This document shows, one piece after another, positions 1 through 64,000 of a stretch of DNA of 64,000 bases; the first letter of the stretch is position 1; each line of letters opens with the position of its first letter. Source of the DNA: an uncultured Aliiroseovarius sp. (GTDB lineage Bacteria; Pseudomonadota; Alphaproteobacteria; Rhodobacterales; Rhodobacteraceae). The notes under the pieces were generated by a model, which was not told where the DNA came from, searched no databases, and saw only the letters and a list, made by a program, of their open reading frames with translations. Where the stretch lies: NCBI RefSeq assembly GCF_947497285.1, contig NZ_CANMFT010000002.1:248001-312000 (forward strand), in the 5' to 3' direction. The position numbers and the translations under genes are program-made.

Positions 1-590
1 GTCAAGGCGCCGGCTACATCGCGCCGGGCGATTATCCGATGTCGATCCTGGTGATCGGCGGCTCGCAAGGGGCGCGTGCCTTGTCGGACGCTGTTCCCGC
101 CGCCATCGCGGCCCTGCCTGAACATCTGCACCGCCATGTTTCGGTCAGCCATCAGGCGCGCGACGAGGATCTGGAGCGGGTGACAGCCTTCTATGACGCG
201 CATGGCATTCGGGCCGACGTGCAGCCGTTTTTCACCGACATTCCGCGCCGCATGTCCGAAGCGCAGCTGGTGATCAGCCGGGCAGGGGCATCGTCTGTTG
301 CCGATATCTCGGTCATTGGTCGCCCGTCCATTCTGGTGCCCTATCCCCATGCGACCGAAGACCACCAGACGGCGAATGCCCGTGGTCTGGTCGATGCGGG
401 TGCGGCGATTTTGATCCCGGAAAGCCGGCTTGATCCGGCAATGCTGTGTGAACAGATCGCGATGGTGCTGGAGCACCCTCAAGGCGCCGAACAGATGGCC
501 CGTGCGGCGCTGGCGCAGGGGCGTCCCGATGCCACGACCGCGCTTGTCGCACTGGTTGAGGAATTGACGGCGCACGCCCCTTCGGCGTAA
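1..590 (+). CDS. murG: MurG, 3' part of the gene (UDP-GlcNAc:lipid I transferase)
   Basis: C-terminal part of the glycosyltransferase that adds GlcNAc to lipid I to make lipid II on the cytoplasmic face of the inner membrane. The frame is open from the first bases of the window (codon start at base 3), so the gene is cut by the window edge and the ATG at 39 is internal. About 195 residues are visible. The motif GGSQGAR near the left edge and the later stretch [21 protein letters not shown] are the donor nucleotide-sugar binding features of MurG (GT28). murC follows after 51 bp on the same strand, as in dcw clusters. Family assignment is secure; the N-terminal half cannot be judged. Confidence 0.95.
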
Positions 591-641
591 CCCCGCACCA
601 CGAACACTTATCAAGCCGCCTGTTTTTTGGAAGGTCGATTT

Positions 642-2057
642 ATGAATGCTGCAGCCACCAAGCTTCCCACTGAAATGGGAATGATCCACTTTGTCGGGAT
701 CGGCGGGATCGGGATGTCGGGCATCGCCGAGGTGTTGCTGAACCATGGCTACCGGGTGCAGGGATCGGATCTGAAACGCTCCAAGATCACCGATCGGCTG
801 GCCGAGCTTGGGGCCGAGATCTTCATCGGCCAACGCGCGGAAAACCTTGAGGGGGCCGAGGTCGTGGTGATCTCGTCCGCGATCAAGCCGGGCAACCCGG
901 AGCTGGACACCGCGCGCGCGCGCGGCTTGCCGGTTGTGCGCCGGGCCGAGATGCTGGCCGAACTGATGCGCCTGAAATCCAACATCGCGGTCGCAGGCAC
1001 GCATGGCAAGACGACGACGACGACCATGGTGGCCGAATTGTTGGTGCATGGCGGTATCGACCCCACGGTGATCAATGGGGGGATCATTCACGCCTATGGC
1101 TCAAATGCGCGTATGGGGCAGGGCGAATGGATGGTGGTCGAAGCTGATGAAAGCGACGGCACATTCAACCGCCTGCCTGCCACCATTGCCATCATCACCA
1201 ATATCGACCCCGAACATATGGAACACTGGGGTGACTTCGATACGCTGCGTCAGGGCTTTCTGGATTTCGTGTCGAACATTCCCTTCTATGGGCTTGCTGT
1301 GTGCTGCACCGACCACCCCGAGGTGCAATCGCTGGTTGGCAAGATCACCGACCGACGTGTGGTGACCTTTGGGTTCAATGCCCAAGCGGATGTGCGCGCG
1401 GTGAACCTGCGCTATGAAGCGGGCGTGGCCCATTTCGACATCGAGCTGAACAACGAAGGCACACGGATCGACGGTTGCACCTTGCCAATGCCGGGCGATC
1501 ACAACGTCTCGAACGCGCTGGCGGCCGTCGCCGTGTCACGCCATCTGGGCATGAAACGCGACGAGATTCGCGCAGCCCTCAAGGCGTTCGGGGGTGTGAA
1601 CCGCCGCTTTACCCGCGTGGGCGAGGTGAACGGCGTGACCATTATCGACGATTACGGCCATCACCCGGTGGAAATCGCAGCGGTTCTCAAGGCCGCGCGC
1701 CAAGCGACCAACGGGCGTGTGATCGCCATCCACCAACCGCACCGGTATTCGCGCCTGCATGGCCTGTTCGAAGACTTCTGTGGCTGTTTCAACGAGGCAG
1801 ACGTGGTGGGCATTGCCGATGTCTATGCCGCAGGCGAAGACCCGATCGAAGGCGCCAGCCGCGACGATCTGGTCGCGGGCCTGGTGGCGCATGGACACCG
1901 CCATGCCCTGGCGGTGCCTGACGAAGAGGCGCTAAGCGCACTAGTGCGCGAATACGCCAAGCCGGGCGACATGGTGGTGTGCCTTGGGGCCGGGACGATC
2001 TCGGCCTGGGCGAACCGTCTTGCAGAGCGGTTGCAAACGGCGTCCGCGGGCGGTTGA
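642..2057 (+). CDS. murC: UDP-N-acetylmuramate--L-alanine ligase MurC
   Basis: Cytoplasmic Mur ligase that adds L-Ala to UDP-MurNAc using ATP, the first step of stem-peptide assembly. The 471-residue product has the N-terminal Rossmann motif [12 protein letters not shown], the P-loop [11 protein letters not shown], and the Mur-ligase metal/ATP residues in EADESDGTF and DDYGHHPVE. Length is normal for MurC. I chose ATG 642 because GGAAGG at 629-634 gives a ribosome site; an in-frame TTG at 627 would overlap that site. The gene lies between murG and a permease in the division/cell wall cluster and is probably co-transcribed with murG. Confidence 0.97.
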
Positions 2058-2100
2058 AACCGGCCCTATCAACAGGTGATTGCTTGACCGAGTCCGACAT

Positions 2101-3306
2101 ATGAAACGACCAGAAGCAGCGCCGCTCAAGCGAAATCTAGGCCTTGGGCTGCTGACCATGTATGGCGTCGGCGTCATGGTCGGCGCAGGCATTTACGTGC
2201 TGGTCGGTGCGGTCGCGGCCGAAGCCGGGATCTGGGCGCCGTTGGCGTTTTTGATGGCGGGGCTGGTCGCGGCCCCTTCGGCCTTGTCTTATGCCGAACT
2301 CAGCTCGCGCATCCCCGAAGCCTCGGGCGAGGCCGCGTTCGTCGAAAAGGGGCTGAACAGCCATCTGCTGGCGGTGCTGATTGGGTTGGCGATCGTCGTC
2401 GCGGGTTCGGTGTCGGCGGCGGCGGTGCTGCGGGGCGGGGTGGGCTATTTGACCTCGATCGTCGATGTCCCGGCCGCTTGGGCGATTGTCGGTTTTGGCG
2501 TTGCCTTGGCAGGCGTGGCGGCGATTGGCGTGCTGGAAAGCCTGTCACTGGCCGCCCTGTTCACGGTGGTAGAGCTTTTGGGACTGGGCGCGGTGATCTG
2601 GGCGGGGTTTTCTGCACCCACGGTGGCGGATATCGCGACCTTGCCGCCGCCTTACTGGCCGGGTGTGGCCGGGGCTGCGGCGCTGGCGTTCTTTGCCTTT
2701 ATCGGGTTCGAAGACATTGTGAACATGGCCGAAGAAACCCGCGACCCCACCCGTATCGTGCCCCGCGCCATCCTGATTTCACTGGTGGTGACCACCGCAC
2801 TTTATGCGCTGGTGGCGCTGGCAGCGATCCGTGTCGTGCCGGTCGATGACCTTGCGGCCTCGGACCAGCCGCTGGTTCTGGTGTGGGAGGCAGGCTTCAC
2901 AACCACCCCTGTCGTATTGGGCGCGATTGCCGTCGTGGCGGCGCTGAACGGCGTACTGGCACAGATCGTCATGGCGGCACGTGTGTTGTTCGGGCTGGGT
3001 CGCCGCGAACCTATGCTGGGCCTGTTTTACCGCGCGCATCCCAAGTTCGGCACGCCGGTGCTGGCGACGTTTCTGGTCGGTCTGGCCGTTATCGGGGCTG
3101 CCCTTGCGCTGCCCGTCGCGGATCTGGCCGAGGTCACCTCGGGCGTGTTGCTGGTGGTCTTCGCCGTCGTGAATATCGCGCTGATCGCGTTGAAGCGCAA
3201 AGCGCCCGACGCCCCCTTCCGCACTGCACGCTGGGTGCCGTGGGTGGGTTTGTTTGCAGCGCTCGTGGCGCTGGCGGCGTCGTTTCTGCCAACGGTGGTA
3301 TCATGA
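2101..3306 (+). CDS. APC-superfamily amino acid permease
   Basis: Predicted inner-membrane transporter of 401 residues with about 12 hydrophobic segments. The start resembles the APC family: GLGLLTMYGVGVMVGAGIYVL in TM1 is the unwound-helix substrate motif, and GFEDIVNMAEETRDP in the middle is the conserved APC loop. The substrate cannot be read from sequence; amino acids or amines are usual. ATG 2101 is preferred over the upstream TTG at 2080 because the family signature begins just after it. The gene sits inside the dcw cluster between murC and murB and its stop overlaps the next start (ATGA), so it looks translationally coupled to the DUF2484 genes. A permease here is not part of the canonical cluster. 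Confidence 0.85.
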   Translation: MKRPEAAPLKRNLGLGLLTMYGVGVMVGAGIYVLVGAVAAEAGIWAPLAFLMAGLVAAPSALSYAELSSRIPEASGEAAFVEKGLNSHLLAVLIGLAIVVAGSVSAAAVLRGGVGYLTSIVDVPAAWAIVGFGVALAGVAAIGVLESLSLAALFTVVELLGLGAVIWAGFSAPTVADIATLPPPYWPGVAGAAALAFFAFIGFEDIVNMAEETRDPTRIVPRAILISLVVTTALYALVALAAIRVVPVDDLAASDQPLVLVWEAGFTTTPVVLGAIAVVAALNGVLAQIVMAARVLFGLGRREPMLGLFYRAHPKFGTPVLATFLVGLAVIGAALALPVADLAEVTSGVLLVVFAVVNIALIALKRKAPDAPFRTARWVPWVGLFAALVALAASFLPTVVS

Positions 3307-3542
3307 GCCCGGCCCTCATCGCAGCCGCCCTTTGGGTGTTGGCCGCAACGGCGGTGGCGTTTCTGCCAATGCGTCGCCAGTTCGCGCCGGGATTGGTGCT
3401 TTTGGTCGCCGCACCGGCTCTGATCGGGTGGATCGGCGTGCTGCATGGCTGGCTTTGGGCTGGCATCGGCGTCGTCGGGTTCGTGTCGATGTTTCGCCGC
3501 CCCTTGTGGTATCTGGCGCGCAGATCTCTGGGGCGGACATGA
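3303..3542 (+). CDS. DUF2484 small membrane protein, copy 1
   Basis: Protein of 79 residues with two or three hydrophobic segments and a basic C-terminus (RRPLWYLARRSL). It matches the DUF2484 type known from Rhodobacterales dcw clusters; no biochemical role is known to me. The start ATG overlaps the permease stop by four bases (ATGA) and its own stop overlaps the next gene in the same way, so the three genes appear coupled. The shared pattern with the following protein (small size, inner-membrane helices, R-P-V/L-W/I-Y-L end) indicates a tandem duplication. Position beside murB suggests, but does not show, a link to envelope growth. Confidence 0.8.
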   Translation: MSPALIAAALWVLAATAVAFLPMRRQFAPGLVLLVAAPALIGWIGVLHGWLWAGIGVVGFVSMFRRPLWYLARRSLGRT

Positions 3543-3784
3543 GCCTTTCGCTGATCCTTGCGTGTTTCTGGGCGGTTGTCGCGCAGATGATTGCTCTGTT
3601 TCCGTCGCGCCACCATCACTGGCCTGCTGCTTACGGGTTGATTGCCGTGGGCATTCCGCTATTGGGTTACGTGTTTTTTGAAAATGGCCCGGTGGTCGGG
3701 GTCTTGGTGCTGGCAGGGGCGATGTCCATCTTGCGTTGGCCCGTGATCTACCTGACCCGGTGGCTGCGCAGAATGCGAGGTTGA
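3539..3784 (+). CDS. DUF2484 small membrane protein, copy 2
   Basis: Protein of 81 residues, related to its upstream neighbour in length, hydrophobic layout and C-terminal [13 protein letters not shown] ending. The initial [24 protein letters not shown] segment is a likely transmembrane helix, followed by two more hydrophobic stretches. The start overlaps the stop of copy 1 (ATGA) and murB begins one base after the stop, so tight translational coupling is expected. Function is unknown; membrane localisation is an inference from hydrophobicity. Confidence 0.8.
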
Positions 3785-3785
3785 A

Positions 3786-4718
3786 ATGGCCCTTCCTGAC
3801 CAAATAGAGACGCGCGGAACGCTGGTGCGCGACAAGGATCTGGCGGGCCTGACATGGCTGCGTGTCGGCGGGCCTGCCGAATGGTTTTTCATGCCCGCAG
3901 ACGAAGATGATCTGGCCCGGTTTATGGCGGATCTCGACCCGGATGTGCCCGTCTTTCCGATGGGGGTCGGGTCGAACCTGATCGTGCGCGACGGTGGCAT
4001 TCGTGGCGTGGTGATCCGGCTGGGACGCGGCTTCAACGGGATCACGGTCGACGGCAACCGCGTCACGGCAGGTGTCGCCGCACTTGACGCTCATGTCGCG
4101 CGCAAAGCGGCAGATGCGGGTGTGGACCTGACTTTCCTGCGCACCATTCCCGGAGCCATCGGTGGGGCCGTGCGGATGAATGCCGGGTGCTATGGGGCCT
4201 ATGTGGCCGACGTGTTTGTTGAGGCACAAGCGATCACGCGAACGGGCGAGCGTGTGACGTTGACCGCCGATGACCTGAACTTTCAATATCGCCAGTCAGA
4301 TCTGCCGGAGGGCTGGGTGATCACGCACGCTGTTTTCGAGGCACCCAAGGGTGATCCTGCCGCCTTGGCCGCCCGCATGGAGGCCCAACTGGCCAAGCGC
4401 GACGAAACCCAGCCGACCAAGGATCGCACCGCAGGGTCCACCTTTCGCAACCCGGCGGGTTTCAGTTCAACCGGGCGCGCTGATGACAGCCACGAGCTGA
4501 AGGCGTGGAAGGTGATCGAGGATGCGGGGATGCGCGGCGCCACACGGGGTGGGGCGCAGATGAACCCGATGCACGCAAACTTCCTGACCAACACTGGCGA
4601 TGCCACCGCCGCAGACCTTGAAGGTTTGGGCGAAGAGGTCAGAAAAAAGGTTTACGAACACAGTGGCATAAAGCTACAATGGGAAATTATGCGCGTGGGT
4701 GAACCGGCAGACAAATAA
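3786..4718 (+). CDS. murB: UDP-N-acetylenolpyruvoylglucosamine reductase MurB
   Basis: FAD-dependent cytoplasmic enzyme that reduces UDP-GlcNAc-enolpyruvate to UDP-MurNAc. The 310-residue product shows the FAD-binding motifs [14 protein letters not shown] and [21 protein letters not shown], the catalytic region TAGSTFRNP and the C-terminal [22 protein letters not shown]. The size and lack of the extra C-terminal loop fit type II MurB. ATG 3786 follows the preceding stop by one base, and GCGAGG just upstream can serve as ribosome site. It belongs to the murG-to-ftsZ run. Confidence 0.97.
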
Positions 4719-4785
4719 GCTGGTAGACGCGCGCAGATACCGGGGTCGGGCAGGCCCTTCGGACACAGCCGACAAGAGCTGGTCG

Positions 4786-4860
4786 AAAGGGGCAAAACGC
4801 CCTTGAAAACAAGGGGCATAAAGCCCTGTTATCAAAGGGGCGGTACAGCCTCCGATAAAG
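4786..4860 (+). repeat. Three tandem GGGC-hairpin repeats between murB and ddl
   Basis: Three degenerate units of about 23-27 bases lie head to tail: AAAGGGGCAAAACGCCC (4786), AAGGGGCATAAAGCCC (4811) and AAAGGGGCGGTACAGCC (4834). The first two each form a short GGGC/GCCC stem with a 5-base loop; the third is imperfect. They occupy the 231-bp murB-ddl gap, the largest gap before ftsZ in this cluster. A regulatory, attenuator or mRNA-processing role is possible but only inferred. Confidence 0.6.
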
Positions 4861-4949
4861 AAAAATGCCGCGCGTAATGTGCGGATGGGCGCCGGAAACG
4901 GCTGGGCAGTTGGTCGCTTTGTGTGATCACGGACGAGGCAAAAGCAGGC

Positions 4950-5864
4950 ATGTCGGGCAAGACAGTCTCGAAAGTTGTGGTTCTTCTGGGCGGCCCTTCG
5001 GCCGAACGGGAGGTGTCCTTGAGCTCGGGTCGCGAGTGCAGCGCGGCGCTGAGGACTGCAGGCTATGACGTGGTAGAGATAGACGCGGGCCCCGATCTGG
5101 CCGAGCGGCTGCGCGCCGAAGCCCCTGATGTGGTGTTCAACGCACTGCATGGTCGCTGGGGCGAAGATGGCTGCGTGCAAGGCCTGCTGGAGTGGCTGCA
5201 AATCCCCTATACCCATTCCGGCGTTCTGGCCTCGTCTCTGGCGATGGACAAGGAGCGCGCGAAGGATGCGTTTCGGATGGCTGGCCTGCCGGTTGTGGAC
5301 AGTGTGCTGGCCTCGGCGGACGATGTGCGGTCGCGCCATGTGATGGAGCCGCCCTATGTGGTGAAGCCCTATAACGAAGGCAGCTCGGTCGGCATCTATA
5401 TTGTGCAGGACGGTGCGAACTCTCCGCCCAAGCTGGCGCCGACGATGCCCAAGACGGTGATGGTCGAAACCTATGCGCCGGGGCGCGAAATGACGACCTC
5501 GGTGATGGGCGACACAGCTCTTGGGGTGACGGATATTCTGACCGATGGCTGGTATGACTACGACGCGAAGTACGCCGAGGGTGGTTCGCGCCACGTTTTC
5601 CCCGCCGACATTCCCGCCGACATCGAAGCCGCCTGTCTGGACTACGCCCTGCGCGCCCATCAGGTGCTGGGGTGCCGGGGTGTCAGCCGCACGGATTTCC
5701 GCTGGGACGAAACGCGCGGGCTGGACGGGTTGATCATCCTTGAAACCAACACCCAGCCCGGCATGACGCCAACCTCGCTTTCGCCCGAACAGGCGGTGCA
5801 CAAGGGCATTTCCTTCAGTCAGTTTTGTGCCTGGATGGTGGAGGACGCGTCATGCGATCGCTAA
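4950..5864 (+). CDS. ddlB: D-alanine--D-alanine ligase
   Basis: ATP-grasp ligase that makes D-Ala-D-Ala for the peptidoglycan stem. The 304-residue product starts with VVLLGGPSAEREVSLSSG, the D-Ala site loop, and carries VVKPYNEGSSVGIY (ATP-grasp loop) and near the C-terminus the Mg-binding LDGLIILETNTQPGMTPTSLSPEQA. ATG 4950 begins directly before the family signature; a GTG at 4923 in frame is less likely. Its 3' end overlaps ftsQ by 13 bases. Position between murB and ftsQ supports the ddlB name. Confidence 0.95.
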   Translation: MSGKTVSKVVVLLGGPSAEREVSLSSGRECSAALRTAGYDVVEIDAGPDLAERLRAEAPDVVFNALHGRWGEDGCVQGLLEWLQIPYTHSGVLASSLAMDKERAKDAFRMAGLPVVDSVLASADDVRSRHVMEPPYVVKPYNEGSSVGIYIVQDGANSPPKLAPTMPKTVMVETYAPGREMTTSVMGDTALGVTDILTDGWYDYDAKYAEGGSRHVFPADIPADIEAACLDYALRAHQVLGCRGVSRTDFRWDETRGLDGLIILETNTQPGMTPTSLSPEQAVHKGISFSQFCAWMVEDASCDR

Positions 5865-6760
5865 GATCCAAACCATCGGCTGAGACGGGGCAGGGGGCCG
5901 TTCGCCGCGATCCTGCGCCGTCGCGTCTGGCCTACAAGGTGCACCGGCTTTGGCTGACCCCGGTGTTTCGCGCCTTTCTGCGCGTCGGATTGCCAGTCTT
6001 TGCGGTGCTCATGGCGACGGGCTGGTATTTTGCCAACCCGACCAACCGCTATGCGATTGGGGAAAAGCTGGCCCAGATCCAGAGGTCTGTGCAGGAACGC
6101 CCGGAATTCATGGTCAAGCTGATGGCCGTCGAAGGTGCCAGCCCGGTTGTGGCCGACGCCGTGCGTCAGATGCTGCCGATCGAATTTCCGATCTCCAGCT
6201 TTGATCTGGATCTTGAGGTGATGCGTCAGGAAATCTCAAAGCTTGATGTCATTGAAAAAGCCGAATTGCGCGTGCGCCCCGGTGGCGTGCTCGAGGTGGC
6301 CATTACAGAACGCCAACCCGTCATCGTCTGGCGCCACGAAGGCATTCTGGATCTGTTGGACAAGACCGGTCACCGGGTGGCCAGCATGGTGGCGCGCGAT
6401 GGGCGCCCGGATCTTCCGCTGATCGCTGGGGCTGGGGCCGACAAGGCGGTGGATGAAGCGCTGGCGCTGATCGCGACCGCACGCCCGCTTGGGGCGGATT
6501 TGCGCGGCCTTGTGCGCGTTGGTGAACGCCGCTGGGACATCGTGCTGGGCACCAAGCAGCGCATTCTTTTGCCCACGGATGACCCCGTTGCAGCCCTGGA
6601 GCAGGTTATTGCCCTGCATCAGGCGCAAGACGTGTTGGCCCGTGATCTGACCGTTGTTGATATGAGAAACCCCTTGCGCCCGACGCTGCGCCTTGCCGAC
6701 CCTGCGGTCGAGGAACTGCGCCGGATCAAGGGACTTGAATTCGGAGAGACCTCGCAATGA
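5852..6760 (+). CDS. ftsQ: Cell division protein FtsQ
   Basis: Bitopic divisome protein of 302 residues. A basic cytoplasmic N-terminus of about 45 residues is followed by one transmembrane helix (roughly residues 45-65, around VGLPVFAVLMATGWYF), then a periplasmic POTRA region containing MAVEGASPVVADAVRQ and the FtsQ beta domain with AELRVRPGGVLEVAITERQPV. ATG 5852 lies inside the end of ddl (13-base overlap), typical of this cluster. The stop overlaps ftsA by four bases. It connects FtsB/FtsL with the septal machinery. Confidence 0.93.
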   Translation: MRSLRSKPSAETGQGAVRRDPAPSRLAYKVHRLWLTPVFRAFLRVGLPVFAVLMATGWYFANPTNRYAIGEKLAQIQRSVQERPEFMVKLMAVEGASPVVADAVRQMLPIEFPISSFDLDLEVMRQEISKLDVIEKAELRVRPGGVLEVAITERQPVIVWRHEGILDLLDKTGHRVASMVARDGRPDLPLIAGAGADKAVDEALALIATARPLGADLRGLVRVGERRWDIVLGTKQRILLPTDDPVAALEQVIALHQAQDVLARDLTVVDMRNPLRPTLRLADPAVEELRRIKGLEFGETSQ

Positions 6761-8091
6761 CCGATCTTTACAGCCAACAGCGCGCCATGCGCTCGATGCG
6801 AGAAGCCGCCATGCAGCGGGGCGTGATTGCCATTCTGGATGTCGGCAGCTCGAAGATCGGATGCCTGATCCTGCGCTTCGACGGCCCCGGCCAGTTTCGC
6901 GACAGTGACGGCATCGGCGCCATGGCAGGACAAAGCGCGTTTCGGGTCATCGGGGCGTCGACCACACGATCGCGCGGGGTGCGCTTTGGCGAAATCGACG
7001 CGATGCAGGAAACCGAACGCGCCATCCGCACCGCGGTTCAGGCTGCGCAAAAGATGGCCAATATCCGGGTCGATCATGTGATCGCCTGTTTCTCAGGCGC
7101 CAATCCCCGGTCCTACGGTCTGGCCGGTGCGGTCGACCTGAACGATACTGCCGTGACAGAAGATGACGTGGCTCGTGTGCTGGCGTCTTGTGACATGCCC
7201 GATATCGGCGAAGGGCGGGAAGTCCTGCACGCGCAGCCGGTGAATTTTGCGCTTGATCATCGTTCGGGGCTTGGCGATCCGCGCGGGCAGATCGGCAACC
7301 GGCTGGCGGTTGATATGCATGTGATGACCGTGGACAGCGCGGTGATCCAGAACCTGCTTTACTGCATCAAGCGGTGTGATCTTGAACTGGCGGGGCTGGC
7401 CAGCTCGGCCTATGTGTCGGGCATTTCGGCGCTGGTGGAAGATGAACAAGAACTGGGTGCGGCCTGTATTGATCTGGGTGGTGGATCAACTGGTCTGTCC
7501 ATCTTCATGAAAAAGCACATGATTTATTCCGACAGCGTGCGGTTGGGTGGCGATCATGTGACCTCGGACATCTCGAAAGGTCTTCAGGTGCCGTTGTCCA
7601 CGGCCGAACGGATCAAGACCTTCTATGGCGGCGTCGTGGCCACCGGGATGGATGATCGCGAAATGATCGAGATCGGCGGCGACACCGGCGATTGGGAACA
7701 TGACCGGCGCACGGTCAGCCGGGCCGAGCTGATCGGCATCATGCGCCCGCGCGTCGAGGAAATTCTAGAAGAGGTGCGCGGCTGCCTGGACGCCTCGGGT
7801 TTTGAGCATCTGCCAAGCCAGCAAATCGTGCTGACAGGTGGCGGCAGCCAAATCCCCGGGCTGGATGGGCTTGCCCCGAAAATTCTGGGTCAACAGGTGC
7901 GCATCGGGCGACCGCTGCGGGTGCAGGGGCTGCCACAGGCAGCCACGGGGGCGGGGTTTGCCTCGGCGGTGGGGTTGTGCCTGTTTGCAGCGCATCCCCA
8001 GGACGAATGGTGGGATTTTGACATTCCGGCCGACACCTACCCTTCGCGAAGCCTGCGACGGGCCTTGAAGTGGTTCAAGGACAATTGGTGA
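6757..8091 (+). CDS. ftsA: Cell division protein FtsA
   Basis: Actin-like ATPase that tethers FtsZ to the membrane. The 444-residue product shows the phosphate-1 loop AILDVGSSKIGCLI near residue 27, the phosphate-2 region CIDLGGGSTGLSIF, the adenosine motif VLTGGGSQIPGL and a C-terminal amphipathic end (RRALKWFKDNW) that fits the membrane targeting sequence. ATGA overlap with ftsQ indicates coupling. It ends 234 bp before ftsZ, which therefore probably has its own promoter. Confidence 0.96.
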   Translation: MTDLYSQQRAMRSMREAAMQRGVIAILDVGSSKIGCLILRFDGPGQFRDSDGIGAMAGQSAFRVIGASTTRSRGVRFGEIDAMQETERAIRTAVQAAQKMANIRVDHVIACFSGANPRSYGLAGAVDLNDTAVTEDDVARVLASCDMPDIGEGREVLHAQPVNFALDHRSGLGDPRGQIGNRLAVDMHVMTVDSAVIQNLLYCIKRCDLELAGLASSAYVSGISALVEDEQELGAACIDLGGGSTGLSIFMKKHMIYSDSVRLGGDHVTSDISKGLQVPLSTAERIKTFYGGVVATGMDDREMIEIGGDTGDWEHDRRTVSRAELIGIMRPRVEEILEEVRGCLDASGFEHLPSQQIVLTGGGSQIPGLDGLAPKILGQQVRIGRPLRVQGLPQAATGAGFASAVGLCLFAAHPQDEWWDFDIPADTYPSRSLRRALKWFKDNW

Positions 8092-8104
8092 TCTGACCCA
8101 CGAA

Positions 8105-8171
8105 CCCCCAATATGCGGTGCGTTCGGCGAAATCCTGCTGAAAACCTTTCGATTCCCCCAATATTTTGCGG
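8105..8171 (+). promoter_or_regulatory. ftsZ upstream region with paired direct repeat
   Basis: The ftsA-ftsZ gap (8092-8325) contains a direct repeat CCCCCAATATGCGG at 8105 and CCCCCAATATTTTGCGG at 8155, 50 bases apart, or nearly five helical turns, which suits two sites for one DNA-binding protein. Two GATTC (GANTC, CcrM-type methylation) sites lie at 8151 and 8245. I see no clear sigma70 hexamers and no TTAA-N7-TTAA box here. Function as ftsZ control DNA is inferred from position. Confidence 0.35.
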
Positions 8172-8325
8172 CTTTGGGCGCCATTAGGGCGTGACGAAGG
8201 GCGCTTTCATGGGGTAACATGACCCAAATGAGGCAGTAACCGGCGATTCAGTCGGAATTAAAAGACCATATTTGCCGCCATCGGGGAACATCGGTGCGGC
8301 GCGGACATAGACAGGCGGACAAATC

Positions 8326-9999
8326 ATGACTTTGAACCTTACCATGCCCGGTCAGGAAGAGTTGAAACCTCGGATCACGGTGTTTGGCGTGGGCGGTGCC
8401 GGTGGCAACGCTGTCAACAACATGATCGAGAAGGAACTCGAGGGCGTAGAATTCGTAGTGGCCAACACCGACGCGCAGGCATTGCAGCATTCGCGATCGA
8501 AAGACCGCATCCAGATGGGTGTGAAAGTGACAGAAGGATTGGGCGCAGGCGCGCGCGCATCGGTCGGCGCAGCGGCAGCCGAGGAATCGATCGAACAGAT
8601 CGTCGACCACCTTGCTGGCGCGCATATGTGTTTCATCACCGCCGGTATGGGCGGCGGCACCGGAACCGGCGCTGCCCCGATCATCGCGCAAGCCGCGCGT
8701 GAACTGGGTGTGCTGACCGTTGGCGTTGTCACCAAACCGTTCCAATTCGAAGGCGCAAAACGGATGCGTCAGGCCGAAGACGGTGTGGAAGCCCTGCAAA
8801 AGATGGTCGACACGCTGATCATCATCCCCAACCAGAACCTGTTCCGTCTGGCCAATGAGAAAACGACCTTCACCGAGGCCTTCTCGATGGCCGATGACGT
8901 GCTTTATCAAGGCGTTAAGGGTGTAACGGACCTGATGGTTCGTCCCGGTCTCATCAACCTCGACTTCGCGGATGTCCGCGCCGTGATGGACGAGATGGGC
9001 AAAGCCATGATGGGCACCGGCGAAGCCAATGGCGAAGATCGTGCCATTCAGGCCGCCGAAAAAGCCATCGCCAACCCGCTTCTGGACGAAATCAGCCTGC
9101 GTGGCGCGAAGGGTGTGTTGATCAACATCACCGGCGGCTACGACCTGACGCTGTTCGAACTGGACGAAGCAGCCAACCGCATCCGCGAAGAAGTGGATCA
9201 GGACGCCAACATCATCGTCGGCTCGACGCTGGACACCGACATGGAAGGCGCGATGCGCGTGTCCGTGGTCGCTACTGGCATCGACGCGGTCGACGTGAAC
9301 ACCGAAATGCCGGTGCCGCGTCGCAGCTTGGCGTCACCGCTGCAAGCGCCCCATGATGTGGAGCAGAAGATGGAGCTGGAAGCGCCTGAGGCTGTGGCCG
9401 CGGCCGCCGCGATCGATAACGCGCCGGCACCTGAAGCAGCCGTGGCCGCAGAAGCCACCACTGAACCAACGCTGTTTGGCGACATGGAGCCCGCTGCCTC
9501 TGCGGCGGACCCCGCCCAAGCATATGAAGCCCGCGAAAACGTGTTTCAGGCAGAGCAAGCTGGCGGCGACATTCCCCCGCCCGCGTATCAGCCGGCTGAA
9601 AACGAAGTTGAAGCCACCCCCGCTGCAGCAAGCTATGGTGAAGAACCCGGCATTGCACAGTTCGTCGCCCCCAAAGCGCCGACACCGGGAACCCCGTCGC
9701 CCGAGGCGATGGCCCGCCTGCAAGCTGCGGTGCACAACCAACCCCGGGCGCAGCAGCAGGGTCAAACCCCTGTCCAACAGCCCGCGCATCCGACAGGTTC
9801 CGCTTCGGATAAACCACGTTTCGGGATCAATTCGTTGATCAACCGGATGACCGGGTCAGGAGCTGCAGGTGCTGAAGATCAGGTGCGCAACCAGCCTCCG
9901 GTGCAATCCGAGCAGCCTGCGCAGCCGCAAACAGCGGCACCCGATCCCGACCAAGACAAGGTCGAGATCCCCGCGTTCCTGCGCCGTCAGGCCAACTGA
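8326..9999 (+). CDS. ftsZ: Cell division GTPase FtsZ
   Basis: Tubulin-like GTPase that forms the Z ring. The N-terminal 320 residues carry [13 protein letters not shown], the tubulin signature [10 protein letters not shown] and the T7 loop region [11 protein letters not shown]. The protein is 557 residues, longer than E. coli FtsZ because of an Ala/Pro/Glu-rich linker of about 200 residues, common in alphaproteobacteria. The C-terminal conserved peptide [14 protein letters not shown], which binds FtsA, is intact. ATG 8326 is preceded by a GGCGGAC-type ribosome site. A rho-independent terminator follows at 10083. Confidence 0.98.
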
Positions 10000-10082
10000 T
10001 CGACACGGCGCGGGGGCTGATCCCGCGCAAGTCGTTCAATTCGGCGGTTTGGTGCCGGTTGGACACAGCCAGGACAAGACAC

Positions 10083-10113
10083 AAGGGTCAGCCGAAAGGC
10101 TGGCCCTTTACCT
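10083..10113 (+). terminator. Rho-independent terminator after ftsZ
   Basis: AAGGGTCAGCC and GGCTGGCCCTT form an 11-bp stem (one G-T pair) around a GAAA tetraloop, followed by TTTACCTTT. It lies about 85 bases after the ftsZ stop and should end the dcw transcript. Confidence 0.85.
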
Positions 10114-10483
10114 TTAGAAACAAAGACTTATTGTCCTTACTTAAGATGGCTTCCAGCGCCGGCGCGACGCGTGTGGTGATGTTACAAACCATTACAGAGG
10201 TTTGAATTGAGATTGCGCCGGGCAAGACTTACCTCTGGGTCATCGGTCAAATGGGCCGGTTCGCGCCAGAGGCGTCCTGCAGAAGTCTTGTTCAAGGGCT
10301 GAAGTGTGGGGCCAGATGACCACCCGGTTTCCGGGCCGGCCAAGGGCGCATCGAGGCAGTGACACTCCACGCTGCGTTCGTTGCGACCACGGCCGCTGGT
10401 GCGAGGCAGAACAATGGCCGCCCGTTGCCGCAGACATGCGCGGGCCAAAGCCAGACGGACCGAGGCTATCTAAGAGGCGCCAA
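10114..10483 (+). promoter_or_regulatory. lpxC upstream region, with inverted repeat at 10185-10204
   Basis: The 370 bases between the ftsZ terminator and lpxC hold no convincing gene; the in-frame open stretch before lpxC (from 10304) has Arg/Pro-rich non-coding character. The region includes an AT-rich stretch and a perfect inverted repeat CAAACC-N8-GGTTTG at 10185-10204. It should contain the lpxC promoter; exact hexamers are not assigned. Confidence 0.35.
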
Positions 10484-11416
10484 GTGCAGACGACTGTTGC
10501 AAGCACTGTCACATTTACCGGAACCGGGCTCCATTCGGGGCGTCCGGCCCGTATGCGTGTCCAGCCCGCCTCGGCAGAATATGGGATCTGGTTCAAACGT
10601 GTCGATGTCGCGGGGTGCGATAATCTGATCCCTGCGCATTGGGCATCGGGTGTGCCGTCGCCGCTGTGCACGTTGATCCGCAACGACGCCGGGGTCGAAG
10701 TCAAGACAATCGAACACATCATGGCCGCGCTTGCGGGCTGTGGCATTCACAACGCGCTGATTGAACTGGATGGGCCGGAAGTGCCGATCATGGACGGCAG
10801 CGCGGCGCGTTTCGTGGATGGGCTGGTCAAGGCAGGGGTGCGTGAATTGGCAGCCCCGGCGCGGATGATCGAAGTGCTTGAGGCCGTCGAATATCGCGAA
10901 GGTGATGGCGACGACGCCGCCTGGGCGCGGCTTGAGCCGTCAGACGGGTTCGAGATCGACTTTTACATTTCGTTCCCCGACGCAGCGATCGGCACACAGC
11001 AAATGCGCCTTGATATGTCGAACGGCAACTTCGTGCGTGAATTGAGCGATTGCCGCACCTTCTGCCGTCAGGCGGATGTCGAAGCGATGCGCAATGCCGG
11101 ACTGGCCCTTGGCGGCACTTATGACAACGCGGTCGTCGTGGATGGTGATCAGGTCCTGTCCCCCGGCGGGTTGCGCCGCGCCAACGAAGCCGTGCGCCAC
11201 AAAATGCTGGATGCACTGGGTGATCTGGCCTTGGCCGGCGCGCCGCTGAAAGCGCGTTATGTGGGCCACCGGGCCGGACATGCGATGACCAACAAACTTT
11301 TGCGTGTGTTGTTTGATACGCCCGGCGCCTGGCGGCTTGTGGAATGTGACGACAACGCATCGCGGCGTTTGCCGGGTGTCGGTGTGCGCAAATCCGACCT
11401 GCCTATGTCGGCTTGA
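10484..11416 (+). CDS. lpxC: UDP-3-O-acyl-N-acetylglucosamine deacetylase LpxC
   Basis: Zinc metalloamidase that performs the committed step of lipid A synthesis in the cytoplasm. The 310-residue product starts QTTVASTVTFTGTGLHSGRPA and contains EHIMAALAGCGIHNALIE (zinc His), MDGSAARFVDGL and HKMLDALGDLALAGAPLKA; the C-terminal GHRAGHAMTNKLL carries the catalytic His. The start is a GTG at 10484, chosen because the family N-terminus begins there and AGAGG lies 6-10 bases upstream. Next to ftsZ as in many proteobacteria. A terminator follows at 11458. Confidence 0.95.
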   Translation: MQTTVASTVTFTGTGLHSGRPARMRVQPASAEYGIWFKRVDVAGCDNLIPAHWASGVPSPLCTLIRNDAGVEVKTIEHIMAALAGCGIHNALIELDGPEVPIMDGSAARFVDGLVKAGVRELAAPARMIEVLEAVEYREGDGDDAAWARLEPSDGFEIDFYISFPDAAIGTQQMRLDMSNGNFVRELSDCRTFCRQADVEAMRNAGLALGGTYDNAVVVDGDQVLSPGGLRRANEAVRHKMLDALGDLALAGAPLKARYVGHRAGHAMTNKLLRVLFDTPGAWRLVECDDNASRRLPGVGVRKSDLPMSA

Positions 11417-11457
11417 GCCTTCGTCAACGCATCGCGCTACGGGTGTTTAAGACCCAC

Positions 11458-11493
11458 ATGCCACGTCGTTTCGGCGTGGCATTTTGCGTTTTT
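11458..11493 (+). terminator. Rho-independent terminator after lpxC
   Basis: ATGCCACG (11458-11465) pairs perfectly with CGTGGCAT (11475-11482), followed by TTTGCGTTTTT. It separates lpxC from bamD. Confidence 0.85.
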
Positions 11494-11649
11494 CGGCAAA
11501 GACAGTGTTGCCCTGCGACAAACCATGTGACCCCAAGGCGCGAAATTTGCATAGCAAACCATTTTGCCTCGAAAATTTCTGTGCTAGGACAAGCAGGAAC
11601 AAGTCGGATCTTTCGGTCTGGCAAGAATATCTTTGGGGTGGCACCGATC

Positions 11650-12579
11650 ATGATCGGCGGGAATTTTGGCAAGGCTATTGGCGCAGCGCTGATGTCAGGG
11701 ATGGTTCTGACCTCTTGCGGCGGTGGATCTGGCAGTCTGGGTTTCGGCAGCCTCGGCGGCAGTTCAGGCAGTTTGGGCGGCGGCGGATCTGGCGGCGGGG
11801 GTGGTCTGTTCGCATCCCCCGTGGAAAAGCGACCCATTGATCAGTGGAGCGCCGAAGAAATCTTCAAGCGCGGTGAATACGATCTGGAGCGGGGCGACCC
11901 GTCCGAGGCGGCCAAGTGGTTTGGCGAAGTTGAACGCCTGTATCCCTATTCCGAATGGGCCAAGCGTGCGTTGATCATGCAGGCCTTTTCCTACCACAAA
12001 GACCGCGACTACGAACAATCGCGCGCCAGTGCGCAGCGCTATATCGATGTTTTCCCGGCAGACGAAGATGCGGCCTATGCGCAGTATCTGCTGGCGCTCA
12101 GCTATTACGACCAGATCGACGAGATCGGACGCGATCAGGGTTTGACCTATCAGGCCCTTCAGGCGCTGCGTGTGGTGATCGAACGCTATCCGAATACCGA
12201 ATACGCCAAATCAGCGATCCTCAAGTTCGACCTGGCCTTCGACCACTTGGCAGCGAAGGAAATGGAGATTGGTCGCTACTACCTCAAGCGCAAGCACTAT
12301 GCCGCGGCAATCAACCGCTTCCGCGTGGTGGTGGAGCAGTTCCAGACCACCAGCCACGTGGCCGAGGCGCTGCACCGGCTTGTCGAAGGCTATCTGTCGC
12401 TTGGGCTGACCAACGAGGCGCAGACCGCAGGCGCGATTCTGGGCCACAACTTCCAGTCGACCCCTTGGTATGAAAGCAGCTATCGTTTGTTGACCAAGGC
12501 CGGGCTGAAACCTGAAGCCAAAGGCAACAACTGGCTGAACAAGGTCTATCGTCAGCTTATCAAAGGTGAATGGCTCTGA
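11650..12579 (+). CDS. bamD: Outer-membrane assembly lipoprotein BamD
   Basis: Lipoprotein of the BAM complex that inserts beta-barrel proteins into the outer membrane. The 309-residue product has a signal peptide ending in the lipobox LTSC (Cys about residue 23), a Gly/Ser-rich spacer, then TPR repeats typical of BamD/ComL (EIFKRGEYDLERGDPSEAAKWF, FPADEDAAYAQYLLALSYYDQI, KRKHYAAAINRFRVVVEQF). ATG 11650 is chosen because it gives a proper signal sequence and has GGGGTGG upstream. recN starts 39 bases after the stop, so the two may be co-transcribed. Confidence 0.93.
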   Translation: MIGGNFGKAIGAALMSGMVLTSCGGGSGSLGFGSLGGSSGSLGGGGSGGGGGLFASPVEKRPIDQWSAEEIFKRGEYDLERGDPSEAAKWFGEVERLYPYSEWAKRALIMQAFSYHKDRDYEQSRASAQRYIDVFPADEDAAYAQYLLALSYYDQIDEIGRDQGLTYQALQALRVVIERYPNTEYAKSAILKFDLAFDHLAAKEMEIGRYYLKRKHYAAAINRFRVVVEQFQTTSHVAEALHRLVEGYLSLGLTNEAQTAGAILGHNFQSTPWYESSYRLLTKAGLKPEAKGNNWLNKVYRQLIKGEWL

Positions 12580-12618
12580 TCCCTATCTGGGATGGGCCAA
12601 GGCGCGACCGGGGGCTCA

Positions 12619-14271
12619 ATGCTGCGTGGTCTTGATATCCGCGATCTTCTGATCATTGACCGGTTGGAGCTTGAGTTTCAGCCGGGCCTGAACGTGCTGA
12701 CCGGGGAAACCGGTGCGGGCAAATCCATATTGCTGGACAGTCTTGGCTTCGTTCTGGGTTGGCGCGGGCGCGCGGATCTTGTGCGCACGGGCGCCGAACA
12801 GGGCGAAGTGACCGCGATCTTCGATCTGCCTGAAACCCACCCGGCCCGCGCGGTGCTGGACGACGCTGGTATCCCCGTCGAGGACGAGCTGGTGCTGCGC
12901 CGGATAAACCGCGCCGATGGGCGCAAGACGGCGTGGGTGAACGACCGCCGTGCCTCGGGCGAGGTGCTGCGCGCCCTGTCTGACACGCTGGTGGAACTGC
13001 ACGGCCAACAGGACGACCGCGGTCTTTTGAACCCGCGTGTGCACCGTCAATTGCTGGATGAATTTGGCGGGCTTGGCGCGCAACTTGATGCCACCCGCGC
13101 TGCATGGCGCGACTTGGCCAAGGCGCAAAAAGCGTTGGATCAGGCCCGCGCCGATCTGCAAGCCGCTCAGGCCGAAGAGGAGTTTCTGCGCCACGCGGTG
13201 GGCGAGTTGGGCGCGCTTGCCCCGGAACCCGGCGAGGATGCAGAGCTCGACAGTCGCCGCCGGTTGATGCAGGCCGCCGAACGGATTGGCGAGGACATCA
13301 CCAAGGCCCATCAAGCGCTGAGCGCTGGCGAAGGGGCCGAGGCCCGGATGGGCGATGCGCTCAGGTGGCTGGAAGGCGTGGCAGATCAGGCGGGCGAGGC
13401 GCTGGATCCGCCAATCTCGGCCCTTGGGCGGGCGTTGGCCGAACTGGGCGATGCGGTGCAGGGTGTTGAAACAGCAATGGAAACATTGTCCTTCGACCCG
13501 CATGAACTGGATCAGGCCGAAGAACGCTTGTTCGCGATTCGCGCCATGGCACGCAAACATCAGGTGGCCCCGGATGACCTTGGTGGCTTTGCCGAAGAAT
13601 TGCGCGCGCGCCTTGTGGCACTGGATGCAGGTGCCGGGGCCATCGCTGGGCTGGAAAAGGACGTGGCAGAAGCGCAGACGCGCTATGACCAAGCCGCCAC
13701 CTCTTTGACCCGTGCCCGCAAGGCAGCGGCAAAGGATCTGGACAAGGCGATGTCGGGCGAACTTGCGCCGCTCAAGATGGAACGCGCTGTCTTCACCACA
13801 GCGCTGGCCGTTGCGGAAAGCGGGCCAGAGGGGCGCGATCAGGTGACCTTCACCGTTGCCACCAATCCCGGCGCGCCTTCCGGTCCGCTGAACAAGATCG
13901 CATCCGGGGGAGAGCTGAGCCGGTTTCTGCTGGCGCTGAAGGTTTGCCTGACCCGCGAGGCCGATGGGCTGACGATGATCTTTGACGAGATCGACCGGGG
14001 TGTCGGCGGCGCGACCGCCGATGCGGTTGGGCGTCGCCTGTCAGCATTGTCGGATGGCGGGCAGGTGTTGGTGGTGACCCACAGCCCACAAGTCGCCGCG
14101 TTGGGCGACCACCACTGGCAGGTGCAAAAATCGGTGGCGGAGGGCATGACACGCTCCACGGTTCTGGCGCTGGACGATGCGGCGCGGGTGGACGAGGTGG
14201 CGCGCATGATCTCGGGCGACACAATCACCGAAGCAGGCCGGGCGGCGGCGAAGGAACTGCTGGGCGGGTAA
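12619..14271 (+). CDS. recN: DNA repair protein RecN
   Basis: SMC-like ATPase for double-strand-break repair. The 550-residue product has the Walker A site GETGAGKSILLDSL near residue 35, a Q-rich hinge side (VELHGQQDDRGLLNPRVHRQLLDEFGG), a long Ala/Glu-rich coiled coil, the signature ASGGELSRFLLALK and Walker B MIFDEIDRGVGG. Start 12619 is preferred over ATG 12592 because RecN begins MLRGLDIRDL and GGGGG lies just upstream. Its 3' end faces the oxidase gene with only six bases between stops. Confidence 0.95.
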   Translation: MLRGLDIRDLLIIDRLELEFQPGLNVLTGETGAGKSILLDSLGFVLGWRGRADLVRTGAEQGEVTAIFDLPETHPARAVLDDAGIPVEDELVLRRINRADGRKTAWVNDRRASGEVLRALSDTLVELHGQQDDRGLLNPRVHRQLLDEFGGLGAQLDATRAAWRDLAKAQKALDQARADLQAAQAEEEFLRHAVGELGALAPEPGEDAELDSRRRLMQAAERIGEDITKAHQALSAGEGAEARMGDALRWLEGVADQAGEALDPPISALGRALAELGDAVQGVETAMETLSFDPHELDQAEERLFAIRAMARKHQVAPDDLGGFAEELRARLVALDAGAGAIAGLEKDVAEAQTRYDQAATSLTRARKAAAKDLDKAMSGELAPLKMERAVFTTALAVAESGPEGRDQVTFTVATNPGAPSGPLNKIASGGELSRFLLALKVCLTREADGLTMIFDEIDRGVGGATADAVGRRLSALSDGGQVLVVTHSPQVAALGDHHWQVQKSVAEGMTRSTVLALDDAARVDEVARMISGDTITEAGRAAAKELLGG

Positions 14272-14277
14272 ACCGCG

Positions 14278-15651
14278 TTACCCTTGTGGCACTAGTTTGC
14301 CGGGGTTCAGGATGCCGCTCGGGTCGAGCGCGGCCTTGATGTCGCCCATCACCGCCCATGCGTCTCCGTGCTCACCTTCCATCAATTCCAGCTTGCCCAT
14401 GCCGATGCCGTGCTCGCCGGTGATGGTGCCGCCCATCGCAAGGGCGCGGTCGCTCATCCGCTTGGCAAGCGCCTTGGCGGTGGCCTTCTCGGCTTCGTTG
14501 CCGTCGTCGATCAGCAAGATCGCGTGGAAGTTTCCGTCACCCACATGGCCAAGGATCGGGCCGAGCAGACCTGAACTGGCAATATCGGCCCGCGTTTCTT
14601 CGACCGCCTGCGCCAGTTTGGACAAGGGCACGCAGATATCGGTGACAATCGCGCGCGCGCCGGGGCGCAGCGACAACACCGCATAATATGCGTGGTGGCG
14701 GATCTTCCACAGCGCATTGCGATCTTCGGTGCGGGTGGCGTGCTCATATCCGCGCGCGCCAAACTCGTCTGCGATGTCGCCAAAGCCTTGGCTGGCTTCT
14801 GCCACCGCGGCAGGGCTTCCGTGAAACTCGACCAATAGATGCGGGCATTCGGGCATCTCGGTGCCGGCATAGCCGTTGAAGGCGCGGGCGGTGTCGGCGT
14901 CGACGAACTCGATGCGGGCCATCTGAATGCCCATCTGGATGACTTGCTGCACCGTGCCAACGGCGGCTTCCATATCGGGGAAGGCGCAAATGCCGGCGCT
15001 GATCACTTCTGGTGTGCCGTGCAAGCGCAGGGTCAGTTCGGTGATGATGCCAAGCGTGCCCTCCGAGCCTAAAAACAGCGCCGTCAGATCGTAGCCCGAT
15101 GCCGACTTCGCCGCGCGCGATCCGGTTTTGATGATCCGCCCATCTGCCAGCACCACGGTCAGGCCCAGCACATTGTCGCGCATCGACCCATAGCGCACCG
15201 TGGTTGTGCCAGAGGCGCGCGTTGCCGCCATCCCCCCGATCGAGGCATTGGCGCCGGGGTCCACCGGAAAGAAAACGCCCAACATGCGCAGCTCATGGTT
15301 CAGATCTTCGCGGGTCAGGCCGGGTTGCACCACCGCGATCATGTCGCCGGGATCGGTGGTGATCAGGGCGTTCATCCGGCTCATGTCCAGACACAGCCCC
15401 CCATGGGGCGCGCTGGTGTGACCTTCCAATGACGTGCCCGCGCCATAAGCAATGACTGGGACAGACGCGTTGTGGCACAGGAGCAGAATGCGGCTGACCT
15501 CGTCCGTGGTTTCGGGCCATGCCACCGCATCGGGCGGGGAAAGGGCGAAATGGCTTTCAGAACCACCGTGATGGTCCAGATCGGACTTGGAGCGGCTGAG
15601 CCGATCGCCTAGCATGGACGAAAGCTCGGTAAACACGGTGTCGATGGTCAT
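14278..15651 (-). CDS. FAD-binding oxidase of the glycolate oxidase / D-lactate dehydrogenase family
   Basis: Flavoprotein of 457 residues that should oxidise a 2-hydroxy acid such as D-lactate or glycolate. The PCMH-type FAD domain is visible in VIAYGAGTSLEGHTSAPHGG and PGANASIGGMAATRASGTTTVRYG, and the C-terminal cap in VGDGNFHAILLIDD and the TGEHGIGMGKLEL motif typical of GlcD/Dld. Start 15651 is chosen because GGGGAGG lies about six bases upstream; the open frame continues upstream without support. Exact substrate is not known. Convergent with recN, divergent from the ClC gene. Confidence 0.88.
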   Translation of the reverse strand: MTIDTVFTELSSMLGDRLSRSKSDLDHHGGSESHFALSPPDAVAWPETTDEVSRILLLCHNASVPVIAYGAGTSLEGHTSAPHGGLCLDMSRMNALITTDPGDMIAVVQPGLTREDLNHELRMLGVFFPVDPGANASIGGMAATRASGTTTVRYGSMRDNVLGLTVVLADGRIIKTGSRAAKSASGYDLTALFLGSEGTLGIITELTLRLHGTPEVISAGICAFPDMEAAVGTVQQVIQMGIQMARIEFVDADTARAFNGYAGTEMPECPHLLVEFHGSPAAVAEASQGFGDIADEFGARGYEHATRTEDRNALWKIRHHAYYAVLSLRPGARAIVTDICVPLSKLAQAVEETRADIASSGLLGPILGHVGDGNFHAILLIDDGNEAEKATAKALAKRMSDRALAMGGTITGEHGIGMGKLELMEGEHGDAWAVMGDIKAALDPSGILNPGKLVPQG

Positions 15652-15727
15652 CCCATCCTCCCCAGCAAAGCCGGAACAACTTATGGTAAATGCGTGATCT
15701 TGGGAAGGGCCGCGCGGGCGGGGGACC

Positions 15728-17416
15728 ATGCCTAATCGGCTAAAATTGTTCTTAGATCGCGCTTTGCGGGATTTGGTGGATCGGACCTCCACCGGTTGGC
15801 ATATTTTGGCCAAGCAAGGCCCCAGTCAAGTACAGTTCTGGCTGATCGCTTTGGTGATCGGAATTGCGTCCGGATTTGCCGCCCTTGGATTTCGAAAAGG
15901 GATCGAGAAGCTGCAGGCGGCCCTTTATGGCACCGAAGACCTTGCGCATCTGCACAGTTTTGCCGGCACGTTGCCGTGGTATTGGGTGCTGCTGATCCCT
16001 GCATTTGGTGGGCTGGTGGTCGGGATCATCCTGAACTGGTTTACCCATGACGGACGCGTGCGCGCCGTGGCTGACGTGATCGAAGGCGCCGCCCTGTGGG
16101 ACGGTCGGGTCGAAAAACGCGCGGGGCTGGGTTCGGCGCTGGCGTCCATGATTACGCTGTCGACCGGCGGGTCGTCAGGCCGCGAAGGCCCGGTTGTGCA
16201 CTTGGCCGCGGTGATTTCCAGCTGGGTGTCCGCGCGGATCAACGCCAATGGCGTGACCGGCCGCGATTTGCTTGGCTGCGCCGTGGCGGCGGCTGTTTCT
16301 GCCAGCTTCAACGCGCCCATTGCCGGCGCGCTGTTCGCGTTGGAGGTCGTGTTGCGCCACTTCGCGGTGCATGCCTTCGCCCCCATCGCCATCGCGTCAG
16401 TCGCGGGCACGGTGATCAACCGGATCGAATATGGTGATGTGACAGAGTTCGTTTTGCCTGCCGAGGGGTCGCTCGCCTTCTATGTCGAATTGCCTGCCTT
16501 TTTGCTTCTTGGCGTTGTGTGCGGCGTGGTCGCCGTCATCCTTATGCGGGCGATTTTCTGGGCTGATGATGTCGGCAATTCGTTACAGGCGACCTTGCGA
16601 CTTCCGAAGGTGCTGCGACCCGCCCTCGCCGGGTTGATCCTTGGCGCAATTGCCATCTGGTTTCCTCATATCATCGGCGTTGGGTATGAAACGACATCGG
16701 TCGCCCTGACCGGTGGGCTGGGTCTGCAATTGGCGATCACCTATGTGGTGGTGAAGGTGGCGGCTGTGGCGATCACCATGGCCGGGCGTATGGGGGGGGG
16801 CGTGTTTTCCCCTGCCTTGATGGTCGGGGCGCTGACTGGCTTGGCCTTCGGCATCGTTGCAACGGCTGTTTTCCCTGACGTGTCAGGGTCCGAGACACTC
16901 TATGCGCTTGCCGGAATGGGGGCCGTTGCGGCGGCGGTGCTGGGCGCGCCGATTTCAACCACGTTGATCGTGTTCGAACTGACCGGAGACTGGCAAACCG
17001 GAATTGCCGTCATGGCCGCGGTATCGCTGTCGACAGCCTTGGCCAGCCGTTGGGTCGATCGCAGTTTCTTCCTGACCCAATTGGAGCGGCGCAATATCCA
17101 TCTGGCTGCCGGGCCACAGGCTTATCTGTTGAGCACGGTGCGTGTCGCACAAATCATGCGCGACAAGGTTGACGCCCGCGCAGCCGGTGAAGCGCAGTGC
17201 TGGGAATTGATCGAAGAAGGCGTCTATGTCGACGGAAACGCCACGCTGGAGGCGCTGATGCCGATGTTTGAAAGCTCGAACGCGCGGTTCATTCCCGTGG
17301 TAACGCTTGGTGGGGCAGGCGACCCACCCGAACTTTGGGGTGCGGTGTTTCATGTTGATGCGTTGAAAGCCTTCAACCGCGCACTGGCGGATACGGCGGC
17401 AGAAGAACACAGCTAG
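15728..17416 (+). CDS. ClC-family chloride channel/antiporter with CBS-like C-terminus
   Basis: Inner-membrane protein of 562 residues. ClC signature motifs are present: GSSGREGP (the conserved Glu is the gating glutamate) around residue 150 and GAPISTTLIVFELTGD around residue 415. About 10-12 hydrophobic helices are followed by a cytosolic tail of about 100 residues (RVAQIMRDKVDAR onward) that resembles a degenerate CBS domain pair. Transport of chloride in exchange for protons or passive conductance cannot be told apart here. Its stop lies 13 bases from that of rsmA, in convergent orientation. Confidence 0.93.
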   Translation: MPNRLKLFLDRALRDLVDRTSTGWHILAKQGPSQVQFWLIALVIGIASGFAALGFRKGIEKLQAALYGTEDLAHLHSFAGTLPWYWVLLIPAFGGLVVGIILNWFTHDGRVRAVADVIEGAALWDGRVEKRAGLGSALASMITLSTGGSSGREGPVVHLAAVISSWVSARINANGVTGRDLLGCAVAAAVSASFNAPIAGALFALEVVLRHFAVHAFAPIAIASVAGTVINRIEYGDVTEFVLPAEGSLAFYVELPAFLLLGVVCGVVAVILMRAIFWADDVGNSLQATLRLPKVLRPALAGLILGAIAIWFPHIIGVGYETTSVALTGGLGLQLAITYVVVKVAAVAITMAGRMGGGVFSPALMVGALTGLAFGIVATAVFPDVSGSETLYALAGMGAVAAAVLGAPISTTLIVFELTGDWQTGIAVMAAVSLSTALASRWVDRSFFLTQLERRNIHLAAGPQAYLLSTVRVAQIMRDKVDARAAGEAQCWELIEEGVYVDGNATLEALMPMFESSNARFIPVVTLGGAGDPPELWGAVFHVDALKAFNRALADTAAEEHS

Positions 17417-17429
17417 GGCGATTACCCGT

Positions 17430-18269
17430 CTACGCGCTCAGCGCGCGGCTCAAGGCGCAGAACGCTTCGATCCCGATCTCTTCGGCGCGCGAGGTGGGTT
17501 TGATCCCGACCGATGTCAGCACGTCCTCTATCTCGGGATGCAGCCCTTTCAGGGACGCGCGCAGCATCTTGCGCCGTTGCCCGAAGGCTTTGGCCACAAG
17601 GGCTTGCAGCTTGTCCGGGTCGGCCTCAAACCGGGGCGCGGGCAGGGCGTCGAAATGCACCACGGCGGAATGGATCTTGGGCGGCGGGGTGAACGCCTCG
17701 GGTGGCAGTTCCATCACGATGCGCGGTGTGGTGCGCCACTGGGCCAGCACCGCCAAGCGGCCATATTTCTTTGATCCGGGCTGGGCGACGATCCGTTCGG
17801 CGACTTCTTTCTGGAACATCAAGGTCAGGCTGTCCCAGACCGGCGGCCAACTGGGCGGCGTGAGCCACCGCACCAAAAGCTCGGTCCCGACATTGTAAGG
17901 CAAGTTGGCGACGATGCGAATGGGCGGGGTCAGATGCTCTAGCGGATCAAGGGTCAGCGCGTCAGCGTTGATGATCTGCAGCCGGTCCGGATAGACGGTT
18001 TGAATTTCGGCCAGCGGCGCCATGGCGCGGCTGTCCTTTTCCACCGCCAGCACCTTGCGCGCGCCTTCGACCAGCAGACCGCGCGTCAGCCCACCGGGGC
18101 CGGGGCCGATTTCCAGCACGTCCGAGTTCGCCAGATCACCCGCCATCCGAGCGATTTTGGCGGTCAGATTGAGGTCGAGCAGGAAGTTTTGCCCAAGTGA
18201 TTTCTTGGCGATCAACCCGTGGGTCGCTATGACCTCGCGCAGAGGGGGCAGGCCGTCGATCTGGCTCAT
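17430..18269 (-). CDS. rsmA: 16S rRNA dimethyladenosine transferase RsmA (KsgA)
   Basis: SAM-dependent enzyme that dimethylates A1518/A1519 of 16S rRNA during small-subunit maturation. The 279-residue product shows [21 protein letters not shown] motif [17 protein letters not shown] and catalytic motif [11 protein letters not shown]. The start overlaps the pdxA stop by four bases, forming the classic surA-pdxA-rsmA arrangement downstream of lptD. Confidence 0.97.
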
Positions 18270-19267
18270 GCGTGACGCTCCTGTCTGGCGCGGCCCATCT
18301 GGTGCGCCATGCGCAACGCCGCGATCAGCGAGCTTGGGTCGCCCTTGTCCGTTCCAGCGATATCAAACGCGGTGCCGTGGTCGGGAGATGTGCGCACGAA
18401 GGGCAAGCCCAGTGTCACGTTGACACCGCCCGAAAAGTCGATGGTCTTGATCGGGATCAGTGCTTGATCGTGATACATGCAGATCGCCGCGTCATAGCCT
18501 GCGCGCGCGGCGGCATGGAACATGGTGTCTGCCGAGGACGGACCGATCAGGTTCATTCCACCCGCGCGCAGGTCGTCAAGAAGGGGCGAGATCATCTCGA
18601 TCTCTTCGCGCCCCATTGCGCCACCTTCGCCCGCATGAGGGTTCAGCCCAGCCACCGCAATGCGCGGCGAGGTCAGGCCGAAATCGTTGATCAGGGCGGC
18701 ATAGGTGGTCTGGATGACTTGTTTCAGAAGCGCGGGCGTCAGCGCGGCGGGCACCTCGGACAGGGCGATGTGGATGGTGGCGGGAACGACGCGCAGCCCT
18801 TCGCAAGCCAGCATCATCACCACATCAGCGCCTCCGGCAAGATGGGACAGAAATTCAGTGTGGCCGGGAAAGGCAAACCCCGCGCCATCTTTCAGCGCTT
18901 TCTTGTGGATCGGGTTGGTGCAGACCGCCAGTGCCTCGCCGGATTGGGTCAGGCTGACCGCCTTCTCGATCACCGCGATGACATGTGCCGCGTGATCCGG
19001 TTGGGCGACGCCGGGGGTGCGCGGCGTTCCGAAATCATGCGCAAGCACAGGCAGGCTGTCTGCGTCCAACGCGTCCGACGGTTTCGTGATGAGGGTGAAC
19101 GGCCGATCATCAGGCAGATGTGCCGGATCACCGATCAGGAAGAACGGCACCGAAATGCCAAGCGTATCGAAGGCAAGACCCGCGATATCCGGTCCGATCC
19201 CCGCTGGTTCCCCAATGGTCAACGCCACGGGCCGTCGCGCGCCGGTCGGCAAGGGATGGCCGGTCAT
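18266..19267 (-). CDS. pdxA: 4-hydroxythreonine-4-phosphate dehydrogenase PdxA
   Basis: NAD-dependent enzyme of the DXP-dependent pyridoxal phosphate pathway. The 333-residue product contains [14 protein letters not shown] at the start, the metal ligands in [21 protein letters not shown] and [13 protein letters not shown], and the [16 protein letters not shown] end. Overlaps surA and rsmA by four bases at either end, so the three genes are probably translated from one message. Confidence 0.97.
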
Positions 19268-20577
19268 TGGGTCAGGTAGTCTTCGATATGGGCTGCGGCC
19301 TTCAGCTCGTCCAGATAAGCGGTTGCCAGGTTTTGCAGACGTCCATTGGTCAACTGCCGCCGAATGTCATCGCGGCTGATCTCTTCAGGCAGATCGCGTA
19401 TGCGAGAACACAGCATCAGAAAGACCAGGTTCTGCCCCGACGCCGATGTCAGCGCTGTCGAGCTTTCACCTTCGTCCAATTTGGCAAGCTCCAGCGCATA
19501 GTTGGTGGGGATCTGCCCGATGGGCAGGGCCTCGCGTTGCAATTGCTCTTCGGGAAGATCTTGCGCGACAGCATAGAGGTCATCACAGGTGTCCACCTTG
19601 GCGCGGATGCTGGCAGCTTGCGTCAGGGCCTTTTCGCTGCGACCGCCGGGGATCAGGAAGGTGGCATAATCCACCGTCACATCCGTGGGGGCTGGAACGT
19701 CGGTTTCTTCAAGCGCCCGAAGCTGGAACACCGCGACGCCGTTCTTGACCGGGATCGGTTCGGTGACATGACCGGGGGCCAGCGGCAGGATTTTCGCAGC
19801 GACTGCGGGCGGCAGATTGGCGATGTCCATCCAGTCAAGCCGACCAGAGCGGCCCCGTGATGGCGCGACCGAAAAGCGCCGGGCGGCTGATGCGAAGGCG
19901 GGCAGGGTGGTGATCGCGCCCAGTTCCGAGGCACGCGCGTTTGCGGCCTGCATTTGCGGTGGCGTTTGTGCAGGCAGAATGATCTCAGACAACAGCACGC
20001 GCACGCCAGCACCGGGCCGGGTCAGCGCCAGTTGGCGGTCGATCTCGTCTTCGGTGATGGTGATGCGCCCGGCCCAACGCGCGCGCACAACCGCGCGCCA
20101 TGCGATGCCGCCGGATACAAAATCGCGGAAGGTTTCGGGCGCGATGCCGCCCTGGGCTATGATCTTGTTGAAGGTTTCGACATCCAGATTGAACCGCCCG
20201 GTGAACTCTTCCATCCCCGCCAGAACCTCTTCGGCCGAAGGTTCAATGTCGGCGATGTCCGCCGCCTGACGTTGCAGTGCTTCGTCGGTCAACTGCTCAA
20301 GCGCCAGTTTGCGGATATCTCCGGGCGCCTTCAGGATCGTCAGAAACGCCATGCGCTGCGACAGCTCGTAGGCGGTGATCACGCGTTCGTTGATTTTCTT
20401 TACCGGCGCAAATAGGTCTTGTGCCACGGCCGTCCCGGCGCCGGTCATCACGAGGATCAAGAGCCCCGCCAGCATCCCTGACAAAAGCCGTTGGCCCAGA
20501 TGTTTGCCGGGTGCGCTGTTGATGCGGGTGTTGGCCATGCGGTTCACCATTTTCTTGTCCGATCTGCTCTTCGTCAT
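19264..20577 (-). CDS. surA: Periplasmic chaperone / peptidyl-prolyl isomerase SurA
   Basis: Exported protein of 437 residues. A basic N-terminus and hydrophobic stretch (LLSGMLAGLLILVMTGAGTAVAQD) form a signal peptide; the mature start LFAPVKKINERVITAYELSQR is the SurA N-domain. A parvulin-like region is visible in FSVAPSRGRSGRLDWMDIANLPP followed by VKNGVAVFQLRALEE. SurA escorts outer-membrane proteins to BAM, and the gene lies between lptD, a known client, and pdxA. The exact start among the early Met codons is uncertain. Confidence 0.9.
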   Translation of the reverse strand: MTKSRSDKKMVNRMANTRINSAPGKHLGQRLLSGMLAGLLILVMTGAGTAVAQDLFAPVKKINERVITAYELSQRMAFLTILKAPGDIRKLALEQLTDEALQRQAADIADIEPSAEEVLAGMEEFTGRFNLDVETFNKIIAQGGIAPETFRDFVSGGIAWRAVVRARWAGRITITEDEIDRQLALTRPGAGVRVLLSEIILPAQTPPQMQAANARASELGAITTLPAFASAARRFSVAPSRGRSGRLDWMDIANLPPAVAAKILPLAPGHVTEPIPVKNGVAVFQLRALEETDVPAPTDVTVDYATFLIPGGRSEKALTQAASIRAKVDTCDDLYAVAQDLPEEQLQREALPIGQIPTNYALELAKLDEGESSTALTSASGQNLVFLMLCSRIRDLPEEISRDDIRRQLTNGRLQNLATAYLDELKAAAHIEDYLTQ

Positions 20578-20619
20578 CTCAATCTCTTGTCGCGGCTGTC
20601 ATCCGCTGACCGTCTCCGG

Positions 20620-22770
20620 TCAGCCCCCGCATTTATGCGCGCGTGCGCCGCGGCCGCCCCCAAATCCGGTCAGTTCGACCTGCAACCCGAAATCCGTCGT
20701 TGGCGTCACATTAATAGAGGATGTGAAGCGACGCGAGAGGGAAAGATCGACCAAAAGGCATTCATTTCGGTATTGTAGCCCCAGACCGGCCCGCGTGGCC
20801 TGATTGGCCTCAAGGTCAAAGATGCCATCTGCCGACACGCGCCAGAAATCGCTGATCTGATACGCGCCGTCCAGTCGCAGCTCATGGGTCGGGTCGGGTC
20901 GGTCTTCGGCCGTGTCCTCGATCACCCAGATATGGGCGGCGCCCATCTCCAGCCGATCCGTCAGATAGGCCGCACGCGTTTCGGATTTGGTGATGTTGAG
21001 ATCATCATTGACCAGGGCGCGGCCCTGCAGGGCAAACCGTCCGCCCAGATTGACCTGTGCCCCCAGCAACCAGTCGGATGCGGTGCCTGACAGACCCGAG
21101 GCGTCGGTAAACTGGCCCAGATCGACCCGGCGAAAGACCCGCCCCGCCGCCAGCGTGAAGGCCCAGCCCGACGGGGCGTGCCGCGTCCAGCTCAGCCCGA
21201 CAGCCGCCCGCGCGCCGTTTTCGCGCCGATCCTTGCCGGGAAACCGGCTAAGATCGAACAGGTTGGATTCGTCAAATTCGACAAACACGCTGTCTTCGTT
21301 CGGTATTTCGGCGCCGACTTGTTCTGACCATGCCAGATGCGCGATCGGTTCGATCACGTCCACCGCTCCTGTGCCCGTGACCCGCGACATCGGCCAGCGC
21401 AGGGTTATGCCCGCCGACGGGGTCGCAAAGCTTTGTTCGGTTGCAAACCGGCTGTCTTGTTCGATCCAATAGATGTTGGCATCCACGCCGGCATCTGCTT
21501 CGACAACGATTCCGGAGGCACTGACCCAGTCGCGGTGCCAGCTGAGCCCAGCCCCCAGACGGGCGACATCGCGGCCAAGGATATCGGCGTCGCTTTCGCG
21601 GAAGTGTGCTTGCCAGGATAATTGCGCGCGAAACTCGCCCGCGACCCAAGTCGGAAACAGTCGGCGCTCATAAAAGGCGTCGATCTGCGCAAAGGGGAGC
21701 TGATCCGAGATCGGGATCTCAGCCTCGCGCAGAGTGTCATAGCGGGTGATACCTGCGAACACGAACTCGTCGCGCCGCGCGCGCATCACTGACACTGCAT
21801 TGCGCAACCGGTCCTGATCGGAATAGCCGTAGTCCAGCAAATAACCGGGGTCCGATACCTCTTGCAGTTCAAAGCTGAGCGTATAGTCGCGTGGCAGGGC
21901 AAACTCACCTTCACCAAACAGGTAGAAGCGGGTTTCGCCGGGCAAGATCGCATCGTCGCTGACCGCTCCGGTAAAGGTAATGTCGCCGGCACGAAACGCC
22001 TGTCGATAGCGCAGCTCAAGCGTCGATGTCTTGGCGGCCAGAAACGGCGACAGCGTCAGGTCGGCATGGTCCCCAAGCTTCCAAAAGAAGGGTGTCAACA
22101 GCCCGGTGCCAAGGGTCGAGGTGGTGCGGATCTTCGGCGGCAGAAACCCGGTGGCGCGCTTTAGCGTCGGGTCGGGCAGGCGCAACCGGGGCAGATAGAA
22201 GACCGGTATGTCGGCGATGCGAAGTTGCGCGCCATGAAAATAAAGCTGGCGTTCTTTTTCGTCATGTATCACGCGATCCGCCCGGATCTGCCACAGCGGC
22301 ACCGGGCTGCTTGGGCAAACTTGGCAAGAAGACGCCACGACGCGGCTCATCTGGGTATAGCGATCCTCGACCCGATTGATCTGGGCCGCGGCGATTTGCA
22401 ATTGTTGATCCAGCACCAGCCGAGCGCTTTTCAGGATGCCGTTTTTCAGATCCGCTGACAGGCGCGCGGCATCTGCGATCAGCACCGATCCCTCACTGCG
22501 GGTGATGGTGATCGGTCCCTCGATGGTCAGGCTGTCTGTGGCCTTGTCATAGCTCACACGCGACGCCGTCAGACGCACGTCTTCATAAAGCACAACCACA
22601 TTGCCCCGCGCCACCAGCGCACCATTGCCCACAACCTGAACATGGTCGGCAATCAGACTGGCCTGCCCCGCAAATGCAGGGGTCACGGTGAGAGCCACGC
22701 TGACAAGCGGGGCGCACAAGCCCAGCCAGACAGCCGTGGTCAAGGCTTTCGCAAGTCGCGACAGACCCAT
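20620..22770 (-). CDS. lptD: LPS assembly protein LptD
   Basis: Outer-membrane beta-barrel of 716 residues that places LPS in the outer leaflet. A signal peptide (residues 1-35) leads to the OstA/LptA-like jelly-roll domain (DHVQVVGNGALVARGNVVVLYEDVRL), then the barrel. A CQVC pair sits about residue 150 and two further Cys lie near the C-terminus (NECLLVD and HKCGG), so long-range disulfides as in E. coli LptD are plausible. Start 22770 overlaps the lptG stop (ATGA); the frame upstream of it is inside lptG. Operon lptF-lptG-lptD-surA-pdxA-rsmA. Confidence 0.93.
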   Translation of the reverse strand: MGLSRLAKALTTAVWLGLCAPLVSVALTVTPAFAGQASLIADHVQVVGNGALVARGNVVVLYEDVRLTASRVSYDKATDSLTIEGPITITRSEGSVLIADAARLSADLKNGILKSARLVLDQQLQIAAAQINRVEDRYTQMSRVVASSCQVCPSSPVPLWQIRADRVIHDEKERQLYFHGAQLRIADIPVFYLPRLRLPDPTLKRATGFLPPKIRTTSTLGTGLLTPFFWKLGDHADLTLSPFLAAKTSTLELRYRQAFRAGDITFTGAVSDDAILPGETRFYLFGEGEFALPRDYTLSFELQEVSDPGYLLDYGYSDQDRLRNAVSVMRARRDEFVFAGITRYDTLREAEIPISDQLPFAQIDAFYERRLFPTWVAGEFRAQLSWQAHFRESDADILGRDVARLGAGLSWHRDWVSASGIVVEADAGVDANIYWIEQDSRFATEQSFATPSAGITLRWPMSRVTGTGAVDVIEPIAHLAWSEQVGAEIPNEDSVFVEFDESNLFDLSRFPGKDRRENGARAAVGLSWTRHAPSGWAFTLAAGRVFRRVDLGQFTDASGLSGTASDWLLGAQVNLGGRFALQGRALVNDDLNITKSETRAAYLTDRLEMGAAHIWVIEDTAEDRPDPTHELRLDGAYQISDFWRVSADGIFDLEANQATRAGLGLQYRNECLLVDLSLSRRFTSSINVTPTTDFGLQVELTGFGGGRGARAHKCGG

Positions 22771-23867
22771 CAGCCATCCTCCAGATGCAGCAAGATGCCC
22801 ATTGGCATCAACAGCGCCGCGATCGGCGGCGCCCATGCCGCCATCAGGATCGGGATCTGACCGTTTTCACCGAGGATCTGGGCGAAGTTACGGATGAAAT
22901 ACGCACCGAACCCCATCATCAGGGCAAACAACACCATGATCCCTGTTCGGCCAAATCGCGTGTGGCGCATGGTAAAGCCTGCACCGATCAGCACCATGGC
23001 AACCATGAAGACGGGCATTGCCAGTTCCATCTGGAACCACACCCGGTGGGCGCGGGCGGAAAAGCCTGCAGTTTCCAACTGGCGGATAAATCCCGGCAGA
23101 TCCCAGATCGAGATCGAGCTGGGCTTGCCGAAACTGTCGCGGATCTGGTCCTGCGTCAGGTTCGATGCGACCCAGAAGGTCGGACGCACCAACGCTTCGG
23201 TTTCGGGGTTCTGCGTGTCGGCAAGATCCCAGACCTTGGCGCTGCTCAGCACCCAATGCCCGGGTTCCAGCTTGGCCGACGCGGCTTCGATCCGCATTGT
23301 CGGAACGCCATCAGGCGCGAAGGAAAAGAAGGTCACGCCCGACAGGCGGGTGCCTTCCAGATCCGATTGCACGGCGCGGATCACGGTCTGTCCGGTTTCG
23401 TTGCCCTGCCTGAGCCAAACGCCCTCGGTCGAGATCGACAGGACAGATCCACCGCTGCCTTCATACTGGGCCGCGATGCGGGCGTGTTTCTTTGAGGTCG
23501 CGGCGGCGATCGGATTGCCGACCGCAACGGCCAGTATGCCGAACAGGAACACGGTCAGCGCGGGCGAAATCAGTGTCGCAAGCGCCGAACGCCCGGCCGC
23601 GCGTGTCACCACCATTTCAGAGCTGCGTGACAAGCTCAAAAACATCCATAGCGTGGACAAGATAACGATCAGCGGCAGGATGCGATACATCCAGACCGGT
23701 GCGTTCAGAAGTGTCAAACCCAGCACATTGCCAAACCCGACCGCGGCCGCATCGAAACGGCGCATGCTTTCGACCATGTCCAAAAGGACAAAGATCATCG
23801 CCAGCACCACCAACATGGTCAAGAACGCATACAAGAACCGGCGCGCGATATACAGATGCAGTGTCAT
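22770..23867 (-). CDS. lptG: LPS export permease LptG
   Basis: Inner-membrane subunit of the LptB2FG exporter, 365 residues. The YjgP/YjgQ pattern is clear: an N-terminal LYIARRFLYAFLTMLVVLAMIFVLLDMVE helix, a periplasmic jelly-roll segment in the middle and three helices at the C-terminus. Overlaps lptF and lptD by four or fewer bases. The subunit assignment to LptG rather than LptF rests on order and on the HLYIARRFL start. Confidence 0.92.
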   Translation of the reverse strand: MTLHLYIARRFLYAFLTMLVVLAMIFVLLDMVESMRRFDAAAVGFGNVLGLTLLNAPVWMYRILPLIVILSTLWMFLSLSRSSEMVVTRAAGRSALATLISPALTVFLFGILAVAVGNPIAAATSKKHARIAAQYEGSGGSVLSISTEGVWLRQGNETGQTVIRAVQSDLEGTRLSGVTFFSFAPDGVPTMRIEAASAKLEPGHWVLSSAKVWDLADTQNPETEALVRPTFWVASNLTQDQIRDSFGKPSSISIWDLPGFIRQLETAGFSARAHRVWFQMELAMPVFMVAMVLIGAGFTMRHTRFGRTGIMVLFALMMGFGAYFIRNFAQILGENGQIPILMAAWAPPIAALLMPMGILLHLEDG

Positions 23868-25027
23868 GTGGTGCCCCCGGCAGGTTCGCGACCCAGCGCG
23901 CGCAAGGCGCGGCGCCGGCGGTGAACGTCACGCGGCGAGGGGCGGCTGGCCATGACCAACACGACCAGATTGAACGCGACGCCAATGGCCGTAGCCAGAT
24001 AGACCAGCCCGGTCGCGGCATCGGACCTTCGGGCCAGATCCAGCATGGTATTGTCAAAGGATTGCAGCAATGCCACGGCCCCAAGCGCGATCACGACCTG
24101 ACGCCACAGGCCAAACCGGCTGAACCCGGCGACAATCAACATCGAAAACCCGGCCATCGCGGTGATGATGGAATAAAGCGCCTGCGCGTTTCGGAAATGC
24201 CCTTCGGCACGCAGGGCCGCGCGCGTTTCCCCGGTCTCCGCCAGGGTGGCAGCGGTCGGGTTCAGAAGCTCGGGCGTGTAGATCTGGGTGATCGTGCGGT
24301 TCCCGCCGATCGGGCCGGACAGCAGTGCCGATATATCGTAGGTGAAATCCTCAAATCCGGTCGTCGACAGGCGCTGGCTTTTGGTGGACACAACCTGCGC
24401 AAGCCCTTCGAACATGATCAGCCGCGGCCCGACATCTGTGTTCAGAATCAACGCCTTCTGCGCCGTATAGGTATAATGCTGGTCAGGATCGTGTTCGTCC
24501 GACAAGAAGATATCGTGCAATTCACCCTCGGCGCTGATTTTGCGGATATACAGCGTGATCCCTTCGGCGGGATGGACAAAACTGCCTTCGGTCAGAAAAC
24601 GCGCGGTGATGTTTTCCGCGATCTCGGCTTGGCGCTCGGCAAAGCGCAATTGGCTCATCGGCACCAGAATATGGGTCAGGATCAGCATGAACAGGGCGGT
24701 GAAGGCGCCAAAGACCAGAACCGGGCGGGCCAGGCGGAAAGGGCCAAACCCCGCCGATTGTACGACCACCAATTCGCTTTCGGAGTTCAGCCGGTTCGTC
24801 ACCGAAACCGCCGCCGCGAACGAGGCGATCGGGATGATGAACACAATCACACCGGGCAGGATCATTGCCGAAAACTCTAAAAACACCAAGGCGGTCTGCC
24901 CGTTGGCGATCAACTGGTCGAACAAACGCACCGCGCGGTTGACCCAGAACAGCAAGACCAGCACCAGCCCGTAAAAGCCGAACAGCAATATCAGTTGCGA
25001 CAGCATATAACGGTCGAATCTGGCCAC
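23864..25027 (-). CDS. lptF: LPS export permease LptF
   Basis: Second permease of LptB2FG, 387 residues, with RFDRYMLSQLILLFGFYGLVLVLLFWVNRAV at the N-terminus and the same six-helix plan as its partner. I take the GTG at 25027 as the start: a strong GGGGGG ribosome site lies about five bases upstream and the protein aligns with the family start there; the ATG 54 bases upstream lacks such a site. First gene of the LPS/SurA operon, divergent from pepA across 134 bp that should hold both promoters. Confidence 0.9.
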   Translation of the reverse strand: MARFDRYMLSQLILLFGFYGLVLVLLFWVNRAVRLFDQLIANGQTALVFLEFSAMILPGVIVFIIPIASFAAAVSVTNRLNSESELVVVQSAGFGPFRLARPVLVFGAFTALFMLILTHILVPMSQLRFAERQAEIAENITARFLTEGSFVHPAEGITLYIRKISAEGELHDIFLSDEHDPDQHYTYTAQKALILNTDVGPRLIMFEGLAQVVSTKSQRLSTTGFEDFTYDISALLSGPIGGNRTITQIYTPELLNPTAATLAETGETRAALRAEGHFRNAQALYSIITAMAGFSMLIVAGFSRFGLWRQVVIALGAVALLQSFDNTMLDLARRSDAATGLVYLATAIGVAFNLVVLVMASRPSPRDVHRRRRALRALGREPAGGTT

Positions 25028-25161
25028 GCGTCCCCCCTGAAAACCCCGGATAGCTAGTGGCTTGTTTTCTAAACCATCCAAAGGCCGGGGAAAACTGCTA
25101 TCTGGTCAATTGCAGCGCGGCTGGCTAGGAATGGCAAAAGATTGCTTGAAAGGAATGGACC

Positions 25162-26637
25162 ATGACGACCCCGATCCTGCCTGAATTTGGCGACGTGAAC
25201 CTTGATCTTATCGATGAACACGAAGGCCGTATCACCGTGGTTCTGTCCGAACCGGGCAAGCTGCATCCAGCCGCGCGGCGGGTGAACAAGCTGATGCGCG
25301 GCGCTCTGTTGCGCTTTGCTGAAAGCAAGACATTCGAAAAGCTGAAAGAGGGCGAGGCGCATGAGCTGGCCTTTCCGACCGGCCTGAAAGCGGACGCCGT
25401 TCAGGTGGTGCGACTTGAGCCGCGCGCCGACCAGCACGTGGTGCGAAAAGCCGGTGGGTTGATCGGCAAGCATTTGATCGGGAATGACATTCTGGTTTTG
25501 GCTGGTCCGTTGAAGCACGCGGATGATCTGGCCCTGGGGGCGACTTTGCGGGGATACGCGTTTGACGATCACAAAAGCAAAAAAGACGATGCCCCAAAAG
25601 GTGGCAGCTTGCGCTTGATGGTGTCGCGCCCGGTGATGTTCGAGGGTGCGCGCGATAGAATTGCGGCGCAGACGGAGGGGGTGTTCTTCACGCGCGATCT
25701 GGTGAATGAGCCGGCCAACGTGCTGACGACCACTGAATTCGCCGATCGTCTGATTGATCTCAAGAAGCTGGGCGTAAAGGTCAAAGTGCTGGACGAACCC
25801 GCATTGGAGAAACTTGGCATGCGCGCCCTTCTGGCCGTCGGGCAAGGGTCCGAGGCCCCGTCGAAAGTGGTTGTGATGGAATGGATGGGGGGCGACGCAA
25901 GTGCCGCACCTCTGGCCCTTGTTGGCAAGGGCGTCGTGTTTGACACCGGCGGCATCAGCATCAAACCGGCTGCGGGCATGGAAGATATGACCATGGATAT
26001 GGGTGGCGCTGGCACCGTGGCGGGTGTCATGAAGACGCTGGCCACCCGCAAGGCCAAGGCCAATGTGGTGGGCTTGGTCGGGCTGGTCGAAAACATGCCG
26101 GACGGGCGGGCGCAACGCCCCGGCGACATCGTGGCCTCGATGAAGGGCGACACGATCGAAGTGATCAACACCGACGCCGAGGGGCGGCTCGTTCTGTGCG
26201 ATGTGATGTGGTATGCGCAGGAAGAATACAAACCGGCGGGCATGATAGATCTTGCCACCCTGACGGGGGCCATCATTATCGGCTTGGGCCATGAAAACAC
26301 AGGCGTTTTCTCGAATGACGATACGTTGTGCAACGGGTTGCTGAAGGCGGCCAGCGCCGAAGGCGAAGGCGCTTGGCGCATGCCGATGGGTCCGGGCTAT
26401 GACCAGTTGATCAAGTCGCACAAAGCCGACATGAAAAACGTTGGCGGGCGCACCGCAGGGTCCATCACCGCCGCCCAATTCCTTGGTCGCTTCGTGAAAG
26501 ACGGCCAGCCCTGGATTCACCTCGACATCGCGGGCACCGCTCAGGTCGCTCAGGACGGCCCACTTGCCCCGAAAGGCGCGACGGGTTGGGGCGTTTTGGC
26601 GCTGAACCGTCTGGTTCTGGACATGTTTGAGGCGTGA
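25162..26637 (+). CDS. pepA: Leucyl aminopeptidase (M17)
   Basis: Cytosolic di-zinc aminopeptidase of 491 residues. The catalytic domain carries GKGVVFDTGGISIKP, MGGAGTVAGVM and the signature NTDAEGRLVLCD (metal-binding Asp/Glu and catalytic Arg). The N-terminal domain is less conserved, as usual. AAGGAA precedes ATG 25162. It is divergent from lptF and is followed closely by holC, an arrangement seen in many proteobacteria. Confidence 0.96.
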   Translation: MTTPILPEFGDVNLDLIDEHEGRITVVLSEPGKLHPAARRVNKLMRGALLRFAESKTFEKLKEGEAHELAFPTGLKADAVQVVRLEPRADQHVVRKAGGLIGKHLIGNDILVLAGPLKHADDLALGATLRGYAFDDHKSKKDDAPKGGSLRLMVSRPVMFEGARDRIAAQTEGVFFTRDLVNEPANVLTTTEFADRLIDLKKLGVKVKVLDEPALEKLGMRALLAVGQGSEAPSKVVVMEWMGGDASAAPLALVGKGVVFDTGGISIKPAAGMEDMTMDMGGAGTVAGVMKTLATRKAKANVVGLVGLVENMPDGRAQRPGDIVASMKGDTIEVINTDAEGRLVLCDVMWYAQEEYKPAGMIDLATLTGAIIIGLGHENTGVFSNDDTLCNGLLKAASAEGEGAWRMPMGPGYDQLIKSHKADMKNVGGRTAGSITAAQFLGRFVKDGQPWIHLDIAGTAQVAQDGPLAPKGATGWGVLALNRLVLDMFEA

Positions 26638-26641
26638 TCCA

Positions 26642-27187
26642 TTGACAGAACCGGGCGCGAGGGCAGCAGACGGGCAGGACGCGTCACCGCAAGGTGGCGG
26701 CGAGGTCTTTTTCTATCACATGACCCGCACCCCGCTTGAGGCCACATTGCCGGTGTTGTTGCAACGGTCGCTGGAGGCAGGCTGGAAGGTCTGCATCCGC
26801 GGCCGTGATGCGAACCGCCTTGAATGGCTGGACGAGCTGTTGTGGACATCTGCCGACGACAGCTTTTTACCGCATGGCCCGTCCGGCGGCCCGCATGATG
26901 CTGACCAACCGGTGTTGCTGACTACAGAAACCGAAGCAGACGCGGACACGGAGTTTGCCAACGCGGCCAATGCGCTTTTGACGATTGATGGAGCGGCCGT
27001 TTCGGCGGACGAAATGACCCGGATGACTCGCGTGAGCATTCTGTTTGATGGCAATGACCCGGATGCCGTGGCGCAGGCACGATCGCAATGGAAAGAGGTC
27101 GTCGCTGCCGGTTGCACTGCGAAATATTGGAGCCAGGAAAGCGGACGTTGGGAGATGAAGGTCAGCACGGAACCTTTAGATAATTAA
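26642..27187 (+). CDS. holC: DNA polymerase III subunit chi
   Basis: Clamp-loader accessory subunit that links the replisome to SSB. The N-terminal FFYHMTRTPLEATLPVLLQRSLEAGWKVCIRG and WLDELLWTSADDSFLPHG match HolC; the C-terminal half is the usual Rossmann-like remainder. The start is not an ATG: a TTG at 26642 with GAGGCG upstream is the best choice (another TTG at 26627 is possible), because the conserved FYHMTR begins before the first in-frame ATG. About 181 residues. It follows pepA by four bases. Confidence 0.88.
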   Translation: MTEPGARAADGQDASPQGGGEVFFYHMTRTPLEATLPVLLQRSLEAGWKVCIRGRDANRLEWLDELLWTSADDSFLPHGPSGGPHDADQPVLLTTETEADADTEFANAANALLTIDGAAVSADEMTRMTRVSILFDGNDPDAVAQARSQWKEVVAAGCTAKYWSQESGRWEMKVSTEPLDN

Positions 27188-27196
27188 CGGATATTG

Positions 27197-27778
27197 CTAA
27201 CGCGTCAGGATCATCTTGTCGCGCTGAATTTCGATTTTTTCGAACCGTTGCAGATAGTCGTTGCCCAGCAATGATCCCGGCATCTCACCGTCATTGACCC
27301 AGACCTCGACCCCATAATCCTGTATGCCCAAAAGCTCGACACGGGCGATCCGGGCGGGTGCTGTGCGCACGGGCCCATTGGCGCTCATGGCGCGGCCAAA
27401 GAAGCGAAGCGCTTCCATTTTGACGCCGGCGCTCAAGGCATCCTCTTTGGTCAGAACGATGTTGCTGGCCCCGGTGTCGAGCACGAAGTCGATGGGCTGT
27501 CCGTTCATTAGAAGCGTTGCATAGAAATGCCCGTCATAGGCGCGCGGCAGCACGATTTGCCCGGTTTCCTGAACAAGGTTTTGGCGCGGCGACAGGTCGT
27601 TTCGGATGTCTTGCCACAGGCCCACTGCCGCCAAGGCTCCCAGAAAGATCAGCCCCCAAATCAGAAGCTGTCGAAGGTTCTTGCCAAGGGTCTGACGGTT
27701 TTCCGCGACGAAATAGCCACCAACGGCCGCCAAAAGCAGCACAAGGTAGGCAATGCGGGCATAGTCTTCGCCAATCAT
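27197..27778 (-). CDS. Membrane-anchored retropepsin-like aspartic protease
   Basis: Protein of 193 residues with two N-terminal hydrophobic segments (about residues 7-25 and 38-57) and a single-domain clan AA protease: active-site motif FVLDTGASNIVL at about residues 98-109, preceded by MNGQPIDF, and a C-terminal SLLGNDYLQRF. It fits the TIGR02281 family of alphaproteobacterial proteins; the substrate is unknown. It would act as a homodimer with the catalytic domain in the periplasm, by analogy. Convergent with holC. Confidence 0.88.
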   Translation of the reverse strand: MIGEDYARIAYLVLLLAAVGGYFVAENRQTLGKNLRQLLIWGLIFLGALAAVGLWQDIRNDLSPRQNLVQETGQIVLPRAYDGHFYATLLMNGQPIDFVLDTGASNIVLTKEDALSAGVKMEALRFFGRAMSANGPVRTAPARIARVELLGIQDYGVEVWVNDGEMPGSLLGNDYLQRFEKIEIQRDKMILTR

Positions 27779-27855
27779 CCTGTCATCCGTCAGCCAGTGA
27801 TCTTCAAGATATAGGAAGCCGGAGGCGTGATGTCATCGGGGCAATGCGCCGCGTG

Positions 27856-28479
27856 TCATCCCATCAGGCCAAAGTCGCGCAACCCTTCCAGCACGAACTG
27901 AACCGCCAACGCGGACAGAAGCATGCCCAACAGCCGTGTCACCACTTTGATCCCGGTGTCGCGCAACAGCCGTTCCAGAAGCGATGCCGCGTTAAACAGG
28001 ATGAAGGCGATCAGAAGCACCAGCGCCATGACCGCCAATGCCAGCCCGACACCCGCCAGCCCGTCGCCCTGACCCGACAGCAAGATCACCGTGGCGATCG
28101 AACCGGGGCCAGCGATCAGGGGCATCGCCAGCGGAAACACGGATGGGTCATCGTCGCTGGCCACGCCTTCCTCGGACTGGTCTTTGCGCCGCTGCGTGCG
28201 CCGTTCAAACAGCATGTCCAGCGCGGTCAACAACAACAAAATGCCGCCGGAGATCCGGAATGCGGGCATCGAGATGCCAAGGAAGTTCAGCACCCCTTCG
28301 CCCAGAAACGCGAACAGCGTCAGGATCAGGGCTGCGGTCGCACAGGCGCGCAGCGCGATGGCGCGGCGCTGCGCCGTCGTCATCCCCTGTGTCAGCGCCA
28401 TGAACAAAGGTGAAATGCCGATCGGATCCATCACGACGAACAGCGTCACGAAAGCCGGGACAAAAAGCGCAAGATCCAT
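27856..28479 (-). CDS. MarC-family integral membrane protein
   Basis: Inner-membrane protein of 207 residues with about six helices. VTLFVVMDPIGISPLFMALT at the N-terminus and PLAMPLIAGPGSIATVILL in the middle are typical of MarC/UPF0056. Function of the family is not established. Start 28479 has GAGGGG upstream and lies two bases after the ABC-F stop, so the two genes are probably co-transcribed. Confidence 0.9.
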   Translation of the reverse strand: MDLALFVPAFVTLFVVMDPIGISPLFMALTQGMTTAQRRAIALRACATAALILTLFAFLGEGVLNFLGISMPAFRISGGILLLLTALDMLFERRTQRRKDQSEEGVASDDDPSVFPLAMPLIAGPGSIATVILLSGQGDGLAGVGLALAVMALVLLIAFILFNAASLLERLLRDTGIKVVTRLLGMLLSALAVQFVLEGLRDFGLMG

Positions 28480-28481
28480 GA

Positions 28482-30338
28482 TCACCCCTCGGCCCGTTCC
28501 AGTTTTTCCTGCGCGCGAAGCCAAAGCTCTTCGGCGCGTTCCAGCCCTTCATGCACTTCGGCGTGTTTTTTCTGCCAAACCACAACTTCGTCTTTGCGTT
28601 CAGGTTCATAAAGCGCGGGGTCGCCCAGCTTGGCATCCAGCTTGTCGCGCATTGCTTCCAGCTTTTCGACCCGTGCCTCTGCCTTGCGCAAATCGGCGCG
28701 CAGGGCAAGGATGGTGTCCCGGTCGGCGCGTTTCGGTTTCGGCTTGGGTGTTTTTGCCTTGGGCGGTTTCTTATCCTCATCCGTGGCAAGAAGCATCTTA
28801 CGGTAGGCCTGCAGGTCTTCTTCGTAGGGGGCAACATGTCCGTTTTTCACCAACCACAGGCGATCCGCCACCATGGACAGCAAATGCATGTCGTGGCTGA
28901 CCAAAATCACCGCACCGCTATAGGCGGTCAGCGCTTCGACCAGCGCTTCGCGGCTTTCAATGTCGAGGTGGTTGGTTGGTTCATCAAGGATCAGCAAATG
29001 CGGGGCGGGCAGGGTGGCCAACAACAGCGACAGGCGCGCCTTTTGACCGCCAGACAGCCGTCCGACCTCGGTGTCGGCCTGATCCGGTCCCAGACCGAAC
29101 CCCGCCAGACGGGCGCGCAGCTTTGCTTGCCCCTCGGCGGCGCGTTCGCGCATCAGGTGTTGTAGGGGCGTTTCGTCGACATACAGCTCCTCCACCTGAT
29201 GCTGGGCGAAGAACCCGATGCGTAGTTTGTTCGAGGACACCATGGTGCCCTCCATCAGGTCCAATCGACCCGACAACAATTTGGAGAGCGTGGATTTCCC
29301 TTCGCCGTTGCGCCCAAGCAGCGCGATGCGGTCGTCTTGATCAATGCGCAGGTTCAGATTGCGCAGAACAACGGTGTCACCATAGCCCACAGCCGCGTTT
29401 TCGGTGGCGATGATGGGGGGCGGAAGCTCTTCGGGTTTGGGGAAGGTGAACACGGTGCGCGCGGCATCTTCCGGCGCGCGAATGGTCTCCATCTTCTCCA
29501 GCGCCTTTATACGTGACTGCGCTTGTTTGGCCTTGGATGCCTTGGCTTTGAAACGATCCACAAAGGCTTGTAAATGCTCGCGTTTTGCGTCCTGTTTTTT
29601 CGCCGCGGACGCCAAAAGGGCGCGTTTCTGCGCGCGCTGTTTGGCGAACATGTCATACGTTCCGGTGTAATAGATCAGCCCCTTGTCTTCGAGATGCAGA
29701 ATGCCGCCAACTGATCGGTTGAGCAGCTCACGGTCGTGCGAGACGATCAGCACAGTGTGGGGGTATTTGACCAGATAAGCCTCAAGCCACAGCGCGCCTT
29801 CCAAATCCAGATAGTTGGTCGGTTCATCCAGCAGCAAAAGGTCAGGCTCGGAAAACAGCACCGCCGCCAGTGCCACACGCATGCGCCACCCGCCGGAAAA
29901 CGCCGAGCAGGGCATTTGCTGTTCGTCATGGGTAAAGCCAAGCCCTTTCAGGATCGAGGCCGCGCGCGCCTCGGCCGACCATGCGTCAATGTCAGACAGG
30001 CGGGTCTGAACCTCGGCGATGCGGGTCGGATCAGTGGCCGTTTCGGCTTCTGTCATCAGAGCTTCGCGTTCCGTATCTGCCCGCAAAACCGTGTCGATCA
30101 ATGAGACTTCGTTGCCGGGCACTTCTTGGCTGACCCCGCCAATTTTCCAACCCTTGGGAAGCGAAACCTCGCCCGTGTCCAACCCCATCTCGCCGCGAAT
30201 GATCCGAAACAGCGTCGTTTTGCCAGAGCCGTTGCGCCCCACCAGGCCCACCTTGTGGCCTGTCGGAATGGTCACCGAGGCGTTTTCAACCAAGGTGCGA
30301 CCAGAGATGGAATATGTGATGTCTGAAATTCTAAGCAT
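28482..30338 (-). CDS. ABC-F family ATPase
   Basis: Soluble twin-ATPase protein of 618 residues, of the type that acts on ribosomes rather than in transport. Two Walker A sites (GLVGRNGSGKTTL, ALLGRNGEGKSTL), two signature motifs (SGGWRMRVALA, LSGGQKARLSLL) and two Walker B motifs (LLLLDEPTNYLD, LLILDEPTNHLD) are intact. The interdomain linker is charged and the C-terminal 100 residues are a Lys/Glu coiled coil as in YheS/Uup. Start 30338 (MLRISDITYS) begins at the first ABC domain; ATG 30347 is a close alternative. Divergent from ndk. Confidence 0.93.
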   Translation of the reverse strand: MLRISDITYSISGRTLVENASVTIPTGHKVGLVGRNGSGKTTLFRIIRGEMGLDTGEVSLPKGWKIGGVSQEVPGNEVSLIDTVLRADTEREALMTEAETATDPTRIAEVQTRLSDIDAWSAEARAASILKGLGFTHDEQQMPCSAFSGGWRMRVALAAVLFSEPDLLLLDEPTNYLDLEGALWLEAYLVKYPHTVLIVSHDRELLNRSVGGILHLEDKGLIYYTGTYDMFAKQRAQKRALLASAAKKQDAKREHLQAFVDRFKAKASKAKQAQSRIKALEKMETIRAPEDAARTVFTFPKPEELPPPIIATENAAVGYGDTVVLRNLNLRIDQDDRIALLGRNGEGKSTLSKLLSGRLDLMEGTMVSSNKLRIGFFAQHQVEELYVDETPLQHLMRERAAEGQAKLRARLAGFGLGPDQADTEVGRLSGGQKARLSLLLATLPAPHLLILDEPTNHLDIESREALVEALTAYSGAVILVSHDMHLLSMVADRLWLVKNGHVAPYEEDLQAYRKMLLATDEDKKPPKAKTPKPKPKRADRDTILALRADLRKAEARVEKLEAMRDKLDAKLGDPALYEPERKDEVVVWQKKHAEVHEGLERAEELWLRAQEKLERAEG

Positions 30339-30484
30339 GGGCACCATGTGCCTGAGCTTGGAAGGCCCGTCAATCATCGCCTTCAATCGCTGCTTTCCAA
30401 AACGCCGATCCCATGTTACCGGGGGCCGCAAATCACACACGCACCGGGGCAGGGGTCCCGCTGCCCAACGCAAAAGGGACCGAC

Positions 30485-30907
30485 ATGGCCATTCAACGCA
30501 CTTTCTCGATCATCAAACCCGATGCCACCAAACGCAACCTGACCGGCGCGATCAACGCCAAGATCGAAGCCGCTGGCCTGCGCATCATTGCGCAAAAGCG
30601 CATCCACATGACCCAAGCCCAGGCAGAAACCTTCTATGGCGTCCACAAAGAGCGCCCCTTCTTCGGTGAGCTGGTTGAATTCATGATCTCCGAGCCGGTT
30701 GTCGTTCAGGTTCTGGAAGGCAACGACGCCATCAAAACCTACCGCACCGTGATGGGCGCCACCAACCCGGCCGACGCTGACGAAGGCACGATCCGTAAAG
30801 AGTTTGCCCAATCGGTTGGCGAAAACTCGGTCCACGGCTCGGACGCACCGGAAACCGCAGCAGAAGAAATCGCTTACTTCTTCTCGGGTCTCGAACTGGT
30901 CGGCTAA
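30485..30907 (+). CDS. ndk: Nucleoside diphosphate kinase
   Basis: Enzyme that balances NTP pools via a phospho-His intermediate. The 140-residue product begins [17 protein letters not shown] and ends with the active-site segment [20 protein letters not shown] (His of NxxHGSD). Length is standard. ATG 30485 fits the family N-terminus with AAAGGGA upstream. A hairpin terminator follows. Confidence 0.98.
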
Positions 30908-30928
30908 GGCTGGTTGGACGCAAAAAAA

Positions 30929-30963
30929 AGGGCCGCGCGGAGAAATCCGGGCGGCTTTTTCAA
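30929..30963 (+). terminator. Terminator after ndk
   Basis: GCCGCGCGGA-GAAA-TCCGGGCGGC with one mismatch, followed by TTTTT. A run of A before the stem means it may also work leftward for the convergent gene. Confidence 0.85.
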
Positions 30964-30977
30964 TTCAGGGTCGGGTG

Positions 30978-31310
30978 TCAGGGCGCGCGGATGCCTATCT
31001 GGTCCAAAATGGCGTCCATCTTATCTTCGGGGGGCTTGTTCGCGGCGGCCTCGGCCTTCAACGCATCAAACCGGGCGCGCAGGGCGTCTTTTTCCTTGCC
31101 CTTGCAGTCATTCCAAGGGCGCCCCTGCAACCCCATGACCATGGCATAATATCCAATGAAGTGCGGCCGTGATCCCGACGCCAAGAGACGGCGATAGGCC
31201 TCATCCGCGCCCAGTTCGCGCAAGTCTTCGGCCGTATGGATGCCGGCACGCTCGAAAGCGGCGTCCGACGCGGGCCCAAGGTTGCGTATGGACGAAACAG
31301 GATCAGTCAT
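30978..31310 (-). CDS. TfoX C-terminal-domain-like protein
   Basis: Protein of 110 residues that is nearly all one helix-hairpin-helix-like domain: SIRNLGPASDAAFERAGIHTAEDLRELGADEAYRRLL matches the C-terminal domain of TfoX/Sxy. The N-terminal TfoX domain is absent. The terminal 25 residues are charged. Role unknown; the domain is thought to mediate interactions. A 49-codon ORF lies 39 bases upstream on the same strand and may be in the same transcript. Confidence 0.8.
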   Translation of the reverse strand: MTDPVSSIRNLGPASDAAFERAGIHTAEDLRELGADEAYRRLLASGSRPHFIGYYAMVMGLQGRPWNDCKGKEKDALRARFDALKAEAAANKPPEDKMDAILDQIGIRAP

Positions 31311-31349
31311 GATCCAAGCCTAGTCGCGTTGCGTCAGGGTTAAAACCCG

Positions 31350-31499
31350 TCAGATGCTGGCCCAGTCAGTATACACCACAGCCGGTGTTTCCTGTTCTGG
31401 TGCCTTGGTCCGGTCAGACTTCGGAGGTGTTTCCTGCCGAAGATACCGCACAACACGTTTTGGCGTTTTAATCTGCTTATTCTTTGTTTTATCTACCAT
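31350..31499 (-). CDS. Small basic protein, 49 residues, unknown
   Basis: Short ORF not resembling a known family. It is Lys/Arg-rich at the N-terminus (KTKNKQIKTPKRVVRYLRQ), Pro/Glu-rich in the middle and ends VVYTDWASI. It is supported by GGAG eight bases before the ATG, codon use unlike a shadow frame, and by position: it precedes the TfoX-C gene by 39 bases. A perfect TTAA-N7-TTAA box lies 80 bases upstream of the start. A small regulator or peptide precursor is possible; neither is shown. Confidence 0.5.
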   Translation of the reverse strand: MVDKTKNKQIKTPKRVVRYLRQETPPKSDRTKAPEQETPAVVYTDWASI

Positions 31500-31579
31500 A
31501 TTCCCCGCTCCAGTTACTTAGTGTTACGCCTGAATATGGCGCACATTTTCCCCACCAGAGGTCTTTCGACATTCACATG

Positions 31580-31594
31580 TTAACAGAAAGTTAA
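31580..31594 (-). promoter_or_regulatory. CtrA-type binding box TTAA-N7-TTAA
   Basis: The sequence TTAACAGAAAGTTAA matches the full CtrA consensus exactly in both half sites and spacing. It lies 81 bases before the 49-residue ORF and about 270 bases before the divergent asparagine-synthetase-like gene. CtrA regulates motility, cell cycle and gene transfer agent genes in alphaproteobacteria. Binding is inferred only. Confidence 0.45.
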
Positions 31595-31785
31595 GGGAAA
31601 TCGACGAATAAAAGTTTCGTGAAGGGGGCTTGTGACGAAATATAGTGGCGTTCGGGCCACATGTAACCGGCCTGATCACCCGGGATTTCTTGCGGTTTTG
31701 GCACCGCGGCGCCCCGAAAAACGGACTGGCCTTGCTGAGGGATCGGCCCGTTTTGGTTCTTGATCCCAGCAAGAAATGACTTCAT
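31591..31785 (-). CDS. Possible small ORF, 64 residues, unknown
   Basis: Open frame MKSFLAGIKNQNG... rich in Gln, Pro and aromatic residues, ending LLFVDFP. It has a weak ribosome site (CAGAG) and its stop lies within the CtrA-like box. It precedes the 49-residue ORF by about 90 bases. Composition looks more protein-like than the overlapping alternatives in this gap, but the evidence is thin. It could be a small secreted or modified peptide; no known precursor motif is seen. Confidence 0.3.
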   Translation of the reverse strand: MKSFLAGIKNQNGPIPQQGQSVFRGAAVPKPQEIPGDQAGYMWPERHYISSQAPFTKLLFVDFP

Positions 31786-31863
31786 GCTCTGCCGAATTTT
31801 GTCTAAACGATCGCTGCGGCCCTTCTTTGTTCGTCAACGCGCCTCTGGAAGCTTGAACCACCC

Positions 31864-33321
31864 ATGATTTCTTCTGATGATTTTATCAATGTCTACCGTT
31901 CGCGGAACTTCGAAGCCTATCAGGCCTGCCTTCGCGTTCTGGCGCATAATGAAATCGCGGGCCAGGACTTGCGCAAGCCTGTCAACGTCTCGTGGCACCG
32001 CGATGACGATATCCCGCCACTGGCCTGGCTGTGCAAATCCACGCCCGACAAAACACAATTCGTGCTGGGATCTCAGGTCGAAAAGTTCGGCGACACCTTC
32101 TTCGAGGGCGTTTGGGATGGTCCGGTCCATAAAGCGATGTTCCGCGAAAGTGCAAATTTCTTCGGCACGGGCTGTTCGTTGCTGCGCAACATTCTTTTCA
32201 CACCGCCGCGTCACTGTTTCGATGCACTGTATGTGGCAACCTGCGATGGGGTCAGCTATGTGACCAACAGCATGGCGCTGGCGATCCGGTTGGCCCTGCC
32301 TGACATCGACGATGAGGCGCTGCGTGATCTTGCGATCGTTCTGAAAAAGCACAGTGACGACAGTTCTGCCTTGGGTGCAGATCTGGCCCAGACATTTGCC
32401 ACCAAGCTCGACGGGTGGGCCTTTTACCGGGTGATGTATCACAATTTCTCTTTGTCCGCCGATGGTGTGCCGCTCAGACGGTTTCACCTTGAACAAAAGC
32501 CAAACCTGACCTTCGCAACGTATCGCAGAAACCTTCGACGTGTGGCCAAGCGGCTATCACGCAATGCCAAGTCCAGGCGGCGCAAATTTCCCTTGGGCGT
32601 CGTTTCGACGATCTCGAACGGCTACGATTCCACAGCCTGCACAGCGATTGCGAAGGCTGCGGGATGCAAACTGGCTCATACAATAACCGGAGACGTCAGG
32701 GGGCGGTCCGATTCCGGGGAAGAAGTGGGCGCCCAGCTTGGCATCAAGGTCAAGGCACACCGCCATATCCTGAAATCCAGCGACCGTTCCCTGTCGCTTC
32801 ACCTTGATGAAGAGGCGCTTGCCTATGCCTCGGAATTCCTCGCCACATCTGGCTTTGGTGACGATGTCGTCTATGCCTCATTCGAACGCGACATTCAGAA
32901 TTGCGTTGTGTTCGAAGGGTCATTTGGCGACGGCATCTGGGCAAAGAAGCTGCGCACGGGACCGGGTCTTCCGACGGGGTTGCGCACGGCCAAAAGCAAA
33001 AACGAGTTTCACCTGCGCAATGGCACAATTTTTGTTCCCTTGCCCGTGGTCGGCGCGAAATTCGTACAGGCCATTCGCCGTGTGTTGCGCCAGCCGGATA
33101 TGAAACCTTTCTTCCTTGACGTTCCCTATGACCGCCCCATTCCGCGGCGAATTGTCGAAGAGGCAGGCGGGAAACGAGAAGCCTTTGGCCAACGCAAAGG
33201 TGCCACGGCGCCCACTCCGCAGAACCTGGAACCCCAGCTTGCAGGCGCGTTCAGAACTGTCATGAAGCGATACCAGTCGCTTGTTTCGTATCTCGACGCA
33301 GATACCCCCAAGCGCGGATAA
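31864..33321 (+). CDS. Asparagine-synthetase-like protein with PP-loop variant
   Basis: Protein of 485 residues. The C-terminal half resembles the synthetase domain of AsnB-type enzymes: a PP-loop-like STISNGYDSTACTAIAKAAG (canonical SGGxDS is SNGYDS here, near residue 255), and later an FEGSFGDGIW motif in the place of the AsnB GDGxDE region. The N-terminal 230 residues keep an AsnB-like beta pattern (LYVATCDGVSYVTNSMALAI) but no N-terminal Cys for glutamine hydrolysis. An adenylate-forming amide-bond role is likely; the substrate is unknown. It stands alone on the + strand, with small ORFs divergent from it, just outside the tRNA-Asn island. Confidence 0.6.
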   Translation: MISSDDFINVYRSRNFEAYQACLRVLAHNEIAGQDLRKPVNVSWHRDDDIPPLAWLCKSTPDKTQFVLGSQVEKFGDTFFEGVWDGPVHKAMFRESANFFGTGCSLLRNILFTPPRHCFDALYVATCDGVSYVTNSMALAIRLALPDIDDEALRDLAIVLKKHSDDSSALGADLAQTFATKLDGWAFYRVMYHNFSLSADGVPLRRFHLEQKPNLTFATYRRNLRRVAKRLSRNAKSRRRKFPLGVVSTISNGYDSTACTAIAKAAGCKLAHTITGDVRGRSDSGEEVGAQLGIKVKAHRHILKSSDRSLSLHLDEEALAYASEFLATSGFGDDVVYASFERDIQNCVVFEGSFGDGIWAKKLRTGPGLPTGLRTAKSKNEFHLRNGTIFVPLPVVGAKFVQAIRRVLRQPDMKPFFLDVPYDRPIPRRIVEEAGGKREAFGQRKGATAPTPQNLEPQLAGAFRTVMKRYQSLVSYLDADTPKRG

Positions 33322-33440
33322 GCGCCTTTCTTACATTCGCAAGTCGTCCGAAAGAGGGGCTCTTCACCCAGCCAACACAACGCAGTCGGTCGGTGGCGTG
33401 CGAAGCGCGGCTGACTCAGAGGCATCAATCTGATCCGGTA

Positions 33441-33476
33441 AAGAAAAAGGGCCTAGCGAAAAATCGCTAAGCCCTT
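33441..33476 (-). terminator. Original tRNA-Asn terminator, now displaced
   Basis: On the minus strand GGGCTTAGCGA and TCGCTAGGCCC form an 11-bp stem with one mismatch and a TTTT loop, followed by TTTTTCTTT. It lies 7 bases beyond the 48-bp tRNA 3' fragment, so it was most likely the terminator of the tRNA-Asn gene before the island inserted. Confidence 0.8.
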
Positions 33477-33482
33477 GAATTC

Positions 33483-33530
33483 TTTGGCTCCGGCGGTAGG
33501 GATCGAACCTACGACCAATTGATTAACAGT
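33483..33530 (-). repeat. Left attachment repeat (3' part of tRNA-Asn)
   Basis: A 48-bp sequence identical to 42688-42735 and covering the tRNA-Asn 3' half from the anticodon loop to the CCA end. Only the 3' portion is present, so it is not a functional tRNA. It is the distal direct repeat made by integration. Confidence 0.93.
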
Positions 33531-33648
33531 ATCCCACGGGGGTTCTAACGGCAGATAGCGCAAGCTAGCGACAGCATACAAAGTCGTGTAAAAACAATGA
33601 CTTGAAGCCGTTGCGTGATAATGGCAGAATGTCCTAGGCAATCCTAGA

Positions 33649-33670
33649 GTGCTAGCATGGTGCTAGCATG
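33649..33670 (+). repeat. Tandem GTGCTAGCATG repeat, likely integrase arm sites
   Basis: Two perfect adjacent copies of GTGCTAGCATG lie 17 bases before the integrase start and about 120 bases inside the left repeat. GCTAGCAT occurs again at 42605 near the other end. Tandem sites near both att ends match the layout of arm-type integrase sites; they may also control int. Confidence 0.5.
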
Positions 33671-33686
33671 TGCATAGGAGAACCAC

Positions 33687-34973
33687 ATGCCGAAGCTCAC
33701 GAAGACCTACATCGACAAGGTGCAACAGCCCGCCTCGGGATACGAGATTCATTGGGACGACAAGGTGGGCGGATACGGCCACCGCGTCACCGCCAGCGGG
33801 GTGCGCGCGTTCGTCGCCCAGGGACGGGTGAACGGGAAAGCGGTCATCATCACCATCGGTCGTTATGGCCTCTACACCGAGGCGCAGGCGCGGGAGAAGG
33901 CGCAGAGCCTGCTTCAGCAGATGCGCGAGGGGATCGACCCGAGGGCGGTGAAGAAGCAGGCCGAGGCCGAAAGCGTCACGCTCAAGGAATGCTTCGACAG
34001 CTATCTAGCTCGGCCCGGCAAGCTCAAGGAGAGCACGAAGGACTGGTATCGGTTCTTCATCGAGAAGACCTTCAAGGACTGGGCCGACATGCCTGTGGTC
34101 AACATCACCCGCGACATGGTGAAGACCCGCCACGCTGAGCTGGTCAAGAACGGCCTCAAGGGGAAGAAGCGGAAGGGCGGGGCACCGGGCAGCGCGAACA
34201 GTGCGATGGTCGTCCTTCGCATCATTATGAACTACGCCGCCGACGAGCATACCTTGCCTGATGGCACGCCGCTGATCCCGCACAACCCGGTCGCCGCGAT
34301 GAAGCGTCATTGGGCACCGGCGGGTGATCGGACCGACCGATACGTCCCATTCGACAAGGTGGGCGAGGTCTGGAATGCGCTGCACGACGCCCGCCTGACC
34401 GCGCGGAACCGCGATGCGCTGGCCGGGGTGAATTTCGTGCTGTTCCTGATGACCACAGGTTGCCGCCGATCCGAGGCCGCGCGTCTGCGGTGGAGCGACG
34501 TTCACATCGACAAGGACGACCCCGCCAAGTCGTATTGGTTCCTCGGCGACCGAAAGCAGGGCAAGCCGATCATGCTGCCGCTCTCAACCGCAACGACGAA
34601 GGTGCTTGAGGCCTGCGAGAAGGTGGACGGGAACGACCATGTGTTCCCGAGCCGTGGTAAGGCCGGTCACATCACCGACCCCCGCGCGGTGCTGGACGAG
34701 GTGGACAAGGTGGCGGGGCGTATCGTCGGGGCGCACGGGCTTCGCAAGACGCTCTCGAACATTTCGCAGCGGGAATGCCGCATTGAGAAGTTCCGCACCG
34801 ACCTGCTGATTGGGCACAAGCCCGCGCAGGAGGACGTGACGAGCCGGGCGTATCTTGACCTGACCGACCTCCGTTGGCTGCACCCGGAGATCGAGCAGAT
34901 CGGCGCGTGGATCGAGGAAAAGGGGCTGGTCGCCGCCGGGAAGAACGTAGTGGCGCTCCCCGCTCGCGCGTAG
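33687..34973 (+). CDS. int: Tyrosine recombinase / integrase
   Basis: Site-specific recombinase of 428 residues. An N-terminal arm-binding domain of the DUF4102 type (about residues 1-95) is followed by a SAM-like core-binding domain (about 97-190) and the catalytic domain with Arg260 (TGCRRSE), His350-x-x-Arg353 (HGLRK), His377 (LIGHK) and nucleophile Tyr389 (SRAYLD). The set is complete, so the protein should be active. It lies just inside the left repeat and points into the element; the intact tRNA-Asn is at the opposite end. Confidence 0.97.
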   Translation: MPKLTKTYIDKVQQPASGYEIHWDDKVGGYGHRVTASGVRAFVAQGRVNGKAVIITIGRYGLYTEAQAREKAQSLLQQMREGIDPRAVKKQAEAESVTLKECFDSYLARPGKLKESTKDWYRFFIEKTFKDWADMPVVNITRDMVKTRHAELVKNGLKGKKRKGGAPGSANSAMVVLRIIMNYAADEHTLPDGTPLIPHNPVAAMKRHWAPAGDRTDRYVPFDKVGEVWNALHDARLTARNRDALAGVNFVLFLMTTGCRRSEAARLRWSDVHIDKDDPAKSYWFLGDRKQGKPIMLPLSTATTKVLEACEKVDGNDHVFPSRGKAGHITDPRAVLDEVDKVAGRIVGAHGLRKTLSNISQRECRIEKFRTDLLIGHKPAQEDVTSRAYLDLTDLRWLHPEIEQIGAWIEEKGLVAAGKNVVALPARA

Positions 34974-35076
34974 CCCCCGAAATTTGCCGGCTGTAGCCGC
35001 AGGTCACGCTTGGCCGGGGGTAGGGTGGCTCCCGGCGCGGGATCGCGGTGTAGCCAAGAATTAGCGAGGCAACACG

Positions 35077-35412
35077 TTACCTCGACTTGGAACGGTGCTT
35101 TTTCAGCCACTTTCGGGCGGAACCCACGCCACCAAATGTCGGGGATGCTGCCTTTTCCAAAGGCTTGACTTGCTCAGGGTGTGCGATTGCCCATTCAGCA
35201 AAGCTATCGGACGGATTCCCATCGCGCCGCTTCACATATCCGACGCGATAGCTGACACGATGACACTCGGCGCAATAGCCAGTCGAAACGTAGCGCTCAT
35301 CTATGTGACCATGTTTGCAGGGTTCGCCCGTATAGAAGCGTTTCAGCCCTTTCGACCGCGCTTCCTCTCTGCTGATTAGTTCCATTCGCTCTACAATCCT
35401 CGCCGTTTTCAT
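35077..35412 (-). CDS. Small Cys/His zinc-binding phage-type protein
   Basis: Protein of 111 residues with a compact metal-binding pattern: Cys32, His34/His36, Cys47 and Cys50 in GEPCKHGH...YCAECHR, followed by a basic C-terminus (KKHRSKSR). The pattern occurs in many phage and island proteins, some of them HNH-like; no complete HNH catalytic motif is seen. It is on the minus strand, opposite to int, and divergent from the HTH gene. ATG 35412 lacks a clear ribosome site; Met10 is an alternative. Confidence 0.65.
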   Translation of the reverse strand: MKTARIVERMELISREEARSKGLKRFYTGEPCKHGHIDERYVSTGYCAECHRVSYRVGYVKRRDGNPSDSFAEWAIAHPEQVKPLEKAASPTFGGVGSARKWLKKHRSKSR

Positions 35413-35674
35413 TGATGGGTGCTAAGTGACCTATATCAATGTGCAAATTGTGGCCTGAGAATGGCAATTCGCGCTTGCCGACTGTGCGACAGCTAAGCTA
35501 GTTTTGCCATACATCGTGCCGGAGACGGGGCACGCGAAGAATACTGTCTCCGAGAGCCGGTGAAGCAAGGGTAGCCAGTCCCCCAGGGCATCGGACACTG
35601 CCAGATCGGCATTCGGCATGATCTGGTGCTGGTGACCACAGCGCAAGCCAACACTTGTCGCCGGAGTCACTTAT

Positions 35675-35932
35675 ATGGCCCACAAAGAACCGACCTTCGA
35701 GGAGCTGTGCGCCCAGTTCGCATACGTCCCTCGCAACCGCCCACTCTCCGCCGCTGAGGTGTCCGAACTGATCGGGGTTCACCCCGTGACAGTGGACCAA
35801 TGGCGTCTGCGGGGCACCGGCCCGCGCTACTTCAACCCGAAGGGCACCCGGCGGTGCTGGTATGCTGAGCCTGACGTGCTCGCGTGGTTGGCATCGGGCG
35901 AGAAGCGCAGCACCAGCGACACCGCTGTCTGA
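35675..35932 (+). CDS. Excisionase/AlpA-like helix-turn-helix protein
   Basis: DNA-binding protein of 85 residues. LSAAEVSELIGVHPVTVDQWRLRGTGPRYFNP is a MerR/Xis winged-helix of the helix_turn_helix_17 type, followed by the typical wing and DVLAWLASG end. In integrative elements such proteins act as excisionases or activators of int. It starts the leftmost + strand run that leads into the DUF3987 gene, with only small gaps. The preceding 262 bases (35413-35674) contain no other gene and should hold its promoter. Confidence 0.85.
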   Translation: MAHKEPTFEELCAQFAYVPRNRPLSAAEVSELIGVHPVTVDQWRLRGTGPRYFNPKGTRRCWYAEPDVLAWLASGEKRSTSDTAV

Positions 35933-35947
35933 GCCGACCCGTTTACC

Positions 35948-36121
35948 ATGAACAAGTCGGATCACCGCCAATACGCGCAACGCAGCAAGGGTGCGCCCAC
36001 CTCGGGCACGCCCGCAAACCAGCACGGTCATAGCCGTGCCCACGAAAAAGGGGACCGGCGCGACCCGATCCCCTCAGTCATCAGGACAAGTAGCAGAATG
36101 CAGATGAAAGGAACCTGCTGA
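35948..36121 (+). CDS. Possible 57-residue ORF, translationally coupled
   Basis: Open frame that begins 15 bases after the HTH stop and ends with TGATG overlapping the DUF3987 start. The product is polar (MNKSDHRQYAQRSKGAP...), without a known motif. The arrangement suggests coupling of translation into the larger gene; no strong ribosome site is present. It could instead be untranslated leader. Confidence 0.35.
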   Translation: MNKSDHRQYAQRSKGAPTSGTPANQHGHSRAHEKGDRRDPIPSVIRTSSRMQMKGTC

Positions 36122-37785
36122 TGAGCAGTATGGGACAGGCCGCTGAGAGCGGCAACGAAGGCTTGCACCTCGATACGACCGGCGACACCGACTGGGCGAC
36201 GTATCAGCCTCCCGGCAACTCCTGGGACTTGGGAACGGGGCTGAACTTGCTTGGCATCGCCCGGCAGGCGCGGCAGGCGATTGCGGTTGCTGCACCGGAA
36301 GCCCCCGAACTGACCCCGGAGCAGGAAGCGGAAGCACGCAAGAAGGCACGGGCGTCCATCGGGATCTTCTGGGACGACGGGGCGCACGCTGCACCACGGC
36401 GGCGCAAGGTGACCACGCTGCGCCCGCCCACGCCCGCGCCACTGGACTGGCCGCCGGGGTTCGCCGGTGAAATCGCCCGCTACATGCACGGCGCTGCGCT
36501 GCGTCCGGTGAAGGAAGTGGCGGTCGTCGGGACGCTCGGTCTGTTGGCTGGCATTTGCGGTCGTCAGTGGCATATCCCTGAATCGGGTCTCAACCTGTAT
36601 CTGGTCCTCGTCGCTCGGTCTGCCATTGGTAAGGAAGCAATGCACAGCGGCATCAGCAAGATCGTTGCGACGTGCCGGAAGATGGACCCGCACATTCGGG
36701 AGTGCGCTGACTTCACCGAGTATGCGTCTGGGCCTGCCCTGATTAAGGCGCTCGTCAACAACCCTTGCTTCGTCAACGTCAGCGGCGAGCTTGGCAGGAA
36801 GTTCAAGCAACTGGCCGAGGACAGCCGCAACGGCCCCCTGCAATCGCTCCGCACCCAGTGGACCAACCTCTATGCGAAGTCCGCCCCGACCTCGGTGGCC
36901 GGGGGCCTCAGCTACAGCGCTACCGACAACAATGTCGAATCCATCTTCGGTGCCAGCTACAGCCTTGTTGGCGAAACCACGCCCGGGACGTTCCTCGAAT
37001 CCCTCACCACGGGGATGATGGAAGACGGGTTCATGTCGAGGTTCACGATCATCGAGTATAGCGGCGAGCGACCGCCCAAGAACCTGTCGCCTGCCAAGGA
37101 GCCGCCGCATCAGCTCGTGCAGTCAGTGCTGAACCTCATGTCGATGTCGTCCCTGATGGAACAGCGGGACCTCTACCACCTCGTGCAGCGAACGCCAGCG
37201 GCGGCCGTGGAGCTGGAACTGTTCGATGCCGACGTGTGCGACCCTCTCATTGAGGCGTGCGGCAGCGACGAGTCACGCCGCCAGATGTGGAACCGGGCGG
37301 GCCTCAAGGTGCTGCGTATTGCAGCGCTGCTGGCGGTCGCTGACAGCTACGGCACGCGCGCACCGCTCATCACCCTCGCGCACGCGCGGTGGGCCATCAA
37401 CCTTGTGCTGCGCGACACGGCAGCCTTCACCAAGCGGCTTGATGGTGGCGATGTTGGCAGCGGTGACGATGCACGGGAGCGCAAGCTGGTCGGTATGCTC
37501 ACGGAATACCTGCTCAACGAGGTGCCGGAGAGCTACAAGGTGCCTGACTCCATGCGGCAGAACAGCATTGTCCCGCGGAACTACCTGCAAGTGAGAACGG
37601 CCAAGGCCGCTGCCTTCTATAACCACAAGCTGGGCGCAACCCGCGCACTGGAAGAGTGCATCGCTTCTATGATTGGCAACGGCTACCTTATGGAAGTTGC
37701 CAAGGACAAGGTAGTTGATGCCTACGGCTTTCACGGTAAAGCGTTTCGCGTTATTCGCCTCCCGGACTATGACCACATGAACTAG
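36121..37785 (+). CDS. DUF3987 (YfjI-like) helicase/primase-associated protein
   Basis: Protein of 554 residues. The centre matches DUF3987: VGTLGLLAGICGRQWHIPESGLNLYLVLVARSAIGKEAM, where the ATP-loop is degenerate (ARSAIGKEA, about residues 165-172, lacking the first Gly and with Glu in place of Ser/Thr). The following VSGELGRKFKQLAEDSR, TPGTFLESLTTGMMEDGFMSRF and GLKVLRIAALLAVADSY also fit that family, found in satellites and islands as a replication ATPase. The C-terminal 100 residues may be a winged helix. An AT-rich iteron-like region directly follows, consistent with a replication role; activity is uncertain. Confidence 0.8.
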   Translation: MSSMGQAAESGNEGLHLDTTGDTDWATYQPPGNSWDLGTGLNLLGIARQARQAIAVAAPEAPELTPEQEAEARKKARASIGIFWDDGAHAAPRRRKVTTLRPPTPAPLDWPPGFAGEIARYMHGAALRPVKEVAVVGTLGLLAGICGRQWHIPESGLNLYLVLVARSAIGKEAMHSGISKIVATCRKMDPHIRECADFTEYASGPALIKALVNNPCFVNVSGELGRKFKQLAEDSRNGPLQSLRTQWTNLYAKSAPTSVAGGLSYSATDNNVESIFGASYSLVGETTPGTFLESLTTGMMEDGFMSRFTIIEYSGERPPKNLSPAKEPPHQLVQSVLNLMSMSSLMEQRDLYHLVQRTPAAAVELELFDADVCDPLIEACGSDESRRQMWNRAGLKVLRIAALLAVADSYGTRAPLITLAHARWAINLVLRDTAAFTKRLDGGDVGSGDDARERKLVGMLTEYLLNEVPESYKVPDSMRQNSIVPRNYLQVRTAKAAAFYNHKLGATRALEECIASMIGNGYLMEVAKDKVVDAYGFHGKAFRVIRLPDYDHMN

Positions 37786-37800
37786 CTCTGCTGCCAGCCG

Positions 37801-37988
37801 CAGTAATTATTACCGTGGCTGGCTAATTTGAATCGGGAAGGGAAACAAACACTTACCTATAAAATTACTCAAATTACTATATTACCATTGGTTATGCTGT
37901 TCTCTCCATTACATAGGGTGGCCTCTGCCTTACGAGCGGTAAAGGGTATAAGAGTAATGCAGTAATGCTGCTAATTTGGTAATTTCGG
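37801..37988 (+). repeat. AT-rich iteron-like region, candidate replication origin
   Basis: The 333 bases after the DUF3987 gene carry no gene but hold repeated RGTAAT/ATTACY hexamers: AGTAATTATTACC at 37802; three near-tandem 9-mers AAATTACTC, AAATTACTA, TATTACCAT at 37862-37888; two tandem AGTAATGC at 37953-37968; and GGTAATTT at 37979. Sets on the left and right are inverted relative to each other. A short inverted repeat GCATAT-N5-ATATGC lies near 38005. The AT content contrasts with the neighbours. Origin function is inferred. Confidence 0.5.
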
Positions 37989-38118
37989 TCAGTTCAGCCG
38001 ACCCGCATATTCCGTATATGCCCGCCAGCATTTGCTAAACGGGCGTAAACAGGCGGGAATGGGTCAGGTCGGCATGTGGTTATCGGGAGCCGCCTAGCCG
38101 GTTGCTAGCCTCGAACAG

Positions 38119-39207
38119 TCATTCGCCCGCTTCACCCTCGTCCGCGTCATCGTCTGGTGCGTCGTTTGCCTTGTCCTCGATCAGTAGCTGTGTGGCAGCC
38201 TTGAGCGTGCGCATCTCTTCGACGTTCTCGGTGATCGTATTGATGGCTTCAGCTACCGCATCGTCCAACTCCTCGTCATCTGCGGGCTCGGGCGGGGGCA
38301 ACATATCCACCTCACCGCCTTTGGACGTGAACCGAAACATCTTTTCGATGGACTTCTTGAGCGCGTTCTCAACGTCGCCTGCAATGCGCGCGCCGATCTT
38401 CTCTTTGACCAGTTCGAGGGCGTCTTGAACGCCACCATCCTCGACACTCTTGCGCCGCGCGAGGAGCACTCGCTCGACCTCAGCATCCGCCACCTTACGC
38501 ATTTTCCAGTCTTGGAGAGTATGCGCAATCTCCATGGACGATTTCACCGTGGAAGCAATTTGCTTCATAATTAGGGCGATGATGGTCGCCACAGTGAGAG
38601 TCGTTCCAAGGACGATAATCAGTGAGCCTGTGGTCGCCCCCTTTACTTCAACATCCTCTGGCCGCTCACCTGCCGCCATCGCCAAGCCACGAGAGATATC
38701 ATACCATTCGGCGGACCACTTTTTGAGCTGGGTCACGTTTTCGATCTCGACAGCATCCTTGAAGCGGACGCGAACCGTCACCTTGTCGGATGCCTCGTAG
38801 TCCGGTTCGCCTGTGATGCCGACTGCGGATAGCGACTGACGCGTCTGCTTGAATTGTTGGAGTGCGCTGTCAAGGCGCTGCTTGGCCTTGCGAATGTCAG
38901 CGGCGGCACTGGCTGGATCGTAGTTGCCTTCCTTCACGGTGCGTTCAACGAAGCGCCAGCCCTTCTCGCCGAGCAGGTCGCCGACTTCCATGTCGTCCAA
39001 GAGGTCAGTCTGTTGATAGCTCAATTGCGATACGGGCATGTCGAGCAGGGCTTGCTGCACGGCGTCCAGGTGCTCACGTAGTGGCACCTTGTTCCCGTTG
39101 GTCGCATTTTGCTCCATCGAACTAGCCAACTGTTCATAGACCGACATAGCCGGGTTCACGTGCTCGTTCATCCAATTGGCCAGCCCAACAAGCTCATTAA
39201 CGTCCAT
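38119..39207 (-). CDS. Uncharacterised membrane-anchored protein with acidic tail
   Basis: Protein of 362 residues that I do not recognise as a named family. About residues 1-130 are helical and polar, residues 143-190 form a beta/alpha region (VTVRVRFKDAVEIENVTQLKKWSAEWYDISRGLA), residues 193-215 are one transmembrane helix (SLIIVLGTTLTVATIIALIMKQI), then a long amphipathic helix, and the last 22 residues are almost all acidic. Proteins with a similar central stretch occur in variable regions of other genomes. It is the only larger gene on the minus strand of the island, in a cargo position; a defence role is possible but unproven. Confidence 0.6.
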   Translation of the reverse strand: MDVNELVGLANWMNEHVNPAMSVYEQLASSMEQNATNGNKVPLREHLDAVQQALLDMPVSQLSYQQTDLLDDMEVGDLLGEKGWRFVERTVKEGNYDPASAAADIRKAKQRLDSALQQFKQTRQSLSAVGITGEPDYEASDKVTVRVRFKDAVEIENVTQLKKWSAEWYDISRGLAMAAGERPEDVEVKGATTGSLIIVLGTTLTVATIIALIMKQIASTVKSSMEIAHTLQDWKMRKVADAEVERVLLARRKSVEDGGVQDALELVKEKIGARIAGDVENALKKSIEKMFRFTSKGGEVDMLPPPEPADDEELDDAVAEAINTITENVEEMRTLKAATQLLIEDKANDAPDDDADEGEAGE

Positions 39208-39433
39208 GCAATTCCCTCATCAATTTCGTGCTTCAATTCTCACTGTGAACAATTCGACTGGCAAGAGCCGCCCGCGAACCCCTGTTCCATTTAGCATCGA
39301 CGGTGACGACCGGGCTAGTCCAAAGGGAGTGACGGGAGCGCACACAGCGGCAGCACAGCCGCGCTCATGCAAACGGGCCGGGGTAGCACCCGGCCCGTGG
39401 CTGTTGTCGCTGTAGCCCGGCGGCTAGCGAGCG

Positions 39434-39736
39434 CTACTCGGCAGCTATGGCCACACCTCCCTCCCGGCGAGCCTGTATAGCCTCGATCCGCTCCCGGAAG
39501 CTCGGGCTTGCCCATACCGCCTCCACCACCGGCTTGAGCGCCGCCAACCTGCGGGCGGGCTTGCACGCGGCCAGCGCGCGTATGCGCCCGGCCCGTGCCT
39601 GCGCCAGCAGCGCAGCACCATCCGCCGGGGCTGGTGTTGGCATGTCGGTGCGCCATTCCGCGCGAAGGTAGAGAGGCAGCGGTTTCGGGCGTGCCGGGCG
39701 GATGCTGCGCGGCTTCACTGTGGTCATGTCGTTCAT
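39434..39736 (-). CDS. Small hypothetical protein of the island
   Basis: Protein of 100 residues, rich in Arg, Ala and Pro, with no recognised domain. The start ATG 39736 is chosen because GGGGGAAG sits five bases upstream; ATG 39751 is also in frame but lacks that spacing. The sequence from about residue 45 (LLAQARAGRIRALAACK...AVWASPSFRERIEAIQARR) is predicted helical. It lies between the membrane protein and the divergent operon at 39951. Function unknown. Confidence 0.5.
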   Translation of the reverse strand: MNDMTTVKPRSIRPARPKPLPLYLRAEWRTDMPTPAPADGAALLAQARAGRIRALAACKPARRLAALKPVVEAVWASPSFRERIEAIQARREGGVAIAAE

Positions 39737-39826
39737 GTCTGCTTCCCCCATAAGTTACAGACACCCCAAGCCCGACACTTCACCCCGAGGGCGCAAGCGA
39801 AAAGTGCCGACAGGCTCGACCCACTT

Positions 39827-39857
39827 ACTTGGAATATGGGGCATTTCGTATCCAAGT
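39827..39857. promoter_or_regulatory. Inverted repeat, candidate operator
   Basis: ACTTGGA-N17-TCCAAGT is a perfect 7-bp inverted repeat centred in the 199-bp gap between divergent genes (39434-39736 minus and 39951 plus). Position fits an operator or promoter element for the unknown operon; no regulator is assigned. Confidence 0.4.
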
Positions 39858-39950
39858 GCATGATTTCGTTGCTGAACTTCGCGAAGAACAGGTAGCGTCC
39901 TAGCCTATGGGGAGCCGCAACAGGCTTCCCTCAGGCATCAAGAGGACAAC

Positions 39951-40694
39951 ATGGCAGACGTTGATACGAGGGTTCCGCTGAGCCTTCACCCCGACAACAT
40001 CACATCTATGAGCGACGTGGACGACGATACGCGCGTCTTCGTCAATCCCGCCGCAGAGGCGCTGGAGGCGGCCCACACCTACCTAGGCTCGATCTATGAC
40101 GTTCGGGAGGCCGCGTTTTCCGACCCGACGTTGACCGAGCCTGCCGCGCTGCTCAAGACCGACGACCACGCAATGGCGAAGCTGGAGGCCGTCACGCGCA
40201 AGCTCGACGGCACACTTGCCGCGATGGGCAAGACCATCAAGGCCTACGAGGCGCAACTGGTCGCCCCAGTGAAGGAGAAGGCTGGAGCGGTCGTCAGCAC
40301 CGAAATCCGGGCGCACCTGAAGGTCGCCCCGAACCGTATCGACCTCGTGCGGCAGGCGATCAAGAACGGCGACGACGAGGTGGCATGTGCTGCACTTGGC
40401 GGGCCTGCGATGCTGTCGGGCCTGACGCCCGAAATCCACAGCGTCCTCCTGCGCGAGTATCACGAAGTGCGGCAGCCAGTCGTGGCGAAGCGCGTCCGCG
40501 CGATGACCGCTGCCCGCGACTACCTCGAAATCAACGGACCTCGCGTCCTGAAAGAGGCGATCCGCGCGGTGGGCGGTGTCCAAGTCCCCATCCCCGGCCC
40601 GGACGGCAAGACCGTCGGTTTCCGCACCGAAGGACCGGATGCCTACCGGCGGAAACGCAACGCCTCCGCCAAAGTCTACCGGAAGCACGCCTGA
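39951..40694 (+). CDS. Unknown island protein, first gene of operon
   Basis: Protein of 247 residues, no recognised family. Mostly helical; notable parts are DDHAMAKLEAVTRKLDGTLAAMGKTIKAYEAQLVAPVKEKAG, which looks like a coiled coil (about residues 70-112), and RVLKEAIRAVGGVQVPIPGPDGKTVGFRTEGPDAYRRKRNASAKVYRK at the basic C-terminus. GAGGA lies upstream of the ATG. It leads a run of tightly spaced genes to 42419. Structural or packaging roles would fit a satellite, but nothing in the sequence proves it. Confidence 0.65.
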   Translation: MADVDTRVPLSLHPDNITSMSDVDDDTRVFVNPAAEALEAAHTYLGSIYDVREAAFSDPTLTEPAALLKTDDHAMAKLEAVTRKLDGTLAAMGKTIKAYEAQLVAPVKEKAGAVVSTEIRAHLKVAPNRIDLVRQAIKNGDDEVACAALGGPAMLSGLTPEIHSVLLREYHEVRQPVVAKRVRAMTAARDYLEINGPRVLKEAIRAVGGVQVPIPGPDGKTVGFRTEGPDAYRRKRNASAKVYRKHA

Positions 40695-40714
40695 CCCCTG
40701 AACCGAAACTGTTG

Positions 40715-41197
40715 ATGCAGGTGCCAATGGCAGACGTAATCAAACCTAGCTGGATGGAAGGCTTCGTGCCTGATCCTGCCCCGCCCGGCGGTCGCTGGCC
40801 CAAGGGGGTCAGCGGCAACCCTGCCGGACGCCCGAAGGGATCGCTCAGCAAGAGCGACAAGATCGCCCGCGCTCTGAACGAGGAAGGTCTGGACGTTGTG
40901 CGCGTCGTGCTGGACGCGGCAAAGGCTGGCGATATGACGGCCTGTGGTCATGTCCTCAACCGCATCGCGCCAAACCTGCGCAGCAAGTCGCAGACGGTCG
41001 AGTTCGACTTCGACCCCGAAGCGCCGATGACGAAGCAGATCGAGGCGGTGCTGGCCGGTGTCGCTGCCGGTCAGGTGCCCCCGGACGTGGGGCAGCAGAT
41101 CATTTCCGCCATCGGCACGTTGAACGAAGCCCGCCTGACCGAGGAACTGGCGCAGGAGCTGGAAGCGCTGAAACGAGACCGCGAGGGGGGCCGATGA
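40715..41197 (+). CDS. DUF5681-containing phage-type protein
   Basis: Protein of 160 residues. The N-terminal RWPKGVSGNPAGRPKGS (about residues 27-43) is the DUF5681 motif, usually found in small phage proteins next to terminase genes. The remainder is helical (SKSDKIARALNEEGLDVVRVV... ; EELAQELEALKRDREGG). Two in-frame ATGs, 40715 and 40727, are possible; the longer reading is given. No terminase is adjacent here, which is unusual. Stop overlaps the next start (ATGA). Confidence 0.75.
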   Translation: MQVPMADVIKPSWMEGFVPDPAPPGGRWPKGVSGNPAGRPKGSLSKSDKIARALNEEGLDVVRVVLDAAKAGDMTACGHVLNRIAPNLRSKSQTVEFDFDPEAPMTKQIEAVLAGVAAGQVPPDVGQQIISAIGTLNEARLTEELAQELEALKRDREGGR

Positions 41198-41550
41198 GCT
41201 ACATCGAGACCAAACGGAACCAAGTGCATGTCGGCAGACCGCTGGCGACGGATACGGTTGTGGCCACATTCCTGCACGGCAGCACCGGGCCGCGCCGCCT
41301 GCTCTGCGTCCAGCCGCTCGCCAACTACCAGCGCGCCGTCAACTGGGCGCTGTCGATGGCAGACTACATGGCCGGTCCAATCGAACTGCTACCCTACGAG
41401 AGCGAGGAAGCGCTGGAACACGCGATCTTCATGTCCGAGGTCCACAACCTCACCTTTGCATCCGACGACCCCGAGGTGCGGCGGGATGCCCGTGAGCTGT
41501 TCCTGTCGCTGGCGGATTGGCCGACCATCAGGGAGCGGAGAAAGCAATGA
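41194..41550 (+). CDS. Unknown island protein, 118 residues
   Basis: No recognised family. Mixed alpha/beta composition with GSTGPRRLLCVQPLANYQRAVNWALSMADYM near the centre and a polar helical C-terminus. Starts inside the DUF5681 stop (ATGA) and overlaps the following gene the same way, so translation is coupled. Function unknown. Confidence 0.6.
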   Translation: MSYIETKRNQVHVGRPLATDTVVATFLHGSTGPRRLLCVQPLANYQRAVNWALSMADYMAGPIELLPYESEEALEHAIFMSEVHNLTFASDDPEVRRDARELFLSLADWPTIRERRKQ

Positions 41551-41822
41551 GACGACCCGCACCGAGCATTCCATTCTCAAACGCACGACCTGTCGAATAT
41601 GACCACAGTGACGGTGGCGCCATCACCTATGCCAACGGGCGGGCCTATCGCCGCGAGACCTCGCGCCACGACCCAGACAACACCATTACGCCCGACGAGC
41701 AGAAGGTGCTTCGCCAGCACCAGTTGGAGGCGGCCCAAGATCGGCAAGCCCGCAGTGACGCGAACCTCGCTGCCGCGTTGCGCCTCGGTGAAGCGTTGCG
41801 CGTGCTGAAGGGCGAGGGTTGA
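41547..41822 (+). CDS. Unknown island protein, 91 residues
   Basis: Small polar protein. The N-terminus is Pro/Arg-rich (RRPAPSIPFSNARPVEYDH) and the C-terminal half is a single predicted amphipathic helix (PDEQKVLRQHQLEAAQDRQARSDANLAAALRLGEALRVL). Starts in an ATGA overlap with the previous gene. No recognised family. Confidence 0.55.
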   Translation: MRRPAPSIPFSNARPVEYDHSDGGAITYANGRAYRRETSRHDPDNTITPDEQKVLRQHQLEAAQDRQARSDANLAAALRLGEALRVLKGEG

Positions 41823-41826
41823 CCAC

Positions 41827-42054
41827 ATGCCAAGCGCCCGCCACCTCCTCCGTCAGGCCAAGACGCTGAAGGATGCGCGTGACAACCATCCTATCGCGCG
41901 GTTCGGGACACCCGAGTTCGAGGCGGAGTTCCGGGACTCGGTTGAAGCGAACAACCTCGACCGCACCGACATGTTCGGGGAGAACGGCACGGGCGGGGTG
42001 CTGGCCTGCCTCAAGCGGTGGGCGCGCGATGAGGTATGGCGCTTGTGGCGATGA
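41827..42054 (+). CDS. Unknown island protein, 75 residues
   Basis: Small protein starting four bases after the previous stop and overlapping the next gene. It has two helical segments and a Trp-rich end (CLKRWARDEVWRLWR). No recognised family; its place in the operon is the main support. Confidence 0.5.
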   Translation: MPSARHLLRQAKTLKDARDNHPIARFGTPEFEAEFRDSVEANNLDRTDMFGENGTGGVLACLKRWARDEVWRLWR

Positions 42055-42419
42055 CGGACGAGCCAGAGTGGCTGGTGCGCTGGCACCGGGGCGAGCCGCC
42101 GCTACAGCCGCCCCCACAGCCGCAGGCCGCACCGGGCCAAGGGGGTAAGGGCGGCACCCGCAAAGCCCGCGCTGCAAACGGCGCTGGTAGGGAGGCCTCG
42201 GGGTTCAGGGAACCGAGGTTTGAGGCTTGGCGCTTCGACGGATGCAAGCGACGGGAACCTGTCCTCGACCTTGACCACAACCCGCCGCGCGTCGTCCGCA
42301 TGGTCGGCTGGCGCGTGTGCATGAAGTGCTCGACGCGATTCTGGTCTGACGATGTGGTCAGGGTGAGGATGTGCGACGAGTGCAAAGCGCCCCCGAAGGG
42401 GCACAGACGCAGCCAATAA
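42051..42419 (+). CDS. Zinc-ribbon protein, last gene of island operon
   Basis: Protein of 122 residues with a clear Cys4 zinc ribbon: Cys90-x2-Cys93 (WRVCMKCSTRFWS) and Cys108-x2-Cys111 (RMCDECKAP), preceded by a Pro/Gln/Gly-rich low-complexity stretch. ATG 42051 overlaps the previous stop. Such ribbons bind nucleic acid or partners; no more can be said. A hairpin terminator follows at 42542. Confidence 0.6.
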   Translation: MTDEPEWLVRWHRGEPPLQPPPQPQAAPGQGGKGGTRKARAANGAGREASGFREPRFEAWRFDGCKRREPVLDLDHNPPRVVRMVGWRVCMKCSTRFWSDDVVRVRMCDECKAPPKGHRRSQ

Positions 42420-42541
42420 CCGCGTGATTGGAGTGGCCCACGAGGACGCGGCCTTGCCAGCCGCACGTCCTTGAGGAAACCGACGGACGTAAAACCATCG
42501 GGACCAGTCGGCGGCGGTGTTCCTTCGCTGCCCGAACCGAC

Positions 42542-42578
42542 AAGCGCCTCGCAGCATGGGTTGCGGGGCGCTTTTGCT
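42542..42578 (+). terminator. Terminator of the island operon
   Basis: AAGCGCCTCGCA and TTGCGGGGCGCTT form a long stem with one bulge, followed by TTTT. It closes the plus-strand operon; the remaining 42420-42541 has no gene. Confidence 0.7.
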
Positions 42579-42591
42579 GACTGCGCTATGA

Positions 42592-42626
42592 CTCGTGCTA
42601 GGCGGCTAGCATAGCGCTAGTACGAG
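42592..42626. repeat. Right-end inverted repeat with GCTAGCAT
   Basis: CTCGTGCTAG and CTAGTACGAG form a 10-bp inverted repeat with one mismatch. Inside it GCTAGCAT (42605-42612) matches the tandem repeat next to int. The site is about 62 bases inside the right att repeat and is a candidate integrase arm site. Confidence 0.45.
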
Positions 42627-42637
42627 CCGCCAATAGC

Positions 42638-42660
42638 AAAACAGCCCCGCGAGAGGGGCC
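42638..42660 (-). terminator. Element-borne terminator for tRNA-Asn
   Basis: On the minus strand GCCCC-N6-GGGGC is followed by TGTTTT, 30 bases after the tRNA CCA end. It replaces the original terminator that is now beyond the left repeat. Confidence 0.6.
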
Positions 42661-42687
42661 GCTTAAGTGCTTGCTATAGCTGGTAAA

Positions 42688-42735
42688 TTTGGCTCCGGCG
42701 GTAGGGATCGAACCTACGACCAATTGATTAACAGT
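42688..42735 (-). repeat. Right attachment repeat (within intact tRNA-Asn)
   Basis: Identical over 48 bases to 33483-33530. It covers the tRNA 3' half through the anticodon loop plus two bases past the CCA, which would be the recombination core region. Confidence 0.93.
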
Positions 42736-42764
42736 CAACTGCTCTACCGCTGAGCTACGCCGGA
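42690..42764 (-). tRNA. tRNA-Asn (GTT)
   Basis: Minus-strand cloverleaf: acceptor TCCGGCG pairs with CGCCGGA, D arm GCTCAGCGGTAGAGC, anticodon loop CTGTTAA with GTT, T arm GTAGG-TTCGATC-CCTAC, discriminator G and encoded CCA. All stems pair. The gene is intact because the element supplies the 3' half; upstream (right side) is host sequence. Confidence 0.95.
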
Positions 42765-42822
42765 ACATGAGGGGCGATATAGCAAGAGTGATTCAGGGCC
42801 GCAAGAGGGCTTGATGTTTTTT

Positions 42823-43746
42823 TCACGCGATCCGCAGGAATTCTGCACGAGCGTCAAGCTGTGGCCTCGCGGCGACGATTTCGCGGGTGGCCAGATCGAT
42901 TAGATGGGCGAAGACGTTGCGTTCGGCTGCGGGGATCAGGGCCTTCGGCGTTTCGGTATAGATTGCCTTGGTCAGGGTGGGGATGGTCGCGGGGCGGCCG
43001 TCGGACAGAAGGTCAAGAATGTTGGCTTCGCGTGACTTTCGATGGCCAATCAGCCACGCGATGCGGGCGGCGGGCGTGTCGATCGCGGCGCCATGTGCCG
43101 GATAATAGATCCGGTCGCGTCGTTGGGCGAGCTTTTGGCACGATGACATGAAAGCCGTCAGGTCTCCATCCGGCGGTGAAACCAATGAGCTGGCCCATCC
43201 CATGATGTGATCTCCTGTAAAAACAGCGTCTTGTGCGGTAAAGCTCAGGTGGTTGGAAAAGTGTCCGGGGGTCCAGATGGCCTCAACCTGACACCCGCCT
43301 GCGGTAAAGATTTCCCCATCCGACAGGTAGATATCGGGCCGAAACGCGGCATCGACGCCTTCGCCACCAGATGCAAGGCCGCGTGCGACAAGCTCTGTCA
43401 TCACCGCACTGCGCCCTGCGACGGCGTCCCCGAAGGCATGCACTTTGGCACCGGTCACCTCTGATAACGGGCCGGCCAGCGGGGAGTGGTCCAGATGGGA
43501 ATGCGTCACCAGAATTTGCGTGATCCGTTCGCCGCGCTCGAGCCCATCCAGAAGGGCGCGCAGGTGGGTCTTGTCTGCGGGGCCGGGGTCAATGACGGCC
43601 ACGTCGCCTTCGCCCAGAACGAACGTATTGGTGCCCCAATAGGTCATGGGCGAGGGGTTCGGAGCTATAATCCGGCGGATGCCCGGTTCCAGCTGTGACA
43701 TCACCCCGGCGGGCGGGCGGTCTTCCAAAACGTGATCGTGTGCCAT
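42823..43746 (-). CDS. Metallo-beta-lactamase-fold hydrolase
   Basis: Protein of 307 residues. The metal-binding signature VTHSHLDHSPLA (HxHxDH) and later TPGHFSNHLSF, FTGDHIMGW and YPAHGAAI supply the usual His/Asp ligands. The C-terminal 90 residues are a winged-helix-like tail typical of the LACTB2-type group, whose members include nucleases and thioesterases. ATG 43746 (MAHDHVLED) is preferred; MSQLEPG further in is possible. Divergent from the histidine kinase with 88 bp between starts. Substrate unknown. Confidence 0.88.
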   Translation of the reverse strand: MAHDHVLEDRPPAGVMSQLEPGIRRIIAPNPSPMTYWGTNTFVLGEGDVAVIDPGPADKTHLRALLDGLERGERITQILVTHSHLDHSPLAGPLSEVTGAKVHAFGDAVAGRSAVMTELVARGLASGGEGVDAAFRPDIYLSDGEIFTAGGCQVEAIWTPGHFSNHLSFTAQDAVFTGDHIMGWASSLVSPPDGDLTAFMSSCQKLAQRRDRIYYPAHGAAIDTPAARIAWLIGHRKSREANILDLLSDGRPATIPTLTKAIYTETPKALIPAAERNVFAHLIDLATREIVAARPQLDARAEFLRIA

Positions 43747-43834
43747 TGCAGCCTTCTTGCTGGCGAATCCTTTGCACAGTAAGGCCGCGCGCTCGCGGCT
43801 TGGCAAGCAAGCTGACGCGGCATAGGGTTCGCGC

Positions 43835-45178
43835 ATGGCTCATATCTCCAAACCTTCGTTCTTTGATTTCGTCTGGCTCAAGCGTTTCATGCCGCGCGGG
43901 CTGTATGGGCGTGCCGCGCTGATCCTGATTGTGCCGATCGTGACGCTTCAACTGGTGGTGTCGGTGGTCTTTATTCAGCGCCATTTCAACCGGATCACAG
44001 TGCAGATGACCCGCGCGGTCGTCGCAGAGCTGTCGTTTCTGGTCGCCGAGGTGAACGCCGCGCCAACGCCAGACGCCGCCAATGCGGCCGTGCGCCCGGT
44101 GGCCGCGCCCTTGGCGATCTGGGTTGAACTGCCCGGTGCGCCTGTGGACACGCGCATCGGACGCACCGATTTCACCGGTCCGCGGGTTGAACGGACCCTG
44201 AAGGCCGGCTTGCCCAGTTTGACCGGTGTCGATCTGACCTCGTCCCGGTTCGGGGTTATCGTGGGGTTTGACACGCGGCACGGTCCGATGCGCATGGGGT
44301 TTTCGCGAGAACGGGTTTCAGCGTCGAACCCGCACCAGTTGTTGGTTCTGATGTTGGCCACCGGGATATTGATGACGTTGATTGCCTATCTGTTCTTGCG
44401 CAACCAGTTGCGCCCGATCCGTCGGCTTGCCCGCGCCGCCGAGGCGTTCGGCAAGGGGCAGGTGGTGCCCTACCGGTTGGCTGGGGCGACCGAAGTGCGG
44501 TCTGCGGGGAAGGCATTTTTGGACATGCGCGCCCGGATCGACCGCCAGATCGAGCAACGCACGCTGATGTTGTCGGGCGTCAGTCACGATCTGCGCACAC
44601 CGCTGACACGGTTGCGGCTTGGCTTGTCGATGATCGAAGACGACAGTCGCGCCGATCTTGAACGCGACGTGGCGGATATGGAGCAACTGGTCGACGCCTT
44701 TCTGAGCTTTGCGCGCGCCGACGCTTTGGAAGACGCGCCCGAACCGGTCAAGCCCGACGAACTGGCGCACCATCTGGTCGACAATGCAGAGCGCGCCGGA
44801 CACTCTGTGGATCTGGACGTGATCGAAGAGCTCGACCCGTTGATGATGCGTCGTGCGGCGGTCGAACGGGCGTTGGAAAACCTGTTGGGCAATGCCACAC
44901 GCTATGGCTCTCATGCCCGCCTGTCCGTGTCCAAGGGGCGCGGGGACATACGTTTTGTGGTCGAAGATGATGGGCCGGGCATCCCGCCGGACGCGCGCGA
45001 AGAGGCGCTGAAACCCTTTGCGCGTCTGGACAAGGCCCGCAACCAGGACAAAGGCTCGGGCGTTGGGTTGGGGCTTGCGATTGCCAATGATATTGCACGC
45101 AGTCATGGCGGGCATCTGCGACTGGGCGACAGCGCGGAAATGGGCGGGCTGAAAGTCGAATTTGTCTTGCCGCTTTAG
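43835..45178 (+). CDS. Membrane sensor histidine kinase, orphan (EnvZ-like plan)
   Basis: Protein of 447 residues: N-terminal TM (about residues 27-47, LIVPIVTLQLVVSVVFI), periplasmic domain, second TM (LLVLMLATGILMTLIAYLFL), HAMP, HisKA with the phospho-His in LSGVSHDLRTPLTRLRL, and HATPase with N box LGNATRYG and G boxes DDGPGIPP and GSGVGLGLAI. This is the EnvZ/class HPK plan. No response regulator gene is adjacent, so the partner is elsewhere. A CAT tRNA follows convergently. Confidence 0.92.
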   Translation: MAHISKPSFFDFVWLKRFMPRGLYGRAALILIVPIVTLQLVVSVVFIQRHFNRITVQMTRAVVAELSFLVAEVNAAPTPDAANAAVRPVAAPLAIWVELPGAPVDTRIGRTDFTGPRVERTLKAGLPSLTGVDLTSSRFGVIVGFDTRHGPMRMGFSRERVSASNPHQLLVLMLATGILMTLIAYLFLRNQLRPIRRLARAAEAFGKGQVVPYRLAGATEVRSAGKAFLDMRARIDRQIEQRTLMLSGVSHDLRTPLTRLRLGLSMIEDDSRADLERDVADMEQLVDAFLSFARADALEDAPEPVKPDELAHHLVDNAERAGHSVDLDVIEELDPLMMRRAAVERALENLLGNATRYGSHARLSVSKGRGDIRFVVEDDGPGIPPDAREEALKPFARLDKARNQDKGSGVGLGLAIANDIARSHGGHLRLGDSAEMGGLKVEFVLPL

Positions 45179-45229
45179 CCGATGACCGCCGCACGTGTTG
45201 GCACCATTTGGTGGCTTTCGGCGCAAATT

Positions 45230-45305
45230 TGGTAGGCCTGGCAGGATTCGAACCTGCAACCAAAGCGTTATGAGCGCTCTGCTCTAACCGTTGAGCTACA
45301 GGCCC
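45230..45305 (-). tRNA. tRNA with CAT anticodon, probably tRNA-Ile2
   Basis: Minus-strand cloverleaf with acceptor GGGCCTG/CAGGCCT (one G-T pair), anticodon loop CTCATAA, T arm GCAGG-TTCGAAT-CCTGC and encoded CCA. CAT occurs in initiator Met, elongator Met and Ile2 tRNAs. The GGGCC acceptor with C-G pairs fits the lysidine-modified tRNA-Ile2 better than Met, but this is a judgement by memory of similar genes. Confidence 0.9.
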
Positions 45306-45428
45306 ACTGTATTCTCATCGTGCGCCCTTGCTAGCAAACTGGTGCGCGGCGTCAAGCGAGGCGTGGACTCTTTGCCCCCCTTAAGCTATCGCAGGCGCAG
45401 TTTTTATGCAGGTCAATCGGGGGACCAG

Positions 45429-46478
45429 ATGAGCGACGCATCCAAGGGCATCACCTATGCCGACGCAGGCGTGGATATTGACGCGGGCAACGCATTGGTT
45501 GAACGGATCAAACCCGCCGCCAAACGCACCAACCGTCCGGGCGTGATGGCGGGGTTGGGCGGCTTCGGCGCGCTGTTTGACCTGAAGGGTGCGGGCTTCA
45601 AAGACCCTGTGTTGGTGTCCGCCACCGATGGCGTGGGCACCAAGCTGCGCATCGCGATTGACACCGGCAACGTGGACACGATCGGGATTGATCTGGTCGC
45701 CATGTGCGTGAATGACCTTGTGTGTCAGGGCGCCGAGCCGCTGTTCTTCCTTGATTACTTCGCAACAGGCCGTCTGGAAACCGACAAGGCCGCGCGGATC
45801 ATCGAAGGTATCGCAAAGGGCTGCGAGCTGTCCGGCTGTGCGCTGATCGGTGGCGAGACGGCTGAAATGCCTGGTATGTATGAGGATGGCGATTTCGATC
45901 TGGCCGGCTTCTCGGTCGGCGCGATGGAACGCGGCGAGGATTTGCCGAAGGGTGTCAAAGAAGGCGACGTGCTGTTGGGTTTGGCCTCCGACGGCGTTCA
46001 TTCAAACGGCTATTCGCTGGTGCGCAAGCTGGTCGAGGTCTCGGGCCTTGGCTGGGACGCGGACTGTCCGTGGGATGCGCAGATCACGCTGGGCGAGGCA
46101 CTGTTGGCCCCGACACGGCTTTACGTGCGCCAGGCGTTGGAAGCCGTGCGGGCAGGGGGCGTGCATGCGCTGGCCCATATCACAGGCGGCGGCCTGACCG
46201 AAAACCTGCCACGCGTGCTGCCCGAAGGGCTGGGCGCGCTGGTTGATCTGGACGGGTGGGACTTGCCGCCGGTGTTCAAATGGCTGGCGCAAACCGGTCA
46301 GATGTCTGAGGCCGAGTTGCTGAAAACCTTCAATTCAGGGCAGGGTATGGTGCTGGTCGTCGATGCCAAACAGGCCACCGCCCTGACCGAACAGCTGACC
46401 CAAGCGGGCGAGCGTGTCACGCAAATGGGCCGCATCCAATCGGGCGACGGCGTCAGCTATCTGGGGTCGCTTCTGTGA
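45429..46478 (+). CDS. purM: Phosphoribosylformylglycinamidine cyclo-ligase PurM
   Basis: AIR synthetase of purine biosynthesis, 349 residues. It shows [17 protein letters not shown], the ATP-binding [28 protein letters not shown] and [15 protein letters not shown] 45429 is chosen over upstream frames because the family begins there; the upstream 120 bases include the tRNA and promoter. The stop overlaps purN (GTGA type), so the two are coupled. Confidence 0.97.
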
Positions 46479-47086
46479 ACGACACGGGCGGGGCGCATAA
46501 GCGGGTCGCCATCCTGATTTCTGGCGGCGGCTCGAATATGGTGACGCTGGTCAAGTCGATGACCGGCGACCATCCGGCGCGGCCCTGTCTGGTTCTGTCC
46601 AATGTGCCGGATGCAGGTGGCTTGCAGAAAGCCCGCGATCTGGGCGTGCCGACTGCCGTGGTGGATCATCGCAACTTCAAAGGCGACCGCGCGGGGTTCG
46701 AGGCCGCGTTGAACGATGTGCTGGAACAGGCGCGCCCTGACATCATCTGTCTGGCAGGCTTCATGCGCATCCTGACCGAAGGCTTCACGGGGAAATGGTC
46801 CGGGCGCTGCCTGAACATCCACCCGTCGCTATTGCCAAAATACAAAGGGCTGAACACGCACCAACGCGCCATTGACGCGGGCGACGCGGAAGGCGGCTGT
46901 TCGGTGCACGAGGTCACGGCAGAACTGGATGGCGGCCCCATTTTGGGTCAAGCCCGCGTGCCGATCCAGCCGGGTGACAGCGCCGACACGCTGGCCGCGC
47001 GGGTATTGGTGCAGGAACATCTGCTCTACCCCGCCGTGCTGCGCCGATTTGCCAGCGGCGACAGAACGCCGGTGCGCTTGCCCTGA
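46475..47086 (+). CDS. purN: Phosphoribosylglycinamide formyltransferase PurN
   Basis: GAR transformylase that uses 10-formyl-THF, 203 residues. The motifs [10 protein letters not shown] (phosphate loop), [32 protein letters not shown] (catalytic His/Asn) and [16 protein letters not shown] are complete. The start overlaps the purM stop by four bases; it is a GTG (codon at 46475), so initiation likely depends on purM translation. Confidence 0.96.
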
Positions 47087-47178
47087 CCCCACACCCCGAG
47101 GCTTCCCTTTTTCACCTATTCGCCGTAAACCCGTCAAAACACCCTAACGGGACCCGGAAACGAGCAGAAAGACCCTGT

Positions 47179-48339
47179 ATGATCACGATTACCACGACCG
47201 AGGCGTTGGCCGATTTCTGCGCCCGTGCTGCTTCGCACCCTTATGTGACGGTCGATACTGAGTTTCTGCGCGAGCGGACTTATTATTCCAAGCTTTGCCT
47301 CGTGCAGTTGGCCGTGCCGGGTGAGGCAGACGAAGATGCCGTGCTGGTCGACCCGCTGGTGGATGGTCTGTCGCTCGACCCGCTCTATGACCTGTTTCGC
47401 GATGAAAGCGTGGTCAAAGTCTTTCATGCCGCGCGGCAGGATCTTGAGATTTTCTTTGTCGAAGCGGGCGTCTTTCCGAAGCCCTTGTTTGACACCCAGG
47501 TGGCCGCGATGGTCTGCGGGTTCGGCGATCAGGCGGGATATGAGACGCTGGTTCGCAAGATCGCAAAGGCGCCAATGGACAAGTCCAGCCGCTTTACCGA
47601 CTGGTCGCGCCGCCCTTTGACGGACGCCCAAAAGACCTATGCCATCGGGGATGTGACCCATCTGCGCGGTATTTATGAGCACCTTGCAGCCCAACTGGAA
47701 AGCTCGGGGCGTGGTCGTTGGGTCGAAGAAGAACTGTCGATCCTGACCGACCCGGCGACCTATACCATCCATCCTGAGGATGCGTGGAAACGATTGAAAA
47801 CCCGGACAAATTCCGCGCGTTTTCTGGGAATTGCCAAAGAGCTCGCCCGGTTTCGCGAAGCCTATGCACAGTCGCGCAATGTCCCGCGTAACCGTGTGAT
47901 GAAGGATGATGCGCTGATGGAGCTTGCCTCGACCAAGCCGCGCAATATGCAAGAGCTTGGACGCTCGCGGTTGTTGCTGCGCGAGGCCCGGAAAGGTGAG
48001 ATTGCCGAGGGTATTTTGAAGGCTGTCACAGCCGGGCTTGAAATGGCGCAAGAAGATCTGCCGCGCGCGTCAGAGAATTCTCGCGAAAAGCTGCAGGTGA
48101 ATCCGGCCTTGGCCGACCTGCTGCGGGTGCTTTTGAAAGCGCGTTGCGAGCAGGAAAAAGTCGCACAGAAGTTGATTGCCTCGGCGGCTGATCTGGACGC
48201 GTTGGCGGCCGGCAAGCGGGATGTTCAGACACTGACCGGCTGGCGGGCCGAGGTTTTTGGCCATGACGCGCTGCGTTTGTGTGAAGGTAAGCTTGCCTTG
48301 GCAGCCAAGGGCCAACGGGTCGAGGTGTTCGAGGTCTAG
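47179..48339 (+). CDS. rnd: Ribonuclease D
   Basis: 3'-5' exoribonuclease for tRNA maturation, 386 residues. DEDD residues appear in VTVDTEFLRERTYY, KVFHAARQDLEIF and the TYAIGDVTHL region; the HRDC domain follows (about residues 205-285). Preceded by a 92-bp gap after purN. Length is close to the E. coli enzyme. Confidence 0.95.
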   Translation: MITITTTEALADFCARAASHPYVTVDTEFLRERTYYSKLCLVQLAVPGEADEDAVLVDPLVDGLSLDPLYDLFRDESVVKVFHAARQDLEIFFVEAGVFPKPLFDTQVAAMVCGFGDQAGYETLVRKIAKAPMDKSSRFTDWSRRPLTDAQKTYAIGDVTHLRGIYEHLAAQLESSGRGRWVEEELSILTDPATYTIHPEDAWKRLKTRTNSARFLGIAKELARFREAYAQSRNVPRNRVMKDDALMELASTKPRNMQELGRSRLLLREARKGEIAEGILKAVTAGLEMAQEDLPRASENSREKLQVNPALADLLRVLLKARCEQEKVAQKLIASAADLDALAAGKRDVQTLTGWRAEVFGHDALRLCEGKLALAAKGQRVEVFEV

Positions 48340-48394
48340 TCGCGCACGTGCCGCGCCCTCAGCATTCGGACCCGGTCAGGCCGGGGCCGTCACA

Positions 48395-48874
48395 CTAGCG
48401 GCTGGCGCTGCGGCTGTTTGAGGCGCCGACAACGCGGATGGTGCGCACGCCCGCCAGCTTTGTGTCCGACACGAACCGGCCCACCAAGATTTCGCGCTGT
48501 TTGGGACGCCCCTGTAGGGTGTGATAGGGCGGTTCGGTGATGCGGAACATGTAGGTCAGAACGCCGTTTTCAGGCCGCTCAAAATTCTCAGGCACAAGTT
48601 CTGCGTCCCAATAGCCCAAACGCGGCGGCAGACCCTTTGCACGCACGATCGCCCCGCCGGTGCTGCGCAAAATCTGAAGTTCGACCACTTGCGCCACCAG
48701 TCCGCGGTAATCCTGATCTTCAAGAAAGCCACCTTCGGGAATCAGGGCGACCTGTTCGGTGCCGCCGGACTGAAACCAGTTGAACGGGTTCAGGTTCGAA
48801 GCTCCACCACAGGCGCTAAGCCCGAACGCAAGACTGGTCAGCAGGGCAGGCAGGGTTAAACGGCGCAGGGTCAT
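48395..48874 (-). CDS. Predicted lipoprotein, unknown
   Basis: Protein of 159 residues with a signal peptide ending in LSACGG (lipobox, Cys about residue 22) and a folded beta-rich domain (VELQILRSTGGAIVRAKGLPPRLGYWDAELVP, EILVGRFVSDTKLAGVRTIRVVG). This resembles alphaproteobacterial lipoproteins of unknown function; it may sit in the outer membrane. No partner in the neighbourhood. It ends convergently to rnd. Confidence 0.8.
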   Translation of the reverse strand: MTLRRLTLPALLTSLAFGLSACGGASNLNPFNWFQSGGTEQVALIPEGGFLEDQDYRGLVAQVVELQILRSTGGAIVRAKGLPPRLGYWDAELVPENFERPENGVLTYMFRITEPPYHTLQGRPKQREILVGRFVSDTKLAGVRTIRVVGASNSRSASR

Positions 48875-49013
48875 GATCGCTCCTTATCTTCTGTTCAAAG
48901 GGTTAGCCCATGTGCGCGGCTTTGAAAAGAGATCACTGCCACACGGGCAGGGTCTGGACCTTTGGGGCGGATCACCCTAACTGAAACGAAGTGACACAGA
49001 AGGATCGCATCGC

Positions 49014-49424
49014 ATGGCCAGCGCAGCATTTGAAGAGATCGTCGAAGATTTCGAGTTTCTGGATGATTGGGAAGACCGATACGGGATGGTCATCGACATG
49101 GGCAAGGCCATGGCGCCTTTGGACGAGGCGCTGAAAGTCCCCGCAACGAAGGTCGAAGGCTGCGCGAGTCAGGTCTGGCTGCACCCCGAAATCGAAGGTC
49201 ACACCTTCCGCTTTCGGGGCGATAGCGATGCGATGATTGTGCGGGGACTGATTGCCGTTCTGGGCGCGCTGTATAACGATTTGCCGGTGGACAAGGTCGG
49301 CGCGGTAGATGCGAGCGCTGAATTGGGGCGTCTTGGGTTGAACGAACACCTGTCTTCGCAACGCTCCAACGGGGTGCGCGCCATGGTCGAACGCATTCGC
49401 AAGCTTGCTGCTGCCGCTTGCTGA
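49014..49424 (+). CDS. sufE: SufE-family cysteine desulfurase partner
   Basis: Sulfur acceptor that stimulates a SufS-type desulfurase, 136 residues. The active Cys is in KVEGCASQVWL (about residue 50), and the helix pattern DDWEDRYGMVIDMGKAMAPL at the start matches SufE. It is a stand-alone gene in this window, so its desulfurase is elsewhere. Confidence 0.93.
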   Translation: MASAAFEEIVEDFEFLDDWEDRYGMVIDMGKAMAPLDEALKVPATKVEGCASQVWLHPEIEGHTFRFRGDSDAMIVRGLIAVLGALYNDLPVDKVGAVDASAELGRLGLNEHLSSQRSNGVRAMVERIRKLAAAAC

Positions 49425-49486
49425 CCCGTGACGACACCCGATAAGCCCGGCTGATTGCAGCGCAGTCAGGGCGCGGCGTGGGCCAG

Positions 49487-50143
49487 TCAGGTCGCTTGGT
49501 CGGGCCGGGCGACGTCTTCCAAAGCGGTTGCCAGATCGCCAAAACCTGTGAATCGCCGTTCATAGGCCAGCCCCAAACGCTCGGCGGCAGCGCGTGCCAT
49601 GGTGTCCAGCGCCGGGTCGTCGGTCTGCGCCAGATACATCAAACGCCGGTAGTGGGTGAAATACATATCGCGCAGTTCAGGGTGACGGTCGAGGCCAAGG
49701 GGCTTGATGACAAAGCTCTCAAACCCGCGTGCCAGAAAATCCGTCAGATAGAAGGTGTCAATCTCGTCCTCGGCACGGATGGCAAAGGACGCATTGCCCT
49801 CAAAAAAGCTGTAGCAATGCGGCCCCTTGATCATGGTGATCCCCATCTCATCGCACAAGGCGGTCAGCGCGCCGCCAGTGCCGCAATCGGCATAGGCCAG
49901 AAAGATCCTGTCGAAATCCGCCTGATGTTTTTCGACCGCAGCCCGAACCGCGTCCGGGATGCGATCTGGCGTGTTGTGCAAGATCGCAGGCAGGCAGGTC
50001 AGGCTGATATGGGTCCAACCATTCAGCTTGATCAGCGCCAGAATTTCATTGGCCAGCGCGCCGCAGGCAAGGATCAGAACCCGCGCATCGGGTTGGGTCG
50101 GGGGCAGGCCGTCCTGGGTCAGGGCTGTGTCGCTCAAACTCAT
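49487..50143 (-). CDS. DUF1638 protein
   Basis: Protein of 218 residues with LILACGALANEILALIKLNGW and FLAYADCGTGGALTALCDEMG; this is DUF1638, whose role is unproven. Start 50143 overlaps the stop of the small membrane ORF (ATGA), giving better support than ATG 50173. It lies in the same stretch as the corrinoid protein and the homocysteine methyltransferase and may take part in that methyl-transfer system; this is an inference from context. Confidence 0.85.
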   Translation of the reverse strand: MSLSDTALTQDGLPPTQPDARVLILACGALANEILALIKLNGWTHISLTCLPAILHNTPDRIPDAVRAAVEKHQADFDRIFLAYADCGTGGALTALCDEMGITMIKGPHCYSFFEGNASFAIRAEDEIDTFYLTDFLARGFESFVIKPLGLDRHPELRDMYFTHYRRLMYLAQTDDPALDTMARAAAERLGLAYERRFTGFGDLATALEDVARPDQAT

Positions 50144-50325
50144 TGGGGGGGCCTGCTGCTCAGCGCGCGCCATGCGATCGAGGCCAATATCACCAGCGGC
50201 AAGACCGCCATTGCGATCTGACCGTCCAGCTTGCCCGATGCGGAGGCCATGCCGGCCACAAGCACGGTCAACCCGCCAGATAAGATCACCAAAGTGACCA
50301 ACAGAATGAAACGCGTGGTGCTCAT
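50140..50325 (-). CDS. Small membrane protein, 61 residues
   Basis: Two hydrophobic segments (FILLVTLVILSGGLTVLVAGM and IAMAVLPLVILASIAWRAL) separated by a short polar loop. Its stop overlaps the DUF1638 start by four bases, so the two look coupled. No family recognised; function unknown. The terminator of the corrinoid gene lies 26 bases upstream. Confidence 0.6.
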   Translation of the reverse strand: MSTTRFILLVTLVILSGGLTVLVAGMASASGKLDGQIAMAVLPLVILASIAWRALSSRPPQ

Positions 50326-50350
50326 AGGTTCAATTTGGGGATGCGGGGTG

Positions 50351-50392
50351 GAAAAGAAAAGGCCCTGCCACAGGAAGAACCGGGGCAGGGCC
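50351..50392 (-). terminator. Terminator after the corrinoid protein gene
   Basis: On the minus strand GGCCCTGCC and GGCAGGGCC form a 9-bp stem around a loop of about 14 bases, followed by TTTTCTTTTC. It separates the corrinoid gene from the DUF1638 pair. Confidence 0.85.
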
Positions 50393-50413
50393 GTCTGTGA
50401 TAATGCGAAGTGT

Positions 50414-51118
50414 TTAGCCCGCGGCAAGTTGGTTGTGCTTGCGCGCCATGAACTCTTTGGCGGTTTCGACGGCCACAGCGGCGTCGCGGCAATACCTGTC
50501 TGCCCCGATGGCTTTGCCAAACTCTTCGTTCAGAGGCGCACCGCCGACCAAAACGGTATACTCGTCCCGAATGCCCTTTTCGATCAATGTGTCGATGACC
50601 ACTTTCATATAGGGCATTGTGGTGGTCAGCAGGGCGGACATGCCAAGAATGTCGGGCTTTTCCGCCTCCAACGCCGCCAGATAACTGTCGACAGAGTTGT
50701 TGATGCCCAGGTCGATAACATCGAACCCCGCGCCCTCCATCATCATTGACACCAGGTTCTTGCCAATGTCGTGAATGTCGCCCTTTACGGTGCCGATCAC
50801 CATCTTGCCCATGCGCGGCGCTCCGGTTTCGATCAGCAGCGGCTTCAAGATTGCCATGCCCGTCTTCATCGCATTTGCGGCCAGCAGCACCTCGGGCACA
50901 AACAGGATGCCGTCACGGAAGTCGTGACCCACAATGGTCATGCCTGCAACAAGGGCTTCGGTCAGAATGTTGTAAGGCTCCCACCCGCGTTCAAGCAGGA
51001 TGTTCACACCTTCCGCGATTTCTTCCGCGAGCCCGTCATACAGGTCATCATGCATCTGCTGCACAAGCTCTTCGTCGTTAAGCTCGCTCAGGATGATATC
51101 GTCTTCTTGGTCGGACAT
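50414..51118 (-). CDS. Cobalamin-binding (corrinoid) protein
   Basis: Two-domain corrinoid protein of 234 residues. A helical cap domain (about 1-100) precedes the B12-binding Rossmann domain with GDIHDIGKN (DxHxxG, His as lower ligand), then SALLTTTMPYMKVVIDTLIEKG and VGGAPLNEEFGKAIGAD. It resembles MtbC/MetH B12 modules. Start 51118 (MSDQEDD) has AAGGGAAC upstream; an upstream in-frame ATG is less likely. With the homocysteine methyltransferase at 52534 it may form a split methionine synthase. Confidence 0.9.
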   Translation of the reverse strand: MSDQEDDIILSELNDEELVQQMHDDLYDGLAEEIAEGVNILLERGWEPYNILTEALVAGMTIVGHDFRDGILFVPEVLLAANAMKTGMAILKPLLIETGAPRMGKMVIGTVKGDIHDIGKNLVSMMMEGAGFDVIDLGINNSVDSYLAALEAEKPDILGMSALLTTTMPYMKVVIDTLIEKGIRDEYTVLVGGAPLNEEFGKAIGADRYCRDAAVAVETAKEFMARKHNQLAAG

Positions 51119-51298
51119 AGCTGCCGTTCCCTTGCTGAAGGTCTTGTGTCTTTTTTCCAGATGCGCCGAAAAAATGCCGCTGGTCTGAACCGATTGCGAC
51201 ATTGATTGCCCTTTGACCGACCTATTGGCAAATGAATAATTCGCGGTGAAATAGTGAAACTGCTTCATATGTTCCCTAAACGTTCTTATTGTCGCGCT

Positions 51299-52381
51299 AT
51301 GACGGACCATGACCAAAAAATCAGCACGTCTGCCCGCAAAGGGCGCGCGGCTTTGACCAATGACGCTGGCCGGTTCGAGCCCTATCAGCGGGTTGGCGTT
51401 GACGATGGCTGGCATCAAGACCAGCCCCAAACCCTGCGCACTCAGGTGGCGATCGAGCGTCCGCGCCGGGTGATCAATCGTCTGCAATCCCCCGATCTGT
51501 CTTTTGATCGCACACTGAACCCCTATCGCGGGTGCGAACATGGCTGCATCTATTGCTTTGCCCGCCCGACCCATGCCTATCTTGGATATTCAGCCGGGCT
51601 GGATTTCGAAACCAAGCTGATCGCCCGCCCCGATACGCCAAAACGCTTGACGGCCGAGCTGTCCGCGCCGCGCTACCGTGTGTCACCCTTGGCGATCGGC
51701 ACCAACACCGACCCCTATCAACCGATCGAGAAACGCTATCGCGTGATGCGCGGCGTGCTCAAGGTTCTGTCGCGGTTCAACCATCCGGTAACAATCGTGA
51801 CCAAGGGCGTTTTGATCGAACGCGACATCGACCTATTAGCGCCCATGGCACGCCGCGGATTGGTCCATGTCGGGGTGTCACTGTCGACGCTCTGTGGTGG
51901 TCTGGCGCGCAAGATGGAGCCGCGCGTTCCCTCGCCGCAACGCAGGCTGGCGATGATCGGGCGTCTGGCAGCGGCGGACATACCCGTTCGGGTCATGGTG
52001 GCGCCGGTCGTGCCGGGCCTGACTGATCATGAGGTTGAGGCGGTGATTGCCGCCGCAAGCAGGCAGGGCGCCACCGCGGCCAGCTATATATTGCTCAGAT
52101 TGCCGGGTGAGGTCGCCGGGTTGTTCGAAGACTGGTTGCACGATCACCTGCCAGACCGGGCCGCGCGTGTGATGGCGCGGATGCGTGACATGCGTGGCGG
52201 TCGCGCCTATGACCCGACCTTTGGTGCACGAATGGTCGGGCAGGGGGCGTCTGCGATGCTGTTGCAACGCCGGTTTGCCTTGGCCTGCAAACGGGCGGGG
52301 GTTGGCAGGGCTTTGCCGCCCCTGCGGTGTGATCTGTTTGCGGTGCCGCCTGCACCGGGTGATCAACTGTCCTTGTTCTGA
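51299..52381 (+). CDS. Radical SAM protein, PA0069 family
   Basis: Protein of 360 residues with the CxxxCxxC cluster CEHGCIYCFARPTHAYLG and downstream TNTDPYQPIEKRYRVMRGVL, features of the Rv2578c/PA0069 radical SAM group related to spore photoproduct lyases. The substrate is unknown. ATG 51299 is chosen as the closest start to the conserved region; ATG 51254 is in frame upstream. Divergent from the corrinoid gene across 180 bases. Confidence 0.88.
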   Translation: MTDHDQKISTSARKGRAALTNDAGRFEPYQRVGVDDGWHQDQPQTLRTQVAIERPRRVINRLQSPDLSFDRTLNPYRGCEHGCIYCFARPTHAYLGYSAGLDFETKLIARPDTPKRLTAELSAPRYRVSPLAIGTNTDPYQPIEKRYRVMRGVLKVLSRFNHPVTIVTKGVLIERDIDLLAPMARRGLVHVGVSLSTLCGGLARKMEPRVPSPQRRLAMIGRLAAADIPVRVMVAPVVPGLTDHEVEAVIAAASRQGATAASYILLRLPGEVAGLFEDWLHDHLPDRAARVMARMRDMRGGRAYDPTFGARMVGQGASAMLLQRRFALACKRAGVGRALPPLRCDLFAVPPAPGDQLSLF

Positions 52382-52533
52382 ACCGTTGCAACAGGGCACC
52401 GCAGTGCCGCAAGACGCACTGCATTATTTCAGGCAATGCTTCCGACCCCGCCGCCCGTCACCTGAGTGTCGCAGCCAGCGTTGCAGCCAGCGTCGCAAAG
52501 CTTGCAGGAAAATCGGTGACCGGTGGTGCAGGT

Positions 52534-53556
52534 TTAAGTGCTGCTGCGACGGCGTGTTCGGCGCGCAGGTCGGGTGGCTGCATCGTCACCTGTCCCGTCA
52601 GACGCCGAAGAAAACCCGCCCAGAGCGGCGGCGATCTGGTCAAGTGTTGGGCGGGTGTCGCTGCGGGGCCGTGTTTCAAGCGCCGCGCGCATCGCGCGCA
52701 AATGATCCGGCGTCGTGCCGCAGCAGCCGCCAATGATCGTAGCGCCACAATCACGCGCCAGAACCGCGTATTCAGCCATCAATTCAGGCGTGCCATCATA
52801 GTGGATGTGACCGTCAACATATTTGGGAATGCCCGCGTTGCCCTTGGCGATGATCGGGCGTTCGCTGCCTTGCGCTGCGAACCCCAAAACGGTGCGCAGA
52901 AGATCCGATGCGCCGACGCCGCAATTGGCACCGAAGGCCAGCGGAGGCTTCGGCAGGGTTTCGACCATCTGCGCCAGATCGGCCGAGGTCAAACCCATCA
53001 TCGTTCGCCCGGCCGTGTCAAAGCTCATCGTTCCGCACCACGGCATGTCAGCAAGTTCAGCCGCGCGGGCGGCCGCCTTGTATTCTTCGGGCGCCGAGAT
53101 CGTTTCGACCCATAGAACGTCGGCGCCGCCCTCCTTCAGCCCTTCGGCCTGCTCGTGAAACATCTCGACAGCGCTGTCAAACGTCAGACTGCCCATCGGT
53201 TCCATGATATCACCGGTCGGCCCGATCGACCCGGCAACGACGACCGTGCGCCCCGAAGCATCAGCGATTTCGCGCCCCAATGCAGCACCTGCGCTGTTGA
53301 GTTCACGCACCCGGTTCTGCGCGTCATGCAGCTTCAGGCGCGAGGCGTTGCCGCCAAATGTATTGGTCAGAAAGATGTCGGACCCCGCCTCGACGGCCCC
53401 GCGATAAAGCGCGCGGATGTTGTCTGGCTGCTCTACATTCCAAAGCTCGGGCGCATCGCCAGAGGTCAGGCCCATGTTGAACAGGGTCGTCCCCGTTGCG
53501 CCATCAGCCATCAGCCAGTCGCGTTCGGTCATGAGTTTGGTCAGCGCATCCGCCAT
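52534..53556 (-). CDS. bmt: Homocysteine S-methyltransferase (betaine-homocysteine type)
   Basis: Zinc enzyme of 340 residues that methylates homocysteine. The N-terminal LMADGATGTTLFNMGL, NTFGGNASRL and the zinc Cys in FGANCGVG and GGCCGTTPDH are intact. The C-terminal tail is Arg/Ser-rich and not conserved. In roseobacters homologues work either with glycine betaine or as the homocysteine module of a split cobalamin-dependent methionine synthase; the corrinoid protein at 50414 favours the latter. No folate-binding module is in this window. Confidence 0.9.
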   Translation of the reverse strand: MADALTKLMTERDWLMADGATGTTLFNMGLTSGDAPELWNVEQPDNIRALYRGAVEAGSDIFLTNTFGGNASRLKLHDAQNRVRELNSAGAALGREIADASGRTVVVAGSIGPTGDIMEPMGSLTFDSAVEMFHEQAEGLKEGGADVLWVETISAPEEYKAAARAAELADMPWCGTMSFDTAGRTMMGLTSADLAQMVETLPKPPLAFGANCGVGASDLLRTVLGFAAQGSERPIIAKGNAGIPKYVDGHIHYDGTPELMAEYAVLARDCGATIIGGCCGTTPDHLRAMRAALETRPRSDTRPTLDQIAAALGGFSSASDGTGDDAATRPARRTRRRSST

Positions 53557-53624
53557 TTTCGGTTCTCCGCAGGTCGGTGTGGAATTCTGACGCTAACTGC
53601 CATGGATCTAGCGCCGGCGCAAAC

Positions 53625-55703
53625 CTATTGCGGTGACGACCGCCGATTAAGCGGTGTTGGCGCGCGCTTGCCCTGCCAAGGCCACCGAAAGGAGGTCGGG
53701 CGTTCGATTTTGCGGCAGATCTCGCGGGCGACATCCACGGCCCCCAGCCCAAGGCTTAGCCTGCTGGGCGCCGCCGCATACAGCGTTTCCCACGACGGGG
53801 CAAAGGCGGATTTGAACTGGCGCAGCCCGTCGGCCCGACAGGATCTGTCAAGCGCCTGGCGCGCGTGGCGAAACAGCAAGGGCTCTTCAGGATGTGGACC
53901 TAGTGGCACCGCGGCAAGTGAAAGGCGTGGGCAGTTCATCTGAGCTGCACATTCGATCGCTTGTGTCAAAAGCGCATGCATCGTTCCATCTGGCGCATGA
54001 TGTGCGGGGCGCATCAGATCCAGCACCTGTTCGTTCTGATTGGAGTGTAGGGTGATAAAGCCAACCAGTCGCCCCTGATGATGGGCCAGGAATACCCGGG
54101 AATGAGGCAGGCTCTCTGGGTGCCACACCCCCATGGAAAATCCGCGCTCACCACCGCGTGCCTCCGACCAGTTCCGGGCGATCCGTTCCATATCAGACAG
54201 CGGCAAATCCGCGCCAGCTTCGGTGATCGCGATGCCCGCTTTACTGGCGGCGCGCAGCTTCCGGCGCAATTGGCGCTTTGCGGCGCCGTCCAGTGTGAAG
54301 GTTTGGGGATTGAGCCACGCCTCTTTCGCGATCGGAAGGACGTTCCAGCCGAGCGCCCGCGCAGATGACGCGGTTCGCGCGCCGATCTTGTAGAGGAAGG
54401 GCGAAAGATAGCAGCGCCGAGCCAAACCGTGCAGTTCTTTGAAGAAGGCGAGGTGGGAATCGCTGGCAATCAAGGGGTCGGACAGCATGATCAGGCTCTG
54501 CCCCGATGCAGCCCCAATGGCGGCGGGCTGGCCCTGGGCTGTTTCGATCAGCGACAGACGGCCCTGACGCAGCAATCCGGCTTCGGCACGTGGGGCTTCG
54601 CGCAAGACCTCAGCGACTTGTGCGGGCAAATGGGGCGCTTGTGCAACCGGGTGAAGGCTTGCGGTGGCTTCAGCGGGTGCGCGCGCGCGCGCCCGGCGCG
54701 GTCCGCGTATGGTTACGAGCGCAGCCAATATGGCTGGCACCGCGTAGTAAACGGCGCGAAACGCCAATACTGCCGCCAGAAGGGGTTCTTGTCCCAGCTC
54801 AGGCAACAGCGCCAGCAAAGTGATTTCGAACGCGCCCATGCCACCGGGCGTGCCGGAAACGAGTCCCGCCCCCAGCGCAATCAAGTAGGCTGCAACCAAG
54901 GGCACGATCCCGATGTCGCAGCCTTCGGGCAGCACCATCCACAAGGCCGCGCCGGCTGCGGCTGTGTCAAGAAACGCCAAGCCCAGAAACGCGCCCATTG
55001 CTCGCAAGGGGGGCAGGTGAATGCCGCTGAATGGACGGGGTCGAAACACGGTGAGAACTGCGAAAGCGCATGCTGTCGCCAACACGATCCAAGCCAGCCA
55101 TCCTGCCCACGGCAAGGTCATGGGAACTGTCAGGGCCACCAATGACGCAACGACCGCGAGGCCCGAAAGAAACGAGATCGACACGATCACCGATATCCGC
55201 ATCGCTTGTAGGAAAGAGATTTCAGGCAGCATGCGCCAGCGCACAAATGCCGACGAAATCACCCCCATGCCCACGGTTTGTGAGAGTGCAATAGCGGTCA
55301 CCCCTGCGCGCTGCGCATCGCCTGACGCAATCGGAGATCCGATCAACCGGTGCACGACCCGGTCATACCGGCCCAATGCCCAGAAAGAGAGCGCCGAGAA
55401 CACAGCAGCACCTGCCCATTGAAGCGCTCCGACAGTTTTAAGCGAGGCATGGATATAGCCGATGTCCAGCTGCGCGATTTTGTCCCACATCAGAACGACG
55501 AGGCCAAAGGCAAGCGCCACTGGCAACGTCTGGCGCATGGCAAGCTTGCGCAAGTCAATCCCGTTTGCGTTGCCCTGCGACAACGCTTGCGTAACATTTC
55601 GGGGTTGCGAAGGGTGGGGCACGCGGCGCGACGGATCACCGTCGACGCGGGCAGGTGCGCGCGTCGTGGCGTTCGATTGTCGTTGGTGTCCGTCGCTTCG
55701 CAT
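53625..55703 (-). CDS. mprF: MprF-like phosphatidylglycerol lysyltransferase
   Basis: Protein of 692 residues. The N-terminal half (about 55-340) has roughly eight hydrophobic helices of the UPF0104/flippase type (SGTPGGMGAFEITLLALLPELG), and the C-terminal half is the DUF2156 GNAT-like synthase domain (RQLRRKLRAASKAGIAI ... LHSNQNEQVLDLMRPAHHAPDGTMHALLTQAIE). This is the plan of MprF/LpiA, which adds lysine to phosphatidylglycerol and lowers surface charge. Lys versus Ala specificity cannot be read. Start given as the first ATG; a later one is possible. Confidence 0.85.
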   Translation of the reverse strand: MRSDGHQRQSNATTRAPARVDGDPSRRVPHPSQPRNVTQALSQGNANGIDLRKLAMRQTLPVALAFGLVVLMWDKIAQLDIGYIHASLKTVGALQWAGAAVFSALSFWALGRYDRVVHRLIGSPIASGDAQRAGVTAIALSQTVGMGVISSAFVRWRMLPEISFLQAMRISVIVSISFLSGLAVVASLVALTVPMTLPWAGWLAWIVLATACAFAVLTVFRPRPFSGIHLPPLRAMGAFLGLAFLDTAAAGAALWMVLPEGCDIGIVPLVAAYLIALGAGLVSGTPGGMGAFEITLLALLPELGQEPLLAAVLAFRAVYYAVPAILAALVTIRGPRRARARAPAEATASLHPVAQAPHLPAQVAEVLREAPRAEAGLLRQGRLSLIETAQGQPAAIGAASGQSLIMLSDPLIASDSHLAFFKELHGLARRCYLSPFLYKIGARTASSARALGWNVLPIAKEAWLNPQTFTLDGAAKRQLRRKLRAASKAGIAITEAGADLPLSDMERIARNWSEARGGERGFSMGVWHPESLPHSRVFLAHHQGRLVGFITLHSNQNEQVLDLMRPAHHAPDGTMHALLTQAIECAAQMNCPRLSLAAVPLGPHPEEPLLFRHARQALDRSCRADGLRQFKSAFAPSWETLYAAAPSRLSLGLGAVDVAREICRKIERPTSFRWPWQGKRAPTPLNRRSSPQ

Positions 55704-55812
55704 ATCTAACCCCTTGATCGGCCCATTGGGACACCTTCCCTCATAGACACGAAAAGAGTGTTAACGAGCCATATCTCTGCCCAATCGGCGCCGCCGCGCG
55801 ATGCTGAAACAA

Positions 55813-55844
55813 GACAGGGCGCGACCTCAGCGGCGCGCCCTGTC
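55813..55844 (-). terminator. Hairpin after the ATPase zeta gene
   Basis: GACAGGGCGCG and CGCGCCCTGTC form a perfect 11-bp stem with a 10-base loop; the minus-strand tail TTGTTTC is a modest T-run. Confidence 0.65.
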
Positions 55845-55877
55845 TGGTTCGTGACACGCTGCAGGGTCAGTAAGCGG

Positions 55878-56189
55878 TCAGGCCTGACCAGCAAGCTCGC
55901 CTTTCGCAACGGCCAGAAATTCGGCGCGTTTGGCACGCACTTCATCGGCGCTGACAGTGTTCAGATCGCCGGTGACCTTACGCACGACATCCTCGTGTCC
56001 GGCCTCTTCGAAATCCGACTTGATCACTTCGCGGGCATAGGCGTCGGCGTCGTCGCCGGTTTTGCCCATTTTTTCGGCTGCCCAAAGGCCCAGTTTCTTG
56101 TTGGCGCGAGCTTCTGCCTTGAAGATCATTTCTTCATCATGGGCAAATTTGGCCTCAAACGCGTTTTCGCGATCATCAAAGGTGGTCAT
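55878..56189 (-). CDS. F1-ATPase inhibitor zeta subunit (DUF1476)
   Basis: Protein of 103 residues, DUF1476. In Paracoccus this family is the zeta subunit that blocks ATP hydrolysis by F1FO. Characteristic parts are TTFDDRENAFEAKFAHDEEMIFKAEARRNKKLG-like N-terminus (here FDDRENAFEAKFAHDEE), LGLWAAEKMG and YAREVIKSDFEEAGHEDVVRKV. Start 56189 has AAGGGAA upstream. Stand-alone gene between mprF and purC, which is typical of its scattered position. Confidence 0.92.
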   Translation of the reverse strand: MTTFDDRENAFEAKFAHDEEMIFKAEARANKKLGLWAAEKMGKTGDDADAYAREVIKSDFEEAGHEDVVRKVTGDLNTVSADEVRAKRAEFLAVAKGELAGQA

Positions 56190-56327
56190 GGCATTCCCTT
56201 GTTCATGGACTGTTGCCTTCGGCGGGCCGAACGGCGCTGTTGGATACAGATATGCCAACGCACAGCACCCATCGCAACCCCGCTAGCGCTCTCAATGTCG
56301 CGAATTCGCGCAAGTTAGGCGATATTC

Positions 56328-56356
56328 TTGCTCAGGGTGGGGGTTTCACGTATAGG
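56328..56356 (+). promoter_or_regulatory. sigma70-like promoter for purC
   Basis: TTGCTC, a 17-base spacer and TATAGG, located 75 bases before the purC ATG. Spacing is ideal. The remaining 56190-56327 is unassigned. Confidence 0.55.
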
Positions 56357-56430
56357 GCGGGCGAAGGCGGGAGTCGCGCGGGCAGGGGCTCGCCCGGAGG
56401 CAGCCCCCCGCACAGAGCTACGGAGATCCC

Positions 56431-57195
56431 ATGGCACGTCGCAAGAAACTCTATGAAGGCAAGGCGAAGGTTCTTTATGAAGGTCCTGAACCCGGCACGA
56501 TCGTGCAGTATTTCAAAGATGACGCCACCGCGTTCAACGCCGAAAAAAGAGATGTGATCGACGGCAAGGGCGTGTTGAACAACCGCCTGAGCGAGTTTTT
56601 CATGACGGGCCTGACGCATCTGGGTATTCCCAACCATTTCATCAAACGCCTGAACATGCGCGAACAACTGGTGCGCGCGGTCGAGATTGTGCCGCTAGAG
56701 ATCATCGTGCGCAATGTCGCTGCCGGGTCGATGGCCAAGCGACTGGGCATGGAAGAGGGCACGCCGTTGCCCCGTCCGATTGTCGAATTTTCCTATAAGG
56801 ACGACAGCCTTGGCGACCCGCTGGTGCCCGAGGAATACATCGCCGCGTTCGGCTGGGCCAGCCAGCCCGAAATGGACGAGATCGTGTCGATGGCCCTGCG
56901 GGTGAACGATTATTTGTCGGGCGTGATGTATGGCGTTGGAATCAAACTGGTCGACTTCAAGATCGAAGTTGGCCGCGTCTACGAGGGCGACTACCAGCGC
57001 CTGATCGTCGCGGATGAAATCAGCCCCGACAGCTGCCGCCTGTGGGACATGGAAAGCGGCCAAAAGCTGGACAAAGACGTGTTTCGCCGTGATTTGGGCG
57101 ATCTGGCCGACGCGTATACCGAAGTGGCGCGCCGTCTGGGCGTTCTGCCGACCAATGTGACCCACGCCCCTACCAAACCGACCCTGATCAACTAA
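56431..57195 (+). CDS. purC: SAICAR synthetase PurC
   Basis: Purine-pathway ligase joining CAIR and aspartate, 254 residues. It begins [20 protein letters not shown] and contains [35 protein letters not shown] and the SAICAR signature [21 protein letters not shown] ribosome site precedes the ATG. Starts the purC-purS-purQ run; purL is not seen after purQ. Confidence 0.97.
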
Positions 57196-57207
57196 GGATT
57201 TGCCCCG

Positions 57208-57453
57208 ATGAAAGTACGTGTTGATGTGATGTTGAAAACTGGCGTTCTGGACCCGCAGGGCGAGGCTGTGCGCCGCGCGCTTGGCAATCTTGGGTTCGAC
57301 GGTGTTGAAGCCGTGCGTCAGGGCAAGGTGATCGAACTGGATCTGGCCGATGGCACTTCCGAGGATGACATCAAGAAGATGTGTGAAAAGCTTTTGGCCA
57401 ACACGGTGATCGAAAACTACACGATCAACGTGCTTTCGGGCGAGGTGCAGTGA
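57208..57453 (+). CDS. purS: FGAM synthase subunit PurS
   Basis: Small subunit of the three-part FGAM synthase, 81 residues. MLKTGVLDPQGEAVRRALGNLGFDGVEAVRQGKV is the family pattern. It bridges purC and purQ; its stop overlaps the purQ start. Confidence 0.95.
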   Translation: MKVRVDVMLKTGVLDPQGEAVRRALGNLGFDGVEAVRQGKVIELDLADGTSEDDIKKMCEKLLANTVIENYTINVLSGEVQ

Positions 57454-58121
57454 TGAAGGCCGGTGTCATCGTCTTTCCCGGCTCCAACTGCGACCGCGAT
57501 CTGGCAGTGGCGTTTGAACGCGCGGGCGCACAGGTGTCGATGATCTGGCACAAGGATACCGACCTGCCGGGTGATCTGGACATTGTCGGGGTTCCGGGCG
57601 GCTTTTCCTTCGGGGACTATCTGCGGTGCGGCGCGATTGCGGCACAATCGCCGATTACACGCTCCCTGATCCGGCACACCGAACGGGGCGGTTATGTGAT
57701 TGGCATCTGCAACGGGTTTCAGGTGCTGACCGAAACCGGCATCCTGCCGGGCGCTTTGATGCGCAATTCCAACCTTAAGTTCATCTGCAAACCGATTGAG
57801 TTACAGGTGGAAAAAGCAGATTGCGCTTTTACCTCCGGCTATGAGCTTGGGCAGAAAATCACCGTGCCGGTGGCCCACCATGATGGCAATTACACCGTCA
57901 CCGCCGAAAAACTGACGCAGTTGCGCGACGAAGGTCGGGTCGCGTTCACCTATGTGGACAACCCCAATGGCTCGACCGGCGATATCGCTGGCGTGGTTTC
58001 CAAGAACCGTCGCGTTCTTGGCATGATGCCGCACCCCGAACGCGCGGTTGACGTAAACCACGGCGGGACGGACGGGGTGGCAATGTTCCGCTCGTTGGTT
58101 GATAGCGTCGTTGCTGCGTGA
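57453..58121 (+). CDS. purQ: FGAM synthase glutaminase subunit PurQ
   Basis: Glutamine amidotransferase of 222 residues that supplies ammonia to PurL. Class I triad: Cys in GICNGFQVL, His and Glu in MMPHPERAV near the C-terminus. Also GGFSFGDYLRCGAIAA near residue 50. ATG 57453 shares a base with the purS stop. purL is expected elsewhere. Confidence 0.96.
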   Translation: MKAGVIVFPGSNCDRDLAVAFERAGAQVSMIWHKDTDLPGDLDIVGVPGGFSFGDYLRCGAIAAQSPITRSLIRHTERGGYVIGICNGFQVLTETGILPGALMRNSNLKFICKPIELQVEKADCAFTSGYELGQKITVPVAHHDGNYTVTAEKLTQLRDEGRVAFTYVDNPNGSTGDIAGVVSKNRRVLGMMPHPERAVDVNHGGTDGVAMFRSLVDSVVAA

Positions 58122-58156
58122 TTGTGGCGCAGGCCCTACGGGCCTATCGTTGAGAC

Positions 58157-59926
58157 ATGTCGGACCCTAAGACCAAGCCGGTTTTGACCCCAAGCACCGG
58201 GGTCAGTTTGCGCGCGCGCCTCGTGCTCGTTGCGCTGATTTCCTTTGCGGTGCTGGTGGTCTTCTTCTCGAACCGGTGGCTGACCGAACGCTATACCGAA
58301 ACCACGCGCAACCGGGCAGAGCTTCGCGTGGCGCTATATTCGGGCAACCTGATTAGCGAATTGCAACGAAACTCTGTCGTGCCGCTGTTGCTGTCGCGTG
58401 ACCCGGCGTTGATCAACGCCCTGAACTCAGCAAATTATACACAAAGCACCGCGCGGTTGATTTCCTACCGCGACGAAATTGAAGCCGCCTCGCTTTTGTT
58501 GCTGGACAAGGACGGGCGGGCCGTGGCTGCGACCAACCGCGAAACGCTTGGCTCTCAGCATCGCACCAACTCTTATTATGTTGACGCCCTGCGCAGTTCA
58601 GACACCGTTTTCACCACCGTGCGCACCGAGGCGGGCGCTTATGAGTTTGCCTATTCGCGCAAGATCGAAGACAGCGACGGGGTGATCGGGGTCATTGTCG
58701 TCGGCGTCGACCTTCGCAAGTTCGAGAACAGTTGGTCGGGGATCTCGGATGCCGTGCTGGTCACCAACAGCGAAGGCAGCGTGATTCTGGCCACAGAGCC
58801 GCGCTGGCGGGGCAAACCCGAAGGTGAGGCGCTGGCGACCGTTTCGGCGACAGATGCCATCCGCCGTAGCGTCAGCAATGTCAGCGATTGGTCCGGCTTG
58901 CCATCCGAAGTGCTGTTTCTGGGCGAAGCGGTGATGCGCCACGAGGCGCGCGTGCCGTTTCAGGGCTGGCGGATCGCGTCTTTCACCTCCTACGCGTCAG
59001 TGCGCGAGAAGGTGAATGCGGTTTTGTCGCTGGAAATCATGGCGTTCGCCATGCTTTTGTCGCTGACCTTCTATCTGATCAGCCGCCGGGCCCAGTGGCG
59101 ATCAATGCTGTTTGCACAGGAATCGGCGGAACTCAGGCAGCTGAATGATGCGCTTCAACGCGAAATCGCGGAACGCCAGCGGGCAGAAGAACATCTTCAG
59201 GTGGCCGAACAGACGCTGGCGCAAAGCTCGAAACTGGCCGCACTTGGTGAAATGTCGGCGGCGGTCAGTCATGAATTGAACCAACCGCTTGCGGCGATGA
59301 AGACCTATCTGGCGGGCGCGAAGCTGCTGTTGCAACGCAAACGCCCCGACGAGGCCCTGTCGAGCTTCCAGCGGATCGACGATCTGATCGAACGGATGGG
59401 CGCCATCACCCGCCAGTTGAAAAGCTATGCCCGCAAGGGCGGGGATGCGTTTGAAGCGATGGATGTGCGCCAAAGCGTGTCGACCGCGCTGTCGATGATG
59501 GAACCTCAACTGAAAAGCCGCGATGTGCGTATCACCCGCAATATCCCGCGCGACCCGGTGATGGTGATGGGCGACCGGTTGCGGCTGGAGCAGGTGTTGA
59601 TCAACCTCTTGCGCAACGCATTGGATGCGACAAAGGCTGTGGCTCAGCCGCAGGTGGACATCATTGTCAGCCGTGGCGACTATGTTCTGATCACCGTGCG
59701 GGACAATGGCGACGGGGTGGACGATCTGGATAACTTGTTTGAACCGTTCTACACCACAAAAGCACCCGGAGATGGGGTCGGGCTGGGACTGGCCATTTCT
59801 TCGGGCATCGTGACCGACCTTGGCGGCCGCCTGACGGCGCGCAATGGCCAGGACGGGGGCGCTGTATTTGAAGTTGAACTTCCTATCTTGAAGCAGGAAG
59901 AGGCAGAGATCGAAGCCGCCGAGTAA
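58157..59926 (+). CDS. dctB: DctB-like sensor histidine kinase
   Basis: Membrane kinase of 589 residues: TM1 (about residues 22-43), a periplasmic double-PAS (dCACHE) sensor, TM2 (about residues 290-312), a coiled coil, HisKA with LGEMSAAVSHELNQPLAAMKTYL and HATPase with N box INLLRNALDAT and G box GDGVGLGLAISSGIV. This is the DctB plan for C4-dicarboxylate sensing; no transporter is adjacent, so the ligand is uncertain. The regulator gene follows after 48 bases, supporting a pair. Confidence 0.88.
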   Translation: MSDPKTKPVLTPSTGVSLRARLVLVALISFAVLVVFFSNRWLTERYTETTRNRAELRVALYSGNLISELQRNSVVPLLLSRDPALINALNSANYTQSTARLISYRDEIEAASLLLLDKDGRAVAATNRETLGSQHRTNSYYVDALRSSDTVFTTVRTEAGAYEFAYSRKIEDSDGVIGVIVVGVDLRKFENSWSGISDAVLVTNSEGSVILATEPRWRGKPEGEALATVSATDAIRRSVSNVSDWSGLPSEVLFLGEAVMRHEARVPFQGWRIASFTSYASVREKVNAVLSLEIMAFAMLLSLTFYLISRRAQWRSMLFAQESAELRQLNDALQREIAERQRAEEHLQVAEQTLAQSSKLAALGEMSAAVSHELNQPLAAMKTYLAGAKLLLQRKRPDEALSSFQRIDDLIERMGAITRQLKSYARKGGDAFEAMDVRQSVSTALSMMEPQLKSRDVRITRNIPRDPVMVMGDRLRLEQVLINLLRNALDATKAVAQPQVDIIVSRGDYVLITVRDNGDGVDDLDNLFEPFYTTKAPGDGVGLGLAISSGIVTDLGGRLTARNGQDGGAVFEVELPILKQEEAEIEAAE

Positions 59927-59974
59927 GGCAGCCAAGACTATAGGCAAGACAAAAGAAGAGCGCAGGAGACCGCC

Positions 59975-61309
59975 ATGGCACAGGCAATGAAGATCGCGAT
60001 CGTAGATGACGAACAGGATATGAGGCAGTCCATTTCACAATGGTTGTCGCTGTCAGGGTTCGAGACCGAAACCTATGCCTCGGCAGAGGATGCGTTGAAG
60101 GTGATCGGCCCGGATTATCCCGGCGTCATCATCTCGGACATTCGTATGCCGGGCATGGATGGCATGGGGTTTTTGAAAAAGCTGATGAGCTTGGACAGCA
60201 CCTTGCCCGTCATCATGATCACCGGCCACGGCGATGTGCCGATGGCGGTCGAGGCGATGCGGGTCGGGGCCTATGACTTTCTGGAAAAGCCCTTCAACCC
60301 CGACCAGCTAACCACCCTGGCGAAATCTGCGACCCACAAGCGTCGCCTTGCGCTGGATGCCCGTGCCTTGCGCCGCGAGCTTGGCGATGGCTCGACCATC
60401 ATGAAGAAACTGATCGGCGCCTCGCCGGTCATGTCGCGCCTGCGCGAGGATATTCTGGATATCGGCCAATCGGATGGCCATGTGCTGATCGACGGGGAAA
60501 CCGGCACCGGCAAGACCTTGGTGGCACATGCGTTGCATGCGGTCGGCGCGAAGGCGGGTAAGAAGTTTGTCGTGACCTCATGCGCAGGTCAGGACGAAGA
60601 GGAATGCGCGCGCCGGCTGTTTGGCCCAATGGATGATGGCGGCGCTCAGCCGCTTGTCGAAGAGGCCCGCGGCGGCACATTGGTGCTGGAAGATATCGAG
60701 GCGCTGCCAATGGGGCTTCAGGCGCGTCTTTTGAGTTGGATGAACGACCAGGGCAGCCCTGCCGAAACCCGTGTCGTGGCGATCAGCAACCTGCAAGAGC
60801 AGGGCAAGACCTGCGAAGACTGCCTGCGTCCGGACCTGTTTTACCGCCTTGCCGCGATGAAGATCACCTTGCCCCCGCTGCGACAGCGCGGCGAGGACAT
60901 CTTGATGCTTTTCACCCGTTTCGCCGACCAGTTCGCCGAAGAATACGGCTGCGCGGCGCCCACCGTCAGCGCCCAGGAAGCCGCACAGTTGTTGCAGGCG
61001 CCATGGCCGGGCAACATCCGCCAGTTGATCAATATCGCCGAACGCGCGGTGCTTCAGTCGCGTCGTGGCACAGGCACGATCTCGTCACTGCTGATGTCGG
61101 ATCATGACGATGTGCAACCGGTGATGACCACCGAGGGCAAGCCGCTCAAGGAATATGTCGAGGCGTTCGAACGGATGTTGATCGACAATACGATGCGGCG
61201 CCACAAGGGCTCGATCGTGGGGGTCATGGACGAGCTGTGCCTGCCGCGCCGGACCTTGAACGAGAAGATGGCGAAATACGGATTGCAACGGTCCGACTAT
61301 CTGCAATAG
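59975..61309 (+). CDS. dctD: DctD-like response regulator lacking GAFTGA
   Basis: Regulator of 444 residues: receiver domain with phospho-Asp in IISDIRMPGMDG and Lys in FLEKPFNP, AAA+ domain with Walker A GETGTGKT, and a C-terminal Fis-like HTH (HKGSIVGVMDELCLPRRTLNEKMAKYGL). Where NtrC-family activators have ELFGHEKGAFTGA, this protein reads LFGPMDDGGAQP, and Walker B is LVLEDIEAL. Loss of the GAFTGA loop argues against sigma54 activation. It is downstream of the DctB-like kinase. AGGAG precedes the ATG. Confidence 0.88.
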   Translation: MAQAMKIAIVDDEQDMRQSISQWLSLSGFETETYASAEDALKVIGPDYPGVIISDIRMPGMDGMGFLKKLMSLDSTLPVIMITGHGDVPMAVEAMRVGAYDFLEKPFNPDQLTTLAKSATHKRRLALDARALRRELGDGSTIMKKLIGASPVMSRLREDILDIGQSDGHVLIDGETGTGKTLVAHALHAVGAKAGKKFVVTSCAGQDEEECARRLFGPMDDGGAQPLVEEARGGTLVLEDIEALPMGLQARLLSWMNDQGSPAETRVVAISNLQEQGKTCEDCLRPDLFYRLAAMKITLPPLRQRGEDILMLFTRFADQFAEEYGCAAPTVSAQEAAQLLQAPWPGNIRQLINIAERAVLQSRRGTGTISSLLMSDHDDVQPVMTTEGKPLKEYVEAFERMLIDNTMRRHKGSIVGVMDELCLPRRTLNEKMAKYGLQRSDYLQ

Positions 61310-61389
61310 CACCAAGGGGCTTAGGGCTTGATACAGGGCCATGTGCAACCTAGCCTGTTCCTTGATATGTTAAGCAAATGGAGGCCGTC

Positions 61390-62169
61390 ATGCGCGCACC
61401 GGAAAACAAACTCAAACGCGCGCTGGCGGCGGGCGAGATGCAAATCGGTCTGTGGCTTAATCTTGCCAGTCCGTCTGCCACTGAAATCGTGGGCGGGGCA
61501 GGATATGACTGGGCGCTGATCGATGGCGAACACGCGCCCTATGATCCTACGATGATCCAGGCTCAGCTGCGGGTCTTGGGGCAATTTGCCCTGTCGCCCA
61601 TCGTGCGGGTGCCGATCGGGGAAGACTGGGTGATCAAGCAGGTGATGGACCTAGGCGCACAAAGCCTTTTGGTGCCGATGGTCGATACCTCCGAGCACGC
61701 GGCGCAAATGGTGGCCGCGACCCGCTATGCGCCGGACGGGAAGCGCGGCATGGGGGCGGCGGTTGCCCGCGCGGCTCGTTTTGGCCAGTGCACCGACTAT
61801 CTTGCCAACGCCAATGACGAGGTGTGCCTGATCGTGCAGGCGGAAACCACCAAAGCCCTTAATAACATTGACGAGATCGCCGCGACCGATGGTGTCGATG
61901 CGGTCTTTATTGGTCCTGCGGACCTGTCCGCCGACATGGGGCACAGGGGAAACCCATCCCATCCCGAGGTAAAGCAGGCGATTGCGACCGCGATTGCGCG
62001 CATTCGTTCTGTGGGCAAGGCTGCCGGCATCTTGCACTACGACAGCGCAGATTTTGCGGGTTATGCGCAGATGGGCGTCACGTTTCTGGGTGTGGGGTCT
62101 GATGCGACGTTGTTGCGCAGCGCGGTTCAGCGCAATCTGGACGCAGCTCGCGCAGCTGTAAGGGTGTGA
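61390..62169 (+). CDS. HpcH/HpaI-family aldolase
   Basis: Class II metal aldolase of 259 residues acting on 2-keto-3-deoxy-type acids. DWALIDGEHAPYD carries the catalytic Glu/His, VRVPIGEDWVIKQVMDLGAQSLLVPMV, KRGMGAAVARAARFG and FIGPADLSADMGHRGNP (metal site) are typical. ATG 61390 is chosen because GGAGG lies 5-9 bases upstream; ATG 61378 would place that site inside the gene. Substrate unknown. Confidence 0.92.
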   Translation: MRAPENKLKRALAAGEMQIGLWLNLASPSATEIVGGAGYDWALIDGEHAPYDPTMIQAQLRVLGQFALSPIVRVPIGEDWVIKQVMDLGAQSLLVPMVDTSEHAAQMVAATRYAPDGKRGMGAAVARAARFGQCTDYLANANDEVCLIVQAETTKALNNIDEIAATDGVDAVFIGPADLSADMGHRGNPSHPEVKQAIATAIARIRSVGKAAGILHYDSADFAGYAQMGVTFLGVGSDATLLRSAVQRNLDAARAAVRV

Positions 62170-62287
62170 CGCACGACGCCCCTTAGGTCACCAAGGCGCT
62201 GTGATGCGGCAATCGGACCCGTGGTCAGGGCTTCCCCCGGCGGGTTTCACAGGCTAAAGGGGCGATACGACGTTCAAGGAGCGCCCG

Positions 62288-63292
62288 ATGACGCAAGCCA
62301 AAGCCCCATATTTTCCGCCACCGCCACCCATCCCGCCAAAAACGCGGATGTTCCAGCGCATGCCGCCTGCAGTCTTCACCTCGATCATGGGGGCGTTTGG
62401 CTTGGGTCTGGCGTGGCGTCGAGCGGTCGAAGGGTTTGGCGCGCCGCAGGCGATCGGAGACCTTATTCTGGGCGCGACGACGCTTCTTTATCTATTTAGC
62501 TTAGCGGCTTACATCGCAAAGCTCATGCAAAGGTCCGGCACGTTTGTCGAAGATCTTCGGGTGTTGCCGGGGCGGGCCGGGATCGCGGCGATGGTTCTGT
62601 CGGGCTATTTGCTGGCTGCAACTCTGGTCGCCCATACCACGGTGATCGCCGGGGCGGTGTTGATCGCGGCCTTTCTGGCGCATCTGTTCGTGGCGTTGCG
62701 TGTCGCCCATTTGCTGATCACGGGTCCGGTCGAAGCCAGAACCGTTACACCAATCTGGCACCTGACCTTCGTCGGGTTCATCCTGAGCCCTCTGGCGGCG
62801 GTGCCGCTTGGGTTGATGGCGGCCTCGTCCTTTATCTTTTGGGTCTGCCTTGCGGCGGCGCTCGCGATCTGGGGGGCGAGCCTTGTGCAAATGATGCGCG
62901 TCAGCGTGCCCGCACCGCTGCGCCCGCTTCTGGCCATCCACCTAGCGCCCGCAAGTGTGCTTGGCACGGTGGCGTTTTTGGTGGGGCAGACGCAGGTTGC
63001 CATGGTGCTAAGCGTGTTCGCCATCATGATCCTGAGCGCCCTTATCCTACGCGCCCGCTGGATGACCGCCGCCGGGTTCAGCCCGTTGTGGAGCGCCTTC
63101 ACCTTCCCGTTGGCCGCCTTTGCGACACTGATGCAGATCGCGGCAGGGTTTTTGAGCAGCGAACCGCTGCGCATCTTCGCGGGGCTCACCCTTGTGGCGG
63201 CGACACTGATCATCGCGCCGATTGTCTATAAGGTGATGCAGATGTGGACCAAGGGTGTGTTGGCGGTGAAAACCAACGCGGCACAAGCCTAA
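62288..63292 (+). CDS. TDT/SLAC1-family transporter (TehA-like)
   Basis: Inner-membrane protein of 334 residues with about ten hydrophobic helices: PPAVFTSIMGAFGLGLAWR at the start matches TehA/SLAC1, and LAIHLAPASVLGTVAF and WSAFTFPLAAFATLM are also characteristic. Such proteins move tellurite, C4-dicarboxylates or small anions; the substrate is not known. N-terminus is Pro-rich. AAGGAG precedes the ATG. Ends four bases inside the MmcQ stop, convergently. Confidence 0.87.
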   Translation: MTQAKAPYFPPPPPIPPKTRMFQRMPPAVFTSIMGAFGLGLAWRRAVEGFGAPQAIGDLILGATTLLYLFSLAAYIAKLMQRSGTFVEDLRVLPGRAGIAAMVLSGYLLAATLVAHTTVIAGAVLIAAFLAHLFVALRVAHLLITGPVEARTVTPIWHLTFVGFILSPLAAVPLGLMAASSFIFWVCLAAALAIWGASLVQMMRVSVPAPLRPLLAIHLAPASVLGTVAFLVGQTQVAMVLSVFAIMILSALILRARWMTAAGFSPLWSAFTFPLAAFATLMQIAAGFLSSEPLRIFAGLTLVAATLIIAPIVYKVMQMWTKGVLAVKTNAAQA

Positions 63293-63642
63293 TCGTCGAT
63301 CGTAAAAGGGGCGAGGCTGGCTTGCGTCTTTTTCGTCAGGCTGGCCCGGATCAGCGCATAAGACCGTTGGATGCGGTGGGTCAACTCGTCCTTGCCCGCG
63401 TCAAACGGGATCAGAACCCATGAGCGATGGAAATAGGGGGCTTTGCGGCCCACGCCTGCCTCGATCAGCATCGTCGCCGTTTCAACATCGGGTGTCTTGA
63501 CCGATACGCCGGGGGTTTCGGCGCCAATCGCTGCGAAAATTTTGCCACCCACCTTCCACACGTCATGGCCCGGCCCAAACGGCTCGGACCATTCCGCGCC
63601 GGGCAGGGCTTCGCATATCTTGTTCACAGCTTTACGGGTCAT
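63289..63642 (-). CDS. MmcQ/YjbR-family DNA-binding-like protein
   Basis: Protein of 117 residues with the YjbR fold: LPGAEWSEPFGPGHDVWKVGGKIFAAIG, a middle HRSWVLIPFD and the helical end. Family members bind DNA or act in unknown roles; nothing more specific is visible. It is convergent with the TDT transporter gene. Confidence 0.85.
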   Translation of the reverse strand: MTRKAVNKICEALPGAEWSEPFGPGHDVWKVGGKIFAAIGAETPGVSVKTPDVETATMLIEAGVGRKAPYFHRSWVLIPFDAGKDELTHRIQRSYALIRASLTKKTQASLAPFTIDD

Positions 63643-63687
63643 AAGATCACGATAACCCGCTTGGCAGGCGCTGGGAAGGGTGCTAGC

Positions 63688-63753
63688 GTGCAGCCCATGA
63701 AACGGACAGTAAAGCCCTTGGGCATCAACATTATCTGCTGCATTACCTGCTGA
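63688..63753 (+). CDS. Cys-rich leader peptide upstream of cysS (candidate)
   Basis: Short ORF ending in IICCITC-stop: three Cys codons (TGC TGC ATT ACC TGC) lie right before TGA. It may start at GTG 63688, with GGAAGGG seven bases upstream, or ATG 63697. It ends 105 bases before cysS. GCGGGC (63763-63768) and GCCCGC (63805-63810) between them can pair. A Cys-codon cluster ahead of cysteinyl-tRNA synthetase fits transcription attenuation by charged tRNA-Cys; alternatives are chance. Confidence 0.5.
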   Translation: MQPMKRTVKPLGINIICCITC

Positions 63754-63858
63754 GACACTCAGGCGGGCCGTTCTTCTATTCCATACATGTCAGGAACTTG
63801 GTAAGCCCGCTCGGGATAATTCTGTGGGAATACCTGTGCGCAGACTTGCGAGGACATT

Positions 63859-64000
63859 ATGACGGACATCAAACTTTACAACACGATGGCGCGGGAAAAG
63901 CAGGTCTTTACCCCGATCGACCCGAAAAACGTCCGCATGTATGTCTGCGGGCCGACCGTCTATGACCGCGCCCATCTGGGCAATGCGCGCCCTGTTGTGG
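63859..64000 (+). CDS. cysS: Cysteinyl-tRNA synthetase, 5' part
   Basis: First 47 codons of the class Ia synthetase that charges tRNA-Cys. It starts [20 protein letters not shown] and shows the zinc Cys and HIGH-like motif in [22 protein letters not shown] precedes the ATG. The gene is cut by the window end. Confidence 0.95.

Follow-up and report, generated by a model that had tools for sequence, protein, structure and literature searches.

Element boundaries and insertion site

The window analysed here is a 64,000-nucleotide stretch of an uncultured Aliiroseovarius sp. genome (contig NZ_CANMFT010000002.1, positions 248,001 to 312,000). It contains an island of 9,205 bp bounded by 48-bp repeats (Table 1). 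An initial annotation of the same DNA had described the repeats as perfect, with one copy in an intact tRNA-Asn and the other a 3' fragment, and both descriptions hold. The copies at 33483-33530 and 42688-42735 are identical and, because the intact tRNA-Asn(GTT) lies at 42690-42764 on the minus strand, it is the left copy that is the tRNA 3' fragment. The empty site that had been suggested as a check also exists. In relative G305, which has one repeat copy and an uninterrupted tRNA-terminator sequence, the single-copy tRNA-Asn is followed by the DNA that here lies left of attL, as expected of an empty site. Integration at a specific site, between attL and attR and by an integrase of the element's own, is a feature used to recognize phage satellites. 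Sequence near-identical to the hairpin region left of attL occurs 3' of tRNA-Asn in two of the six relatives compared (G305 and G306), and this hairpin is probably the native tRNA-Asn terminator. At the place equivalent to the element-borne hairpin, loci L102, L103 and L105 have a different hairpin.

Table 1. Features of the integrated element (window coordinates).
Feature	Coordinates	Strand	Evidence or remark
Terminator hairpin left of attL	33447..33476	-	Terminator scan
attL	33483..33530		48-bp tRNA-Asn 3' fragment; perfect direct repeat
Tyrosine integrase, 428 aa	33687..34973	+	Pfam PF13356 and PF00589; PHROG 1
Small Cys-containing protein, 111 aa	35077..35412	-	PHROG 1081 (annotated unknown function), 1.5e-18
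Element-specific block, candidate control region	35515..35670		Three short perfect dyads; directly upstream of HTH gene
HTH protein, AlpA/excisionase-like, 85 aa	35675..35932	+	HTH_17, PHROG 66
DUF3987 replicative helicase, 554 aa	36121..37785	+	Pfam, PHROGs
AT-rich intergenic region, candidate replication origin	37786..38118		Lowest-GC 150-bp windows of element
Cargo gene, 362 aa, one apparent hydrophobic segment	38119..39207	-	Slot occupied by defence-type genes in some relatives
105-aa protein	39434..39751	-	84% identical in L102, 73% in L103, 64% in L137
247-aa family hallmark protein, helical, without known fold	39951..40694	+	Defines 22 members
DUF5681 small-terminase-like protein, 156 aa	40727..41197	+	PF18932, 1.4e-9
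118-aa cassette protein	41194..41550	+	Aligned with ten relatives, 22-55% identity
Small cassette protein, 91 aa from its ATG	41547..41822	+	Homologues in L102, L103, L105, L107, L108, L110, L137
75-aa cassette protein	41827..42054	+	Cluster of 9 members; 86% identical in L110
Cassette protein, C-terminal Cys pairs, 122 aa from its ATG	42051..42419	+	Homologues in L102, L103, L105, L109, L110
Element-borne hairpin 3' of intact tRNA	42640..42660	-	Read from sequence
attR	42688..42735		48-bp repeat lying within intact tRNA-Asn

Integration, control and replication genes

The integrase is complete, as had been reported, with Arm-DNA-bind_3 and Phage_integrase domains across its 428 residues. The prediction of an excisionase-like HTH protein agrees with a match to PHROG 66 ("excisionase and transcriptional regulator", 6.5e-7); the HTH_17 score is 22.8 bits, below the 27-bit cut-off. 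Homologues of this protein are encoded in L107, L108, L110, L137 and L229. The 156-bp block upstream of its gene is 95-97% identical in L103, L105 and L110. No match to the block was found in phages or plasmids, and a 39-nt pattern is absent from IMG/VR. Neither a coding gene nor a structured RNA accounts for it: differences are spread about evenly across codon positions (one overlapping minus-strand ORF tested), and folding z-scores are -1.3 and -1.1 for the two strands. An Rfam search over 33400-42900 matched tRNA only.

The gene called as a DUF3987 ATPase is confirmed by Pfam (8e-9) and by PHROG 3022 ("DNA primase", 3e-133, over the C-terminal half of the profile), giving the element its own replication gene, another feature used to recognize phage satellites. 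The protein shares 57.6% identity with the primase-helicase of PaMx25, a phage whose record places it in the Queuovirinae. The helicase part of the primase-helicases of PaMx25, NP1 and MMDA13 is 50-58% identical to that of the element; these are tailed-phage genomes of 58-64 kb, whereas the element has the helicase part only. GC content in the intergenic region behind the helicase gene falls to 0.38 near 37841, the lowest in 150-bp windows across the whole element. The iteron-like DNA of the initial annotation is weakly supported here: the repeat count of the region is unexceptional, being reached by 47 (7-mers), 343 (8-mers) and 136 (9-mers) of 500 shuffles. The equivalent position is repeat-rich in 5 of 11 elements tested (L102, L103, L109, L110 and L229).

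Cargo slot

We consider the 362-aa cargo gene a candidate anti-phage gene. Its product has no family match at E <0.01 in Pfam, PHROGs or PADLOC, and a 1,283-bp stretch of the cargo region is 90% identical in another genus. Strong PADLOC defence-family matches were obtained for four of 18 cargo-type proteins, the protein of the window not among them, so that defence cargo is a minority finding within the family. Eight slot ORFs from added member loci gave no strong PADLOC match (best 4e-4), and a slot ORF in L128 has one HEPN_RiboL-PSP match in Pfam. The adjacent 105-aa protein is common to some family members only.

A conserved cassette with a small-terminase-like protein

The 247-aa protein that leads the cassette is modelled by AlphaFold2 with a pLDDT of 91. 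Fold searches returned no match at E <=0.001, and there is no sequence match in the PDB. Alpha-pore toxins headed the PDB rows at E 0.08 or worse and are taken as chance helical matches. A search of the phage collection did not find the protein, and two IMG/VR pattern scans were negative; it is present on two IMG/VR contigs fetched by another route.

Downstream is the gene for the DUF5681 protein. The DUF5681 profile aligns with phage proteins encoded beside the large terminase gene (TerL) with an HHalign probability of 98.9% (E 4e-17), the homology covering 69 columns, about the N-terminal half. From IMG/VR we kept 80 DUF5681-like loci, 16 of them without a scorable downstream ORF; in 54 of the 64 scored, the downstream ORF links to TerL, compared with 4 of 515 control ORFs. 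Two annotated phages encode a DUF5681 relative directly before TerL. Across 198 Rhodobacteraceae genomes there are 21 DUF5681 matches outside the element family, and TerL is directly downstream in three of the 16 examined (all except L257, L258, L259, L266 and L268). A model of the element's protein (pLDDT 72) found no small terminase as a structural match: of 56 Foldseek hits, none had E <=0.001. By homology and gene context we regard the protein as TerS-like, and it may have small-terminase activity. The cassette is mosaic: compared with their L110 counterparts, the DUF5681 protein shows 95% identity and the 247-aa protein only 34%.

At E <0.1 (Pfam, PHROGs), none of ten proteins of the window matched a structural, large-terminase or relaxase family, and the two remaining small ORFs, searched against Pfam only, had no match. 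A lack of virion structural genes is a third feature used to recognize phage satellites. Structural or terminase names came up solely in PHROG rows of chance level, namely tail assembly chaperone at 0.28 and, for the HTH protein, terminase small subunit at 0.36. Structural phage genes hidden in these ORFs would have spoken against the initial interpretation, and the Pfam and PHROGs profile searches revealed none. Capsid genes of the element's own, as in cf-PICIs, were likewise not detected in Pfam or PHROGs. The earlier statement that transfer and capsid genes are lacking is upheld for structural, relaxase and large-terminase genes but not for packaging as a whole: it overlooked the DUF5681 gene, which is homologous to a phage gene found just upstream of TerL.

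Relatives of the element

The family to which the element belongs numbers at least 22, with members in relatives, in Sphingomonadales genomes and in one Gammaproteobacteria MAG; named carriers include Croceibacterium ferulae SX2RGS8 and Sphingomonas colocasiae JCM 31229. Relatives share the gene order that the initial annotation proposed to search for: integrase, HTH gene where present, variable replication gene, cargo slot and cassette. Replication genes vary, whereas the cassette led by the 247-aa and DUF5681 proteins is constant, with the two genes adjacent in 22 members. Insertion sites are Asn, Arg, Met, Ser, Pro, Ala or Lys tRNA genes. An integrase is encoded in 18 of 22 members, and 15 of 22 have flanking att-type repeats, at different tRNA genes; 14 of the 15 att-bounded members span 8.1-9.8 kb. 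A few (L104, L106, L111 and L137) are damaged or have no integrase within the stretch covered. The family does not, then, consist only of fixed and degraded copies, a result that would have counted against the initial interpretation. Left out of the 22 are G154 (L113, L114) and G559 (L230), because their 247-aa matches are weak and the rest of the cassette is missing. Also uncounted are L125 and L126, with an integrase only, and L129, with an integrase and DUF5681 but lacking a 247-aa match.

Comparison with known satellites

In PICIs with their own TerS, the satellite small terminase redirects packaging. PICIs average 9.5 kb and have been placed in Firmicutes and Gammaproteobacteria (PMC10803314). 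By description the element resembles them in size, integration, replication gene and, putatively, redirection of packaging by a small terminase. Phage-inducible chromosomal minimalist islands (PICMIs) integrate at fis, average 6.7 kb, are reported complete from Vibrio only and, in the available text, are reported without terS (PMC10803314). Like PICMIs, the element has an integrase, an AlpA-type HTH protein (PF12728 in the PICMI model), a DUF3987 or DUF5906 replication gene and a cargo slot beside it, and has no capsid genes (PMC10803314). The int, alpA and prim genes occur together here, alpA being borderline because the HTH_17 score lies below the Pfam cut-off. Unlike PICMIs, defined in that text by location at fis and by having no terS, sid or ppi homologue, the 9.2-kb element occupies a tRNA-Asn gene and encodes a TerS-like protein, and neither such a gene nor a conserved cassette is reported there for PICMIs (PMC10803314). 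To the extent of that description, the element is PICI-like in logic and carries the PICMI gene trio, but departs from PICMIs in site and terS content. It may also be likened to VEIMEs and tycheposons, transduced chromosomal islands of marine bacteria of which many are possibly satellites, as they are described in the citing paper (PMC10803314). As first suggested, no named family with an available definition fits fully. No satellite like the element was found by title for Rhodobacter, Alphaproteobacteria, roseobacter or Rhodobacteraceae in a search that left subscription journals mostly uncovered.

Interpretation and alternatives

We think it likely that the element is an intact integrative phage satellite that redirects helper packaging via its own small-terminase-like protein. 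At the level of sequence, this reading draws on integration, the family, the lack of detectable structural genes, and the homology and gene context of DUF5681. The satellite-like character proposed initially is strengthened by the TerS-like gene, the conserved family and the empty site, and the element would depend on a helper phage. The integrase and HTH protein would excise the element from tRNA-Asn as a 9.2-kb circle, and the DUF3987 helicase would replicate it, probably from the AT-rich region. The DUF5681 protein would bind satellite DNA as a small terminase and steer the helper's large terminase, so that the element is packed into helper-made heads and could be transduced. The same takeover may also involve the 247-aa protein and the cassette's four small proteins, for instance in setting head size, determining the specificity of packaging or controlling the helper, and the cargo gene may shield the cell from competing phages.

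The helper does not appear to be a prophage of the same genome. The host genome has a single Terminase_6N cluster, which also encodes a portal, a protease and a capsid protein; this capsid protein is at most 48% identical to phage records among the matches listed, and no DUF5681 match occurs in the genome apart from that of the element. A virulent helper is the premise of one alternative, a PICMI-type minimal satellite packed passively from headful concatemers, with DUF5681 a DNA-binding regulator and not a terminase. The PICMI trio, the similarity of the helicase to those of PaMx25 and similar phages, and a cargo slot recalling the PICMI prim-fis hotspot fit such an origin. We consider it improbable, given that PICMIs are, in the available text, without terS and located at fis, and that DUF5681 is homologous to TerL-neighbour proteins and adjoins the 247-aa gene throughout the 22 members.

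Still less probable is that the integrative element is a genomic or defence island independent of phages, mobilized by way of vesicles, competence or gene transfer agents. It would suit the failure to find a helper, and the TerL-portal-protease-capsid cluster of the host could, we presume, be a gene transfer agent. The conserved TerS-like gene and the narrow size range of att-bounded members oppose it, and the best-known gene transfer agent particles load about half of the element's ~9 kb. Decay of a prophage that lost its structural genes would explain the phage-type character of the integrase and of the replication and TerS-like genes, yet it seems very unlikely: gene order is shared by 22 members in which replication genes vary around a constant cassette, no structural remnant was found (Pfam, PHROGs), and no prophage combining the cassette with structural genes appeared in the phage and IMG/VR searches.

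Returning to the helper-packaging satellite, a more specific version can be offered tentatively, and we doubt that all of it is correct. The element would represent a satellite class not described before, self-packing through DUF5681, with a 247-aa takeover protein of new fold (e.g., a scaffold or head-size switch), a replicative helicase acquired from a lineage to which PaMx25-like phages also trace, activation by a helper signal sensed at the conserved 156-bp block, and a cargo gene that is a new single-gene anti-phage defence.

Implications

If the satellite interpretation is correct, Sphingomonadales and other bacteria would gain a lineage of satellites that bring their own packaging gene, and a function would be provided for DUF5681, which is listed as unknown in Pfam. 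How a helper switches on early satellite genes was left open by the PICMI authors in the available text (PMC10803314). With its sharp boundaries, the block preceding the HTH gene would offer a concrete place to examine this switch.

Insertion site

The element is bounded by 48-bp direct repeats without a single difference, the right copy forming the 3′ end of a complete tRNA-Asn gene on the minus strand, both as the initial annotation had described (see the table of coordinates). The tRNA-Asn site was compared in six relatives within the genus. DNA near-identical to that left of attL directly follows the tRNA gene in two of them, G305 and G306, and differs in the other four. A search of relatives for an empty site had been proposed, and G305 provides a clean one, with one single repeat match genome-wide. 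In G306 a second repeat copy lies ~29 kb from the first, so this genome may hold another island. A terminator scan placed a hairpin directly left of attL that is probably the tRNA gene's own terminator; given that a near-identical sequence follows the tRNA in G305 and G306, the island parts tRNA-Asn from this probable terminator by 9.2 kb. The island brings a replacement hairpin behind the tRNA, and a further hairpin type occupies the matching place in members L102, L103 and L105.

Right-hand synteny (MBL-fold and histidine-kinase genes) is kept in all six relatives; the left-hand genes occur beside the site only in G310 among the loci compared. None of the relatives' loci that were examined has a counterpart of the 485-aa ORF left of attL. 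In L103, a window-like end (88% identity over 110 bp) lies on the left side of attL, perhaps the trace of an earlier insertion. In L118 (G309) and L119 (G308) this tRNA-Asn repeat is likewise present in two copies, which enclose other islands of 14.4 and ~18.5 kb, and the site is thus a hotspot. In the first part of L105 (G254), an o127-like fragment and exact repeats of 44-55 bp, spaced ~10 kb, suggest that a second, tandem element has left a remnant.

Coordinates of features in the window and in other loci
Feature	Locus	Position	Strand
Element	window	33483-42735	
485-aa ORF	window	31864-33321	
Hairpin, probable tRNA-Asn terminator	window	33447-33476	
Left repeat (attL)	window	33483-33530	
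Putative control region	window	35515-35670	
362-aa cargo gene	window	38119-39207	-
247-aa gene	window	39951-40694	+
DUF5681 gene	window	40727-41197	+
Replacement hairpin	window	42640-42660	
Right repeat, in tRNA-Asn (minus strand)	window	42688-42735	-
Possible tandem remnant	L105	1-3140	
Island with DUF5681 gene	L275	5947-8269	
Island with DUF5681 gene	L272	6639-11208	
TerL-to-capsid gene row	L231	G000:C2:176058-180797	

Gene content and putative control region

Ten window proteins were searched against Pfam and PHROGs, and two small ones against Pfam only. Both collections confirmed a complete tyrosine integrase. The DUF3987 protein was also correctly named, and matches PHROG 3022 'DNA primase' (3e-133) over its helicase part only. 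The proposed HTH excisionase-like protein does match the HTH_17/excisionase type, but weakly. One small protein matches PHROG 1081, and the DUF5681 protein matches PF18932 (1.4e-9). Hidden structural genes would have contradicted the initial annotation; across these searches none of the matches with E below 0.1 was to a structural, large-terminase or relaxase family, and the reported absence of capsid genes stands. The window's genome also has, at L231, consecutive genes for TerL, portal, prohead protease and capsid that may form a gene transfer agent cluster.

With the helicase of Pseudomonas phage PaMx25 (Queuovirinae according to its own record), the window protein shares 57.6% identity, and the best other match within 295 sampled genomes of the bacterial family is 32% identical. 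The helicase of L112, whose genome lies outside that sample, is 40% identical.

A block that stops just before the HTH start codon contains three short perfect dyads and recurs in L103, L105 and L110 at 95-97% identity. It has matches in 7 of 394 family genomes (three at high identity, in the window's genome, G116 and G254; the rest short and weak) and, by DNA search of the genus, in G310. There was no match in phage or plasmid collections, and an exact pattern from the block was absent from IMG/VR. We read it as a putative control region, the alternative being recent exchange between elements. The window HTH protein does not match those of L103 and L105, despite the conserved DNA upstream.

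The DUF5681 protein as a candidate small terminase

A DUF5681 relative directly precedes TerL, then portal, in Vibrio phage 1.039.O, and directly precedes the large terminase in Klebsiella phage VLCpiS13f. Scanning IMG/VR with the satellite DUF5681 alignment confirmed at least 111 loci, of which 80 (L137 included) were kept and 64 had a scorable downstream ORF (start at -150 to +400 nt, or a long overlapping ORF). In Pfam, these ORFs match Terminase_6N in 34 cases and Terminase_3 in 29, in sets that may overlap, and 54 are linked by phmmer to the TerLs of the two annotated phages, 24 of these starting within -30 to +10 nt. As a control, 4 of 515 other ORFs in the same loci, called with a crude gene caller, precede TerL. 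The satellite alignment matches 13 TerL-adjacent phage proteins, hand-picked from 53 listed, with a probability of 98.9% (E 4e-17, 69 columns). A Salmonella phage structural proteome table includes a DUF5681 protein (PMC8954984).

Against a small-terminase role, structural comparison of the DUF5681 protein found no match to a small terminase, and 198 genomes of the bacterial family contain 21 DUF5681 matches outside the element family, with TerL directly downstream in just 3 of 16 examined. Several of the remaining matches have integrase or replication genes nearby, which would fit further satellites.

In two loci of G176, L271 and L276, two genes lie downstream of a DUF5681-like gene; the L271 pair matches peptidoglycan-binding, beta-lactamase-type and polysaccharide-lyase families, and the L276 pair clusters with them. 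L275 (G007), L272 (G076) and L273 (G036) are other small islands that combine a DUF5681 gene with an integrase or replication gene and in which TerL was not found, possibly further satellite families.

Family membership and variable genes

The 247-aa protein, for which a confident, mostly helical model was obtained, is the marker of the element family. Of 394 genomes in the bacterial family, 10 (counting that of the window) encode a match to it; the G154 match is a weak one without the remaining cassette genes. A DNA search across the genus (21 genomes, the window's among them) added G310. The class-wide set yielded 3 of 385 genomes (own, G424 and, weakly, G559). Among 66 helicase-retrieved loci (53 from IMG/VR, 13 from a scan of 84,980 named species), eight have the integrase, 247-aa and DUF5681 genes together. 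The 22 members are the window, L102-L112, L137, L229 and these eight; those outside the window's class are visible only among named species with a close helicase relative.

Properties of family members (the last eight were retrieved by their DUF3987 helicase, so that their replication type was the search criterion)
Member	Source	Repeat (bp)	Spacing (bp)	Replication gene	Strong PADLOC match
Window		48	9205	DUF3987	
L102		45	9578	DUF3987	
L103		54	8918	AAA_25 with primase-type parts	
L105		49	9220	AAA_25 with primase-type parts	DNA methyltransferase, beside integrase
L107		50	9048	DUF5906 + NrS-1-type domain	PDC-M34A, 4e-50, slot, beside Swt1-like HEPN protein
L108		46	9840	AAA_25 alone	
L109		28-nt core searched	about 16.4 kb	AAA_25 with primase-type parts	PtuA-like ATPase, 8e-25, slot
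L110		20	8519	DUF3987	
L112		48	9651	DUF3987	Retron type VI RT, 2e-92, slot
L137	IMG/VR			DUF3987	
L229	G424	51	8304	AAA_25 alone	
L067	IMG/VR			DUF3987	
L124	Croceibacterium ferulae (Alphaproteobacteria, Sphingomonadales)	48	8712	DUF3987	
L127	Sphingomonas	54	8126	DUF3987	
L128	Sphingomonas	20	8242	DUF3987	
L130	Sphingobium	20	8177	DUF3987	
L131	Sphingobium	20	8258	DUF3987	
L133	Sphingomonas			DUF3987	
L134	Thiogranum MAG (Gammaproteobacteria; binning errors possible)			DUF3987	

All 22 members have a DUF5681 match, which is cut short in L104 and disrupted in L137. The integrase is present in 18 and was not found in L104, L106, L111 or the examined part of L137. Exact att-type repeats are paired in 15 members, 8126-9840 bp apart in 14; in L109, searched with the core only, tRNA-Asn is about 7 kb away. 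L067, L133 and L134 have an integrase and no repeat pair in the examined stretch. In a survey of the members other than L137, tRNA genes for Asn, Arg, Met, Ser, Pro, Ala and Lys mark the cassette end, with the L103 and L133 stretches stopping short of a whole tRNA. Members are mosaic: between the window and L110, the DUF5681 protein is 95%, a 75-aa protein 86% and the 247-aa protein only 34% identical. Two att-bounded loci that share the family's integrase and helicase types are related variants: L129 (Erythrobacter MAG, 12.5 kb), with DUF5681 and without a 247-aa match, and L125 (Denitromonas ohlonensis, 8.3 kb), without either.

The replication gene varies between members, and the cargo slot extends from it to the 247-aa gene. 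In L102, L103, L109, L110 and L229, element-specific short repeats ~260 bp after the replication gene are more frequent than in shuffles and are candidate origins of replication. PADLOC gave strong matches for 4 of 18 cargo-type proteins, weak matches in L108 and L067, and none for the remaining 12, the window's 362-aa protein among them. A DndB-like protein adjoins the 247-aa gene in L111, and RiboL-PSP-type HEPN proteins occur in L108 and L128. The window cargo gene has relatives in three other genomes of 275 examined and on a Photobacterium plasmid (25% identity). In G272, 1,283 bp comprising this gene and upstream DNA are 90% identical to the window, with no further gene of the element family in the 20 kb examined. 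Its position in the slot makes the window's 362-aa cargo gene a candidate defence gene; that evidence for defence is thin counts only against the cargo part of the satellite reading.

Relationship to known satellites

Phage-inducible chromosomal minimalist islands (PICMIs) resemble the window element in having the same gene trio and a cargo hotspot (PMC10803314). PICMIs are reported there to lack terS, sid and ppi and to have integration at fis as their hallmark, so we do not assign the window element to them. The same paper also describes 135 PICMI-like elements, 67 of them in Vibrionaceae (PMC10803314). In mechanism, the window element would resemble a PICI equipped with a small terminase of its own, its excision, packaging, helper and defence roles being putative. 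The wider family, with eight more members, strengthens the interpretation of these elements as phage satellites.
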